Shown: positions 1-48,626 of the stretch, in pieces
Numbering within the stretch: the stretch's first letter is position 1
Layout: every line of letters starts with the position of its first letter
Source of the DNA: Propionicimonas sp.
GTDB taxonomy: Bacteria > Actinomycetota > Actinomycetes > Propionibacteriales > Propionibacteriaceae
Assembly (NCBI RefSeq): GCF_029975155.1
Contig: NZ_JARKPQ010000270.1
Coordinates: forward strand, 1 to 48,626
DNA: 48,626 nucleotides
Direction of reading: 5' to 3'
Position numbers and translations under genes: made by a program
Notes under the pieces: generated by a model
What the model was told of the DNA's origin: nothing
The model's input: only the letters and a program-made list of their open reading frames with translations
The model's database searches: none

Positions 1-575
1 TCGCCGATCTCGGTCGCGGACTTCGAGTCCAGGTTGCCGGTGGGTTCGTCGGCCAGGACCAGCGCCGGGTCGGTGGACAGCGCCCGCGCGATCGCCACGC
101 GCTGCTGCTGGCCGCCGGAGAGCTGGTCGGGGCGGTTGCGCAGCCGGTCGCCCAGCCCCACCCGCTCGAGCCAGGCGGTGGCGCGCTCGTCGGCGTCCTT
201 CGCGCCGTCCAGCCGCAGCGGCAGGGACGCGTTCTCGACGGCGTTCAGCACCGGGATCAGGTTGAAGAACTGGAACACGAAACCGATCCGGCGGCGGCGC
301 AGTTCGGTGAGCTGATCGTCCGGCAGATCGCCGAGGGTGTGCCCGTCGATCCCGATCGTGCCCGACGTGGGGGTGTCCAGGCCGCCCAGCAGGTTCAGCA
401 GGGTGGACTTGCCGCAACCCGACGGCCCCATCACTGTGACGAACTGGCCCTCGGGCACCACGAGGTCGACCCCGCCGAGGGCGGTCACCTCGGCGGCGCC
501 GGTGCCGTACACCTTGGTCAGGCCGGACACCTCGACGATCGGAGCGGCGAGCACGGGACTCTGCGCGGTGGTCAT
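1..575 (-). CDS. ABC transporter ATP-binding protein (MacB/LolD type), 3' end outside window
   Basis: ATPase subunit of an ABC exporter; 191 codons are visible and the C-terminus runs off the window. Seen: Walker [11 protein letters not shown]-loop region, signature LSGGQQQR, Walker [14 protein letters not shown]. The order ATPase after a HlyD-type adaptor is typical of MacAB-like export systems, and a FtsX/MacB-type permease would be expected just outside the window. The ATG lies 7 bp beyond the stop of the adaptor gene, so it is the third gene of the TetR-led operon. Substrate unknown. Confidence 0.93.
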
Positions 576-582
576 GCCCGGC

Positions 583-1836
583 TCAGTTCGTCCGGACGCG
601 CTGGCCGTCGGACAGCGCGGACGCTCCGGTGGTCACCACGCGGTCGCCGGCGGACAGTCCGCTGAGCACCTGGGTGGAAGTGTCGGTCGAGGCGCCCACC
701 GTCACCGGACGGGCATGGACGACCTCGTCGGCGCCGAGGACGAACACCGTCCTGGCGTCGCCGGAGGCCAGCACGGCCTCGACGGGGACGACGAGCGCGT
801 CCGGGATCGACTCGACCTCGATGTCCGCCGAGCCGCTCATGCCCTGGAACAGCCGGGACTCGCCGGCCGTGATCGAGACCCGCACCGGGAACGTGATCGT
901 GCCGGTGCTGCTGGTGACCGGACTGGCCTGCACCCGGATGACCTTGCCGGTGAAGCTGTCGCTGAACGCGTCCAGGGAGACGGTCGCGGCCTGGCTGGTC
1001 TCGACGCCGGCGATGTCGGACTCGTTCACCTGGGCCTCGAACGCCATCCGCGTCGGGTCGACGACCGTGAGCACGGGGACGCCCGGCGTGAGGCCGGCGC
1101 CCTTCTCGACCGTGCCGGAGAAGGTCACCGTGCCGGCGAACGGGGCGGTGAGCTCGGCCCCGGACAGGTTGTCCTCCGCCATGGCGAGGGCCTTGGCGGT
1201 GGCGGTGACCGACTGGGCGGCCGCCGTCCGGGCCATCGAGACCCGGCCGGCGGCGGACAGCGTGGCGAGCGACGCCTGCGCGGCCTTCAGCGCGGCGTTG
1301 GCGGTCGCCTTGGCCGTGCGCAGGGTGCGCAGCGTCGGCAGCATGTCGTGGCGCTCCGCGGACGTGGCGGCCCGGTAGTCGGCGCGGTAGGCCGCGTAGT
1401 TCTTGTTCGCCGTCGAGACCTGCGACCGGGCGGCGGAGAGGGTGGCGTTGGCGGCCGAGCGCTCGATCGCGCCGGGCACGCCGTTGGCCACGGCCTCCTG
1501 CTGCGCCAGCGCCGCGGAGTGCGCGGCCTTCGCCTGCGCGACCGCGAGCTTCAGCGTCCCCTTCGCCATCACGGCCAGCGTCTGGCCGGCCTTGACGGTC
1601 TGCCCGTCGTGCACCTTCACGGACCCGAGCGTGCCGGCGGCCGGGGGGTACACCCCGGCGGAGTGCGCGGCCACCAGCGAGCCGGACGCACTCACCGTGA
1701 CGCTCAGCGGAGCGGTGGCCGTCTCGGCGACGCCGACGACCGGCCGGTTGTTCGCGGCCGACCAGGCGTAGCCGCCGCCGAGGGCGAGGACGACCGCCGC
1801 GGTGATGCCGGTCGCGATGAGGGTCTTGCGCTTCAT
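583..1836 (-). CDS. HlyD/MacA-type membrane-fusion (adaptor) protein
   Basis: 417-aa extracytoplasmic adaptor of an ABC export system. An N-terminal membrane anchor (about residues 7-28, Ala/Val/Leu rich) is followed by a lipoyl/barrel-sandwich half (GTLGSVKVHDGQTVKAGQ), a long Ala-rich helical hairpin, the second half (LTAPFAGTVTFSGTVEKGA) and a beta-barrel/C-terminal region. The start is the ATG that overlaps the TetR stop (ATGA), which gives translational coupling; reading upstream in the same frame is only a shadow of tetR. In Gram-positives such adaptors usually pair with a MacB-like permease and help export peptides, lipids or drugs; the cargo cannot be read here. Confidence 0.92.
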   Translation of the reverse strand: MKRKTLIATGITAAVVLALGGGYAWSAANNRPVVGVAETATAPLSVTVSASGSLVAAHSAGVYPPAAGTLGSVKVHDGQTVKAGQTLAVMAKGTLKLAVAQAKAAHSAALAQQEAVANGVPGAIERSAANATLSAARSQVSTANKNYAAYRADYRAATSAERHDMLPTLRTLRTAKATANAALKAAQASLATLSAAGRVSMARTAAAQSVTATAKALAMAEDNLSGAELTAPFAGTVTFSGTVEKGAGLTPGVPVLTVVDPTRMAFEAQVNESDIAGVETSQAATVSLDAFSDSFTGKVIRVQASPVTSSTGTITFPVRVSITAGESRLFQGMSGSADIEVESIPDALVVPVEAVLASGDARTVFVLGADEVVHARPVTVGASTDTSTQVLSGLSAGDRVVTTGASALSDGQRVRTN

Positions 1837-2555
1837 GACTGCTTCCTGTCGAGGGAGTGGTAGAGCTGGCGGGTCATCTCGATGACCTGGGGGCCGACGG
1901 GGACGGCGTAGGTGCCGTCCGGAATGCCGAGGATGCGCTCCTGTGCCTGGTAGATGGCGGTGGCCCCGGACACCATCACGTCGATGAACGCCTCGACGTC
2001 GGTCGCGGCGAGCGCGCGCATCCAGAGCTGGTCGGCGGCCTCGAACCAGAGCAGCAGGACGATGTCGGTGGTCGCCTCGACGCTCGCCACGGAGAGGGAG
2101 CCGTCGGCCTGGCCCTCCCTGATCGCGGGGAGCAGCACCTCGCGGGCGCGCTCGCGCCACGCCGCGAAGAGCCGGTGCCGCAGGGGGAGGTTGCCGCTGG
2201 CATAGAGGAAGGTGGCATAGGTGATGTCGGCCTGGGCCAGCTTGTAGCCGCCGGCCGCCGCCATCAGGGCGCGGATCCGGTCCGCTCCGCTGCCGCTCCC
2301 GGTGGCCGCGGCGGCCGAGAGATAGTCGAAGAGGGCCTCGCCGAAGCGGCCGACGAGCTCCTCCAGCATGGCGTCCTTCGAGGCGAAGTAGTGGTAGAAG
2401 GTGCCCTTCGCGACCCCGGCGGCCCGGGTCACCTGCTCGACGCTCATCGCTTCGAAGCCGTCGCTGCGGCACAGCTGGAGGGCGATGTCCAGCAGTTCGT
2501 CGCGACGCACGTCCGGGTCCTTGGTGATCCTGGTGCGGGCTCCCGTCCCAGCCAT
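1833..2555 (-). CDS. TetR-family transcriptional regulator
   Basis: 240 aa. The N-terminal TetR_N domain has the usual helix-turn-helix (SVEQVTRAAGVAKGTFYHYFASKDAML, about residues 38-64); the rest is a helical ligand/dimer domain. An SD GGAGAGG lies 6 nt before the ATG. The gene is first in an operon with the adaptor and ABC ATPase, and an operator-like palindrome sits 24 bp upstream of the start, so autorepression relieved by an exported ligand is the likely logic. The ligand is unknown. Confidence 0.93.
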   Translation of the reverse strand: MAGTGARTRITKDPDVRRDELLDIALQLCRSDGFEAMSVEQVTRAAGVAKGTFYHYFASKDAMLEELVGRFGEALFDYLSAAAATGSGSGADRIRALMAAAGGYKLAQADITYATFLYASGNLPLRHRLFAAWRERAREVLLPAIREGQADGSLSVASVEATTDIVLLLWFEAADQLWMRALAATDVEAFIDVMVSGATAIYQAQERILGIPDGTYAVPVGPQVIEMTRQLYHSLDRKQS

Positions 2556-2579
2556 CGGGTCCTCTCCGGCCGACTTTCC

Positions 2580-2600
2580 ACTGACCGACCGTCGGTCAGT
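2580..2600. promoter_or_regulatory. TetR operator palindrome
   Basis: Perfect inverted repeat: ACTGACCGAC, one central base, then GTCGGTCAGT. It lies 24 bp upstream of the tetR start, and it overlaps the TGA stop codon (2596-2598) of the DUF4118 gene. Size and position fit a TetR dimer site controlling the tetR-adaptor-ABC operon. Direct evidence is the palindrome; the binding protein is inferred. Confidence 0.75.
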
Positions 2601-3387
2601 CTAGCACCGTGGACGGGCCGGCCGTGCCGCGACTCCGCTGCGGTCGCGGCGTCAGTGCGCCCAGGGACCACTGGGCGGCGAGCAACGCGGCCACCCTGAG
2701 CTGCTCCACGCTGGGACGGACGAGGGTGGTCGCGGTCGTGACCTGGAAGTATCCGATCTGCGCGCCGTGCTGGGCGACCGGGATCACGGAGTGCCGGTCG
2801 ATCGGCAGGCCGTCCGTGGCGACGTCGAGGGTGACGCCGCGGCAGCGGACCGACCCGTCCCGGTTGATCACGGCGGCGGCCGAGTCGTGCTCGCCGTACT
2901 CGAAGGACACCCGCTCGGCCCCCAGGACTCTCCGGATGCTCTCCGACACCCGTTCGAGAGCGTCGGGAAGGCGGGCGACGCCCGCGGCGAGGTCCGCGGA
3001 CTCGAGGACGCCCCGGACGAACCCGGCCTGCCGGCTCGCGGTCGCGGCCTGGCGGACTCCCCAGAGCGCGAGCTCGGTCACCGCGGAGCTGATCAGCAAC
3101 AGCAGGACGGTGAGCTGGATGTCCTCGGCGTTGTCGATCCGCAGCGAGAGGTAGGGCGCGGTGAGGAAGAAGCTGAATCCCGCCGCGGACGCGATGCTGG
3201 CCAGCAGTCCGGACGCCCGGTCGCCGGTCGCAGCGCAACCGACCACCACCAGCACGAGGACGAGGGCCGCCGCGCTGTTGGCGAAAACGCCCCTGACCAG
3301 GTAGAGGCCGCCGGCGACGGCCAGCGGAGCAAAGACCGCGATCAACCGGAGCCGGCCGCGGTACCGGCGGAACCACTCGATTCCCAC
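2596..3387 (-). CDS. DUF4118 membrane protein with GAF-like domain (KdpD sensor-module homologue without kinase)
   Basis: 263 aa. Four hydrophobic segments in the first about 115 residues resemble the KdpD/DUF4118 transmembrane module (residues about 15-110), followed by a soluble region (about 120-250) resembling the GAF sensor part of KdpD. No His-box, ATP-lid or P-loop is present. It lies downstream of kdpE on the same strand, separated by a strong hairpin. It could be a stand-alone sensor or decoy derived from KdpD; the function is not established. Its stop lies inside the TetR operator of the next operon. Confidence 0.8.
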   Translation of the reverse strand: MGIEWFRRYRGRLRLIAVFAPLAVAGGLYLVRGVFANSAAALVLVLVVVGCAATGDRASGLLASIASAAGFSFFLTAPYLSLRIDNAEDIQLTVLLLLISSAVTELALWGVRQAATASRQAGFVRGVLESADLAAGVARLPDALERVSESIRRVLGAERVSFEYGEHDSAAAVINRDGSVRCRGVTLDVATDGLPIDRHSVIPVAQHGAQIGYFQVTTATTLVRPSVEQLRVAALLAAQWSLGALTPRPQRSRGTAGPSTVLD

Positions 3388-3471
3388 AGTTCCAGCGAAC
3401 CACCGCTGGTGTGCGCCGGCGCTCGGTTCGGCGTCAAGGTTTCGTCAGGATCGGGGCTTGGCCAGTCAACC

Positions 3472-3509
3472 ACCCCCGTTGTGAACCGAACTCGGTACAC
3501 AACGGGGGT
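3472..3509 (-). terminator. Hairpin terminator after kdpE
   Basis: Perfect 12-bp inverted repeat ACCCCCGTTGTG / CACAACGGGGGT with a 14-nt loop that itself pairs (ACCGA/TCGGT). It starts 13 bp beyond the kdpE stop. There is no clear T-tract, as is common in actinobacteria. It separates the kdp operon from the DUF4118 gene. Confidence 0.6.
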
Positions 3510-3522
3510 CGATTCGGCCGGG

Positions 3523-4200
3523 TCACAGGCTCAGGCGGTAGCCCAGGCCCGGCTCGTTGATCAGGTGGCGGGGATGGGCCGGGTCGGTCTCGATCTTGCG
3601 GCGGATCTGGTTGGCGAACACCCGCAGGTAGTGGTGCTCGCTGCCGTAGCTCGGTCCCCAGACGGCGCGGAGCAGGGTCTCGTGGGAGACGACCCGTCCG
3701 TCGTGCCGCGCGAGCTCGGCGAGCAGCCGCCACTCGGTCGGGGTCAGGTGGACGGGCCGGCCGTCCCGGGTCGCCCGGTGGGCGGAGAAGCTGAGCACCA
3801 GGCCGCCGGACGCGAACTCCTCCGGGGCGTCGGCCTCCGCAGGGTTCCGGCGCAGCGCCACTCGCACCCTGGCCATGAGCTCGTCCACGTTGAAGGGCTT
3901 GCTGACGTAGTCGTCCGCGCCCTCGTCGAGGGCTTCGACCTTGTCGTCGGCCTGCTGTCGCGCCGACAGCACGATCACCGGGACGGCGGACGACTGACGG
4001 AGCCGGCGCAGCACCTCGACGCCGTCCAGGTCGGGCAGGCCGAGGTCGAGGATCACCAGGTCCGGCTGCTCGGCGAAGAACGCGGTCACGGCCGCGGTGC
4101 CGGTGGCCGCGACCGACACCTCGTGTCCCCGGGCGCGGAGGTTGAGGCGCAGGGTGCGCTGCAGGACGGAGTCGTCGTCGACGACCAGGATGCGGCTCAT
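3523..4200 (-). CDS. kdpE: KdpE response regulator
   Basis: 225 aa, OmpR/PhoB family. Receiver domain (residues 1-120): acidic pocket VVDDD near the N-terminus, phosphoacceptor Asp52 in VILDLGLPD and the conserved Lys in SKPF. DNA-binding winged helix at about 125-225 (LTPTEWRLLAELARH, GYRLSL end). The ATG overlaps the kdpD stop (ATGA). Partner of KdpD, activating kdp under K+ limitation in known systems. Three phased GTCA repeats upstream of kdpF are a candidate target. Confidence 0.95.
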   Translation of the reverse strand: MSRILVVDDDSVLQRTLRLNLRARGHEVSVAATGTAAVTAFFAEQPDLVILDLGLPDLDGVEVLRRLRQSSAVPVIVLSARQQADDKVEALDEGADDYVSKPFNVDELMARVRVALRRNPAEADAPEEFASGGLVLSFSAHRATRDGRPVHLTPTEWRLLAELARHDGRVVSHETLLRAVWGPSYGSEHHYLRVFANQIRRKIETDPAHPRHLINEPGLGYRLSL

Positions 4201-6719
4201 GGCGCGGCCTCGCTCCCCGGCGGGCTCGCCGGGCCGGGCTCCGCCGGCAGGGCGACCACGAGGGTCAGGCCGCCGCCGGGCGTCGGCTCCGCGCTGATGT
4301 GTCCGCCCATCGCCTCGGTGAGGCCCCTGGCGACCGCGAGGCCCAGCCCGAGGCCGCGCCCGTCGCCGCCGGGTGCGTCGCCGTGCCGCTGGAAGGGTTC
4401 GAAGATGTGTTCCTGCTCTTCCGGCGGGACGCCCACGCCGTTGTCGGCCACCCGGATCTCGACCCGGTCGGCCACCCGGCTGGCATGCACGGTGACCGGA
4501 CTGCCCGGCGGCTGGTACCGCAGGGCGTTCTCCGCGATGTTGCCGAGCACCCGGTCGAGCAGGCCCGCGTCCGCCTGCGCGAGACGGGCGTCCGGGTCGA
4601 TCAGCCAGCAGGCCCGGGACGGCTCGGGCAGCGCGGCGATGGTCGCGGGGATCACCTCGCCCAGGTCGGTCGGCACGACGTGCGCGACCAGCGCGCCGGC
4701 CTGCAACCGCGACATGTCGAGCAGGTTGCCCACCAGCGCCTCCAGGCGGTCGGCCGACTCCTCGATGGCGGCCTTGAGCTCCTCCTCGTCCTCCGCCGAC
4801 CAGGTGACCTCGGTGGAGCGCAGGCTGCCGATCGCGGCCTTGATGCCCGCCAGCGGCGTGCGCAGGTCGTGGGAGACCGCCGACAGCAGGGCTGTCCGGG
4901 CCTCGTTGTCGCGGGCGAGCTGGGCGGCCGAGCCGGCCGAGCGCTGCAACTCCTGGCGCTGCAGGATCGCGCCGGCGTGGGTGGCGAAGGCGTCGAACAA
5001 CCGCCGTTGCCCCGCGGCCAGCCCGGGCGGCTGCAGGACGAGTTCGTGGGTGCCGTCCGCGTCCTCGTGGTCGCCGGTCGCCAGCGGGTCGAAGTCGCCG
5101 GCGGACGCGATCACCTCCGCCACACCGATCGCGGGGCGATGGACGATGGCCGCGGCCCGCACGCCGAACATGTCCACCGCGCGCGCCAGCAGCAGCGGCA
5201 GCTGGTCGGTGGCGCCCAGCAGGGAGTGGGACAGCTCCACCAGCGCGTCCGACTCCCGTTGCGCCGCCCTGGCCTCCTGCGTGCGGCGGGCGTTCAGGTG
5301 GACGATCAGGGCCACGATCACGCCGACCAGGACGAACACGATCAGGGCGAGGGTGTTCTCCGGATCGGCGACGGTGAGCGTGCCCATCGGATGGACGAAG
5401 AACCAGTTCAGCAGCAGGGACGAGAGCACCGCGGCCACGACGGCGGGGATCACTCCGCCGATCGCCGCCACCACGACCGTGACCAGCAGGAAGATCGGGA
5501 TGTCCAGCGGCAGGTCGGAGGTGAACGGGTCGGCCAGCAGGATCGCGGCCAGCGCCGGCGGCAGCACGACCGCCGCGCCGAGCCCGCCCAGCACCCGCCG
5601 GCGCGGCAGGCCGAGGTGCCGGCGGTGGCCGAACCCCCGTCCCGCCCGCCGGTGGGTGACGACGTGCACGTCGATGTCCCCGGCGTCGGCGATGATCCGT
5701 TCCGCCAGGCTGTGGGTGAAGCCGCGCCGCCACGGCGGCAGCCCGGACGCACCGACCAGGATCTGGGTGGCATTGACGCCGCGGGCGAACGCCAGCACCG
5801 CCTCGGCGGCGTCGTCGCCGGTCACGGTGTGGAACTCCCCACCCAGTTCGTCGGTGAGCCGGCGGAGTTCGGCGACCTGGCTCAGCGGTGCGGTGGTCAG
5901 TCCGTCGGTGCGGGAGACGTAGACGGCGAGCAGCAGTCCGCCGGCGAGCCGGGAGGCGATCCGGGCGCCGCGCCGCAGCAGGGTCTCACCGTCCGGTCCG
6001 CCGGAGAGGGCGACGACCACCCGCTCCCGGGTCGGCCAGCTCTGGGTGATGCCGTGCTCGGCCCGGTAGCCCTCCAACCCGGCGTCCACCTTGTCGGCCA
6101 GCCAGAGCAGCGCCAGTTCGCGGAGCGCGGCCAGGTTGCCCACCCGGAAGTAGTTGGCCAGCGCCGCGTCGACCTTCTCCGGGCGGTAGACGTTGCCGTG
6201 CGCCATCCGGCGCCGCAGCGCCTCCGGGGACATGTCGACCAGGTCGATCTGGTCGGCGGCCCGCACGACCTCGTCCGGCACGGTCTCGCGCTGGACGATG
6301 CCGGTGATCGAGGTGACCGCGTCGTTCAGCGACTCCAGGTGCTGGATGTTCACCGTGGAGATCACGTCGATGCCGGCGTCCAGCAGCTCGTGGATGTCCT
6401 GCCAGCGCTTCTCGTTGCGCGAGCCGGGGGCGTTGGTGTGGGCGAGCTCGTCGACGAGCGCCACCCTCGGCCGGCGCGCCAGCACCGCGTCCAGGTCCAG
6501 TTCCTCGATCACCGCGCCCCGGTACTCCACCCGGCGGCGGGGGACGCACTCCAGCCCCTCCAGCAGTGCCGCGGTGTGGCCGCGTCCGTGGGTCTCGCAC
6601 AGGCCCACCACCACGTCGGTGCCCCGGTCGGCCCTGCGGTGGCCCTCGTCGAGCATGGCGACGGTCTTGCCCACCCCGGGGGCAGCCCCCAGGTAGATCC
6701 GCAACCGGCCGCGACCCAT
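4197..6719 (-). CDS. kdpD: KdpD sensor histidine kinase
   Basis: 840 aa. N-terminal KdpD domain with P-loop GAAPGVGKT at residues 11-19, followed by a Usp-like domain (about 230-360), four transmembrane helices (about 385-490, DUF4118), a GAF-like region and a kinase core with His-box SHDLRTPLAG and ATP-binding motifs (NALRYQPPG, DNGVGVPPEE). It senses K+ limitation/ionic stress and phosphorylates KdpE. I chose the ATG giving MGRGRLRIYL, because it starts right at the conserved domain; 13 more codons are possible upstream. It follows kdpC by 10 bp and overlaps kdpE by 4 bp. Confidence 0.95.
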   Translation of the reverse strand: MGRGRLRIYLGAAPGVGKTVAMLDEGHRRADRGTDVVVGLCETHGRGHTAALLEGLECVPRRRVEYRGAVIEELDLDAVLARRPRVALVDELAHTNAPGSRNEKRWQDIHELLDAGIDVISTVNIQHLESLNDAVTSITGIVQRETVPDEVVRAADQIDLVDMSPEALRRRMAHGNVYRPEKVDAALANYFRVGNLAALRELALLWLADKVDAGLEGYRAEHGITQSWPTRERVVVALSGGPDGETLLRRGARIASRLAGGLLLAVYVSRTDGLTTAPLSQVAELRRLTDELGGEFHTVTGDDAAEAVLAFARGVNATQILVGASGLPPWRRGFTHSLAERIIADAGDIDVHVVTHRRAGRGFGHRRHLGLPRRRVLGGLGAAVVLPPALAAILLADPFTSDLPLDIPIFLLVTVVVAAIGGVIPAVVAAVLSSLLLNWFFVHPMGTLTVADPENTLALIVFVLVGVIVALIVHLNARRTQEARAAQRESDALVELSHSLLGATDQLPLLLARAVDMFGVRAAAIVHRPAIGVAEVIASAGDFDPLATGDHEDADGTHELVLQPPGLAAGQRRLFDAFATHAGAILQRQELQRSAGSAAQLARDNEARTALLSAVSHDLRTPLAGIKAAIGSLRSTEVTWSAEDEEELKAAIEESADRLEALVGNLLDMSRLQAGALVAHVVPTDLGEVIPATIAALPEPSRACWLIDPDARLAQADAGLLDRVLGNIAENALRYQPPGSPVTVHASRVADRVEIRVADNGVGVPPEEQEHIFEPFQRHGDAPGGDGRGLGLGLAVARGLTEAMGGHISAEPTPGGGLTLVVALPAEPGPASPPGSEAAP

Positions 6720-6729
6720 GGCTACATTC

Positions 6730-7305
6730 TCACCGCTCTCGCCGCCCGGACAGCGCAAGGTTGAGCCGGGTGACGTTCACGCCGTCCTGGCCGAGGTAGC
6801 CCAGCGGCGCATGCTCGGTGGCCGCGTCGATCAGCGCCTCCAGGTCGACGGCCGGGACACCGCGCGCTGCCGCCACCCGCGGTACCTGCCAGCGCGCGTA
6901 GGCGAGCGAGATGTGCGGATCGAGTCCCGACGCCGACGCGGTCAGCGCGTCCTCGTGCACCGGGCCCACGGCGTCCGGGTTGTCCCGCTCCAGCGCGGCC
7001 CTGCGCTCCTGCCGGGCCTGCTGCTGGTCGGCCGAGGCCGGGGACAGGTTCGTCCCGCCGGAGGTCTCCCCGGAGTAGTCGGACGCCGACGGCCGCGGCT
7101 GGAACCACTCCGGGCCGGTGAAGGCCTGGCCCAGCAGGGCCGAGCCGGCCACCCGTCCGTCCGCGGCGGTGACCAGCGAGCCGTCGGCCTGGGCCGGGAA
7201 CGCCCGGGCGGCGAGGGTGATCGCCGCCGGGTAGGCCAGGCCGAGGAGCACGGTCATCACCAGCAGCATCCGGAGGCCGGCGAGGAGTTGGCGGAGCACG
7301 ATCAT
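6730..7305 (-). CDS. kdpC: KdpC, K+-transporting ATPase subunit C
   Basis: 191 aa. A single N-terminal transmembrane helix (about residues 8-32, LAGLRMLLVMTVLLGLAYPA) is followed by the conserved extracytoplasmic domain (GSALLGQAFTGPEWFQPRPSA, SGGTNLSP, SASGLDPHIS). It stabilises the KdpFABC complex and assists K+ capture. It starts 4 bp after the kdpB stop. Confidence 0.96.
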   Translation of the reverse strand: MIVLRQLLAGLRMLLVMTVLLGLAYPAAITLAARAFPAQADGSLVTAADGRVAGSALLGQAFTGPEWFQPRPSASDYSGETSGGTNLSPASADQQQARQERRAALERDNPDAVGPVHEDALTASASGLDPHISLAYARWQVPRVAAARGVPAVDLEALIDAATEHAPLGYLGQDGVNVTRLNLALSGRRER

Positions 7306-7309
7306 GCGA

Positions 7310-9364
7310 TCACCCCAGTCCCGGGACGAGTGCGACCAGCAGGTCGACCAGCTTGATGCCGACGAACGGCGCGACGATCCCGCCGAGGCCGTAGATCAGC
7401 AGGTTGCGGTTCAGCATCGCCGAGGCGCTCATCGGGCGGTACCTCACGCCGCGCAGGGCCAGCGGCACCAGCGCGAGGATGACCAGCGCGTTGAAGATCA
7501 CCGCGGACAGCATGGCGGACGCGGGGGAGTGCAGCCGCATCACATTGAGCGCCTGCAGCCCCGGGTACACGGAGACGAACATCGCCGGGATGATCGCGAA
7601 ATACTTGGCGACGTCGTTGGCGATCGAGAACGTGGTGAGGGCGCCGCGGGTGATCAGCAGCTGCTTGCCGATCGCCACGATGTCGATGAGCTTGGTCGGG
7701 TCGGAGTCGAGGTCGACCATGTTGCCGGCCTCCTTGGCCGCGGACGTGCCGGTGTTCATCGCGACCCCGACGTCGGCCTGGGCGAGGGCGGGGGCGTCGT
7801 TGGTGCCGTCCCCGGTCATCGCGACCAGCCGGCCGCCGGACTGCTCGTCGCGGATCAGCGCCATCTTGTCCTCCGGGGTCGCCTCGGCGAGGAAGTCGTC
7901 GACGCCCGCCTCCGCGGCGATCGCCTGCGCGGTGAGCTGGTTGTCGCCGGTGATCATCACGGTGCGGATGCCCATCGCCCGCAGCTGCGCGAACCGCTCG
8001 GTCATGCCGGGCTTCACCACGTCCTTCAGCTGGACGACCCCGAGCGTGGCCGGGGTCCCGCCGGGGGTGCGGGCGGCCACGACCAGCGGGGTGGCGCCGA
8101 GGGAGGAGATGCGCTCGACGATGGCCTCCAGGTCGGCCGGCTGCCGGCCGCCCTCCGCCGCGACCCAGGCGGCGATCGCCGAGCCGGCGCCCTTGCGCAC
8201 CTGGGTGCCGTCGGCCAGGTCCATCCCGGACATCCGGGTCTGTGCGGTGAACGGCACCGAGGTGGCGCCGGCGCGGATCAGCGCCGCCTCGTCCGGCACG
8301 TCCCCGGCGATGCCCTCCGCCACGGCGAAGTCGAGGATGGAGCGGCCCTCTGGCGTCAGGTCGGCCAGCGACGCGGTGCGGGCGGCGGCGACGAGGTCGG
8401 TGCGCGGGACGCCGTCGACGGGGAACACGTCGGTGGCGCGCCGGTTGCCGTAGGTGATCGTCCCGGTCTTGTCGAGCAGCAGGGTGTTCACGTCCCCGGC
8501 GGCCTCCACCGCCCGTCCCGACATGGCCAGGACGTTGTGCTGCACGAGCCGGTCCATGCCGGCGATGCCGATGGCCGACAGCAGCGCCCCGATCGTCGTC
8601 GGGATCAGGCAGACCAGCAGGGCAACCAGCACGACGAGCGAGAGCCGTCCGCCGGAGTGGATCGCCTGCGGCTGCAGGGCCGACACCGCGAGCAGGAAGA
8701 TGATCGTCAGGGTGACCAGCAGGATGCCGAGGGCGATCTCGTTCGGGGTCTTCTGCCGGGCCGCGCCCTCGACCAGGGCGATCATCCGGTCGATGAAGGT
8801 CTCGCCCGGCCTCGCCGTGATCTTCACGACGATCCGGTCGCTGAGCACGGTGGTGCCACCGGTGACCGCGCACCGGTCGCCGCCGGCCTCCCGGATCACC
8901 GGGGCGGACTCGCCGGTGATGGCGGACTCGTCGACCGTGGCCACCCCCTCGACGATGTCGCCGTCGCCCGGGATGACCTGCCCGGCCTCGACCACGACCC
9001 GGTCGCCGACCCTCAGCTCGGTGCCGGCCACCTGCTCCTCGCCGGCAGCGGTGAGCCGGCGGGCCATGGTCCGGGTGCGGGTCCGGCGCAGCGTGTCCGC
9101 CTGCGCCTTGCCGCGGCCCTCGGCGATCGCCTCGGCGAGGTTGGCGAACACGATCGTCGCCCACAGCCAGACGGTGACCGAGACGGCGAACACCGACGGG
9201 CTCAGGATCGACAGCACGGTGGTGAGCACCGAGCCCACCCAGACCACGAAGATCACCGGGCTGCGGACGACGTGCCGCGGGTCGAGCTTGACCAGCGCCT
9301 GCGGCAGCGACCGCCAGGCGGTGACGGCCAGGGACGGATGGGCCGGACGGGGATGCCTGCTCAT
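7310..9364 (-). CDS. kdpB: KdpB, P-type ATPase subunit of K+ uptake complex
   Basis: 684 aa, the usual length. Phosphorylated Asp298 in DKTGT, actuator loop TGES at 150-153 (its Ser corresponds to the serine of the E. coli TGES loop that is phosphorylated to inhibit the pump), and hinge motifs [12 protein letters not shown] and [18 protein letters not shown]. Membrane helices lie in the N-terminal, middle and C-terminal parts. It hydrolyses ATP to drive K+ through KdpA. The ATG overlaps the kdpA stop by 4 bp. A longer in-frame extension upstream is a shadow of kdpA. Confidence 0.97.
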
Positions 9365-10992
9365 GGGAGTGCCTCCGCGATCGCACCGAGGGCAAGGGAC
9401 GGGAAGTAGGTGAGACCCGCGAGGATCAGGATGATCACCACGAGGAACCCGGCGAAGCCCGGGGTATGGGTGGGCATCGTGCCGGCGGTGACGGGCCGCC
9501 GTCCCTGCCGGGCGACGCTGCCGGCCAGGGCCAGCACGGCCACGATCGGGACGAACCGGCCCAGCAGCATGCAGGTGGCCAGGGCGAGGTTGAGGAACGG
9601 CTGGTCGGCGGCGAGCCCGGCGAACGCCGAACCGTTGTTGTTGGCCGCCGAGGTGAAGGCGTACAGCATCTCCGAGAGGCCGTGGGGACCGCCGGTGGAC
9701 AGCGCGTCCCGCGATGCCGGCACGACCAGGGCGAGCCCGGTGCCGAGCAGCACGAGGCTGGGCGTGACCAGCATGGCGAGCGCCGCCAGGGTGATCTCGC
9801 GGCGGCCGATCGACTTGCCCAGCAGTTCCGGCGTCCGGCCGACCATCAGGCCGGCGATGAACACGGTCAGGACCACCATCACCAGCATCGAGTACAACCC
9901 GGTGCCCACCCCGCCGGGCGAGAGCTCGCCCAGCATCATGTTCAGCAGGGCCAGGCCGCCACCCGCGGGCTGCAGCGACTCGTGCATGGCGTTCACCGCT
10001 CCGGTGGACGTGCTGGTGGTCGCGGAGGCGAACACCGCCGACCACACGGTGCCGAAGCGCTGCTCTTTGCCCTCCAGGCTGCCGCCGGCGCCCTCCACCC
10101 AGGCCAGCAGCGCCATCGCGCCCAGACCGAGCACCGCCATCGCACCCGCGACGGCCCGTCCCTGACGCCGGTCGCCGACCATCAGGCCGTAGGTGCGGGG
10201 CAGCGCCGACGCGATCGCCAGCATGAGCACGATCTCCAGCAGGTTCGTCCAGCCGTTGGGGTTCTCGAAGGGGTGCGCGGAGTTGGCGTTGAAGAAGCCG
10301 CCGCCGTTGGTGCCCAGCTCCTTGATCGCCTCCTGGGACGCCACCGGGCCGCCCTGCAGCACCTGCTGCCCGCCACCGACCGTGGTGATCGTGGCCGGCT
10401 CGTTGAGGTTCTGCACCACGCCGCCGATCACCAGCAGGACGGCGGCGACGGCGGCGATCGGCAGCAGGATCCGCAGCGTCCCGCGGGTCAGGTCCACCCA
10501 GAAGTTGCCGAGCCGGTCGACCCGCTCGCGGGCGAACCCGCGGACCACCGCGATCGCGACGGCCAGCCCCACGGCGGCGGAGAGGAAGTTCTGCACAGCC
10601 AGCCCGGCCGCCTGCACCAGGTAGCCGGTGCCCGCTTCGCCGGCGTAGGACTGCCAGTTGGTGTTGGTGACGAAGGAGACGGCGGTGTTCAGCGCGGTGT
10701 CCGGGTTCATCGACCGCCCCAGCGACCAGGGCAGCGACCCCTGGCCCAGGATCAGCAGCCACAGCGCCGTGATCGAGACCGCCGAGAAGGCCAGGACGGA
10801 TGCCGCGTACACCGGCCACCGCTGCTCGGTGTCGGCGTCGACCCCGACGAGCCGGTAGACGGCGCGCTCTAGGCGAGTGTGGTGGGGTGAGGTGAACACC
10901 CGGTGGATCCAGCTGCCCAGCGGGACGTGGATCGCCACCAGGATCGCGACGAGGGTGAGCAGGGACAGCCACCCGGCGAGCGTGGTGTCCAT
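9361..10992 (-). CDS. kdpA: KdpA, K+-binding/translocating subunit
   Basis: 543 aa, polytopic membrane protein of the SKT channel-like superfamily. Selectivity-filter elements are visible, for example [18 protein letters not shown] and NNNGSAFAG. It begins 3 bp after the kdpF stop and overlaps kdpB by 4 bp. It forms the high-affinity K+ channel of KdpFABC. Confidence 0.97.
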
Positions 10993-10995
10993 CGC

Positions 10996-11082
10996 TCAGA
11001 ACCGTTCCGGGCGGGCGAGGGCGTAGCCCAGGTACACCAGCAGGGCGAGGCCGATCAGCGCGGCAACGAGGTCTTCGGGCAC
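10996..11082 (-). CDS. kdpF: KdpF, small stabilising subunit
   Basis: 28-aa single-helix protein with a GTG start: [20 protein letters not shown], then ALARPERF. Composition, size and position directly before kdpA match KdpF, a lipid-like stabiliser of the complex. The SD is weak. It is the first gene of kdpFABCDE. Confidence 0.85.
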
Positions 11083-11132
11083 CTGACGATCGTGAACCCG
11101 GCGCCCGGCCCGTGGACCGGCCCTGATGCCTT

Positions 11133-11159
11133 CCTGACCGATCTTGACGAATCCCTGAC
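11133..11159 (-). promoter_or_regulatory. Candidate KdpE-binding direct repeats
   Basis: Reading toward kdpF, the tetramer GTCA occurs three times at 11- and 10-bp steps (GTCAGG, GTCAAG, GTCAGG), about 50 bp before the kdpF start. OmpR/PhoB-family regulators bind tandem direct repeats with this one-turn periodicity. The repeat is seen; KdpE binding is inferred. Confidence 0.4.
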
Positions 11160-11181
11160 GGTCACGCGGGCGCCACGCTCC

Positions 11182-11187
11182 TACGCT
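11182..11187 (+). promoter_or_regulatory. -10 element of leaderless corA promoter
   Basis: TACGCT (TANNNT consensus) is followed by six bases and then the corA ATG, so transcription probably starts at the A of the start codon. No SD precedes this ATG, consistent with a leaderless mRNA. Confidence 0.55.
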
Positions 11188-11193
11188 CCCGCC

Positions 11194-12192
11194 ATGGCGA
11201 TACAACGACTGTTGTGGGTCGACCGGGCCACGGGCACGGTGACCCGGCGCGCGGATTCGGAGCTGGCCGGCCTGCGTGCCGATCCGTCCGGCTGGCTGTG
11301 GCTGGACGTCCCCGAGCCGGACGAGGCGACCGCCGCCCTGCTCGCCGAGGTCTTCGGCGCGCACCCGGCGGCGATCGCCGACGTGGTCGAGCGCAACCAT
11401 GTCCCCCGGTTGCACGTGTACGGCCGGACCCTGTTCCTGGTGCTGCATCGGCCCGAAGTGGGGGAGGGCGGCCACGTCCACTACCTCGAACTCGACCAGC
11501 TCATCGGCCCGGACTACCTGGTCACCACCCACGGGCCGCGGAACCTCGCGGTGCCGCTGGAACGGCTGCTGGAGGAGACCGACGAACTGGCCGACCGGAT
11601 GCTGTCGGGGCGGTTCGTGCCGGCAGACCCGTGGGCGGCCTCGCACCGGATCGTCTCGGCCCTGGCGATCACGCAGGAACGGTTCGTGAACCGGCTCGCC
11701 CGCGAGGTGGGCGAACTGGAGAAGCAGGTCATCGCGCACAGCGGGGACTCCGACCCGCAGCACTTCCTTGAGGACCTGTTCCGCACCCGGCACGCGCTGC
11801 TGACCGTGCGCACGATGACCACCCAGTCCGCCGAGATCTACGGGCGCGCGATCCGGCTGCTCGGCGAGGACCAGGCCGTCGGCAGGGTGCTGGGCGACAA
11901 CAAGGACGCCTACGACCGGCTCAGCCGGATCACGTCCAGTCAGCTCGACTTCCTCGCCGGCATCACCGAGTACTACCGCGCCCGCACCGACACCAAGATG
12001 ACCATCGCCGCCGAACGGCTGGCGGTGATCGCGGCGATCACCCTGCCGGTGACCGCGATCAGCTCGGTGATGGGCATGAACGTGATCGTCAGCGAGTCCA
12101 CCAACTGGTTCTGGCTGGCCGTCCTCCTGGCCGTGATGCTGGCGCTGTCCCTCGTTCTGCTGCGCTGGGCCAAGCGCCAGGGCTGGTGGTGA
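11194..12192 (+). CDS. corA: CorA-family magnesium/divalent cation transporter
   Basis: 332 aa. A cytoplasmic N-terminal domain of alpha/beta type and long helices precede two C-terminal transmembrane helices; the first ends in the hallmark GMN (VMGMNVIVSES, near residue 290). The charged C-terminus RWAKRQGWW is typical. It forms a pentameric Mg2+ (or Co2+/Ni2+) channel in known family members; the ion here is not certain. It is divergent from kdp. The start ATG is leaderless, and an upstream in-frame extension lacks family similarity. Confidence 0.9.
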   Translation: MAIQRLLWVDRATGTVTRRADSELAGLRADPSGWLWLDVPEPDEATAALLAEVFGAHPAAIADVVERNHVPRLHVYGRTLFLVLHRPEVGEGGHVHYLELDQLIGPDYLVTTHGPRNLAVPLERLLEETDELADRMLSGRFVPADPWAASHRIVSALAITQERFVNRLAREVGELEKQVIAHSGDSDPQHFLEDLFRTRHALLTVRTMTTQSAEIYGRAIRLLGEDQAVGRVLGDNKDAYDRLSRITSSQLDFLAGITEYYRARTDTKMTIAAERLAVIAAITLPVTAISSVMGMNVIVSESTNWFWLAVLLAVMLALSLVLLRWAKRQGWW

Positions 12193-12197
12193 GGAGA

Positions 12198-12270
12198 TGA
12201 ACGGAAAGGGACCCGTCCCCTTTCCGTTCACGCAGGCTGAACAGAAAGGGGACGGGTCCCTTTCCGTTCA
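12198..12270. repeat. Inverted pair of 33-bp palindromic REP-like repeats
   Basis: Two 33-bp elements (12198-12230 and 12238-12270) lie head to head, 7 bp apart. Each is an imperfect palindrome around GGGACGGGTCCC, bounded by TGAAC..GTTCA. They fill the gap between the convergent corA and the minus-strand hypothetical, whose TGA is the last triplet of the repeat. A third copy is at 31878-31910. They may act as a bidirectional terminator. Confidence 0.85.
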
Positions 12271-12918
12271 CGTACGCAGGATCGCGACCAGGTCGGGGGA
12301 CGGACGGGAGCGCTGCGCGGCGGCCTCGACCCAGGCGGGGAACTGGTCGAGCCAGCCGAGCAGCGCGACGGCGGCCTCGCGGTGCCCCGGTTGCAGCCGG
12401 GGGACGGCCGGACGCCAGGCGGCGGCCATCTCCTGCGCGTGGGCCAGCGGTGCCCAGCCGGCGGCGAGGCCGGGGCAGGGCAGCATCGCGATGCCGAGAT
12501 CGGACCTCAACAGGCTGCGCAGCCCGTAGCGGGCGGGCACGTCCGAGCAGGCGAGGTCGAAGTCGAAGTCGTTCAGCTGGGTCTCGGTGACCTCACGGCC
12601 GACCGAACCCCAGGCCAGCACGTCGAGCCAGGCCTCCAGCAGCGTCCAGCACGCGGTCAACCGGTGGGGGGCGACGTACCGTCCGGCCAGCAGCGTGTCG
12701 ACGTCGGAGCCGCTCGGCACGCCCGGACGGACGACCGGTGCGTCCGGTGGCCGGCGCAGCACCGGCCCGAGCTTGCCCAGCAGTCCGGGGGCGGCCGGAG
12801 CCGTCGTGGCGAACCGCTCGGCGGCCAGGCCGCGGAGGGCTCGCGCGGTGTCCTCCGTCGCGCGGAAGATGTCGCGGACCTCGTCGATGGAGATCGCGTA
12901 GAGCCGCACCGATCCCAT
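12268..12918 (-). CDS. Hypothetical protein (possibly DUF7691-like)
   Basis: 216 aa, soluble, no signal peptide or membrane segment. It starts MGSVRLYAISIDEVRDIF and contains a conserved-looking core (LTACWTLLEAWLDVLAWGSV, NDFDFDLACSDVPARYGLRSLLRSDL). From memory this resembles actinobacterial DUF7691-type proteins; function unknown. The ATG is preceded by TAGCGT with six intervening bases, so it is probably leaderless. Convergent with corA. Confidence 0.75.
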   Translation of the reverse strand: MGSVRLYAISIDEVRDIFRATEDTARALRGLAAERFATTAPAAPGLLGKLGPVLRRPPDAPVVRPGVPSGSDVDTLLAGRYVAPHRLTACWTLLEAWLDVLAWGSVGREVTETQLNDFDFDLACSDVPARYGLRSLLRSDLGIAMLPCPGLAAGWAPLAHAQEMAAAWRPAVPRLQPGHREAAVALLGWLDQFPAWVEAAAQRSRPSPDLVAILRT

Positions 12919-12924
12919 GTCACA

Positions 12925-12948
12925 ACGCTAGTCGTCCCGGCATAGATT
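12925..12948. promoter_or_regulatory. Back-to-back leaderless -10 elements
   Basis: On the minus strand TAGCGT (12925-12930) lies six bases before the ATG at 12918. On the plus strand TAGATT (12943-12948) lies six bases before the GTG at 12955. Thus two divergent leaderless promoters share about 36 bp. Confidence 0.5.
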
Positions 12949-12954
12949 GGGGCC

Positions 12955-13050
12955 GTGAACCCGCGATCCCGACGCCTGATCGTGACCGGGGCACTCGTGC
13001 TCCTGCTCATTCTGGTGGCGCTGGGCACCCTGCTCGGGGCGGGCGGGTAG
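12955..13050 (+). CDS. Small single-pass membrane protein (31 aa)
   Basis: GTG-started 31-aa product: a basic N-terminus (MNPRSRR), then one hydrophobic helix (LIVTGALVLLLILVALGTLL) and a Gly-rich end. A -10-like TAGATT ends six bases before the start, which supports a leaderless message. It is followed 10 bp later by another small membrane gene, and its TAG stop forms part of that gene's apparent -10 element. I do not recognise a family. The size demands caution, but promoter and topology both fit a real gene. Confidence 0.5.
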   Translation: MNPRSRRLIVTGALVLLLILVALGTLLGAGG

Positions 13051-13060
13051 AGTCCGCGCC

Positions 13061-13339
13061 ATGATCGTGGCGGTGCGTCGGGCCCTCGCCGGGCTGCTCC
13101 TCGGGCTGGTGGTCTCGTTCGGCGTCGCGGGCATCGCCGCAGCCGCCTCCCCGAGCGCCGGTCCCACGGCTTCCGCCACCGCCTCCGCGAGCGCCTCCGC
13201 CACAACCGGTGCAGACACCGCCGGCTCGGCCGACACCCCCGACGTCGCTCCGGACAACTCCCGCCAGCTCATCGCCATCGGCGCCGCCGGCGTCGTCGCC
13301 CTGATCACCGCAGCGGTGGTCTTCCTGCGCCGTCGCTGA
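13061..13339 (+). CDS. Small secreted, C-terminally anchored Ala/Ser/Thr-rich protein
   Basis: 92 aa. Basic N-terminus (MIVAVRRALAG), hydrophobic signal segment ending AAAA (residues about 8-29), a low-complexity Ser/Ala/Thr linker (about 30-62), a second hydrophobic helix (about 70-88) and a terminal RRR stop-transfer. It looks like a small type I membrane protein with an extracytoplasmic linker; no LPXTG. The possible -10 TAGAGT is seven bases upstream, no SD. Family not recognised. Confidence 0.65.
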   Translation: MIVAVRRALAGLLLGLVVSFGVAGIAAAASPSAGPTASATASASASATTGADTAGSADTPDVAPDNSRQLIAIGAAGVVALITAAVVFLRRR

Positions 13340-13379
13340 CGCTGGGTCTCGGCTGGTCGCTCGGGTTCGCTGGCTGGCG

Positions 13380-13435
13380 GGTCTCGACAGGCTCGACCAG
13401 CGATGTGGTGGGCGGTGGTCGAGCCTGTCGAGACC
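13380..13435. repeat. Inverted copies of dispersed 'GTCTCGACA-GCTCGACC' repeat
   Basis: Two perfect 20-bp arms, GGTCTCGACAGGCTCGACCA and its reverse complement, 16 bp apart. This repeat recurs near 27484, 28487, 38316 and 48451. It lies between convergent genes and can form a long hairpin, so it may also end transcription. Confidence 0.85.
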
Positions 13436-13455
13436 GCGGACGCGATCGAATCGGC

Positions 13456-14106
13456 TCAGGCCAGCTCGTTCAGTTCGATCGACACCTGCCGGAACACCGC
13501 GGGGAACTCCCGCAACACCCCGGCGTTGGGGTCGCGGACGGCGAACGTGCCCAGCCGCGGCAGTCCGGGAGCGGCCAGGCGCTCCAGCCCGGGTCGGGCC
13601 AGCACCGCGTCCACGGCGGCCCGGTCGCCGCCGGTGGCGAGGGCGTCCAGCCGGTCCACCTCGGGCAGCAGCACGGACGCGACGTCCGCGGCGGCGGCAT
13701 CGAAGGACCGTCCGGTCTGGTTCTCCCGCCGCCGGGCGTAGCGCTGCTGTGACCAGCCGCCGGCCTTCGTCCGTCCCTGCACGTAGTGGCTGCCGTGGCG
13801 TCCGGCGAGCATGGTGTCGCCGTCGAACACCCCGACGGCGTGGGCCTGGCGCCGGACGATCAGCGCGCCGACCAGCCGCGGCCGGGTGACGGCGTCCACG
13901 ACGGCCACCAGGGGGTCCGCCGAGTCCGGCAGCGGGCCCCAGTCGAGCCGGATGGCCGCCGTCGCGCCGTCCGGGGATCGCAGCACCAGACGGTCAGGAG
14001 CGGGTTCGGTCAGCGGTCGGCCGTGCCGCGCCGCGAAGCCGTCCAGCCAGCCGGAGAGGCGGCGCGGAGGCACGCTCACCGTTCTCGGCCCCGGCTGCGT
14101 CTCCAC
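13456..14106 (-). CDS. acVLRF1-type peptidyl-tRNA hydrolase (Vms1-like release factor)
   Basis: 216 aa. The central motif GRTKAGGWSQQRYARRRENQ (residues 111-130) is the hallmark of Vms1/VLRF1 release-factor-like domains, with the Gln/Arg-rich loop taking the place of the eRF1 GGQ motif. Known actinobacterial members are proposed to release nascent chains from stalled ribosomes (ribosome quality control). GTG start, divergent from dtxR with only 35 bp between starts. Identification rests on the motif and length; no zinc finger or ankyrin region as in eukaryotic Vms1. Confidence 0.85.
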   Translation of the reverse strand: METQPGPRTVSVPPRRLSGWLDGFAARHGRPLTEPAPDRLVLRSPDGATAAIRLDWGPLPDSADPLVAVVDAVTRPRLVGALIVRRQAHAVGVFDGDTMLAGRHGSHYVQGRTKAGGWSQQRYARRRENQTGRSFDAAAADVASVLLPEVDRLDALATGGDRAAVDAVLARPGLERLAAPGLPRLGTFAVRDPNAGVLREFPAVFRQVSIELNELA

Positions 14107-14109
14107 AGC

Positions 14110-14115
14110 TATAGT
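14110..14115 (+). promoter_or_regulatory. Probable -10 element of dtxR
   Basis: TATAGT on the plus strand, in the 35-bp gap between the divergent acVLRF1 and dtxR starts. The resulting leader would carry the SD AAAGGGAG before the ATG at 14142. No good -35 is visible. Confidence 0.4.
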
Positions 14116-14141
14116 CTGGCAACGACGCGCAAAGGGAGAGC

Positions 14142-14831
14142 ATGAGCGACCTCATCGACACGACCGAGATGTACTTGCGGACCATCTACGAGCTCGGTGA
14201 AGAAGGTGTGCCGCCGCTGCGCGCCCGGATCGCGGAACGGCTCAGGCAGAGCGGTCCGACGGTGTCGCAGACGGTCGCCCGCATGGAGCGGGACGGGCTG
14301 GTCACCGTCCACCCCGACCGGCACCTGGTGCTGAGCCCCAAGGGTCTCGAACTGGCCACCCGGGTGATGCGGCGGCACCGGCTCGCCGAGCGGCTGCTGA
14401 CCGACGTGATCGGGCTCGACTGGCACCTCGTGCACGAGGAGGCCTGCCGCTGGGAGCACGTGATCTCCACCGACGTGGAGCGCCGGCTGGTGGCGATCCT
14501 CGACCATCCCGTGAAGTCCCCCTACGGCAACCCGATCCCCGCCCTGGAGGAACTGGACGTCGAGCCGGCGGCCGAGGGGTTCCTCGACGGCACCGAGCTG
14601 CTGTCCCTCCGCCTGGCCGACGGCCAGCCCCACGAGATCGTGGTGCTGCGGATGAGCGAACACCTCCAGAACGACCCCAGCATGCTCGCCCAGATCCAGG
14701 CCGCCGGCGCGCTGCCCGGCGTCCCGGTGCGGGCCGCGATGGTCGGACGCAGCCTCCTGCTCGGCGACGGCGACGCCGAACGGGTGCTGCCGGGCGCGAC
14801 GGCCGAGCACATGTTCGTCGCGCTCGACTGA
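14142..14831 (+). CDS. ideR: DtxR/IdeR-family iron(II)-dependent repressor
   Basis: 229 aa. N-terminal winged HTH (residues 1-73), dimer/metal domain (74-140) and a C-terminal SH3-like FeoA domain (about 150-229). All metal ligands of DtxR are present at the same numbering: Met10, Cys102, Glu105 and His106 (primary site) and His79, Glu83 and His98 (ancillary site). Such proteins repress siderophore and iron-uptake genes when Fe2+ is abundant. MntR-type Mn regulators lack Cys102 and the C-terminal domain, so an iron regulator is favoured. Confidence 0.93.
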   Translation: MSDLIDTTEMYLRTIYELGEEGVPPLRARIAERLRQSGPTVSQTVARMERDGLVTVHPDRHLVLSPKGLELATRVMRRHRLAERLLTDVIGLDWHLVHEEACRWEHVISTDVERRLVAILDHPVKSPYGNPIPALEELDVEPAAEGFLDGTELLSLRLADGQPHEIVVLRMSEHLQNDPSMLAQIQAAGALPGVPVRAAMVGRSLLLGDGDAERVLPGATAEHMFVALD

Positions 14832-14901
14832 GGGAATAGCAGACCGGCCCACGGACGTTGCAGACCCTGTAGCCCCCAACGTCTTCCGGAGGAATCAGCC
14901 C

Positions 14902-15267
14902 ATGGCCACCATCGCCCTCACCGAAGCCGAGTTCGGTGAGACCATCACGAACAACGGCATCGTCTTCGTCGACTTCTGGGCGGCGTGGTGCGGGCCCTGC
15001 CGGATGTTCGGCCCGGTCTTCGAGGCCCTCTCCGAGACGCACCCGGACGCGGTGTTCGCGAAGGTCGACACCGATGCCGAGCGCGGCCTCGCCGGCGGTC
15101 TGGGCATCTCCTCGATCCCCACGCTGATGGCGTTCCGCGACGGCTACCTCGTCTACCGCGAGGCCGGCGCCCTGAACAAGAGTCAGTTCAGCCAGTTGGT
15201 CGACCAGGTCAAGGCCCTCGACATGGAGAAGCTCAAGGCCGAAGCCGCCGCGGCGACGCAGAACTGA
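14902..15267 (+). CDS. trxA: Thioredoxin
   Basis: 121 aa. A single thioredoxin fold with the active site WCGPC (Cys30, Cys33), the cis-Pro region SSIPTLMAFRDG and a C-terminal helix extended by an Ala/Lys-rich tail. Cytosolic disulfide reductase. SD GGAGGA is well placed (AAC GTCTTCC GGAGGAATCAGCCC ATG context). It sits 70 bp behind dtxR; co-transcription is possible but not required. Confidence 0.93.
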   Translation: MATIALTEAEFGETITNNGIVFVDFWAAWCGPCRMFGPVFEALSETHPDAVFAKVDTDAERGLAGGLGISSIPTLMAFRDGYLVYREAGALNKSQFSQLVDQVKALDMEKLKAEAAAATQN

Positions 15268-15283
15268 GCGAATCGGGTGTGTC

Positions 15284-15305
15284 GTGTCCCCCTTTGGGGT
15301 GACAC
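15284..15305 (+). terminator. Hairpin after thioredoxin gene
   Basis: GTGTCCCCC, loop TTT, GGGG(T)GACAC: a nine-pair stem with one bulged base, beginning 17 bp after the trxA stop. There is no T-tract. Its right arm overlaps the -35 of the promoter at 15299. Confidence 0.45.
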
Positions 15306-15328
15306 GGCGCAGAAACCCGACCTATACT
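15299..15328 (+). promoter_or_regulatory. Sigma-70-like promoter with no plus-strand gene downstream
   Basis: GTGACA (15299-15304), 18-bp spacer, TATACT (15323-15328): five of six consensus bases in each hexamer, rare in this GC-rich DNA. The predicted start at about 15335 leads directly into a strong hairpin and not into a recognisable coding sequence. Confidence 0.5.
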
Positions 15329-15334
15329 CGATGC

Positions 15335-15488
15335 AGGTTCCTGCCCCATCCCCCCGGGCAGGAACCACCTATGTCTCCAGGGTTCCCGAACCCTTCGTCA
15401 GGCTCAGGGAGCACGTGGTGGTCAGGGAAGCAGTGGGCAGGGACTGCATGTCGGCTGAGCCTGACGAGGCCCCCGCAGAACGCGGTCC
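15335..15488 (+). ncRNA. Candidate structured small RNA
   Basis: From the predicted start: a perfect 11-bp hairpin (GGTTCCTGCCC 15336-15346 / GGGCAGGAACC 15356-15366), a palindrome GGGTTCCCGAACCC (15380-15393), and a long-range perfect 13-bp pairing (TCGTCAGGCTCAG 15395-15407 / CTGAGCCTGACGA 15455-15467). No convincing ORF. The next gene is on the opposite strand and ends at 15489, so the RNA would be intergenic or act on that mRNA's 3' end. Part of the last element resembles a dispersed repeat, so a repeat cluster is the alternative. Confidence 0.35.
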
Positions 15489-16700
15489 CTAGCCTCCGAT
15501 GCCGGACGCGATGATGCCCGTGACCACCACCGAGGTGATCGTCACGGTGGAGAAGCCGGCGACGATCATCTTCGGCAGGATCGATCCCTCGATCGCCGCG
15601 ACCTCCTCCGGCGTCTCGCCGGCGCCCCTGGCAGCCTCCTGCGAGAGGATCATCGTTCCGGGGAAGCCGTACAACGCGGTCAGGCCGATCGCGATCGACA
15701 TCGGCACGCTGTAGCCGAGCAGCTTGCCGACGCCCGCGGAGAACGCGGCGATCCCGATCAGGCCGAAGACGAATACCAGCAGGAGCGGCCAGGCCAGCGC
15801 CAGCAGGTCGGACGGACGGAGCGTCGCCAGCGGCCCGAACACCATGATCAGGATGGCCAGCATCATCAGCCCGTACGCGTCGATCCCCGACAGCACGGAC
15901 GGCTTGAACACCCCGGTCGCCCGCAGCGTGATGCCGAAGATCAGCGCGACCACGAAGGTGTTCAGCACGCCGTTGGTCAGGTTGTTGATCCCGATGCTGA
16001 TCAGCACGACCACGCCGACGCTGAACAGCGTGCCGGGCGTCGTGCGCAGGAAGGCCGGCAGCATGCCCTCCGACGCCTGCGCCGACTCCGCGGCGACCGG
16101 CGCCTCCAGGCGGCCCGCGCGGTACTCGTCCTTGAGCCGGGCCGCCTCGGAGCGCAGGATGACCGAGGTCAGCGGGAAGCCGATCAGGCCCTGCAGCGCG
16201 GCGATCAGCACCGGGAAGGCGGCGACGGTGGTCAGGCCGACGCCGAGGGCGGCCTCCTGCACCATCAGCACCGAGATGGTGCCGCCGCTGAGTGCGCCGA
16301 TGCCGGCGATCATGAAGTCGCGGCCGGTGGCGACGATCTCGCCGTAGTCGTTGACGCGCGGTGTGCCGGAGCCGAAGATCAGCGTGGCCACCACCAGCAG
16401 CACGCCGATGCCGACCACCGTGGCGATGCCGATCAGCAGGGTCTTCCACTGCTTCTTGAAGTCGTCGATGCTGATCACCGTGCCGAGGTGGACGATGATG
16501 AAGCCCACGACCACGCCCGCCAGGCCCAGCAGCGAGGACGCGGTCAGCAGGTCGGGCGGGAACAATCCGGTCATGAACCCGATCAGGAAGATGATCGAGG
16601 CCACGAACAGGCTCGACAGCAGCGATTTCGTCTTCTTGGCCACCCAGTCGCTGATCGTCCAGACCAGCATCACGACCACGAACGCGACCACTGGATTCAT
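15489..16700 (-). CDS. Polytopic membrane transporter, possibly carboxylate/amino-acid symporter-like
   Basis: 403 aa with about 10-11 hydrophobic segments and short loops; the central hydrophilic stretch (EAARLKDEYRAGRLEAPVAAESAQ, about residues 183-206) separates two halves. A Gly/Ser-rich motif, GALSGGTISVLMVQEAALG, and a second helix pair, NNLTNGVLNTFVVALIFG, suggest an inverted-repeat carrier such as the glutamate:Na+ (ESS/GltS)-like fold. Exact family not recognised and substrate unknown. Start: ATG giving MNPVVAFVVV; an upstream extension would be non-membrane sequence. Confidence 0.75.
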   Translation of the reverse strand: MNPVVAFVVVMLVWTISDWVAKKTKSLLSSLFVASIIFLIGFMTGLFPPDLLTASSLLGLAGVVVGFIIVHLGTVISIDDFKKQWKTLLIGIATVVGIGVLLVVATLIFGSGTPRVNDYGEIVATGRDFMIAGIGALSGGTISVLMVQEAALGVGLTTVAAFPVLIAALQGLIGFPLTSVILRSEAARLKDEYRAGRLEAPVAAESAQASEGMLPAFLRTTPGTLFSVGVVVLISIGINNLTNGVLNTFVVALIFGITLRATGVFKPSVLSGIDAYGLMMLAILIMVFGPLATLRPSDLLALAWPLLLVFVFGLIGIAAFSAGVGKLLGYSVPMSIAIGLTALYGFPGTMILSQEAARGAGETPEEVAAIEGSILPKMIVAGFSTVTITSVVVTGIIASGIGG

Positions 16701-16743
16701 GTTTCTGCCCCCCACTTCCCGGCTGACCTGCGCACCATGATGC

Positions 16744-17679
16744 CTACTCGGCGTCCGGCAGGGGTGCGTCGACATCCGGCTGAGCGTGAATTGGCGTGGC
16801 GGAGTCGTCCTTGCCGGGGTGGAAGCGGGAGAGCAGCACCACGCCGGACAGGGCGACCGCGGCGAACAGCAGCATCAGCACGGCGGCGCTCGCGGTGATG
16901 TTCACCCCCTCGCCGAGGACGGCGATGCCGTAGGCGACGCCGGCGACCGGGCCGGCGGCGTTGAGCGTTCCGACCACGATCTCGGCCGGCCCGGACGCGT
17001 AGCCCTGCTGGATCCACATGCCGGCGAGCACCATGCCGACGAGGATCGAGGCGACGAGGAACCAGAATGTCGGCGAGCCGAGCCAGGGCCGGCTGGTCGT
17101 GTAGTGCCCGATCGCCTTCACCACCCCGGACTCCGCGCCGTAGATCACCGCCGCGGCCGCCGACCAGGCGAGGCAGCGCCAGGCCAGCGGGCCGCGCGCG
17201 CCGGTGAGGGCGAGTGCCGCCGCCACCGCGAAGCCGGCCAGCGTGCCCCAGACCAGCCAGGGGTCGTTGAGCAGCGGGTACGGCGCGGCGTGGCTGATCG
17301 CCACCCAGGCGAACGCGACCGTGCCCGCGACGGTGAGGCCGGCGGCACCCCACATCGCCCGGGTGATCGGACGGGCGTGCACGCAGGCGGCCAGCAGGAT
17401 CGTCCACGGCACCGCCAGCACGCCGAGCGGCTGCACCACCGTGACCGGGGCCAGCAGCAGCGCGGTCATCTGCAGCACGGCGCCGACGCCGGTCAGTGCG
17501 AGCCCGCCCAGCCAGCGGGGATTGCGGATCACCGCGAGCAACTGCTTCCCCGACAGCTTCGCGCCGGCCTGCGGTGCGGCGGCGTCCCCCACGGCGAGGT
17601 GCTGGATGACGGACGCGACGGCCAGCGCGACGGACGCGAGCAGCGTCAGCAGGACGGCGAGGGGGATGTTCTGCGTCAT
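16744..17679 (-). CDS. DMT-superfamily membrane transporter (EamA/NIPA-like)
   Basis: 311 aa, nine to ten predicted transmembrane helices, ending in an acidic cytoplasmic tail (DVDAPLPDAE). Motifs such as APVTVVQPLGVLAVPWTILLA and GPAEIVVGTLNAAGPVAGVAYGIAVLGEG recall the paired EamA repeats of drug/metabolite transporters and NIPA-like Mg2+ transporters. Substrate unknown. It starts 10 bp after the SLC13-type gene; a weak SD (TGAGGT) precedes the ATG, so the two are probably co-transcribed. Confidence 0.82.
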   Translation of the reverse strand: MTQNIPLAVLLTLLASVALAVASVIQHLAVGDAAAPQAGAKLSGKQLLAVIRNPRWLGGLALTGVGAVLQMTALLLAPVTVVQPLGVLAVPWTILLAACVHARPITRAMWGAAGLTVAGTVAFAWVAISHAAPYPLLNDPWLVWGTLAGFAVAAALALTGARGPLAWRCLAWSAAAAVIYGAESGVVKAIGHYTTSRPWLGSPTFWFLVASILVGMVLAGMWIQQGYASGPAEIVVGTLNAAGPVAGVAYGIAVLGEGVNITASAAVLMLLFAAVALSGVVLLSRFHPGKDDSATPIHAQPDVDAPLPDAE

Positions 17680-17689
17680 GGGTGGTACC

Positions 17690-19249
17690 TCAGAACTGCC
17701 AGATCAGGGGCACCCAGAGCACCGCGACCACCAGGAACCACAGCAGCAGCGGCAGGCCGAGCTTCCAGTAGTCGGTGAACCGGTAGCCGCCGGGTTCCAT
17801 CACCATCGTGTTGGCCGCGGTCGCGACCGGGGTGAGGAAGGACGCCGCGCCGGAGACGGTCAGGGCCATCATGAACGGCAGCACGGAGGCCTGGAGGTCG
17901 GCCGCGAGCACGGTGGCGATCGGGGCCATGATCAGCACCGTCGCCGTGTTGGAGATCAGCTGGCCGAGCACGACGGTCAGGATGCACAGCGCGAGCAGGG
18001 CGAGGTACGGCGTGGAGTTGCCGACGACGGCGAGCACCCCCCGCGCGATCAGGTCGGCCGTGCCGGTGCTGATGAACGCCGTCGAGAGCGGGATCATGCC
18101 GCCGACCAGCACCACCGTCGTCCAGGAGACCGAGCGGTAGGCCTGCGTCGGCGTGAGCACGCCGGTCAGCACGATCGCGCCGGCCGCGAGGATCCCCGCC
18201 ACGGCGGGCGGCACCAGGCCGGTGGCGAGCAGCAGGACCATGGCGGCCAGGACGCCGATGGACCGTTTGGCCCCCGCACCGAGCGGGACGGCGCGGCGCA
18301 GGCTGGCCGGGTCGTCGACCACGAGCACCTCCGGTCCGGCGGTGTGGGCCTCGAGGTGCTCCCAGGTGCCGCGGAGCAGCAGGGTGTCGCCGGCCTGCAG
18401 TTGCTCGTCCGGGCCGATCAGGTCCTCGCCGCCGCGCTGCAGGCCGAGCACGACGAGGTCGCCGCTCGGGGTGGTCATGCCGGGGAACAGGTGGAGTCCG
18501 ATCAGCTCCGAGCGCGGGGCGACGACGACTTCGGTGATGCCCTTCCGCGTCCCGACCAGCTCGGTGCCCTCGGGGAGCGCGTACTGCTGGCGCAGCACGC
18601 GGGCGTGGGTGCTCACGTCCGCCGGCAGGCTCGACGGCGCCCGGTTCGGGAGCAGCCGGTTGCCGAAGAGGGCGATCATCGCGATCGTGCCGACCACGAG
18701 CGGCAGGCCCACGAGACCGAACTCGAAGAAGTTGAACGGGCGGGCGCCGGCGTCGGCCGCGGCCTCGCTGACGATGATGTTCACCGGGGTGCCGGTGAGG
18801 GCCAGCATCGAGCCGGCGTGCGCCGAGAAGGCCAGCGGCATCAGCATCTGGCTGGGGGCGATGCCCACCCGGATGGCCACGACCACGACGACGGGGATGA
18901 GCGCGGCCACCGCGCCGTTGACGCTGATCAGCGCGGTGAGGACCGCGACCAGCAGACAGATCACGACCAGCAGCGGCGTCCGGCGCTTGCCGCCCCTGCT
19001 GATCACCTGCTGTCCCGCCCAGGCCGTGACGCCACTCGCGTCCAGCGCCTCGGAGACGATGAACAGCGTCGCGATGAAGATCACGGTCGGGTCGCCGAAG
19101 CCCGCGAGCGCCTCGCCCAGAGTGAGGACCCCGGTGGCCCACAGGGCGAGTGCCACGCCGAGGGCGACGATGCCCATCGGCACCCGGTTGGACATGAACG
19201 CGATGACCGCGAGCGCCAGGATGGTCAGGACGATCGCCACGGGATCCAC
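17690..19249 (-). CDS. SLC13/DASS-family anion permease with RCK_C (TrkA_C) domain
   Basis: 519 aa. N-terminal half of transmembrane helices with a TGTPVNIIVSEAA hairpin (about residue 155), a central soluble TrkA_C/RCK_C domain (about 225-315; ELIGLHLFPGMTT, DTLLLRGTWEHL), and a C-terminal half with the ISNTATVLIMAP hairpin. These Ser-Asn-Thr-type motifs form the Na+/anion site in DASS carriers. Substrate could be a dicarboxylate, sulfate or similar anion. GTG start, preceded by TAGGGT plus six bases, so leaderless. Confidence 0.88.
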   Translation of the reverse strand: MDPVAIVLTILALAVIAFMSNRVPMGIVALGVALALWATGVLTLGEALAGFGDPTVIFIATLFIVSEALDASGVTAWAGQQVISRGGKRRTPLLVVICLLVAVLTALISVNGAVAALIPVVVVVAIRVGIAPSQMLMPLAFSAHAGSMLALTGTPVNIIVSEAAADAGARPFNFFEFGLVGLPLVVGTIAMIALFGNRLLPNRAPSSLPADVSTHARVLRQQYALPEGTELVGTRKGITEVVVAPRSELIGLHLFPGMTTPSGDLVVLGLQRGGEDLIGPDEQLQAGDTLLLRGTWEHLEAHTAGPEVLVVDDPASLRRAVPLGAGAKRSIGVLAAMVLLLATGLVPPAVAGILAAGAIVLTGVLTPTQAYRSVSWTTVVLVGGMIPLSTAFISTGTADLIARGVLAVVGNSTPYLALLALCILTVVLGQLISNTATVLIMAPIATVLAADLQASVLPFMMALTVSGAASFLTPVATAANTMVMEPGGYRFTDYWKLGLPLLLWFLVVAVLWVPLIWQF

Positions 19250-19255
19250 GGCGAC

Positions 19256-19261
19256 ACCCTA
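19256..19261 (-). promoter_or_regulatory. -10 element of leaderless SLC13-type gene
   Basis: TAGGGT on the minus strand, six bases upstream of the GTG at 19249. No SD is present. The 141-bp gap to pepA also holds a 7-bp stem (CCCCGTG 19300-19306 / CACGGGG 19317-19323) and a possible pepA -10, TAGGGT, near 19349. Confidence 0.5.
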
Positions 19262-19390
19262 GCCGGGTCGTGCCGTGGAGCGCCGCACCTTTGTCGGTGC
19301 CCCGTGGAAGTGGGGTCACGGGGCTCTTGCTCGGGCCGGAAAGCCAGTAGGGTCGCAGTGTCATCGCCGCGACAAGGAGGCCCGTTCGCT

Positions 19391-20896
19391 ATGACCCGTA
19401 GTCCGCACAAGTTGATCCCGGCTGAGTTCAGCCCGGTGCCCTCGCTGGACAACACCTGCGAGGTGGTGGCCGTCCAGGACTTCGCCGCAGATCTCGATGC
19501 CGTCGCCCTGCTGGTCGCCGCCGGCACGGACCTGACCGCCGTCGTGGGACTGGGCGCGGGCGCCCTGGCCGCGGCCGGCTTCGACGCCGAACCGGGCAGC
19601 AGCCTCGTGGTGGCGCAGGACGGGCATCCGCTGGTGCTGGTGGGGATCGGCAAGGCCGACGAGCTGGACGCGGACAAGCTCCGCGACGCCGCTGCCGCCG
19701 CCGCCCGCGCGACCGCGAAGAAGGGCGGCCGGATCGGCATCGAGGTGCCGGAGCTGGCGCTCGACGCCCGGACCGTGGGGCAAGTGCTCGCCGAGGGCGC
19801 CCGGCTGGCCCGCTACCGCTACGCGGTGCTGAAGGCCGAGCCGAAGGAGGTGCCGCTGACGCTGCTGCAGCTGAAGGTGGCCGGCGCGGACGCCGCCGAG
19901 GTGACGGCGGGCATCGAGATGGCCGCGGTGACCGTCCGGGCGGCGGCGATCGCCCGTGACCTGGCGAACACCCCGCCGGGACACCTCACCGCCACCGATC
20001 TGGCCGAGGTGGCGGCCGAGCTCGGCGCGGAGTTCGGGTTCGAGGTGGAGGCCTACGACAGGGCGCAGCTGATCGAGATGGGCTGCGGCGGCATCCTCGG
20101 GGTGAACGCCGGCAGCGCGGAGGAGCCGCGGCTGGTGGTGCTGACCTACACGCCGGACGGCGATCCGTCCGGGCACCTGGGCCTGGTCGGCAAGGGCATC
20201 ATGTACGACTCCGGCGGCATCAGCCTGAAGCCGTCCGACCCCATGCACCTGCTGATGAAGATGGACATGGGCGGGGCCGCGGCGGTGCTGGCCGCGTTCA
20301 CCGCGCTGCGCGACCTCGGCACGACTGCCGCCGTGTCGGGGTGGCTGTGCTGCACGGACAACATGCCGTCCGGTTCGGCGTACAAGCTCGGCGACGTGCT
20401 CATCGCGCGCAACGGCAAGACCGTCGAGATCAAGAACACCGACGCCGAGGGCCGGATCGCGATGATGGACGGGCTCTCGCTCGCTGTCGAGGCCGGCGTG
20501 GACGCGATCGTCGACATCGCCACTCTCACCGGCGCGGCGTTGATGGCGCTCGGCAAGTCGCGCGCCGCCGTCCTCGGCAACGACCAGGCCATGGTGGACC
20601 GGGTGCGGGACGCGGCCGAGGCCACCGACGAGCCGGTCTGGCAGCTGCCGCTGGAGCGGAAGTACCGCAAGCAGCTGGACTCCGACGTCGCCGACATCTC
20701 CAATCTCGGCGGCCCGCACGCCGGGGCGACGACGGCCGCGCTGTTCCTCGACGAGTTCGTGGCCGGCACGCCGTGGGCGCACATCGACATCGCCGGGACG
20801 ATGTCCACCGACGCCGACGACTCCTGGCGTTCGGCCGGAGCCACCGGCTACGGCGCCCGTCTGTTGGCGACTCTCGCGTCCGCCTTCACCGCCTGA
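19391..20896 (+). CDS. pepA: Leucyl aminopeptidase, peptidase family M17
   Basis: 501 aa. N-terminal macro-like domain (1-170), C-terminal catalytic domain with metal/active-site segments GKGIMYDSGGISLKPSD, MKMDMGGAAAVLA and NTDAEGR (the signature of M17), followed by DIATLTGAALMALG. Two-metal (Zn/Mn) cytosolic aminopeptidase removing N-terminal Leu and other residues; hexameric in known members. Strong SD AAGGAGG precedes the ATG, which fixes this start over a longer in-frame reading. Confidence 0.96.
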   Translation: MTRSPHKLIPAEFSPVPSLDNTCEVVAVQDFAADLDAVALLVAAGTDLTAVVGLGAGALAAAGFDAEPGSSLVVAQDGHPLVLVGIGKADELDADKLRDAAAAAARATAKKGGRIGIEVPELALDARTVGQVLAEGARLARYRYAVLKAEPKEVPLTLLQLKVAGADAAEVTAGIEMAAVTVRAAAIARDLANTPPGHLTATDLAEVAAELGAEFGFEVEAYDRAQLIEMGCGGILGVNAGSAEEPRLVVLTYTPDGDPSGHLGLVGKGIMYDSGGISLKPSDPMHLLMKMDMGGAAAVLAAFTALRDLGTTAAVSGWLCCTDNMPSGSAYKLGDVLIARNGKTVEIKNTDAEGRIAMMDGLSLAVEAGVDAIVDIATLTGAALMALGKSRAAVLGNDQAMVDRVRDAAEATDEPVWQLPLERKYRKQLDSDVADISNLGGPHAGATTAALFLDEFVAGTPWAHIDIAGTMSTDADDSWRSAGATGYGARLLATLASAFTA

Positions 20897-20962
20897 CGTG
20901 CCCTCCGCCCCGGCCTGACGCCCACCAGCGCCGTCGCTGGTCCGGGGCATGGTTGCGTATTT

Positions 20963-20974
20963 ACTTATATAAGT
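20963..20974. promoter_or_regulatory. Palindromic operator candidate for ArsR-type regulator
   Basis: ACTTATATAAGT is a perfect 12-bp palindrome in an AT-rich island (TATTTACTTATATAAGTG) about 20 bp before the ArsR GTG. ArsR-family repressors commonly bind such AT-rich dyads over their own promoter. Binding is inferred. Confidence 0.5.
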
Positions 20975-20994
20975 GTTCGCGCAAATATGGTGGC

Positions 20995-21354
20995 GTGCAC
21001 GCACTGGACATCCTCGGCGACCCGGTCAGGCGCCGGATCCTCGAACTGCTGGCGGACGGTGAGTTGTCCGCCGGCGGCATCGGCGAGGTGGTCCAGGCGG
21101 AGTTCGGGATCTCCCAGCCGGGGGTGTCCCAGCATCTGCGTGTGCTGCGCGAGAGCGGGTTCGCCACCGTCCGGGCGGAGGGGACGCGTCGGCTCTACGC
21201 CGTCGCTCCCGAGTCGCTGGCGGAGGCGGACGCCTGGCTAGACCGGTTCCGGCGCTACTGGACGCCGCACCTCGACGCCCTGGGCACCGAACTCGCGCGT
21301 GGCCGCCGGAAGCGCCGGCTGGCCACCGAATCCGAAACCGGCAAGGAGGAATGA
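20995..21354 (+). CDS. ArsR-family transcriptional regulator
   Basis: 119 aa. Winged helix: HALDILGDPVRRRILELLADGELSAGGI, recognition region FGISQPGVSQHLRVLRESG, wing VRAEGTRRLYAVAP. It lacks the ELCVCDL metal motif of metal-sensing ArsR proteins and ends in a basic tail, so it belongs to the non-metal group usually found next to SRPBCC genes. GTG start chosen because the preceding in-frame sequence is AT-rich promoter DNA. It runs into the SRPBCC gene 1 bp later. Confidence 0.88.
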   Translation: MHALDILGDPVRRRILELLADGELSAGGIGEVVQAEFGISQPGVSQHLRVLRESGFATVRAEGTRRLYAVAPESLAEADAWLDRFRRYWTPHLDALGTELARGRRKRRLATESETGKEE

Positions 21355-21355
21355 C

Positions 21356-22021
21356 ATGGTGGACGTGGACGGCCAGCTGGCAGCGGTGGAGCGGGGACTG
21401 GCGACCTCCGGAACCGGAGAGGACGCGCTGCGCACCCAGCGCCTCGTCCAGGAGTACCGGGCGGACCTCGCCGACGTCTGGGAGGCGGTCACGGTCGCCG
21501 ACCGGGTCCGGCGCTGGTTCCTGCCGCTGAGCGGCGACCTGAGGCTCGGCGGCAGCTATCAGCTCGAGGGCAACGCCGGCGGCCAGATCCTGGAGTGCGA
21601 GCCGCCGGACGGTGCGTCCGCGCGGTTCCGGGTCACGTGGGCGTACGGCGGCGGGCCCGACAGCTGGCTGACCGTCCGGCTGACCTCGCTCGACGAGAGC
21701 CGCACCCGCCTCGAGCTCGTCCACGAGGCGCGGGTGGCGGACATCCCCGCCGACATGTGGGAGCAGTTCGGCCCGGCAGCCACCGGCATCGGCTGGGACT
21801 CGATCCTGCTCGGTCTCGCCCTCTACGCCCATGGCGCCCGGGACGGGGTGTCACCGGAAGAGGCCGCGGCGTGGATGGCGAGCGAGGAGGGGCGCCGGTT
21901 CGCGCGCGGCTCGGCGTCCGCGTGGGCGGACGCGCACGTGGCCGACGGCGCCGACCCCGCCGTCGCCGCGCAGGCCGCCGAGGCCACCGCCGCGCTCTAC
22001 ACCCAGCCGCCCGCCGACTGA
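21356..22021 (+). CDS. SRPBCC (AHSA1-like) domain protein
   Basis: 221 aa. START/AHSA1 fold: QEYRADLADVWEAVTVADRVRRWFLPLSGDLRLGGSYQLEGNAGG, then GTRLELVHEARV-like and a helical C-terminus (GWDSILLGLALYAHG) extended by an Ala-rich tail. Partner of the ArsR gene immediately upstream, with SD AAGGAGG embedded in the end of arsR. These ArsR-SRPBCC pairs are widespread; ligand unknown. Confidence 0.88.
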   Translation: MVDVDGQLAAVERGLATSGTGEDALRTQRLVQEYRADLADVWEAVTVADRVRRWFLPLSGDLRLGGSYQLEGNAGGQILECEPPDGASARFRVTWAYGGGPDSWLTVRLTSLDESRTRLELVHEARVADIPADMWEQFGPAATGIGWDSILLGLALYAHGARDGVSPEEAAAWMASEEGRRFARGSASAWADAHVADGADPAVAAQAAEATAALYTQPPAD

Positions 22022-22051
22022 CCGCCGCAGTCGCCGAACTCCGGCCCCTCA

Positions 22052-22113
22052 CCTCCCCGCAAAGTGGACTGAAACCGTCGACATCGGCGTTCTCGGTCCA
22101 CTCTGCGGGGAGG
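22052..22113. repeat. 62-bp hairpin repeat (copy 1) between convergent genes
   Basis: 18-bp arms CCTCCCCGCAAAGTGGAC / GTCCACTCTGCGGGGAGG (17 of 18 pair), loop about 26 nt with further pairing. The same element, inverted, lies at 42247-42315. It separates the convergent SRPBCC and MFS genes and may act as a terminator. Confidence 0.8.
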
Positions 22114-22142
22114 TTGTCCGGGCGGGGCAGCGTCGCGGTTGC

Positions 22143-23426
22143 TCAGGCGGGGGCTGCGTCCGGCTGGATCCCGGGCGTCGGGCCGTGGGTCGAGCGCATC
22201 AGCGTGACCGCGGCGGCTGCGATCAGCAGCAGGCCGATCCAGTACGGGGCGCCGTGGCTGACGCCGTAGAGCCAGCCGGCGAGCAGGGGAGCGGTCATCT
22301 GGACGGCGGAGCCGAGAGAGGTCAGTCCGCCGGCGAGCCAGCCCTGTTCGTCCGCCGCGACGGAGGCCGACATCAGGCCGTCCAGGGCGGCGGTCATGCC
22401 ACCCTGACCGGCGGCGAGCAGCAGGCCGGCGGTGACCAGCAGCCACGGCGCGGCCAGCAGGGACGCGACGATCGCGAGCCCCAGGCAGCCGACCAGCTGG
22501 CCGAGCATGCCGCCGAGCACGACGCCGCGTTCGCCGAAGGTCTTCAGCAGCCAGCCCAGCAGGACGCCCTGGATCAGGATGTCGGTCACCCCGATGCCGG
22601 AGAGCACCCAGCCCACCTCGGTCGGTCCCCAGCCGACGGAGTCGAGGGCCACGACGCTGAAGTTGTTGGCGAAGAAGGCGAACGGGATGCTGATCAGGGT
22701 GAAGCCCACCAGCAGAGCGCGCAGTTCCTTCCGGCCGAACGCGCTGGAGATGACCTTGAGCGGATGCAGTTCCTCGAGGTTGAGCCGGGTCTTGCGGTTC
22801 TCCCTGGCGAGGCTCTCGGGCAGGACGAGCGCGGACAACACCCCGACGAGCACGGCGATCGCGGCGGTGACGAAGACCGGGGCGGAGAGGCTGACCTGCG
22901 CGAGCAGGCCGCCGAGCGCGGGGCCGATCATGAACCCGACGCCGCTGAGGGCACCGAGCAGGCCGTAGCGCCTGGCCCGGTCCTCGGGCTCGGTGATGTC
23001 GGCGATGTAGGCGAACATCACCGGCATGTCACCGGCGGTGAGGCCGTCGATGATCCGCGAGACCAGCAGCACCCACAGGGCGCCGCCGATGCCGAACATC
23101 ACAAAGCCCGCCGCGGAGCCGAGGACGCTGATCACGAGGACGGGCTTGCGTCCGAACCGGTCGGAGAACGAGCCGAGGAAGGGCGCGGCGACGAACGCGC
23201 ACAGGGCGTACACCGACTCGAGGACGCCCACCCACAGCGCCAGTGAGGACTCCGGGACGTACTCGGAGATCACGAACGGCAGGACGGGCAGGACGATGGT
23301 CATGCCGATCGTCGCGAGGAAGCTGATCGCGATGATCAGCGGCCAGGCCAGCTTCGGCACCTGGACCGGCTGTGGGGTGGCGGCCTCGGCCGACTCCTGG
23401 AACTCATCGAGGTTCATGCTGCTCAT
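22143..23426 (-). CDS. MFS efflux transporter (TetA/DHA1-like)
   Basis: 427 aa, 12 predicted transmembrane helices. Motif A GSFSDRFGRKPVL between TM2 and TM3, motif C-like region GALSGVGFMIGPALGGLLAQ in TM5, a sign of H+ antiporters of the DHA1 group, and an intracellular loop RENRKTRLNLEELHPLK. The ATG overlaps the PadR stop (ATGA). Regulation by that PadR repressor points to drug or toxic-compound export. An upstream in-frame extension is only padR sequence read out of frame. Confidence 0.9.
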   Translation of the reverse strand: MSSMNLDEFQESAEAATPQPVQVPKLAWPLIIAISFLATIGMTIVLPVLPFVISEYVPESSLALWVGVLESVYALCAFVAAPFLGSFSDRFGRKPVLVISVLGSAAGFVMFGIGGALWVLLVSRIIDGLTAGDMPVMFAYIADITEPEDRARRYGLLGALSGVGFMIGPALGGLLAQVSLSAPVFVTAAIAVLVGVLSALVLPESLARENRKTRLNLEELHPLKVISSAFGRKELRALLVGFTLISIPFAFFANNFSVVALDSVGWGPTEVGWVLSGIGVTDILIQGVLLGWLLKTFGERGVVLGGMLGQLVGCLGLAIVASLLAAPWLLVTAGLLLAAGQGGMTAALDGLMSASVAADEQGWLAGGLTSLGSAVQMTAPLLAGWLYGVSHGAPYWIGLLLIAAAAVTLMRSTHGPTPGIQPDAAPA

Positions 23427-23968
23427 GCGTCCTCCTCGGCGAGCATCAGGTAGATCGACTTGCGGGCGGCGCTGACGATGGCCGTCGCCTGCTCGGCCTG
23501 CGCGTCGCTGCCGGCGGCTTCGACCTGCGACAGGGCGCTGAGCAGACCCTCGGTCGCCTGCCGCAGCTTGACCCTGGCTCCCTCGGCCTCGGTGAACTGC
23601 TTCCACGGCTCGCTCTCGCCGGAGTCGGCGACGGCCCTGCGCCCGTAGTCGGTGATGCTGAACACCCGCTTCGAGCCCTCGTTGCGGCTGCGGATGAGGC
23701 CCTGCTCCTGCAGCTGCCGCAGGGTGGGGTAGATGCTGCCCGCACCCGGACGCCACAGGCCCCCGCTGCGGTCAGCCAGCTCCTGGATGATCTGGTAGCC
23801 GTGCATGTCCTGCTCCGCGAGGAGCGCGAGGACCGCGGCCTGCACGTCCCCGCGCCGGACGCGGGCCTGGCCCCGTCCGCCGAAGCCACCGCCCCAGCCG
23901 GGACCGGGACGGCCGCCGCGCCGGGGATCCATGCCTCGGCTGAACCTCGGATCGGTGACGTCGCTCAT
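23423..23968 (-). CDS. PadR-family transcriptional regulator
   Basis: 181 aa. A Gly/Arg/Pro-rich N-terminus (residues 10-37), PadR winged helix at about 38-115 (VQAAVLALLAEQDMHGYQIIQELADRSGGLWRPGAGSIYPTLRQLQEQGLI) and a helical C-terminal dimerisation part. PadR proteins of this type repress adjacent efflux genes until a drug binds. It heads an operon with the MFS gene. Inverted repeat 23991-24016 lies 23 bp upstream. Confidence 0.92.
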   Translation of the reverse strand: MSDVTDPRFSRGMDPRRGGRPGPGWGGGFGGRGQARVRRGDVQAAVLALLAEQDMHGYQIIQELADRSGGLWRPGAGSIYPTLRQLQEQGLIRSRNEGSKRVFSITDYGRRAVADSGESEPWKQFTEAEGARVKLRQATEGLLSALSQVEAAGSDAQAEQATAIVSAARKSIYLMLAEEDA

Positions 23969-23990
23969 GTCGAACCTTCTTTCACGTATC

Positions 23991-24016
23991 GTTACCGATC
24001 ACGATATATCGGTAAC
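23991..24016. promoter_or_regulatory. Operator candidate for PadR
   Basis: GTTACCGAT (23991-23999), eight bases, ATCGGTAAC (24008-24016): perfect 9-bp arms, in an AT-rich stretch with ACGATATATCG at its centre. It lies just upstream of padR on the minus strand, so autoregulation of padR-MFS is likely. Confidence 0.6.
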
Positions 24017-24049
24017 TATCGCATGTCCAGCTCTGAGAATCGGCCCCCT

Positions 24050-24211
24050 GTCATCCCGGCGAACGCCGGGATCCCTGCACCGCTCTGGCAACCCGGCCGC
24101 CGGGGATCCCGGGTCGAGCCCGGGATGACGGCGATGCCCTTGCCGGGGGTCCCGGGTCGAGCCCGGGACGACCCCCCTTGTCATCCCGGCGAACGCCGGG
24201 ATCCCTGCACC
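24050..24211. repeat. Cluster of four CCCGG-dyad REP elements
   Basis: Copies at 24050-24081, 24101-24129 (inverted), 24145-24172 (inverted) and 24180-24211. Core of the first and last: CCCGGCGAACGCCGGG, preceded by GTCAT and followed by ATCC; the middle two have CCCGGGTCGAGCCCGGG. The outer two are identical over at least 30 bp. They fill the gap upstream of the immunity-like gene. Further copies: 27601, 27655, 35861, 36514, 44911. Confidence 0.85.
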
Positions 24212-24241
24212 GGCCTGGCGACTGTCGGCCGTGGCGAGAAG

Positions 24242-24790
24242 TCAGCGGGACGCCCGGAGGAGGGCGTCCAGCCGGGCCATGAGTTGCGAGTCCCGGCTCC
24301 TGCCAGGGGCCGGTGTGGGATAGCGGCGGAGCACGTCGATCAGAGTGGGGGTCGCGCGTCCCCGGGCCTCCTCGATCGCGGCGGAACTCGCACGGGTGTC
24401 GCCGCCGGCCTCCAGTTCGGCGATGTGGGCGACGCTGGCGGCGGCACGCAGGATATGTCCCACCTGCCCGGCCTGGGCGAGCGGGTGCAGGTAGGCCGCG
24501 GACGCGGCGTCCCCAGCGCAGCGCGCGGCCAGCTTCGCGACCTCGGTGGCTGAATCCCTGGCCGCGCGGTGGGCATCGAGCGAGGTGACCCGCTGCCGTC
24601 TGCTTCGGTTGGCGCCGTTGACGAACTCCCAGGCCGCGTCGATGGCGGCGCGTGGCCGAGGGTCGTCGGGATGGATGTCCTCGAAGAGCGGCAGTACCTG
24701 CGCAGCGCTCTCGGCCACGAAGCGGGCGACGGTCCGCAGCTCGTCCATGGTCAGCTCGAAGTCACCGGACGCGCGTGGCACGCAGGCCAT
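24242..24790 (-). CDS. Putative immunity-like/hypothetical helical protein
   Basis: 182 aa, mostly helical and cytosolic. Core: FELTMDELRTVARFVAESAAQVLPLFEDIHPDDPRPRAAIDAAWEFVNG, then DAHRAARDSATEVAKLAARCAGDAASAAYLHPLAQAGQVGHILRAAA. From memory, proteins with this core are annotated 'putative immunity protein' (Imm-5-like), but no toxin gene is nearby and I cannot confirm the role. The start may be the first ATG or the internal Met15. It is divergent from the kinase-phosphorylase gene, 96 bp away. Confidence 0.72.
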   Translation of the reverse strand: MACVPRASGDFELTMDELRTVARFVAESAAQVLPLFEDIHPDDPRPRAAIDAAWEFVNGANRSRRQRVTSLDAHRAARDSATEVAKLAARCAGDAASAAYLHPLAQAGQVGHILRAAASVAHIAELEAGGDTRASSAAIEEARGRATPTLIDVLRRYPTPAPGRSRDSQLMARLDALLRASR

Positions 24791-24886
24791 CCTCGCACGT
24801 CCGCGACTCCACGGCTGGCGTACTCCCGCACGCAGGCCCTACCATTTGGTCAAACGATTTAGCTGGAGCTCTGCGAGGAGTGGCAC

Positions 24887-27481
24887 ATGGACGTGAGCTT
24901 CCCCGACGTGGCCGACCTGGCCGCCGTCCCCACCGGGGACATGCCAGGCGACAAGGTCCAGATCACCGAGAGCCACGTCGCCAAGGCCAGGATCGTCTTC
25001 CCCGAGCTCTGGCGACTCCTCGAACCCCTGCTGGCCGACGGCGGCCGGGCGGTGGTCGCGGTCTGCGGCGGCTCCGGCGTGGGCAAGTCCGAGACCGGCT
25101 CGCTGCTGGCGTACGGACTGAACGCGCACGGCGTGGGTGCGTACGTGCTCTCTGGCGACAACTACCCGCGCCGGATCCCGTCCGCCAACGATGCCGAGCG
25201 GCTGCGCACCTACCGCGTGGGCGGGGTGCAGGGCCTGGTGGCCGCCGGCGCCTACACCGGGCAGGTGCGTGCCGAGCTGGCCGAGCTGCAGGCCGCCGAC
25301 CGGGACGCCGCGCCGGCCGAGGCGGCCGCCCACCCGTGGCTCGCCACCTACCAGAAGGCCGCCCGGAAGGCGCTCGCCGGCTACCTCGGCAGCCCGGCCG
25401 AGACCGACTTCGACGAGGTGAACCGCATCCTGGCCGCCTTTCGCGCCGGCGCGCCGGAGCTCACCCTCAAGCGGATGGGACGCACCCCGGACGAGCTCTG
25501 GTACGAGGCCGTGGACGTCCGCGACGTCCGCGTCCTCGTCGTGGAGTGGACGCACGGCAACTCCGACCATCTCGTCGGCGTGGACGTCCCGATCCTGCTG
25601 AACAGCACCCCCGAGGAGACGCTCGCCCACCGCAGGTCCCGCAGCCGGGACGGCGCGGTCGACAGCCCGTTCACCACGGCCGTCCTCGAGCTCGAGCAGG
25701 CGAAGCTGCATGCCCAGGCGCCCAAGGCGAAGCTGATCGTCGCCAAGTCCGGCGAACTGCTCGACTACGACGGCTACCTGAGGGCGATGGGTGCCGACCT
25801 GCCGGGGTACGGGCCGATGCTGAACGTTTACCCCGACAGCATCGGCGGCACGCTGGCCGGGCTGGTCGCTTTCGTCCGGCGCCCCGAACTCACGGACGCG
25901 TTCCGCTCCGCCTATCTCCTGCCCAGCGTGTTCAACACCGACCTCGACCGCGGCTTCTCGGTGATCGACTACGAGTTGTCCGAGCAGTTCGCGACCCGCG
26001 CCGACCTGGACGCCCTCGCCGACGCCGGGATCGAGGCGAAGTTCGACTTCATCCTCAATCACGCCTCGGTGCTGTCGCCGCAGTTCCAGGACATCCTGGT
26101 CAACGGCGAGCGCTCGGCCTATGCCGACTTCTTCATCGACTGGAACGCCTTCTGGGCCGGGCACGGCACGATGACCGACGAGGGATACGTCCAGCCCGAT
26201 GCCGAGCTGATCACCGACATGTTCTTCCGCAAGCCGGGGCTGCCGATCCTGATGGTGCGACTGCCGGACGGGCGCGAGGTGCCCTACTGGAACACCTTCT
26301 ACCAGGAGGTCCGCTACACCGCGCCGGACACCCAGCACCTGATGAAGGCCACCGGTCTGCAGTACGGACGGGCGGAGGTCCTCGCCGGCCGGCTCGCGGC
26401 GGCGCTCGCGTCCGGTGGGCGTCCGGGGGAGGCCGACTTCACTGGCTTCGAGCAGGTGCGGGACGCGGTCGTCGACCTCGTGGAGGCGAACCGGACCTAC
26501 CTCGGCCAGATGGACCTGAACATCAACTCGCCGCTGGTCTGGGACTTCTACGCGGACACCCTCGACAAGCTCGCCGGCTACGGCGCACAGATCGTCCGGC
26601 TGGACGCCTTCGCCTACGCGCCGAAGGAACCGGGGGCGAAGAACTTCCTCAACGACCCGGGGACGTGGGAGCTGCTGGCCAGGGTGAAGCGGCTCGCCGA
26701 TCGCCGCGGCCTGCTGCTGCTGCCCGAGATCCACTCCACGTACGCCGAGGGGATCCACGAGGTGATCGCCTCGAAGGGCTTCCTGACCTACGACTTCTTC
26801 CTGCCCGGACTGCTGATCGACGCGTTCGAGAGCCGGGATGCGTCCACGCTGAAGCGGTGGATCGGGGAGCTGCTGGCCAAGGGCATCCGGACGGTGAACA
26901 TGCTGGGCTGCCACGACGGCATCCCGCTGCTCGACCTGAAGGGCCTGCTGGACGAGGAGCGCATCCAGGCGCTGATCGCCACGATCGTCGGCCGTGGCGG
27001 CTACGTGAAGGATCTGCACGGCGCGAAGAACATGTACTACCAGGTCAACGCGACGTACTACAGCGCGCTGGGGGAGAGCGACGCCCGGCTGCTGCTGGCC
27101 CGGGCCGTGCAGCTGTTCATGCCCGGCAAGCCGCAGGTCTGGTACCTCGATCTGCTCGCTGGGGCGAACGACCACGACGCGGTCGCGAAGGCCGGACCCG
27201 GCGGTCACAAGGAGATCAACCGCACCAACCTCTCCGCCGAGGACGCGGCGTCCCGGCTGGCGTGGCCCGTGGTGGCCCGCCAGCTCGAGCTGCTGCGCTT
27301 CCGCAGCACCTTCGGCGCCTTCGGCTGGGACGCCGCCTGCGAGATCGCCGACACCGAGTCGGGCCGGCTGCTGATCACCTGGCGCAAGGACGGACTGTCC
27401 GCCACCCTCGACGCCGACCTCGCCGCCGAGACCTTCACGATCACCGCCACCGACGCCAACGGCGCCACCCGCACGATCTGA
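24887..27481 (+). CDS. P-loop kinase - GH13_18 (sucrose-phosphorylase-like) fusion protein
   Basis: 864 aa, single open frame, SD GAGGAG upstream. Residues 1-295: nucleoside/sugar-kinase-type P-loop domain with Walker A GGSGVGKS (61-68), SGDNYPRR (89-96) and VVEWTHGNSD (218-227). Residues about 310-864: GH13 subfamily 18 phosphorylase with FDFILNHAS, nucleophile Asp573 (RLDAFAYA), acid/base Glu614 (PEIHSTY) and third acid Asp677 (CHDGIP), plus NATYYSALGESD and PGKPQVWYLDLLAG. About 60 extra residues (480-540) precede QMDLNINSPLVWDFY. The CHDGIP loop is nearer sucrose-6-phosphate phosphorylases than plain sucrose phosphorylases. Likely reaction: phosphorolysis of an alpha-glucoside to glucose 1-phosphate, with phosphorylation of a product or substrate by the kinase; substrates unknown. 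Confidence 0.85.
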   Translation: MDVSFPDVADLAAVPTGDMPGDKVQITESHVAKARIVFPELWRLLEPLLADGGRAVVAVCGGSGVGKSETGSLLAYGLNAHGVGAYVLSGDNYPRRIPSANDAERLRTYRVGGVQGLVAAGAYTGQVRAELAELQAADRDAAPAEAAAHPWLATYQKAARKALAGYLGSPAETDFDEVNRILAAFRAGAPELTLKRMGRTPDELWYEAVDVRDVRVLVVEWTHGNSDHLVGVDVPILLNSTPEETLAHRRSRSRDGAVDSPFTTAVLELEQAKLHAQAPKAKLIVAKSGELLDYDGYLRAMGADLPGYGPMLNVYPDSIGGTLAGLVAFVRRPELTDAFRSAYLLPSVFNTDLDRGFSVIDYELSEQFATRADLDALADAGIEAKFDFILNHASVLSPQFQDILVNGERSAYADFFIDWNAFWAGHGTMTDEGYVQPDAELITDMFFRKPGLPILMVRLPDGREVPYWNTFYQEVRYTAPDTQHLMKATGLQYGRAEVLAGRLAAALASGGRPGEADFTGFEQVRDAVVDLVEANRTYLGQMDLNINSPLVWDFYADTLDKLAGYGAQIVRLDAFAYAPKEPGAKNFLNDPGTWELLARVKRLADRRGLLLLPEIHSTYAEGIHEVIASKGFLTYDFFLPGLLIDAFESRDASTLKRWIGELLAKGIRTVNMLGCHDGIPLLDLKGLLDEERIQALIATIVGRGGYVKDLHGAKNMYYQVNATYYSALGESDARLLLARAVQLFMPGKPQVWYLDLLAGANDHDAVAKAGPGGHKEINRTNLSAEDAASRLAWPVVARQLELLRFRSTFGAFGWDAACEIADTESGRLLITWRKDGLSATLDADLAAETFTITATDANGATRTI

Positions 27482-27483
27482 CC

Positions 27484-27790
27484 AGGTCGAGCACGTCTCG
27501 ACAAGCTCGACGAGCGATTTCGAGGAAGGAGCGAGCGGCCAAACCGGTCCCTGAGGAGCGAGCGCCCGCGTTGGGCGCCGCCCTGTCGTCGTCCCTTCCC
27601 CGTCATTCCGGGCTTGACCCGGGATCCCCGGTGGTTGCGTCGTCACGCCGGTGCGGGGATCCCGGCGTGCGCCGGGATGACGGGTGGGTCCCTGAGGAGC
27701 GAGCGCCAGTCTTCCCAATCGGTCCCTGAGGAGCGAGCGCCAGTCTTCCCAATCGGTCCCTGAGGAGCGAGCGCCAGCGAGCGTCACGAA
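27484..27790. repeat. Mixed repeat cluster in 323-bp intergenic region
   Basis: No gene seen. In order: a 'GTCTCGACAAGCTCGAC' repeat (27484-27516); one GGTCCCTGAGGAGCGAGCGC unit (27546); two CCCGG-dyad REPs (27601-27630 and 27655-27682); then three GGTCCCTGAGGAGCGAGCGC units at 27687, 27721 and 27755, with an exact 34-bp period for the first two. Lies between convergent genes. Confidence 0.85.
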
Positions 27791-27804
27791 GGGCGCCCCT
27801 GCCC

Positions 27805-28236
27805 TCACGATGAACAGCTGGCGGCTCCGAAGAGCCGCAGCAACACTGCGGGCACCACCAACAGCGCGGCCGACAGGACGCTGCCGAGGTCGGCAGCACT
27901 CCGTCCGAGCAGGACGATTGCGACGACGGTCAGCACCGCGGGCATGGCCGCGCAGCTGCTCGCCTCGCCCCGGACTCCGCGGGCCGGCAGATAGCTCGCC
28001 CCGACCAGGGCAGCCACCGCGGAGAACCCGACCAGGACGGCGAGGATCGCCGGATCGCCGGGCCAGCCGGTGAGCCCCATGCTGAGCGGGATCAGTCCGG
28101 CGAACAGGGCGGCGGCCAGCAGGGTGTGCCGGCCGGTCCAGGCGGCCCGCCAGTACGCGACTCCCGCTGTTCGTGCCGGTGCCACGGCTCCGGGGGCTCG
28201 CTGCACCCGCCGGAAGAACTCCTCCGGCGCGCTCAC
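27805..28236 (-). CDS. Small membrane protein (four-helix), partner of Cys-rich mini-protein
   Basis: 143 aa. N-terminal basic segment (EEFFRRVQRAP), then four hydrophobic helices (about 38-55, 60-80, 93-113 and 118-138) and Cys-bearing loops (GEASSCAAMP, final AASCSS). GTG start overlapping the stop of the Cys-rich gene (GTGA), so the two are translationally coupled. Family not recognised. Control by the CsoR/CstR-like operator upstream suggests a role in copper or reactive-sulfur handling, an inference from context only. Confidence 0.7.
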   Translation of the reverse strand: MSAPEEFFRRVQRAPGAVAPARTAGVAYWRAAWTGRHTLLAAALFAGLIPLSMGLTGWPGDPAILAVLVGFSAVAALVGASYLPARGVRGEASSCAAMPAVLTVVAIVLLGRSAADLGSVLSAALLVVPAVLLRLFGAASCSS

Positions 28237-28406
28237 TGCGCGGTACCGTACGGGCTGCGCGGATACCAGAGGGCCGGACGGACGGGCGCGTGCGCGCATC
28301 CGCAACGCTGTTCCTCCGGCACGAGCGCGAGAACCTCCTCCACGTGCATCCCGCAGCCGCGCCACGTCGTCCTGCCGCAGTGGGTGCAGACCGCCGGATT
28401 GCACAT
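28233..28406 (-). CDS. Cys-rich zinc-ribbon-like mini-protein
   Basis: 57 aa: starts MCNPAVCTHCGRTTWRGCG, then MHVEEVLALVPEEQRCGCAH. Cysteines at 2, 7, 10, 18, 35 and 37 form CxxC and CxC pairs, suited to a metal site. The motif 'CxxCGxTTWxGCGxHVxxV' recurs in small actinobacterial proteins (from memory). Weak SD GCGAGG. It lies 31 bp behind a 16-bp CsoR/CstR-type palindrome and overlaps the membrane gene. Too short for normal gene calls; supported by codon pattern, motif and GTGA overlap. Confidence 0.75.
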   Translation of the reverse strand: MCNPAVCTHCGRTTWRGCGMHVEEVLALVPEEQRCGCAHAPVRPALWYPRSPYGTAQ

Positions 28407-28436
28407 GGTTGACGTCCTCGCTGTGAAGATTGACCA

Positions 28437-28452
28437 ATACCCCTAGGGGTAT
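28437..28452 (-). promoter_or_regulatory. CsoR/CstR-type operator
   Basis: ATACCCCTAGGGGTAT is a perfect 16-bp palindrome (TACCC-N4-GGGTA) upstream of the Cys-rich gene. It matches the known binding pattern of copper-sensing CsoR and persulfide-sensing CstR repressors. TTGATA on the minus strand (28455-28460) may be the -35. No csoR gene is in the window. Confidence 0.65.
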
Positions 28453-28486
28453 CCTATCAACAACCCCGCCAGTTCACTGACCCACC

Positions 28487-28539
28487 GTTCGTCCAGCTTG
28501 TCGAGACGTGGCGAGGGTCTCGACAAGCTCGACCAACGG
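28487..28539. repeat. Inverted 'GTCTCGACAAGCTCGACC' repeat
   Basis: Arms CGTTCGTCCAGCTTGTCGAGAC and its near complement, with an 8-bp loop, followed to 28589 by further partial copies (CGACCAACGGTT, CGACCAGCGG). It follows the mmsA stop and lies before the CsoR-like operator; it may end mmsA transcription. Confidence 0.75.
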
Positions 28540-28589
28540 TTTGGTGGGAGCGACCAACGGTTGGATGGTGGCGACCAGCGGTAGACGAG

Positions 28590-30098
28590 TCAGTTGTTCT
28601 GCGGGAAGCCCAGGGAGAGGCCGCGGTGGCTGGGGTCGGGCCAGCGGCGGGTCACGGTCTTCGAGCGGGTGTAGAAGTGGACGCCCTCGGTGCCGTGGGC
28701 GTGGGAGTCGCCGAACAGCGAGTTCTTCCAGCCGCCGAACGAGTAGTAGGCCATCGGCACGGGCACCGGCACGTTGATGCCGACCATGCCCGCCTCCACC
28801 TCGATCTCGAACTTGCGGGCCGCGCCGCCGTCGTTGGTGAAGATCACCGAGCCGTTGCCGTACTCGTTGGCGTTGATCAGGGACAGGCCCTCCTCGAAGC
28901 CCGCCACGCGCACCACCGACAGCACCGGGCCGAAGATCTCGTCGGTGTAGATGCTCATCTCCGTGCCGACGTTGTCGAACAGCGTCGGGCCCACGTAGTA
29001 CCCGTCCACATCGCCGTCGAACGGGCCCTCGCGCCCGTCGATCACCAGGCTCGCGCCAGCGGCGTCCCCCGCCTCGATGTAGCCGACGATCCGGTCGCGG
29101 GACTGCTCGGTGACGATCGGGCCCATGTCGGCGCTGCCGGTGCCGTCGCCGGTCCTCAGCGTCCGGACGCGCTCGGCGATCTTCGCCACGAGGGCGTCCG
29201 CGACCGAATCCACCGCGAGCACCACCGACACCGCCATGCACCGCTCGCCGGCCGAGCCGTAGGCGCCGCTGACGGCCGCGTCCGCGGCGAGGTCGAGATC
29301 GGCGTCCGGCAGTACGAGCATGTGGTTCTTCGCGCCGCCGAGGGCCTGGATGCGCTTGCCGTTCGCCGTGCCGCGCTCGTACACGTAGCGGGCGATCGGG
29401 GTCGAACCGACGAACGAGATCGCCCTCACCTCCGGGTTGTCGAGCAGCGCGTCCACGGCCTCCTTGTCGCCGTGCACCACGTTGATGACGCCCGCGGGCA
29501 GGCCGGCCTCACGCCACAGCTCGGCGATCGCGTTGACCGCGGACGGATCCTTCTCCGACGGCTTGATGATCACGGCGTTGCCGGCCGCGATCGCGATCGG
29601 CACGAACCACATCGGCACCATCGCCGGGAAGTTGAACGGCGAGATCACGCCCACCACGCCGAGGGGCTGCAGCAGCGAGTAGGAGTCGACGCTGGTCGAC
29701 ACGCTCTCCGAGTGGCCGCCCTTCAGCAGGTGCGGGATGCCGCAGGCGAACTCGACGACCTCGAGGCCGCGGGTGACCTCGCCGAGGGCGTCCGCGACGG
29801 TCTTGCCGTGCTCGGAGGTGATGATCTCCGCGATCCGCTGCCGGTTGGCGTTGAGCAGCTCGCGGAACGCGAACAGCACCCGTCCGCGCCGGGTCATCGA
29901 GGTGGCCGCCCAGCCGACCGCGGCCTCGGCGGCCCGGGCTACGACCTCGTCGACCAGGTCCTTCGAGGCCAGGTCGACCGCGCCCGTCTGGCGGCCAGTG
30001 GCCGGGTTGAACACCGGGGCGGTGCGCTCGGACGTGCCGGTCCAGTACTCGTGGCCGATCAGGTGGGTGATGCGCTGTATCGTGGAAGTCTCAGTCAT
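28590..30098 (-). CDS. mmsA: CoA-acylating methylmalonate-semialdehyde dehydrogenase
   Basis: 502 aa, aldehyde dehydrogenase superfamily. NAD-binding segments PFNFPAMVPMWFVPIAI and IIKPSEKDPSA, a catalytic Cys in AYGSAGERCMAVSV, and the late motif SGPVLSV-like DEIFGPVLSVVRV. ERCMA is characteristic of the MmsA/IolA group, which converts (methyl)malonate semialdehyde to propionyl- or acetyl-CoA with CO2 release in valine or myo-inositol catabolism. No other valine or inositol gene is near. The promoter is leaderless (TAACAT plus six bases) and shares an operator with divergent mog. Confidence 0.94.
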   Translation of the reverse strand: MTETSTIQRITHLIGHEYWTGTSERTAPVFNPATGRQTGAVDLASKDLVDEVVARAAEAAVGWAATSMTRRGRVLFAFRELLNANRQRIAEIITSEHGKTVADALGEVTRGLEVVEFACGIPHLLKGGHSESVSTSVDSYSLLQPLGVVGVISPFNFPAMVPMWFVPIAIAAGNAVIIKPSEKDPSAVNAIAELWREAGLPAGVINVVHGDKEAVDALLDNPEVRAISFVGSTPIARYVYERGTANGKRIQALGGAKNHMLVLPDADLDLAADAAVSGAYGSAGERCMAVSVVLAVDSVADALVAKIAERVRTLRTGDGTGSADMGPIVTEQSRDRIVGYIEAGDAAGASLVIDGREGPFDGDVDGYYVGPTLFDNVGTEMSIYTDEIFGPVLSVVRVAGFEEGLSLINANEYGNGSVIFTNDGGAARKFEIEVEAGMVGINVPVPVPMAYYSFGGWKNSLFGDSHAHGTEGVHFYTRSKTVTRRWPDPSHRGLSLGFPQNN

Positions 30099-30104
30099 GA
30101 TCTA

Positions 30105-30157
30105 ATGTTAGCACAAAGTACCCTAGGGGGTATAAGTACGTAGCCGGACGATAGTCT
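30105..30157. promoter_or_regulatory. Divergent leaderless mmsA/mog promoters with shared CsoR/CstR-like operator
   Basis: Minus-strand -10 TAACAT (30105-30110) ends six bases from the mmsA ATG. Plus-strand -10 TAGTCT (30152-30157) ends six bases from the mog ATG. Between them, TACCCTAGGGGGTA (30119-30132) has the same TACCC-N4-GGGTA form as the operator at 28437. It covers the expected -35 region of both promoters. Confidence 0.6.
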
Positions 30158-30163
30158 GCGCAC

Positions 30164-30658
30164 ATGGACGCTGCCCCTCTGGTCGCCACGGTCATCACGG
30201 TTTCCGACGAGGTCGCCTCGGGCGTGGACGAGAACCGTGCCGGCCCGGTCGCCGTCGACCTGCTGGGAGCGCACGACGTGGCCGCCGACCTGGTGGTCGT
30301 ACCCGACCGCGTCGAGTCCATCCAGGCTGCGATCCGGGCCGCGATCACCGCCGGCTCACGGGTGGTGATCACCAGCGGCGGGACGGGCATCGGGCCGAGC
30401 GACGTCACGGTGGACGCGGTCGTGCCTCTGCTGGACTACCAGGTGCCCGGCATCTGCGAGGAGATCCGGCGGCGCGGTGCGGCCCATGTCGCGTCCGCCC
30501 TCGTCTCCCGCGAGGTGGCCGGGGTCATCCTCGGCCGGCCGTCCACGTTCCTTCTGACCGCGCCGGGATCGCGCGGCGGGGTGAAGGACGCGATCGGCGT
30601 GGTCGGTCCGCTGCTCGCCCACATCGTCGCCCAGCTGGACGGCGCCGGGCACATCTGA
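30164..30658 (+). CDS. mog: Molybdopterin adenylyltransferase / MoaB-Mog family protein
   Basis: 164 aa. The MoCF-binding fold with the signature SGGTGIGPSDVT (residues 70-81) and PGSRGGVKDAIG. Members adenylylate molybdopterin before Mo insertion by MoeA. Leaderless ATG. Upstream it shares a CsoR-like operator with mmsA; downstream lies a P450 gene, with a 59-bp gap. It is separate from the main Moco cluster at 42335-47623 by the nar operon. Confidence 0.92.
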   Translation: MDAAPLVATVITVSDEVASGVDENRAGPVAVDLLGAHDVAADLVVVPDRVESIQAAIRAAITAGSRVVITSGGTGIGPSDVTVDAVVPLLDYQVPGICEEIRRRGAAHVASALVSREVAGVILGRPSTFLLTAPGSRGGVKDAIGVVGPLLAHIVAQLDGAGHI

Positions 30659-30717
30659 CGGCGGGCGTCCCCCGCGGCCAGCGGGTACCTGCAACGGCGA
30701 ACCACGAAGGAGGCACC

Positions 30718-31836
30718 GTGCTCGACGACGATCCCCGGCTCACCTACGACCGGGCAAGGGAGGCGCCGCTCGCCAGGGACGCCAGGGGCCGCTGGCTGGT
30801 CTGCCGGCACGCCGATGTCGTGGCCGCTGCGACCAACCCGCAAGACTTCTCCAGCGCGGTGTCCCGCTTCCTGCAGGTGCCGAACGGCCTGGACAGCGCC
30901 CCGCACGCCGCCGCGCGGGCACTGCTCGACCCGTTCTTCGCGCCCGAACGGATGGCCGGGCTGAGGCCCGTCCTCGAGCGGGTCGCGGCCGGCGTGCTGG
31001 ACGAGGTGCCGCCGGGCGCCGAGGTGGACGCGGTCGGCGAGCTCGGGGCGCGGTACGCCGTCCGTGCGCAGTCGGCGTGGCTGGGCTGGCCGGCGTCCCT
31101 GGAGGGCACCCTGCTGGAGTGGATGGACGCCAACCACGTCGCGTCCCGCTCCGGCGATCTCTCTCGCACGGCCGCGGTGGCGGCCGAGTTCGACACCCTG
31201 ACGAGGGCTCTGCTCGACGAGCGCAGGGACGCCGGTGCCGCTGCGCCCGACGACGTCACCACCGAACTCGTCCGGCTGCAGGACGCCGACGGGGCGGGCC
31301 TGTCCGACGACGTCCTGGTCTCGGTGCTCCGGAACTGGACGGGCGGCGATCTCGGCTCGATCGCGCTGTGCGTGGGCGTCCTGCTGCACTGGCTGGCGGT
31401 TCACCCCGAACTCGCCGAGCAGCTGGCACACGCCGACGATGCCGAGGTGGCCGCTGCGATCGACGAGGTGCTGCGGATCGACGACCCGTTCGTGTCGAAC
31501 CGGCGCAGGGCCGTCCGCGACGTCGTGCTGGGCGAGGTCACCATCCCCGCCGGCGACGTCGTCGTCCTGAACTGGACGGCGGCCAACCGCGACCCGCGGG
31601 TGTTCGACGACCCCGAGGCGTTCGACCCGCACGCGCACGCGGCGGACAATCTTGTCTACGGGATCGGCCCCCACGTCTGCCCAGGTCGCCCGCTGGCCAC
31701 GCTCGAACTGCTGGTGTTCGTCCGCGCCGTCCTCGCCAGGGCGGACGTGTGCCTAGCCGAGGGCCAGGCGCCCGAGCGCGAGCACCCGCCCGTCGGCGGC
31801 TACCACCGCGTCCCGGTCGTCCTCACCCCCCGCTGA
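30718..31836 (+). CDS. Cytochrome P450 with atypical I-helix
   Basis: 372 aa, short bacterial P450. Heme thiolate Cys321 in GIGPHVCPGRPLA, ExxR at Glu250-Arg253 and PERF-like RDPRVFDDPEAFDP. The I-helix region reads NWTGGDLGSIALC (206-218): where most P450s have A/G-Gx-(D/E)-T, here the acid-alcohol pair is replaced by Leu212-Gly213. GTG start with strong SD GAAGGAGG. Probably follows mog in the same transcript. Substrate unknown; the missing pair suggests unusual oxygen activation, peroxide use or a reductase role. Confidence 0.92.
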   Translation: MLDDDPRLTYDRAREAPLARDARGRWLVCRHADVVAAATNPQDFSSAVSRFLQVPNGLDSAPHAAARALLDPFFAPERMAGLRPVLERVAAGVLDEVPPGAEVDAVGELGARYAVRAQSAWLGWPASLEGTLLEWMDANHVASRSGDLSRTAAVAAEFDTLTRALLDERRDAGAAAPDDVTTELVRLQDADGAGLSDDVLVSVLRNWTGGDLGSIALCVGVLLHWLAVHPELAEQLAHADDAEVAAAIDEVLRIDDPFVSNRRRAVRDVVLGEVTIPAGDVVVLNWTAANRDPRVFDDPEAFDPHAHAADNLVYGIGPHVCPGRPLATLELLVFVRAVLARADVCLAEGQAPEREHPPVGGYHRVPVVLTPR

Positions 31837-31877
31837 TCATCGGGGACGGTTCCTCTCTCGGTCCACCAACCCGCATC

Positions 31878-31910
31878 TGAACAGAAAGGGGACGGGTCCC
31901 TTACCGTTCA
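31878..31910. repeat. 33-bp palindromic REP-like repeat (third copy)
   Basis: Same sequence as 12238-12270 except one base (TTACC for TTTCC). Located 41 bp after the P450 stop, so it may act as its terminator. Confidence 0.85.
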
Positions 31911-31952
31911 TCTCGCCTCAGCTCGGCTGGGAGGCGGGTCAGGCCGGATGAG

Positions 31953-32114
31953 TGCCAGCTTTCCCGGCACTGCCGGGTCGGCTCGCGCATCGGGCCGCGA
32001 TGACTGCCACGTTCCCCGGCATATGCGGCCCGAAAGCGGCTTCGTATGCCGGGGAACCTGGCAGCCGGCCGCGGACCAGCCCGGAACAGCCGCCACAACC
32101 CGAGAAAGCTGGCA
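31953..32114. repeat. Nested double-hairpin palindrome
   Basis: Outer arms TGCCAGCTTTCCCGG (31953-31967) and CCGAGAAAGCTGGCA (32100-32114) pair in 14 of 15 bases. Inside, CTGCCA + TTCCCCGGCATA (32004-32023) pairs with TATGCCGGGGAA + TGGCAG (32045-32064). All four arms share TGCCA-N2-TTyCCCGGCA, so they are one repeat unit used four times. No ORF is supported. It is within the 450-bp gap (31837-32286) between convergent P450 and narK genes. Confidence 0.75.
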
Positions 32115-32168
32115 GTCACCGACGGCCCGGTCCGGTGCGACCGGTCCCCCGAGGGCGCGTCGAGTGGT

Positions 32169-32200
32169 GGCGGAAAAGGGGTCTGTCCCCATTTTCCGCC
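32169..32200. repeat. GGGGTCTGTCCCC-type palindrome
   Basis: GGCGGAAAA GGGG TCTGT CCCC A TTTTCCGCC: 13 paired bases with one bulge. This core is, as far as I recall, one of the most widely found short palindromes in bacteria. It is distinct in sequence from the 33-bp family but similar in design. Confidence 0.75.
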
Positions 32201-32214
32201 GGACCGAACGACAA

Positions 32215-32276
32215 AGGCTGCCGAAAGCGGCCCAGGCTGCCGAACCTTCGGCAGCTTCGGCAACTCTCGGCAGCCT
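32215..32276 (-). terminator. Nested hairpin after the nar operon
   Basis: Inner stem GCTGCCGAA/TTCGGCAGC (32236-32244/32247-32255) inside outer arms AGGCTGCCGA/TCGGCAGCCT (32215-32224/32267-32276). It starts 10 bp beyond the stop of the last nar gene. No T-tract. Likely the transcription end of narGHJI-narK-narK. Confidence 0.55.
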
Positions 32277-32286
32277 CTGGTGTCCG

Positions 32287-33690
32287 TCAGGACTTCTTCG
32301 GGGCTCCTGGACGGGCGTAGCGCCACCAGGTCAGCGCCACGCACAGCACCGCCCAGACGACGCCGATCCAGTAGAAGGCGGTCGCCGGCATGATCGTCAG
32401 GCCGACGCCGAACAGGAACGGCCCGAAGGCGGCGATGGCGCTCGTCCAGCCGATCACACCGCCGGCCTGCCGGCGCTCGAAGATCATCGGCATCTGCTTG
32501 AAGGTGGACGCGTTGCCGATGCCGGCGAACAGGAAGATCGCCAGCATGCCCCACAGGAAGTTGTTGAACCCGCCCTGCAGCGCGGCCGCGCTCGAGGTGT
32601 CCGGGGTCAGCGACGGGATCGTCCAGATGATGCTCCCGATCAGGCCGATGCCGGAGATCAGCGTCCAGATCGCGCCACCCATCCGGTCGGTGAGCGGCGA
32701 GAACAGCACCCGCGCGCCGGCGCCGACGAGCGGACCGAGGAAGACCAGGGTCGCCGGGTCGGGGACCTGGTACCCCTGCACGAGGATCTGCGCGGTCGCC
32801 CCCGCGCCCTGGACGATCGCGGGGTTGCTGGCGCCGTACAGGTTGCCCATCAGCAGCCCGAACTGGGCCGAGAGCCCGGAGAAGGTGCCGAAGGTCATGA
32901 TGTAGAGCACGGTCATCCACCAGGTGTCCTGGTTCGTGAAGATGTCGAACTGCTGCTTGATGTTCGCCTTGATCGGGACGGACTTCAGGTACTGCCAGGC
33001 GATCCAGGCTCCGACCAGGATGAACGGCAGCCACACGAACGACGCCGCCTGGTACCACACCTCCCGGTCGGGCTTGCCGGGAATCTTCATCATCTGGCTC
33101 TGGCCCATCCACCACAGCATCCCCAGCCCGATCAGCCACGGCGTGAGCAGCTGCACCAGCGAGACGCCGAAGTTGCCGATGCCGGCCTGCAGGCCCAGCG
33201 CCGTGCCCTGCTTCTTCCGCGGGAAGAAGTAGGACGTGGACGGCATGAAGCCGGAGAAGGCCCCGCCACCGATGCCGGCGAGGAACGCCAGCACGAGCAG
33301 CTCCCAGTACGGCGCCGTGGGCGACATCGAGCGGACGCCCCAGCCGAGCACGGGGAAGAACAGCAGCAGGGTGGTCGCGGCGACCATCTTGCGGGTGCCC
33401 ATGATCGGCGGCAGCACCATCCAGCCCAGCCGCATCAGGCCACCGGAGAGGCCCGGGATGGCGGCCAGCCAGTACAGCTGCTCCTTGGTGAAGCTGTAGC
33501 CGATCGAGTTCAGCTTGGGAACGATCGCCGACGGCAGGAACCAGGTGACGAAGCACAGGGTGAGGGTGAAGGTCGTGATCCACAGGGTCTGCCAGGCGAG
33601 CCGTTTGTCCCAGGTCTCCTCGTTCTCGGGATCCCAGGACTTCACCCACTCGGGGCCGCTCTGCAGTCGATCGACGATGGTGCTGCTCAT
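32287..33690 (-). CDS. narK: NarK-type nitrate/nitrite transporter (second copy)
   Basis: 467 aa, MFS with 12 predicted helices. Nitrate-porter signatures in TM5 and TM11: GIGGGAFSGFMPSTSYFFPRKKQG and the matching late AGIGNASTFKQMPMIF, with Gly-rich helices. This long form with large loops resembles NarK2-like nitrate/nitrite antiporters. The ATG overlaps the stop of the other narK (ATGA). Last gene of the nar operon. Confidence 0.93.
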   Translation of the reverse strand: MSSTIVDRLQSGPEWVKSWDPENEETWDKRLAWQTLWITTFTLTLCFVTWFLPSAIVPKLNSIGYSFTKEQLYWLAAIPGLSGGLMRLGWMVLPPIMGTRKMVAATTLLLFFPVLGWGVRSMSPTAPYWELLVLAFLAGIGGGAFSGFMPSTSYFFPRKKQGTALGLQAGIGNFGVSLVQLLTPWLIGLGMLWWMGQSQMMKIPGKPDREVWYQAASFVWLPFILVGAWIAWQYLKSVPIKANIKQQFDIFTNQDTWWMTVLYIMTFGTFSGLSAQFGLLMGNLYGASNPAIVQGAGATAQILVQGYQVPDPATLVFLGPLVGAGARVLFSPLTDRMGGAIWTLISGIGLIGSIIWTIPSLTPDTSSAAALQGGFNNFLWGMLAIFLFAGIGNASTFKQMPMIFERRQAGGVIGWTSAIAAFGPFLFGVGLTIMPATAFYWIGVVWAVLCVALTWWRYARPGAPKKS

Positions 33691-35075
33691 GCCCGTGCCT
33701 CCTCAGGCGTCCTGGTGTCGATGTGATCGGTGTCGAAGTGGTCGGCCAGCTCCGGCGCCTGGGAGTGCAGCATCCGGACGATGGTCAGGTGCATCCAGAC
33801 CGCGCAGATCGCGGTCAGGATGAACAGCACGAAGAAGGTGCTGGACGGGAACCCGCTCCACAGCTTGGTGTAGGCGAACAGCGGCGGCAGGATGAAGCCG
33901 CCCAGCCCGCCGAGCATGCCCACCAGGCCGCCCACCGAGCCCACGTTGTCGGGGAAGTACTCGGGAATGTGCTTGTAGACCGCGGCCTTGCCGACGCCCA
34001 TCGCGCAGCCGAGCAGGAACACCAGCACGGTGAACCACCACACGTTGATCGAGTAGCCCAGGTGCTCGGTGAGGCTGCCGTCCGCGTGCACGATCACGAT
34101 GTGCCCGTTGGGCATCATCAGGATCCCGCTGGTGACCAGCATGACCGCGAAGGTGGCGTACATCACCTTGCGGGCGCCGATCCGGTCGGAGATCCAGCCC
34201 CCGACCGGGCGCAGCAGGGACGCCGGGAAGATGAAGACGGCGGTGAGCAGCGCAGCGGTGTAGAGGTCGACCTTGAAGTTGTCCACGTAGTACTTCGGCA
34301 GCCACGACGACAGCGCGACGTAGGCGCCGAACACGGCCACGTAGTACAGGCTGAACCGCCAGACCCGCACGTGCTTCAGCGGCGCGAGCATCTCCCTGAT
34401 CGGCTTGCTCTCGCCGGCCTTCCGGTCGTGGTGGGGGACGAGCACCCAGGTCAGCACGGCCAGCACGACCAGCAGCACGGAGTAGATCACCGGGACGAGC
34501 CGCCAGCCGCCCTGCACGCCGAAGAGGAAGGTCGCGCCCGCGGTGCCGGCGATCAGCGGCGGGCCGATGAACTTGGTCACCGACGCGCCCACGTTGCCGG
34601 CCCCGAACAGGCCGAGCGCGAAGCCCTGCCGTTCACGGCCGAACCAGGCGGCGTTCCAGGCGATGCCGACGCTGAACAGGTTGCCCGCGAAGCCGACCAG
34701 GAAGGCCAGCACGAGCAGCACGCCGTAGCTGTGCGCCGTGGAGACGAAGTAGGCGGGGACGGCGGTCGCCGCCAGCATGGCGATGGTGATCTTCCGGCCG
34801 CCGATCCGGTCGGTGAGCATGCCGGCCGGCAGCCGCCACAGCGAGCCGTTGAGGACGGCGAGGGCGCTGATCCAGGACAGCTGCACGTCGTCGAGCAGCA
34901 GTTCCTTCTGGATCTCGATGCCGAGGATGCCGAACATCATCCACACCGCGAACATCACGGTGAAGTCGATGGTCGACATCGCCAGCACGCGGTTGGCCCC
35001 GCGTCCGGTGTCGTGAACGGGCGCGATCACGTCGTCGCCGTGGTGTGGCGCCACGGCGGTGGGTGTGTGGGTCAT
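33687..35075 (-). CDS. narK: NarK-type nitrate/nitrite transporter (first copy)
   Basis: 462 aa, MFS, 12 predicted helices. Signatures GFAGNLFSVGIAWNAAWFGRERQGFALGLFGAGNVGASVTKF and GKAAVYKHIPEYFPDNVGSVGGLVGMLGGLGGF. It differs markedly from the neighbouring NarK; together they look like the NarK1 (proton symport)/NarK2 (antiport) pair of some denitrifiers, although here they are separate genes and not a fusion. ATG overlaps the narI stop (ATGA). Confidence 0.93.
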   Translation of the reverse strand: MTHTPTAVAPHHGDDVIAPVHDTGRGANRVLAMSTIDFTVMFAVWMMFGILGIEIQKELLLDDVQLSWISALAVLNGSLWRLPAGMLTDRIGGRKITIAMLAATAVPAYFVSTAHSYGVLLVLAFLVGFAGNLFSVGIAWNAAWFGRERQGFALGLFGAGNVGASVTKFIGPPLIAGTAGATFLFGVQGGWRLVPVIYSVLLVVLAVLTWVLVPHHDRKAGESKPIREMLAPLKHVRVWRFSLYYVAVFGAYVALSSWLPKYYVDNFKVDLYTAALLTAVFIFPASLLRPVGGWISDRIGARKVMYATFAVMLVTSGILMMPNGHIVIVHADGSLTEHLGYSINVWWFTVLVFLLGCAMGVGKAAVYKHIPEYFPDNVGSVGGLVGMLGGLGGFILPPLFAYTKLWSGFPSSTFFVLFILTAICAVWMHLTIVRMLHSQAPELADHFDTDHIDTRTPEEARA

Positions 35076-35836
35076 CTCGTCTTTCTGTCTCGGTCCTGGG
35101 TGCCGACCGGATCCCACCCGCGGACGCGTCCACGCGAGGGGGTCGGGGTGACGGCGTCCCGGCTGCGGTACACGATGTAGGGCCGGAACAGGTAGTGCAG
35201 GGGGACGGTGAACGCGTGCACGAGCCGGCTGAACGGCACCAGCGCGAACAGGGCCAGCCCGATCAGCACGTGCACCTGGAACTGCCAGGTGCTCTCGGCC
35301 ATCGCCTCGACGTCGGGGGAGAAGACCAGCAGCGAGCGGAACCAGATCGAGACCGTCTCGCGGTAGTTGTGCTCCTCGCCGGAGGGGTAGTGGCCGCCGG
35401 TCAGCGTGGCGATCATGCCCAGTACGATCGCCGCCGTGAGCACGACGTACATCAGCTTGTCGTTGCGGGTGGTGGCGAGGAACACCGGTCCGGTGGTGCG
35501 GCGACGGTAGATCAGCATCCCGATGCCGGCCAGCGTGGCGATGCCCGCGACCGTGCCCGCGCCGAGCGCGACCATGTGGTAGGTCTCCTGCGACACCACC
35601 AGGTCGGTCCACGACTTCGGGATCAGCAGGCCGAGCAGGTGGCCCATGAGCACCACGAACAGCCCGTAGTGGAACAGCGGGGACGCGATCCGCAGCAGCT
35701 TCGACTCGTACAGCTGTGACGACCGGGTCGTCCAGCCGAACTGGTCGTAGCGGTAGCGCCAGATCAGCCCACCGAGCAGCGTGAGCGCGACCAGGTAGGG
35801 CAGGACCCCCCACAGCAGGATGTGCAGCGCGTTCAT
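35072..35836 (-). CDS. narI: NarI, respiratory nitrate reductase gamma subunit (cytochrome b)
   Basis: 254 aa, five transmembrane helices. Haem-b ligands His56 and His66 in HYGLFVVLMGH and His189 and His207 (VHVLIGL..PFSRLVH), nearly the same numbering as E. coli NarI. It takes electrons from menaquinol and passes them to NarH. Overlaps narJ and narK by 4 bp. Confidence 0.96.
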   Translation of the reverse strand: MNALHILLWGVLPYLVALTLLGGLIWRYRYDQFGWTTRSSQLYESKLLRIASPLFHYGLFVVLMGHLLGLLIPKSWTDLVVSQETYHMVALGAGTVAGIATLAGIGMLIYRRRTTGPVFLATTRNDKLMYVVLTAAIVLGMIATLTGGHYPSGEEHNYRETVSIWFRSLLVFSPDVEAMAESTWQFQVHVLIGLALFALVPFSRLVHAFTVPLHYLFRPYIVYRSRDAVTPTPSRGRVRGWDPVGTQDRDRKTR

Positions 35837-36627
35837 CTCAACTCCTCCGTGCGCTCACGCGTCGTCCCGGCGAAAGCCGGGATCCCCGTCGCCGGACCGG
35901 AGAGCGAGTCGAGCCCCACGAACTCGACGGGCTGCACGTCGCCGTAGCGGGCCTGCACCTCTGCCCGCGTTCGCGGCGACTCCCCGGGCAGGCACGCGCA
36001 GATCGCGGTCAGGACGCCGGCGTGCGGCAGCCGGTCGGCCGCCAGCCCCAGCCGGATCAGCTCGAGGCTCGCGCGGAACCGCTGCAGCAGCTCACGCCCG
36101 CGCACCGGATCGGCGGCCGCGAACTCCAGCACCATCGGCAGGTAGTCGGGCAGTTCGCCGCCGGTGTCGACCAGCAGCCCGGATTCGCGGTAGACGCCCT
36201 TGATCTCGGCCAGTACCTCACCGCGCCGCCTGGTGTCGCCGTCCGTCCAGTAGGACAGGTGCAGCGCGTGCTTGCGGGAGAGGTCGAACTCCTGCACGTG
36301 GTACGACTGCGCCTCGCGCAGCGACCCGCCGCGGAGGTGCGTCAGGACCGGTGCGAAGTGGTCGGTGGCGGATGTGCCGGTGAGGGCGGCCTCGATGGTG
36401 TCGAGGCGGTCGAGGAGTTCGGCCTCCGGGTAGGCAAGGACGAGCGCCGCGGCCTGGAAGACGACGGCGTCATCCAGGGCCTGGCCCGGGACCTCCCTTC
36501 TCACGCTGGTGCCGGGGGTCCCGGCTTTCGCCGGGATGACGGTGGTGGGGGACTCGTCATTCCGGTTCCGGCGTTCACCAGGCTGGCCCGGGGTTCCTTT
36601 CCGCAGGCGGTTCAGGAGCGGGGTCAT
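35833..36627 (-). CDS. narJ: NarJ, nitrate reductase chaperone, with repeat-derived ends
   Basis: 264 aa. The conserved TorD/NarJ core (residues about 52-240: VVFQAAALVLAYPEAELLDRL, HVQEFDLSRKHALHLSYWTDGDTRRRGEVL, GELPDYLPMVLEFAA) is normal; it binds NarG during Mo cofactor insertion. About 48 residues before it are encoded by palindromic REP DNA (VIPAKAGTPG), and the last about 15 residues contain another copy (GIPAFAGTTR). Yet the ATG overlaps the narH stop and the TGA overlaps the narI start, so both ends are kept in frame. Whether the extra residues are translated is unproven; an internal start is possible. Confidence 0.9.
   Translation of the reverse strand: MTPLLNRLRKGTPGQPGERRNRNDESPTTVIPAKAGTPGTSVRREVPGQALDDAVVFQAAALVLAYPEAELLDRLDTIEAALTGTSATDHFAPVLTHLRGGSLREAQSYHVQEFDLSRKHALHLSYWTDGDTRRRGEVLAEIKGVYRESGLLVDTGGELPDYLPMVLEFAAADPVRGRELLQRFRASLELIRLGLAADRLPHAGVLTAICACLPGESPRTRAEVQARYGDVQPVEFVGLDSLSGPATGIPAFAGTTRERTEELR
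35861..35887. repeat. CCCGG-dyad REP inside narJ 3' end
   Basis: GTCGTCCCGGCGAAAGCCGG followed by GATCCCC, in the coding region for the last residues of NarJ (GIPAFAGTT). Confidence 0.75.
36514..36540. repeat. CCCGG-dyad REP inside narJ 5' end
   Basis: Inverted copy, GGGTCCCGGCTTTCGCCGGG followed by ATGAC, encoding VIPAKAGTPG of NarJ. A degenerate second copy lies at about 36552-36595. Confidence 0.75.
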
Positions 36628-38273
36628 GGCCTGGCTCCCGGGTCCTCGTTGGCGTCCCAGTTGAGCAGGGCGGTGCGGTTGCGCAGCTGGTCGCCGGAGG
36701 CGGCCTCCTCGGCCTGCTGGCGCTGCTTGAGGGCGGTGTAGGTCTCGATCGCCACGGGGACGGGGCGTCCGGACGCCTCACCGAACGGGCCGGACTCGTA
36801 CATGCCGGGGCCGCCCTCGAAGTCGAGCGAGCAGGCCAGCTCCTCCAGGTTGTGCGCCTCCTCGCGGTGGGCGGTCGGAATGACGTAGCGCTCGTTGTAC
36901 TTGGCGATCGCGAGCAGCCGGTACATCTGCTCCATGGCCTCCGGGGTCATCCCGACGGCCGCCGCCAGTTCCGCGTCCCGTCCGGTGCCGAGGGTCACCC
37001 CGCGCATGTAGGCGCGCATCGCGGCCAGCTTCTGCAGGACGTCCGTGACCACGCCAGTGTCGCCGGCGGTGAACAGCTCGGCGAGGTAGCTGACCGGGAT
37101 CCGCAGCGCGTCGATCGCGCCGAACAGGTTGCCGGCGGCCTCGGCGTCGTGACCCTGGTCGCGCAGCAGGTCGACCACGGGGGACAGCGGCGGGATGTAC
37201 CAGACCATCGGCATCGTCCGGTACTCCGGATGCAGCGGCAGGGCCACCTTGAAGTGCTTGATCAGCGCGTAGATCGGGGAGCGCTGGGCGGCGGTGATCC
37301 AGTCGTCGGGCATCCCTCCGGCCCGGGCGAGCGCGATGACCTCGGGGTCGTTGGGGTCCAGCAGCAGGTCGACCTGGGCCTGGTACAACTCGTCGTCGGG
37401 GACCGATGCCGCCGCGGTGACCGCGTCCGGGTCGTAGAGCACGATGCCCAGGTAGCGCAGCCGGCCCACGCAGGTCTCCGAGCACACCGTGGGCAGGCCC
37501 ACCTCGATCCGCGGGTAGCAGAAGGTGCATTTCTCGGCCTTGCCGGAGCGGTGGTTGAAGTAGATCTTCTTGTACGGACAGCCGGTGATGCACTGCCGCC
37601 AGCCGCGGCAGCGGTCCTGGTCGACCAGCACGATGCCGTCCTCGGCCCGCTTGTAGATCGCGCCGGACGGGCAGGACGCCATGCAGGACGGGTTCAGGCA
37701 GTGCTCGCAGATCCGCGGCAGGAAGAACATGAAGCTCTTCTCGTACTCGAACCGGATCTGCTCGTTCGCCTGCTCGCGCAGCGTGGCCACGATCGGGTCG
37801 GTGTCGCCGGTCGCGTGCACGCCGCCGAGGGAGTCGTCCCAGTTGGCGCTCCAGGTGATCTTCGTGTCCTCGCCGGTGATCAGCGACTTCGGCCTGGCGA
37901 CGGGGAAGTCGTCCCCGAGCGGGGCGCTGATCAGGTTCTGGTAGTCGTAGGTCCACGGCTCGTAGTAGTCGCCGAGTTCCGGCTGGACGGGCGAGGCGAA
38001 GATGCTGAGCAGCTTCTGGAACCGTCCGCCACTACGCAATTTGAGGCCGCCGGACGGTGTCCGCACCCAGCCGCCGCGCCACTTCTCCTGGTCCTCGTAG
38101 CGACGCGGGTAGCCGAGTCCGGGCCGGGTCTCCACGTTGTTGAACCAGACGTACTCGGTGCCGGCCCGGTTGGTCCACGCCTGTTTGCAGGTGACCGAGC
38201 AGGTGTGGCAGCCGATGCACTTGTCGAGGTTCATCACCATGCCGACGTGGGCCATGACGCGCTTTGGTGTCAT
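36624..38273 (-). CDS. narH: NarH, nitrate reductase beta (iron-sulfur) subunit
   Basis: 549 aa. Four Fe-S cluster motifs: CIGCHTCSVTCK near the N-terminus, CEHCLNPSCMASCP, CRGWRQCITGCPY (Trp in place of a Cys, so a [3Fe-4S] cluster) and CTFCYPRIEVGLPTVCSETC. It passes electrons from NarI haem to NarG. SD GGAGGTGA lies eight bases before the ATG. The ATG overlaps the stop of the 50-codon repeat ORF (TGATG). Confidence 0.96.
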   Translation of the reverse strand: MTPKRVMAHVGMVMNLDKCIGCHTCSVTCKQAWTNRAGTEYVWFNNVETRPGLGYPRRYEDQEKWRGGWVRTPSGGLKLRSGGRFQKLLSIFASPVQPELGDYYEPWTYDYQNLISAPLGDDFPVARPKSLITGEDTKITWSANWDDSLGGVHATGDTDPIVATLREQANEQIRFEYEKSFMFFLPRICEHCLNPSCMASCPSGAIYKRAEDGIVLVDQDRCRGWRQCITGCPYKKIYFNHRSGKAEKCTFCYPRIEVGLPTVCSETCVGRLRYLGIVLYDPDAVTAAASVPDDELYQAQVDLLLDPNDPEVIALARAGGMPDDWITAAQRSPIYALIKHFKVALPLHPEYRTMPMVWYIPPLSPVVDLLRDQGHDAEAAGNLFGAIDALRIPVSYLAELFTAGDTGVVTDVLQKLAAMRAYMRGVTLGTGRDAELAAAVGMTPEAMEQMYRLLAIAKYNERYVIPTAHREEAHNLEELACSLDFEGGPGMYESGPFGEASGRPVPVAIETYTALKQRQQAEEAASGDQLRNRTALLNWDANEDPGARP

Positions 38274-38425
38274 CAGCAGGTCACCTCCGCGGTCTCGGGA
38301 ATCGCCCGGTTTTCGGTCGTCGAGCGTGTCGAGACGCGGCGGGTGGTCTCGACAAGCTCGACCAGCGATTGGGGGCGCTCGACCAGCGATTGGGGGCGCT
38401 CGACCATCGGTTCCCTTCCGGCCAT
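38273..38425 (-). CDS. 50-codon repeat-derived ORF bridging narG and narH
   Basis: 50 aa: begins MAGREPMVERPQSLVERPQS, followed by LVELVETTRRVSTRSTT and a C-terminal ENRAIPETAEVTC. It starts in the narG stop (TGATG) and ends in the narH start (TGATG), so a ribosome can pass narG-orf-narH without a break. The middle is a known dispersed repeat (38316-38410) including a 21-bp, seven-codon tandem. No family similarity; it may be a spacer kept open for coupling and not a functional peptide. Confidence 0.45.
   Translation of the reverse strand: MAGREPMVERPQSLVERPQSLVELVETTRRVSTRSTTENRAIPETAEVTC
38316..38410. repeat. Dispersed repeat plus 21-bp tandem in the narG-narH junction
   Basis: Inverted CGAGCGTGTCGAGAC / GTCTCGACAAGCTCGACCAG pair, then two exact 21-bp units (38360-38380 and 38381-38401) and a partial third. 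The unit is a multiple of three, so the reading frame is kept. Confidence 0.85.
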
Positions 38426-41400
38426 CAGTACTGCACCTCCTGGGAGCGGCGGCGGACGGTGGAGACGATGTCGCGTTGCACCCCCGTCGGGCCGAGGTAG
38501 TTGAACGCGTAGGCCAGCTGGGCGTACGCGCCGATCAGGTGGGTGGGCTTGACCAGGATCCGGGTGACCGAGTTGTGGATGCCCCCGCGCTTGCCGGTGG
38601 CCTCGGACAACGGCGTGTCGATCGTCCGCTCCTGAGCGTGCTGCACGTAGCAGATGCCGTCCGGCAGCTTGTGGGTGACGACGGCCCGGGCCACGAACAC
38701 GCCGTTGGCGTTGGTCAGCTCGATCCAGTCGTTGTCGGCCACCCCGATGGACGCCGCGTCCGCCACGCTCAGCCATGCCTGAGGCCCACCGCGGCCCAGG
38801 CTCAGCATGAACAGGTTGTCCTGGTACTCCGAATGGATCGACCACTTGTTGTGCACGGTCAGGTAGCGCAGCGTGATCGCCTTCTCGCCGGTCGGTCCCA
38901 GCTCGGGCTCGCCGAACGCGTGCGCCATGTCCAGCGGCGGACGGAAGGTCGGCAGCTGTTCGCCGGCGTCGATGATCCAGTCGTGGTCGAGGAAGAAGTG
39001 CATTCGGCCCGAGAGGGTGTGCCACGGCTTCAGCCGCTCGGTGTTGATGGTGAACGCCGCGTAGCGCCGTCCGCCGGTCTCCGAGCCCGACCACTCCGGC
39101 GAGGTGATCACCGGCTGCGGCGAGGCCTGGGTCTGGGCGAAGGTGATCTGGCGCTCCTCCTGGCCCTCGGACAGGTCGGCCAGCTTGCGTCCGGTCTTCG
39201 CCTCCAGGTCGTGGAAGCCCTGGGTGGCCAGCGCGCCGTTCGTGGTTCCCGAGAAGGTGAGGATCGCCTCGGCCATGCGGGCGTCCGTGTCGATCGCCGG
39301 ACGGCCCGCGCCGGCGCCGCTGGGCATCACCCCGTGCAGCTGGCCGAGCCGGGCCACGGCGTCGGTCATGTCGTAGGTGATGTTCTTCACCGTGAAGCCG
39401 AGCCGGTCGGCGAGCGGCCCGACCGTGGCCAGCTTGTCCGCGAGCGCGGTGTAGTCGCGCTCCACGACCATCAGCGCCGGCAGGTTCCTGCCGGGGACGG
39501 CCGGCAGCTCGGTGCCGCGCCAGTCGGGGACGTGCCCGCCGGGCTGGCTGGTCTGGCCGGGGGTGTCGTGCTGCATCGGGACGGCGACGAGGTCGCTGCG
39601 GGTGTCCAGCCGGCCCTTCGCGAGCGTCGAGATCGCCCGGGACAGCAGGGTGAAGAACTCGAAGTCGCTCTTCGCCTCCCACGGCGGATCGATCGCCGGG
39701 GTGAAGGCGTGCACATAGGGGTGCATGTCGGTGCTGGAGAGGTCGTACTTCTCGTACCAGGTGGCGGCGGGGAAGACGATGTCGGACAGCAGCGTGGTGG
39801 ACGTCATCCGGAAGTCGGCGCTGATCAGCAGGTCGAGCTTGCCCTCCGGGGCCTCGTCGCGGAACTTCACCACCTCCGGTCTGGCCTCGGCCGCGTGCTC
39901 GTTCGGCATCAGGTTGGAGTGGGTGCCCAGCAGGTGCTTGAGGAAGTACTCGTTGCCCTTGGCCGAGGAACCGAACAGGTTCGAGCGCCACACCACCATC
40001 GTTCGTGGCCAGTTCTGCGGGGCGTCGATGTCCTCAAGCGCCGTGGTCAGCGTGCCTGCCTTCAGCTGGGCTGCCACCCATTCGCCGACGCTGGCCGCCT
40101 CGCCGCGCTCCACGGCCGCGGTGGCCTCGTCGGCCAGGTCGAGCGGGTTGCGGTCGAACTGCGGGTAGAACGGCATCCAGCCGAGGCGGTGGCTGAGGGC
40201 CATGGCGTCCGCGGTGTGCAATCCGTCCAGCGTGCCGGTGGACAGCGGCGACTTCACCCGGTCGGCGGAGTAGCCGTCCGTGTGCCACTGGTCGGTGTGC
40301 ATGTACCAGTAGCCGGTGCCGATCATCGTGCGCGGCGGACGCGACCAGTCCAGTGCGTTGGCCAGGTTGAACCAGCCGGTCATCGGCCGGCACTTCTCCT
40401 GGCCCACGTAGTGCGCCCAGCCGCCGCCGTTGCGCCCGATGCAGCCGGTGAGCATCAGCAGCGCCATGATCGAGCGGTAGGTGACGTCGGCGTGGAACCA
40501 GTGGCAGATGCCGGCGCCGATGATGATCATCGAGCGGCCCTTGGAGTCGGCGGAGTTCTGCGCGAACTCGCGGGCGATGCGGATGCACGCGTCCGCCGGG
40601 ACGGACGTGATCTCGGCCTGCCACGCCGGGGTGTACGGCGACTCGACGTCGTCGTAGCCGGACGGCCACTGGCCGGGCAGCCCGTCCCGGCCGACCCCGT
40701 ACTGGGCGAGCATCAGGTCGAGCACCGTGGTGACGAGGTGGTCGCCCACCTTCACCGCAGGGACACCGCGGCGGATGATCGTGCCCTCGCCGCGCGGGTC
40801 CTCGAAGCAGGGCAGCGCGATCTCGACCGGCTGGGCGCCATCGACGTCGGCCAGGCTCAGCGCGGGCTCGAGGTCACCGAGGTCGAGGTTCCACTGACCC
40901 TTGCCCTGCTCGTTGTACCGGTCGCCCATGGTGCCGTTGGGGATCGCCGGGTGGTTGGTGGCGGCGTCCCACAGCACGGTGCGGAACGCCGCGTCGACCT
41001 TGCCGTCGTCCGCGCTGCGCTGGGCACGGCGGAGGGTCGCCGGGTCGAGGTCGGCCGCGGTCAGGAACTTGGCGGCGGTCAGGCCGTGCCCGTCGGGGTG
41101 CTCGACGAGGGTGATCAGCATCGGCAGGTCGGTGTAGTGGGTGACGTAGTCGGTGAAGTACGGCACCTGCTTCTCGACGTAGTTCTCCTTGAGGATGACG
41201 TGCCCCATGGCCATGGCCAGGGCGGCGTCCGTGCCGGCCTGGGCGGGCAGCCATTCGTCCGCGAACTTCACGTTGTCGGCGTAGTCGGGGGAGACCGTGA
41301 CCACCTTGGTGCCGCGGTAGCGGACCTCGGCCATCCAGTGGGCGTCCGGCGTGCGCGTGACCGGGACGTTCGAGCCCCACATCATCAGGTAGGTGGAGTC

Positions 41401-42171
41401 CCACCAGTCGCCGGACTCGGGCACGTCCGTCTGGTCGCCGAACACCTGCGGGCTGGCGACCGGCAGGTCGGCGTACCAGTCGTAGAACGACGTCATCGCC
41501 CCGCCGATGAGGTGGTTGAACCGGGTGCCGATCGCGTGCGAAACCATGGACATCGCCGGGATCGGCGAGAACGAGACGCAGCGGTCGGGGCCGTAGGCCT
41601 TGATCGTGTGCACGTAGGAGGCCGCGGCGATCTCGATGGCCTCGTTCCACGAGATCCGCACCAGTCCGCCCTTGCCGCGGGCCTGCTGGTAGCGCTTGCG
41701 GGTCTCCGGGTTGGTGGAGATCTCCGCGAAGGCCTTCACCGGGTCGCCGCCCAGGCGGGCCTTGGCCTCGCGGTAGGCCTCGACCAGCACTCCGCGTCCG
41801 TACGGGTAGCGGACGCGGGTGGGCGAGTAGGTGTACCAGGAGAAGGCGGCGCCGCGGGGGCAGCCGCGGGGCTCGTACTCGGGCCGGTCGGGTCCGGTGG
41901 TGGGGTAGTCGGTCTGCTGCGACTCCCAGGTGATGATCCCGTCCTTGACGTAGACCTTCCAGGAGCAGGAACCCGTGCAGTTCACGCCGTGGGTTGAGCG
42001 AACCACCTTGTCATGGCTCCAGCGGTCGCGGTAGAAGACGTCGCCGGCGCGTCCGCCCTCGCGGAAGACCGCCCGGCCGTCCTCGGTCTCGTCCCATTTC
42101 GTGAAGTACCTGCCGAGTTTCAGCAGGGCATCGGCCGCAGGACCGTCGACGTGCACGCGCTCGGTGGTCAT
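38425..42171 (-). CDS. narG: NarG, respiratory nitrate reductase alpha subunit
   Basis: 1248 aa, usual length. FS0 [4Fe-4S] ligands His61, Cys65, Cys69 and Cys104 have the same spacing as E. coli NarG. Mo ligand Asp231 lies in SFYDWYADLP. Mo-bisMGD-binding segments include MMWGSNVPVTRTPDAH, GAGICHWFHAD and LTGCIGRNGGGWAHY. No twin-Arg signal, so it is a cytoplasmic-facing enzyme of the NarGHI type. It reduces nitrate to nitrite using menaquinol via NarHI. Promoter is leaderless (TACGGT plus six bases). Confidence 0.97.
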   Translation of the reverse strand: MTTERVHVDGPAADALLKLGRYFTKWDETEDGRAVFREGGRAGDVFYRDRWSHDKVVRSTHGVNCTGSCSWKVYVKDGIITWESQQTDYPTTGPDRPEYEPRGCPRGAAFSWYTYSPTRVRYPYGRGVLVEAYREAKARLGGDPVKAFAEISTNPETRKRYQQARGKGGLVRISWNEAIEIAAASYVHTIKAYGPDRCVSFSPIPAMSMVSHAIGTRFNHLIGGAMTSFYDWYADLPVASPQVFGDQTDVPESGDWWDSTYLMMWGSNVPVTRTPDAHWMAEVRYRGTKVVTVSPDYADNVKFADEWLPAQAGTDAALAMAMGHVILKENYVEKQVPYFTDYVTHYTDLPMLITLVEHPDGHGLTAAKFLTAADLDPATLRRAQRSADDGKVDAAFRTVLWDAATNHPAIPNGTMGDRYNEQGKGQWNLDLGDLEPALSLADVDGAQPVEIALPCFEDPRGEGTIIRRGVPAVKVGDHLVTTVLDLMLAQYGVGRDGLPGQWPSGYDDVESPYTPAWQAEITSVPADACIRIAREFAQNSADSKGRSMIIIGAGICHWFHADVTYRSIMALLMLTGCIGRNGGGWAHYVGQEKCRPMTGWFNLANALDWSRPPRTMIGTGYWYMHTDQWHTDGYSADRVKSPLSTGTLDGLHTADAMALSHRLGWMPFYPQFDRNPLDLADEATAAVERGEAASVGEWVAAQLKAGTLTTALEDIDAPQNWPRTMVVWRSNLFGSSAKGNEYFLKHLLGTHSNLMPNEHAAEARPEVVKFRDEAPEGKLDLLISADFRMTSTTLLSDIVFPAATWYEKYDLSSTDMHPYVHAFTPAIDPPWEAKSDFEFFTLLSRAISTLAKGRLDTRSDLVAVPMQHDTPGQTSQPGGHVPDWRGTELPAVPGRNLPALMVVERDYTALADKLATVGPLADRLGFTVKNITYDMTDAVARLGQLHGVMPSGAGAGRPAIDTDARMAEAILTFSGTTNGALATQGFHDLEAKTGRKLADLSEGQEERQITFAQTQASPQPVITSPEWSGSETGGRRYAAFTINTERLKPWHTLSGRMHFFLDHDWIIDAGEQLPTFRPPLDMAHAFGEPELGPTGEKAITLRYLTVHNKWSIHSEYQDNLFMLSLGRGGPQAWLSVADAASIGVADNDWIELTNANGVFVARAVVTHKLPDGICYVQHAQERTIDTPLSEATGKRGGIHNSVTRILVKPTHLIGAYAQLAYAFNYLGPTGVQRDIVSTVRRRSQEVQY

Positions 42172-42177
42172 GCGCTT

Positions 42178-42183
42178 ACCGTA
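42178..42183 (-). promoter_or_regulatory. -10 element of leaderless narG promoter
   Basis: Minus-strand TACGGT is six bases before the narG ATG; no SD. It is part of GGTTACGGT, which also occurs at the moaA start (43646-43654). An AT-rich tract (about 42205-42232) further upstream may hold a regulator site, but no known box is clear. Confidence 0.5.
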
Positions 42184-42246
42184 ACCAGAAACCGGGCGTT
42201 TGTACGAAACTTTTGGAAAAATAGCTGCCGGTGCCGCCGGCCGTCA

Positions 42247-42315
42247 CCTCACCCCTTGCGCAGAGTGGACCGAAACCGCCGACGACGACGGTTTGAGTCC
42301 ACTTTGCGGGAGGTG
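42247..42315. repeat. 62-bp-type hairpin repeat (copy 2)
   Basis: Reverse-orientation copy of 22052-22113: GCAGAGTGGACCGAAACCG ... CGGTTTGAGTCCACTTTGC, between moaD (stop 42335) and the narG promoter. It may terminate moaAD transcription. Confidence 0.8.
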
Positions 42316-42334
42316 TTCGGCGGCAAGGGGAGGA

Positions 42335-42574
42335 TCAGCCGCCGGCGAAGGGCGGCAGGACGTCCACGCGGGCGGTGCCGGGGATGACTTCTGCGGCATC
42401 GCGGACGGGGCGGCCGTCGACCAGCAGCGAGCACTGCTGCAGCACATCGGCCAGGCGCGGGTTGGCGCCGCCGAGCCGGTCCAGCAGCTCGGCGGCCGTC
42501 AGCTCGCCGGACTCCAGCTCGGACGTGGCGGAACCCGCGGCGTCCGCGGCCCCGGCGTAGAAGGTGATCAGCAT
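42335..42574 (-). CDS. moaD: MoaD, molybdopterin synthase small subunit
   Basis: 79 aa, ubiquitin-like fold, ends in the required Gly-Gly (LPPFAGG), which is adenylated and thiocarboxylated as the sulfur donor. MLITFYAGAADAAG start chosen because it is the conserved first strand and lies 2 bp from the moaA stop; a longer in-frame reading would overlap moaA. The Cys-rich partner MoaE is not in this window. Confidence 0.9.
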   Translation of the reverse strand: MLITFYAGAADAAGSATSELESGELTAAELLDRLGGANPRLADVLQQCSLLVDGRPVRDAAEVIPGTARVDVLPPFAGG

Positions 42575-42576
42575 GC

Positions 42577-43647
42577 TCAGCCTCCGATCGAACTCATTGT
42601 GCGGGCGGGTTGGTGGAATCCCGCCGTGCCGATGCCGTGCCCCGCCGCCTTCGCGAGGTGGGCGCCACGCCACAGTTCAGCCAGGTCGGTGTCGCTCGCT
42701 CCGGCCCGCAGCGGGCCCCGCAGGTCGGTCTCGGTATGAGCGAACAGGCAGGTGCGCAACTGGCCGTCCGCGGTCAGCCGGGTGCGGTCGCAGGCCCCGC
42801 AGAACGGTGCGGTGACGGACGCGATCACGCCCACCCGGCCGGACGGGTGGCAGTCCGCGGGCGCGACCAGCCACTCCTCCGCCGGCGCCGACCCGCGTTG
42901 CCCGGCGGGCGTGAACTCGAAGTGCTCGCCGAGCAGGGTGAGGATCTCGGCGGCCGGCACCATCGCCGCGCGGTCCCAGCCGTGCTTCGGACCCAGCGGC
43001 ATCTGCTCGATGAACCGCAGCCGGTAGCCGTGGCGCAGGCAGAACTCGAGCAGCGGCACCACGTCCGCCTCGTTCACCCCCCGCATCACCACCGTGTTCA
43101 CCTTCACCGGACGCAGGCCCGCCGCCGCGGCCGCCGCCAGCCCGCGGAGCACGTCGGGCAGCCGGTCGCGCCGAGCGAGGGCCGCGTAGCGCTGCCGGTC
43201 GAGGGAGTCCAGGGAGATGTTGACCCGGTCGAGGCCTGCCGCGGCCAGCTCGCCGATCCGCCGGTCGAGGCCGACGCCGTTGGTGGTCAGCGACAGTTCG
43301 GGTGCGACGCCCTCGTCCGTCCGCAGCCCGGCTGCGCCGGCGATGATCCCGGCCAACCCGCGCCGCAGCAGCGGCTCGCCACCGGTGAACCGCACCTTCC
43401 GCACGCCCAGGTGGGTCACCGCGACGTCGATCAGGCGGACGATCTCCGCGTCGGTGAGCACGTCGTCGGTGGGCAGCCAGTCGAGGCCTTCGGCAGGCAT
43501 GCAGTAACTGCAGCGGAGGTTGCACCGGTCGGTGAGGGACACCCTCAGATCGCGTGCGACGCGACCGAAAGCGTCGCCGAGCACACCGGCCGGCACGACA
43601 GCGGTGGTCACCTCGGCTCCCAACGATTTCCGGGTCTGGATGGCCAC
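42577..43647 (-). CDS. moaA: MoaA, GTP 3',8-cyclase (radical SAM)
   Basis: 356 aa. Radical-SAM cluster motif CNLRCSYC (Cys42, Cys46, Cys49), FTGGEPLLR, a second C-terminal cluster CGACDRTRLTADGQLRTC and the terminal Gly-Gly (SSIGG) that is needed for catalysis. First step of Moco synthesis with MoaC. The GTG at 43647 is the longest start; a shorter GTG about 12 codons in is possible. In operon with moaD. Confidence 0.95.
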   Translation of the reverse strand: MAIQTRKSLGAEVTTAVVPAGVLGDAFGRVARDLRVSLTDRCNLRCSYCMPAEGLDWLPTDDVLTDAEIVRLIDVAVTHLGVRKVRFTGGEPLLRRGLAGIIAGAAGLRTDEGVAPELSLTTNGVGLDRRIGELAAAGLDRVNISLDSLDRQRYAALARRDRLPDVLRGLAAAAAAGLRPVKVNTVVMRGVNEADVVPLLEFCLRHGYRLRFIEQMPLGPKHGWDRAAMVPAAEILTLLGEHFEFTPAGQRGSAPAEEWLVAPADCHPSGRVGVIASVTAPFCGACDRTRLTADGQLRTCLFAHTETDLRGPLRAGASDTDLAELWRGAHLAKAAGHGIGTAGFHQPARTMSSIGG

Positions 43648-43749
43648 CGTAACCGGAATAGTTCCAAGTTTCTAGTGCAAACCACTTCCGCGGTGAGGCA
43701 GGATGAAACCGCTGCGTCGCAGCGCCGATCAGACCGAACCGGAGGTGGG

Positions 43750-44445
43750 ATGAGCCGGGCCGCCCAGGGACGCCTCGGTCCCACGCGCGCCGAGGTGCTC
43801 CACCATCTGCGCGAGACCGGGGACGGCGAATCGGCCGCGACGGTGGCCGCGGCGCTCGGGCTGCACGCCAACACCACCCGGTTCCACCTCGACGCGCTCA
43901 CCGAACAGGGTCTCGTGCTGCGGGAGACGGAACAGCGCACGTCGCCCGGACGCCCGCGCGTGCTGTACCGGGCGAGGGACGGCCACCGTCCCGACCGCTA
44001 CCAGGACCTGGCCGCGGCCATGGTGCGCCACTTCGCCGGGCCGATGGACGCCCGCGCGACGCTGGCGCGGCAGGCCGGACGGGCGTGGGGCGACGAACTG
44101 CGGGCGGAGTCCGTCCGGGAGGATCCGGCCCAACCGGCCATCGAACGGGTGCTCGCCTGCATGGCCGGGCTGGGCTACGACCCCTCGCTGGAGGGCGACA
44201 GCCTGATGGTGTTGCGGCCGTGCCCCTTCGCGGAGGTCGCCGGCGAAGATCCGGAGGTGGTCTGCCAGCTGCACCTCGGGCTGATCCGCGGGCTGCTCGG
44301 CACCGACCAGCCACTGCGCGTGCGCGAGATCCGTCCATGGGTGACGGAGACCCGCTGCGAGGTCGACCTCTACCTCGACGCCGTCGTGCCCGGACAGGTG
44401 GATCCCGGCGACACCGCACCCGGTGGGGACGCCGCCCATGCGTGA
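43750..44445 (+). CDS. SufR-like winged-helix transcriptional regulator
   Basis: 231 aa. N-terminal winged HTH (VLHHLRETGDGESAATVAAALGLHANTTRFHLDALTEQGLV). C-terminal sensor with Cys158 (RPCPFAEVAGED), Cys172 and His175 (VVCQLHLGLIRGLL) and Cys203 (TETRC); this Cys pattern matches SufR-type regulators that bind an iron-sulfur cluster. SD GGAGGTGGG. Divergent from moaA; its stop overlaps the moeA start by 8 bp, so it probably controls the Moco or nar genes. Confidence 0.82.
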   Translation: MSRAAQGRLGPTRAEVLHHLRETGDGESAATVAAALGLHANTTRFHLDALTEQGLVLRETEQRTSPGRPRVLYRARDGHRPDRYQDLAAAMVRHFAGPMDARATLARQAGRAWGDELRAESVREDPAQPAIERVLACMAGLGYDPSLEGDSLMVLRPCPFAEVAGEDPEVVCQLHLGLIRGLLGTDQPLRVREIRPWVTETRCEVDLYLDAVVPGQVDPGDTAPGGDAAHA

Positions 44446-45796
44446 CCTGCTCACGGTGGAGCAGTACCTGGCGGAACTGCTCGCCCTCGTCGAAGCCGAT
44501 TCCCGCTGCGAGGACGTGCCGCTCGGCCAGGCGTGGGGACGGGTGCTGGCGCAGGCTGTGACCAGCCCGGTCTGCATCCCGGTGTTCGACAACTCGGCGA
44601 TGGACGGCTACGCCGTGCGGTACGCGGACGTGACCACCGTGCCGGTCCGGCTGCGGGTCGTCGGCGACGTCCCGGCCGGCAGTTCGGCCGACCCGGCGGC
44701 GGCGCCGGGGGAGTGCGTCCGGATCATGACCGGTGCACCGCTGCCGTCCTTCGCCGACACGGTCGTCCCCGTCGAGGACGCCGATGCGTTGCCCTCTTCC
44801 GCCGTCCCTCTCCCTTCCGCCACCCCCCCGCCTTCTTCGGTCACCCCGCCCTCTTCGGTCACCCCGCCCTCTTCGGTCACCCCGCCCCCTTCGGTCACCC
44901 CGCCCCCTACTGTCATCCCGGCGAACGCCGGGATCCCCGCACCCGACTGGCCACCGGTCCTGGTGCGCCAGGCCCCGCGGCTGGGCGCCCACGTCCGCCG
45001 CGCGGGCGAGGACATCGCCGCCGGAGCGCCGCTCGCCGAGCCGGGGGACGAGCTGACGCCCGCGCTGGTCGGTGCGCTGGCCGCGGCCGGCGTGACCGGG
45101 GTGGCCGTGCGGCCGAGGCCGGTGGTCGCGGTGTGCGCGACCGGCGACGAGCTGGTCAGCGACGGCTCGCCGCTGCGCCGAGGGCAGATCTACGAGTCGA
45201 ACTCGCTGACGCTGGGTGCAGCGCTGGCTCGCGACGGTGCAGACGGGGTCCGCGCCGCCCCGGTGGGCGACGACCCGGCCGCGCTGGCCACATGGCTGAA
45301 CTCCACAGCCGGAGCTGATCTGGTGATCCTCACCGGCGGTGCCAGCGTGGGGGCGTACGACATGGTCCGGGACGTGCTGGAAGCCGCCGGCGGGATGTTC
45401 CGGCACGTCCGGATGCAGCCCGGCAAACCGCAGGGCTGGGCCACCTGGCGGGGGACGCCGGTGGTCTCGCTCCCGGGTAACCCCTTGTCGGCGGCTCTGA
45501 GCTATGAGGTCTTCGTCCGGCCGATGCTGGACCGGATCCTGGGCCGCCGCCCGCTGGCCGTGGCCACGGCGGTCGCCGGATCGGGGTGGGCCTCGCCGTC
45601 CGGCCGCCGCCAGCTGGTGCCCGTCCAGCTCTCGTCCGCGGCGGACGGCCGACTGGTCGCGGACCCGGCGCACGCGCGCGGCTCGGCCTCGCACATGGTC
45701 ACCTCGCTCGCCTCGGCGGACGGCGTCGCGATCGTCCCCGAGGACGTGACCGAGGTGCGGACGGGGGACCTGCTCACGGTGAGGTGGCTGCGGTGA
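44438..45796 (+). CDS. moeA: MoeA, molybdopterin molybdenumtransferase, with repeat-encoded insert
   Basis: 452 aa. MoeA core: FDNSAMDGYAVR, RIMTGAPLPSFADTVVPVED, GQIYESNSLTLGAAL, TGGASVGAYDMV, MQPGKPQGWA and LPGNPLSAALSYEVFV. Inserts Mo into adenylylated molybdopterin. Residues about 117-172 are a foreign Pro/Ser/Thr-rich stretch (18-bp tandem encoding TPPSSV, then VIPANAGIPA from a REP) between VPVEDAD and VLVRQAPRLG; family members lack it. The ATG overlaps the regulator's stop by 8 bp. Confidence 0.93.
   Translation: MRDLLTVEQYLAELLALVEADSRCEDVPLGQAWGRVLAQAVTSPVCIPVFDNSAMDGYAVRYADVTTVPVRLRVVGDVPAGSSADPAAAPGECVRIMTGAPLPSFADTVVPVEDADALPSSAVPLPSATPPPSSVTPPSSVTPPSSVTPPPSVTPPPTVIPANAGIPAPDWPPVLVRQAPRLGAHVRRAGEDIAAGAPLAEPGDELTPALVGALAAAGVTGVAVRPRPVVAVCATGDELVSDGSPLRRGQIYESNSLTLGAALARDGADGVRAAPVGDDPAALATWLNSTAGADLVILTGGASVGAYDMVRDVLEAAGGMFRHVRMQPGKPQGWATWRGTPVVSLPGNPLSAALSYEVFVRPMLDRILGRRPLAVATAVAGSGWASPSGRRQLVPVQLSSAADGRLVADPAHARGSASHMVTSLASADGVAIVPEDVTEVRTGDLLTVRWLR
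44826..44938. repeat. 18-bp tandem repeat plus REP inside moeA
   Basis: Five 18-bp units (44826-44915, consensus CCCCGCCCTCTTCGGTCA) run into a CCCGGCGAACGCCGGG REP (44911-44938). All lengths preserve the moeA frame. Confidence 0.88.
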
Positions 45797-46368
45797 GGTG
45801 CGACGCGGTCGTCCTCGCCGGTGGTCGCGGGTCGCGGCTGGGCGGGGTGAGCAAGCCCGACCTCGAGGTGGACGGACGCCGCCTGCTCGACACGGCGCTC
45901 GCCGCCGCCGCAGGCGCCGTCCGCACGGTGGTGGTGGGCGACGTCGAGGTGCCGGAGGGTGTGCTCCGCACCCGGGAGGACCCGCCGTTCGGTGGTCCGG
46001 TGGCGGGCCTGGAGGCCGGTTGTGCGCTGCTGGACGATGTGGCCGGTCCGGAGCGATCGCCGTGGACGCTCGTGCTCGCCAGTGACCTGCCCGACGCGGA
46101 GGCCGCGGTCGCCGTCCTGCTGGCGACCGACCCGGGTGCTCACGACGGCGCCTGCCTGCTCGGTGCGGACGGCCGGCTGCAGTGGCTGCTCGGCTGCTAT
46201 CGCACCCGGGTGCTGTCCGCCCGGCTGGCTGAACGGGGCGCGATCACGGCGATGTACCGGCTGCTGGAGCCACTCGACCTGCTCGGCGTTGCCCCCGGCC
46301 TCGCCAGCACCACCGATCTCGACACACCCGGGGATGTCGCCGCGTGGACCGACCGGAGCACCTCGTGA
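45793..46368 (+). CDS. mobA: MobA, molybdenum cofactor guanylyltransferase
   Basis: 191 aa. Nucleotidyltransferase motif LAGGRGSRLGGVSKPDLEV, with the Lys that contacts GTP phosphate, PPFGGPVAGLEAG and ASDLPDAE. Adds GMP to Mo-MPT to make the MGD cofactor that NarG requires. GTG start overlapping the moeA stop (GTGA). Confidence 0.9.
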   Translation: MRCDAVVLAGGRGSRLGGVSKPDLEVDGRRLLDTALAAAAGAVRTVVVGDVEVPEGVLRTREDPPFGGPVAGLEAGCALLDDVAGPERSPWTLVLASDLPDAEAAVAVLLATDPGAHDGACLLGADGRLQWLLGCYRTRVLSARLAERGAITAMYRLLEPLDLLGVAPGLASTTDLDTPGDVAAWTDRSTS

Positions 46369-47153
46369 AGCTGAAACCGCTGGTCGAGCCCGGCCCCGAA
46401 CTCACGGCGTCCGACCGGGAGCGTTTCGCGCGGCACCTGCCGATCCCGGAACTGGGGGAGCGTGCCCAGCGGCGGCTCCGTGCGGCCCGGGTCTGCGTCG
46501 TCGGCGCGGGTGGCCTGGGCAGTCCGGCTCTGCTGTATCTGGCCGCGGCGGGCGTCGGCACCCTCGGGGTGGTGGACTCGGACGCCGTGGAACTGGTGAA
46601 CCTGCAGCGCCAGGTGCTGCACGACACCCCCGGCATCGGCGTGCTGAAGGCCGACAGTGCCGCCACGCGGCTGACCGGGCTCGACCCGGCCGTGAGGGTC
46701 GTGCAGCACGCCGAGCGGCTCGACGAGGCCAACGCCGCCCGGATCCTCGGCGACTACGACATCGTCCTGGACGCCGTCGACAACTACCCGACCCGCTACT
46801 TGATCAGCGACACGTGCGCTGAGCTGGGCATCCCGGTGGTGTGGGGGGCGGTGCTGGTGACCCGTGCCCAGGTGTCGGTGTTCTGGAGCCGACCCGAGAC
46901 GCCGTCCGGGCCCGTGCCGGGGATCACGTTGCGCGACCTGCACCCGGAACCCCCGCCGCGCGAGAGGTGGGTGACCGCCGCCCAGGTGGGCGTGCTGGGC
47001 GCGATGTGTGGTCAGGTGGGTGCGCTGATGGCCAACGAGGCGATCAAGCTGGTCACCGGCGCGGGCGACCCGTTGTTCGGCAGGTTGCTCTACCTTGACA
47101 CCATGGCAGCGACCGTCGCAGAGGTGCCGATCAGCCCCCGGAGTCCGGTGTGA
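46365..47153 (+). CDS. moeB: MoeB/ThiF-type adenylyltransferase
   Basis: 262 aa. Rossmann/ATP-binding GAGGLGSPALLYLAAAGVG, VDSDAVELVNLQRQVLH and DAVDNYPTRYLISDTC. No rhodanese domain follows, unlike MoeZ-type fusions of many actinobacteria. It adenylates the MoaD C-terminus. GTG start with GTGA overlap to mobA; the next gene also overlaps by 4 bp. The Cys pair for Zn (CxxC) of E. coli MoeB is not evident. Confidence 0.88.
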   Translation: MKLKPLVEPGPELTASDRERFARHLPIPELGERAQRRLRAARVCVVGAGGLGSPALLYLAAAGVGTLGVVDSDAVELVNLQRQVLHDTPGIGVLKADSAATRLTGLDPAVRVVQHAERLDEANAARILGDYDIVLDAVDNYPTRYLISDTCAELGIPVVWGAVLVTRAQVSVFWSRPETPSGPVPGITLRDLHPEPPPRERWVTAAQVGVLGAMCGQVGALMANEAIKLVTGAGDPLFGRLLYLDTMAATVAEVPISPRSPV

Positions 47154-47623
47154 GCGGCTCGGGGTTCACTCATCTGGACGATGCCGGCCGGGCACGGATG
47201 GTGGATGTCACCGCCAAGCAGGTGACGGTCCGCAGCGCGACCGCGGAGGGGTTCGTGGCCTGCGCGCCGGAGGTGGTGGCCCGGCTGCGGGCGGGCGACG
47301 TGCCGAAGGGCGATGTGCTCGCCGTGGCCCGGATCGCCGGCATCGCCGCAGCGAAGCGGACGCCCGAGTTGCTGCCCCTCGTCCACGTCATCGGCGTCCA
47401 TGGCGTCGAGGTCGACGTCGAAGTGGTGGACGCCGGCGTCGCCCTGAGCGCCACGGTCCGGAGCGCCGACCGCACCGGTGTCGAGATGGAGGCCCTCACC
47501 GCGGTCTCCGTCGCGTCGCTCGCTGTCGTGGACATGGTGAAGGGCCTCGACCGCGCGGTGGAGGTCCAGGCCATCCGCCTGGTCGCCAAGTCCGGGGGCC
47601 GCTCCGGCGACTGGCGTCGCTGA
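47150..47623 (+). CDS. moaC: MoaC, cyclic pyranopterin monophosphate synthase
   Basis: 157 aa, typical size. FTHLDDAGRARMVDVTAKQVT, the active-site region PLVHVIGVHGVEVDVEV and the MoaC signature MEALTAVSVASLAVVDMVKGLDRA. Acts after MoaA to form cPMP. The expected His in PL-CHP-like reads PLVHVIGVHG, a small deviation. GTG start overlapping moeB by 4 bp. Last gene of the operon. Confidence 0.92.
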   Translation: MSGSGFTHLDDAGRARMVDVTAKQVTVRSATAEGFVACAPEVVARLRAGDVPKGDVLAVARIAGIAAAKRTPELLPLVHVIGVHGVEVDVEVVDAGVALSATVRSADRTGVEMEALTAVSVASLAVVDMVKGLDRAVEVQAIRLVAKSGGRSGDWRR

Positions 47624-47696
47624 CCTCGGGCCTGGCCACGGGCCGTGGCTTCTGGTGGGTTCCTGCTAGCGTGCGTCGGGACTACCGGAGGTGGGG

Positions 47697-48368
47697 ATGG
47701 CGACACGTCAGCTGGCCGTGCTGTGGGATCTGGACGGCACCCTGATCGATTCCGAGCCGTTGCTGTTCGAGGCGGAACGGCAGATGCTCGTCGGCTACGG
47801 CATCGACCTCACGGCGGAGATCAAGAGCCAGTTCGTCGGGCTGGGCGGCACGGAGGTGCTGCAGGCGATCGCCGACCATTTCGAGGTCGTGCCCGATCTT
47901 CCGGCGTGGACGCGGGGCAAGGTCGAGGCATATCTGCAGCTGCTGGACAGCGTCCCGGCCTGTGAACCCACGGTGGAGTTGGCCCGCAGGCTGGGCGGGA
48001 CCGGGGTGCCGCAGGCGGTCGCGTCCGGTTCGCCGGTGTGGATCATCGAGCGTGCCCTGAAGGCGATCGGCCTGGACGAGGTCATCACCACCCACGTCTC
48101 GGTCGATCAGGTGGCCGCGGGCAAGCCCGCCCCCGATGTCTTCCTGCATGCCGCCGGGGTCCTCGGCGTGGCACCGTCGGACTGCGTGGTCGTCGAGGAC
48201 GCCGTCCCGGGCATGCAGGCCGGCAAGGCCGCCGGGATGCGCGTGCTGGCGATCCCGTACATCACCGACCCACTCGACCCCGCTTTCGAGCAGGCCGACT
48301 ACCTCGTCCCCGGCGGCATGGCCGCCGCCGACCCCGACGCAATGTTCGCCTGGATGACCCACCAGTAA
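47697..48368 (+). CDS. HAD-superfamily phosphatase (beta-phosphoglucomutase/phosphatase-like)
   Basis: 223 aa. HAD motif I DLDGTLIDSEP, motif II VASGSPVWIIERAL (Ser), motif III Lys in AAGKPAPDVF and motif IV VVEDAVPGMQAG. Cap domain between. Substrate unknown. SD GGAGGTGGGG points to the ATG, not the GTG two codons upstream. Possible -10 TAGCGT at 47667-47672. Given the GH13_18 fusion earlier, a beta-phosphoglucomutase-like role is possible but not supported. Confidence 0.88.
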   Translation: MATRQLAVLWDLDGTLIDSEPLLFEAERQMLVGYGIDLTAEIKSQFVGLGGTEVLQAIADHFEVVPDLPAWTRGKVEAYLQLLDSVPACEPTVELARRLGGTGVPQAVASGSPVWIIERALKAIGLDEVITTHVSVDQVAAGKPAPDVFLHAAGVLGVAPSDCVVVEDAVPGMQAGKAAGMRVLAIPYITDPLDPAFEQADYLVPGGMAAADPDAMFAWMTHQ

Positions 48369-48450
48369 CCGTGCGCCCTCCTCCATCGTTCCCCGAGGAG
48401 GTCGCTCTGCGGCCGTCTGCGAAGGGCCGGAGGGGCCGTTCTGCCTGTGC

Positions 48451-48474
48451 CGCTGGTCGAGCTTGTCGGGACCC
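48451..48474. repeat. Dispersed 'GTCGAGCTTGTCG' repeat
   Basis: CGCTGGTCGAGCTTGTCGGG resembles the right arm of the element at 13416-13435. It lies in the noncoding gap 48369-48610. Confidence 0.7.
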
Positions 48475-48505
48475 TGCCATATCTCAGTGGCTGCTCGGGT
48501 CGGGT

Positions 48506-48548
48506 TGTGGATAAGTGTCCGACTTTGTCCGAGGTGTGTGGATAAGTG
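48506..48548. repeat. Direct repeat TGTGGATAAGTG
   Basis: Two copies, 48506-48517 and 48537-48548, 31 bp apart by start, close to the consensus of DnaA boxes (TTGTGGATAA). They lie about 60-100 bp before the last ATG. No other oriC feature is present. Confidence 0.5.
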
Positions 48549-48610
48549 GGGTTGGGTCTGCTGGGTGGGTTGGTGGTGTGTCAGACTCCTGGCACCCTCA
48601 GGAGGACGCC

Positions 48611-48626
48611 ATGGTTTCTCGTTCCG
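48611..48626 (+). CDS. 5' end of an unidentified gene, cut by window end
   Basis: Only ATG GTT TCT CGT TCC (MVSRS) is visible. It is backed by an SD AGGAGGACGCC directly before the ATG. Product cannot be named. Confidence 0.45.

Follow-up and report, generated by a model that had tools for sequence, protein, structure and literature searches.

We analysed a window of 48,626 nucleotides from Propionicimonas sp., in which an 864-aa ORF (24887-27481, + strand) is predicted to encode a sucrose kinase fused to a sucrose-6F-phosphate phosphorylase (SPP). Judged from its sequence, the protein is probably a bifunctional sucrose-catabolic enzyme (probability roughly 0.78), with C6 of the fructose unit as the most likely site of phosphorylation. 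The N-terminal PRK/uridine-kinase-type domain would convert sucrose and ATP to sucrose-6F-phosphate and ADP, and the C-terminal GH13_18 domain would use inorganic phosphate to cleave sucrose-6F-phosphate, giving glucose 1-phosphate and fructose 6-phosphate. Such a route has the same ATP cost as sucrose phosphorylase plus fructokinase, and costs one ATP less than invertase plus two kinases. The fusion may bring the advantage of one expression unit and possibly a handing-over of the intermediate; sucrose would be trapped as its phosphate and free fructose never released. The first-pass annotation had proposed that two metabolic steps are coupled in one polypeptide, and this is upheld as a predicted reading by SPP-class residues, a kinase homologous to that of AgaSK (the Ruminococcus gnavus alpha-galactosidase/sucrose kinase), and the linkage of the two genes.

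The ORF is intact from ATG to stop. Longer frames of 1025 aa on the + strand and 989 aa on the - strand overlap it in the ORF list. It represents a real gene rather than a chance frame in high-GC DNA, because relatives in Actinomycetota carry the fusion in one frame with 61–85% identity to the window protein (best segment), and within the window's own genus group the fusion is present in 14 of 25 genomes. The fusion was absent from all 16 further genomes of the order, which gave weak partial matches only (E about 1e-4), and within its own genome the window gene was the sole match at E ≤ 1e-3. The earlier description of a kinase and a GH13_18 phosphorylase in a single 864-codon frame was thus confirmed by the intact ORF and by relatives that keep both in one frame.

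The phosphorylase domain comprises residues 301-864 (25787-27478, +), as delimited by profile and PDB matches, alignment and fold. Its best PDB sequence match was 6S9U, the SPP of Ilumatobacter coccineus (IcSPP), with an E value of 6.7e-176, and the next sequence followed at 2.8e-71. IcSPP was represented in the alignment by an ORF of genome G309 that matches 6S9U along all 523 residues, and 288 of 496 aligned residues were identical. The full-protein model (mean pLDDT 90.9, pTM 0.85) superposed on 6S9U with a TM score of 0.92 over the target, and fold matches 1 to 20 were all sucrose, sucrose-6F-phosphate or glucosylglycerol phosphorylases. The catalytic residues named at first pass were verified by alignment with IcSPP: D573, the nucleophile (26603-26605; IcSPP D223), E614, the acid/base (26726-26728; E264), and D677, the transition-state stabiliser (26915-26917; D327). 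This aligned Asp-Glu-Asp triad and the family fold place the domain in GH13_18.

The binding residues named for IcSPP (PMC6720575, section 2.3) are also conserved in the alignment, as R448 (26228-26230; IcSPP R152), K708 (27008-27010; K364, predicted to bind fructose 6-phosphate), K714, Y718, Q719 and K775 (27209-27211; K434). K714, Y718 and Q719 lie in loop A, KNMYYQ (residues 714-719, 27026-27043), which carries the KxxYYQ motif reported for strict SPPs. For both IcSPP and the R. gnavus enzyme (RgSPP), fructose 6-phosphate was the sole accepted acceptor among those tried (PMC6720575, PMC6521584). By its residues, the phosphorylase half is therefore assignable to the strict sucrose-6F-phosphate class of the IcSPP/RgSPP clade. 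The first-pass annotation was right about the family; its substrate list (sucrose, sucrose-6-phosphate, glucosylglycerol, glucosylglycerate) left the choice too open, as the residues point to sucrose-6F-phosphate. The CHDGIP loop was then held to be a distinguishing mark, which is incorrect, because characterised IcSPP has the same GCHDGIP that surrounds D677.

Conservation was examined in 116 kinase-linked ORFs with a length of at least 450 aa, some of them cut or repeat copies of one gene. The equivalents of R152, D223, D327 and K364 were present in all 116, those of E264, Y377 and Q378 in 115 (one unaligned), that of K434 in 111 (five unaligned) and that of the loop lysine K373 in 104, with other letters in 11 (for example QTMYYQ in G177 and RNIYYQ in G109) and one unaligned. 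In the comparison set of 32 GH13_18 ORFs that lack a kinase, R stood at the K434 position in all 32, the R152 position was R in 12 and the K364 position was K in seven. Single signature residues are thus not exclusive to the class, since the arginine and K364-type lysine also occur without a kinase and the loop lysine is missing from some kinase-linked ORFs. One locus (L116) had TTTYYQ without a kinase; its upstream end is cut and its identity is only 37%. The window protein scored 295.5 bits against the sucrose phosphorylase equivalog model TIGR03852, below the curated cut-off of 334.4. The SPP gene beside an AgaSK-type gene (L107:5227-6702) passes the same model as 'sucrose phosphorylase' with 353.3 bits, an automatic name that is likely wrong, because its R. 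gnavus counterpart is reported to be active on sucrose-6F-phosphate only.

The phosphorylase domain also contains an insert of residues about 477-528 (26315-26470, +), largely helical in the model. The 60-residue insert (480-540) described earlier as setting the protein apart is a real difference from IcSPP and from SPP of the R. gnavus type, but no peculiarity of the window protein, since 95 of 110 kinase-linked SPP domains have it. An adaptation to fusion was rejected on the same counts: 34 of 39 fused rows and 61 of 71 non-fused rows, including most split SPPs, carry the insert.

The kinase domain occupies residues 1-300 (24887-25786, +). Its Walker A motif at residues 61-68, seen at first pass, was verified as GGSGVGKS (25067-25090). 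SGDNY (residues 89-93, 25151-25165) contains the invariant D91, which we take from uridine-kinase chemistry to be the catalytic base, and RxRD (residues 252-255, 25640-25651), with R252, R254 and D255 invariant, presumably forms the lid. Conservation was scored in 110 kinase ORFs (HMM E ≤ 1e-60, aligned over both ends; some cut or repeat copies of one gene), a set that leaves the divergent Ilumatobacter-type kinases outside its E limit. Sixteen of 18 checked positions (G61, G62, G64, G66, K67, G90, D91, R96, D102, R105, R199, E220, H223, R252, R254 and D255) were invariant in 110/110, S89 was S in 106 and T222 was T in 109. A degenerate kinase was rejected, as the window protein keeps all 18.

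Searched separately, as had been suggested at first pass, the phosphorylase half led to 6S9U and the kinase half to a PRK/uridine-kinase-type fold. The kinase model (pLDDT 92.3) resembled pantothenate kinase, the fructokinase-like 3c8u, uridine kinase and PRK with modest TM scores; the 50 listed matches were mainly pantothenate kinases, uridine-cytidine kinases and phosphoribulokinases, together with 3c8u and glycerate kinase (best E 1.8e-7; TM 0.40–0.50 by query and up to 0.68 by target). In Pfam and NCBIfam scans no family exceeded its cut-off on the window kinase, with weak P-loop matches in Pfam, and PF00485 (PRK/uridine kinase) was absent among its matches at E up to 1. A function is proposed here for a kinase family that has no model of its own in these scans. 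The window kinase is homologous to the AgaSK sucrose kinase: it shared 46% identity with the kinase domain (203 aa) of the protein of AgaSK type at L107, as well as Walker A, SGD, RxRD and the invariant columns. On that domain PF00485 reached 33.1 bits against a cut-off of 22, and APS_kinase and Zeta_toxin were above cut-off on it alone, whereas PRK was also above cut-off on L097. The isolated AgaSK kinase domain phosphorylates sucrose with a Km of 1–3 mM and a kcat of about 2.4 per s (PMC7688924).

The first 88 loci, collected in a survey for the same fusion that had been proposed at first pass, comprised 42 with a single fused ORF (38 distinct genes) and 46 with neighbouring ORFs in the order kinase then SPP. 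Because these loci had been chosen by similarity to the fusion, genome surveys were run, examining about 1.5 kb either side of each match; in the Actinomycetota, Clostridia and Bacteroidia surveys, scoring covered the two to four best candidates of each genome. The Lachnospiraceae, Clostridia and Bacteroidia surveys include their centre genomes (G041, G041 and G043), which are known positives, and take their group names from the centre-genome loci (L064, Oliverpabstia; L043, Mangrovibacterium). With the kinase as query, 13 of 150 Lachnospiraceae genomes had the kinase, and in 13/13 it lay beside or was fused to an SPP (one fusion, in G177; one AgaSK type, in G094; 11 neighbours). With the phosphorylase half as query, 25 of 391 Clostridia genomes gave a match; the YYQ type had a kinase in 14/14 (13 neighbours, one fusion), versus 0/11 for GH13_18 genes of other types. 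The whole-protein query matched in 29 of 396 Actinomycetota genomes. All seven SPP-type loci had a kinase: four were fused, one of them the window gene, and three, including that of the IcSPP genome, had a divergent 232-238-aa kinase directly upstream. The other GH13_18 loci had a kinase beside them in 0/22, a count that includes the cut L116 and leaves three second matches outside. Among 295 Bacteroidia genomes there were two matches, both of YYQ type and both with the kinase. Fisher values for the linkage were 2.2e-7 and 6.4e-7, which ignore shared ancestry. Three Clostridia genes with an HQ loop ending as in the Thermoanaerobacterium enzyme TtSPP (L166-L168) were all without a kinase, in keeping with the proposal that TtSPP is supplied by the PTS. 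Where SPPs obtain their sucrose-6F-phosphate has been an open point; a 2020 review offered uptake by the PTS, or else some unknown source in the environment or in metabolism (PMC7178133). Both the fusion and the consistency of the pairing suggest a sucrose kinase as that source.

The position of the phosphate is where the bifunctional reading meets the literature. AgaSK was published as phosphorylating C6 of glucose (introduction of PMC7688924), while RgSPP, encoded at the same locus, uses the fructose-6-phosphate form only (PMC7688924). If the published assignment held for the window protein, its kinase would make sucrose-6G-phosphate, and either the two domains would serve separate branches or the phosphorylase would yield glucose 1,6-bisphosphate and fructose. 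We consider this unlikely, as the phosphorylase carries the residues of enzymes with a strict specificity for fructose 6-phosphate (PMC6720575, PMC6521584) and the kinase was seen only with the SPP class in the surveys; moreover, the 2020 work names its product by mass spectrometry, which may not by itself place the phosphate. That the kinase is fused to an SPP and absent beside the other GH13_18 genes examined argues, by association, for a kinase family that phosphorylates C6 of fructose, contrary to the AgaSK assignment. The published result may need re-checking, and the conflict between a glucose-C6 kinase and a neighbouring enzyme limited to the fructose-C6 phosphate is now directly testable.

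Taken together, these data make it fairly likely that an ATP-dependent sucrose 6F-kinase family exists, with SPP as its obligate partner in Actinomycetota, Bacillota, Bacteroidota and Spirochaetota at the least. Kinase and SPP together would convert free sucrose to glucose 1-phosphate and fructose 6-phosphate independently of the PTS, the glucose-C6 assignment of AgaSK would be wrong, and the fusion would have been gained or lost on several occasions, perhaps handing the intermediate from one site to the other.

The first-pass annotation had also offered the released acceptor, the substrate or glucose 1-phosphate as the target of the kinase; the substrate is favoured, and the other two are unlikely because of the SPP-class residues and the homologue with reported sucrose-kinase activity. 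A kinase acting on a product, turning fructose 6-phosphate into fructose 1,6-bisphosphate or glucose 1-phosphate into glucose 1,6-bisphosphate, would suit the presence of phosphoribulokinase, a sugar-phosphate kinase, among the fold matches and the phosphofructokinase gene in the TtSPP cluster (PMC6521584). It is quite improbable, since the homologous AgaSK domain acts on free sucrose in the millimolar range given above (PMC7688924) and sucrose-6F-phosphate would be left without a source. More doubtful still is a different disaccharide, of glucosyl-fructose or a related type, as the true substrate, with the phosphate placed on its acceptor unit: a recognised sucrose transporter is missing beside the window gene, but IcSPP and RgSPP, with the same binding residues, took fructose 6-phosphate alone among the acceptors tried.

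The nine neighbours scanned in the window encode an AHSA1-like protein, an MFS transporter and a PadR regulator, an Imm5-like protein, an ORF without a family, an aldehyde dehydrogenase, a MoCF protein, a P450 and a second MFS protein, and none of the nine was a recognisable sucrose gene. One neighbouring MFS transporter also matched Sugar_tr, below its main MFS_1 match. The MFS transporter and the adjoining PadR-type regulator lie at 22143-23968 (-), and the Imm5-like putative immunity protein gene at 24242-24790 (-), just upstream of the fusion gene. Similarity to the window extends into the flanks in four of nine relatives and is confined to the gene itself in five (matches over 200 bases). 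In its own genome there were one GH32 match and, in an S6PP search, three partial matches over cut-off; another sucrose or fructan route may exist, given the GH32 match. ABC permeases of the kind seen at the AgaSK locus were near 2/25 fused loci (10 kb or more of sequence) versus 13/34 split loci. Counted against the bifunctional reading were this permease distribution, the neighbours without a sucrose gene, the GH32 match, the published glucose-C6 assignment, the window kinase's place above no Pfam or NCBIfam cut-off, and the signature residues that are singly not exclusive.

A tree built by a quick method from 110 SPP-domain rows (omitting GH13_18 without a kinase, ORFs shorter than 450 aa, identical rows, listed repeat copies, and L085, a distinct fused gene 84.5% identical to L005) had its fusions mostly within Actinomycetota, with further ones on a Spirochaetales contig (L079) and in Clostridia (L108, L157). 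Along the tree, the fused label needed 4 changes (shuffled mean 32); read without a root, each may be a gain or a loss of the fusion. The long rows L096 and L100 meet in the tree. Two SPP/kinase pairs on contigs titled Alphaproteobacteria (L044, L045) group with Bacteroidota rows, which may reflect transfer or mislabelled bins. Kinase and SPP were in the same frame at 46/46 split loci, which were drawn from the best 80 of 556 stretches by a search that favours one-frame matches. Stop-codon readthrough was rejected, the shared frame being ascribed to this selection. A start codon precedes the SPP in nearly all split pairs (at L059 it would lie beyond the stretch shown), often after a purine-rich stretch, and the kinase-SPP spacing varies in the genome surveys.

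Both domains are already published, as is the link of SPP and kinase in gene clusters, shown for R. gnavus, B. hansenii, E. rectale and Clostridium sp. L2-50; that cluster work proposes that sucrose-6F-phosphate arrives via a transporter and has the kinase product as sucrose 6-phosphate for another enzyme. A sucrose-kinase/SPP fusion was named in no paper found in the main texts of the open-licence literature, a scope with most subscription papers outside. IcSPP is like the window protein in its catalytic triad, binding residues, KxxYYQ loop and CHDGIP, but lacks the insert and the fused kinase, and has a separate divergent kinase gene directly upstream. This 232-aa kinase gene (L139; G309:C1:3623497-3624126) receives no mention in the examined sections of the structure paper. 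TtSPP shares the reaction class; unlike the window protein it has the loop GFDVHQ, is promiscuous, and has the PTS proposed as its source of phosphorylated sucrose. AgaSK has a homologous kinase and an SPP encoded next to it; its kinase follows a GH36 galactosidase at the C-terminal end of the protein and has no counterpart of residues 118-154 of the window protein, whereas the window kinase is N-terminal to the SPP itself. L107 (G094) encodes, one after another, ABC permeases, a GH36-kinase protein of 938 aa and an SPP. Residues 4-723 of the GH36-kinase protein (the 720-aa galactosidase part) match AgaSK (PDB 2yfn) with 1638 bits, which identifies L107 as a locus of the type known from R. gnavus (PMC6521584). 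An unfused version of it is L078, a Lachnospiraceae locus where sugar ABC permeases are followed in series by a GH36, a kinase and an SPP as separate genes. Adjacent or split arrangements are published for R. gnavus-type AgaSK beside SPP and for the separate kinase of Clostridium sp. L2-50 (PMC6521584, PMC7688924). The split pairs of Clostridia and Bacteroidota have the order of the window protein, kinase then SPP, with 51–62% identity to it in 12 of 14 kinases (set A1; 40 and 42% in the other two) and 57–64% in the SPPs at 11 of those loci, and they differ from it in being two genes with start codons between.
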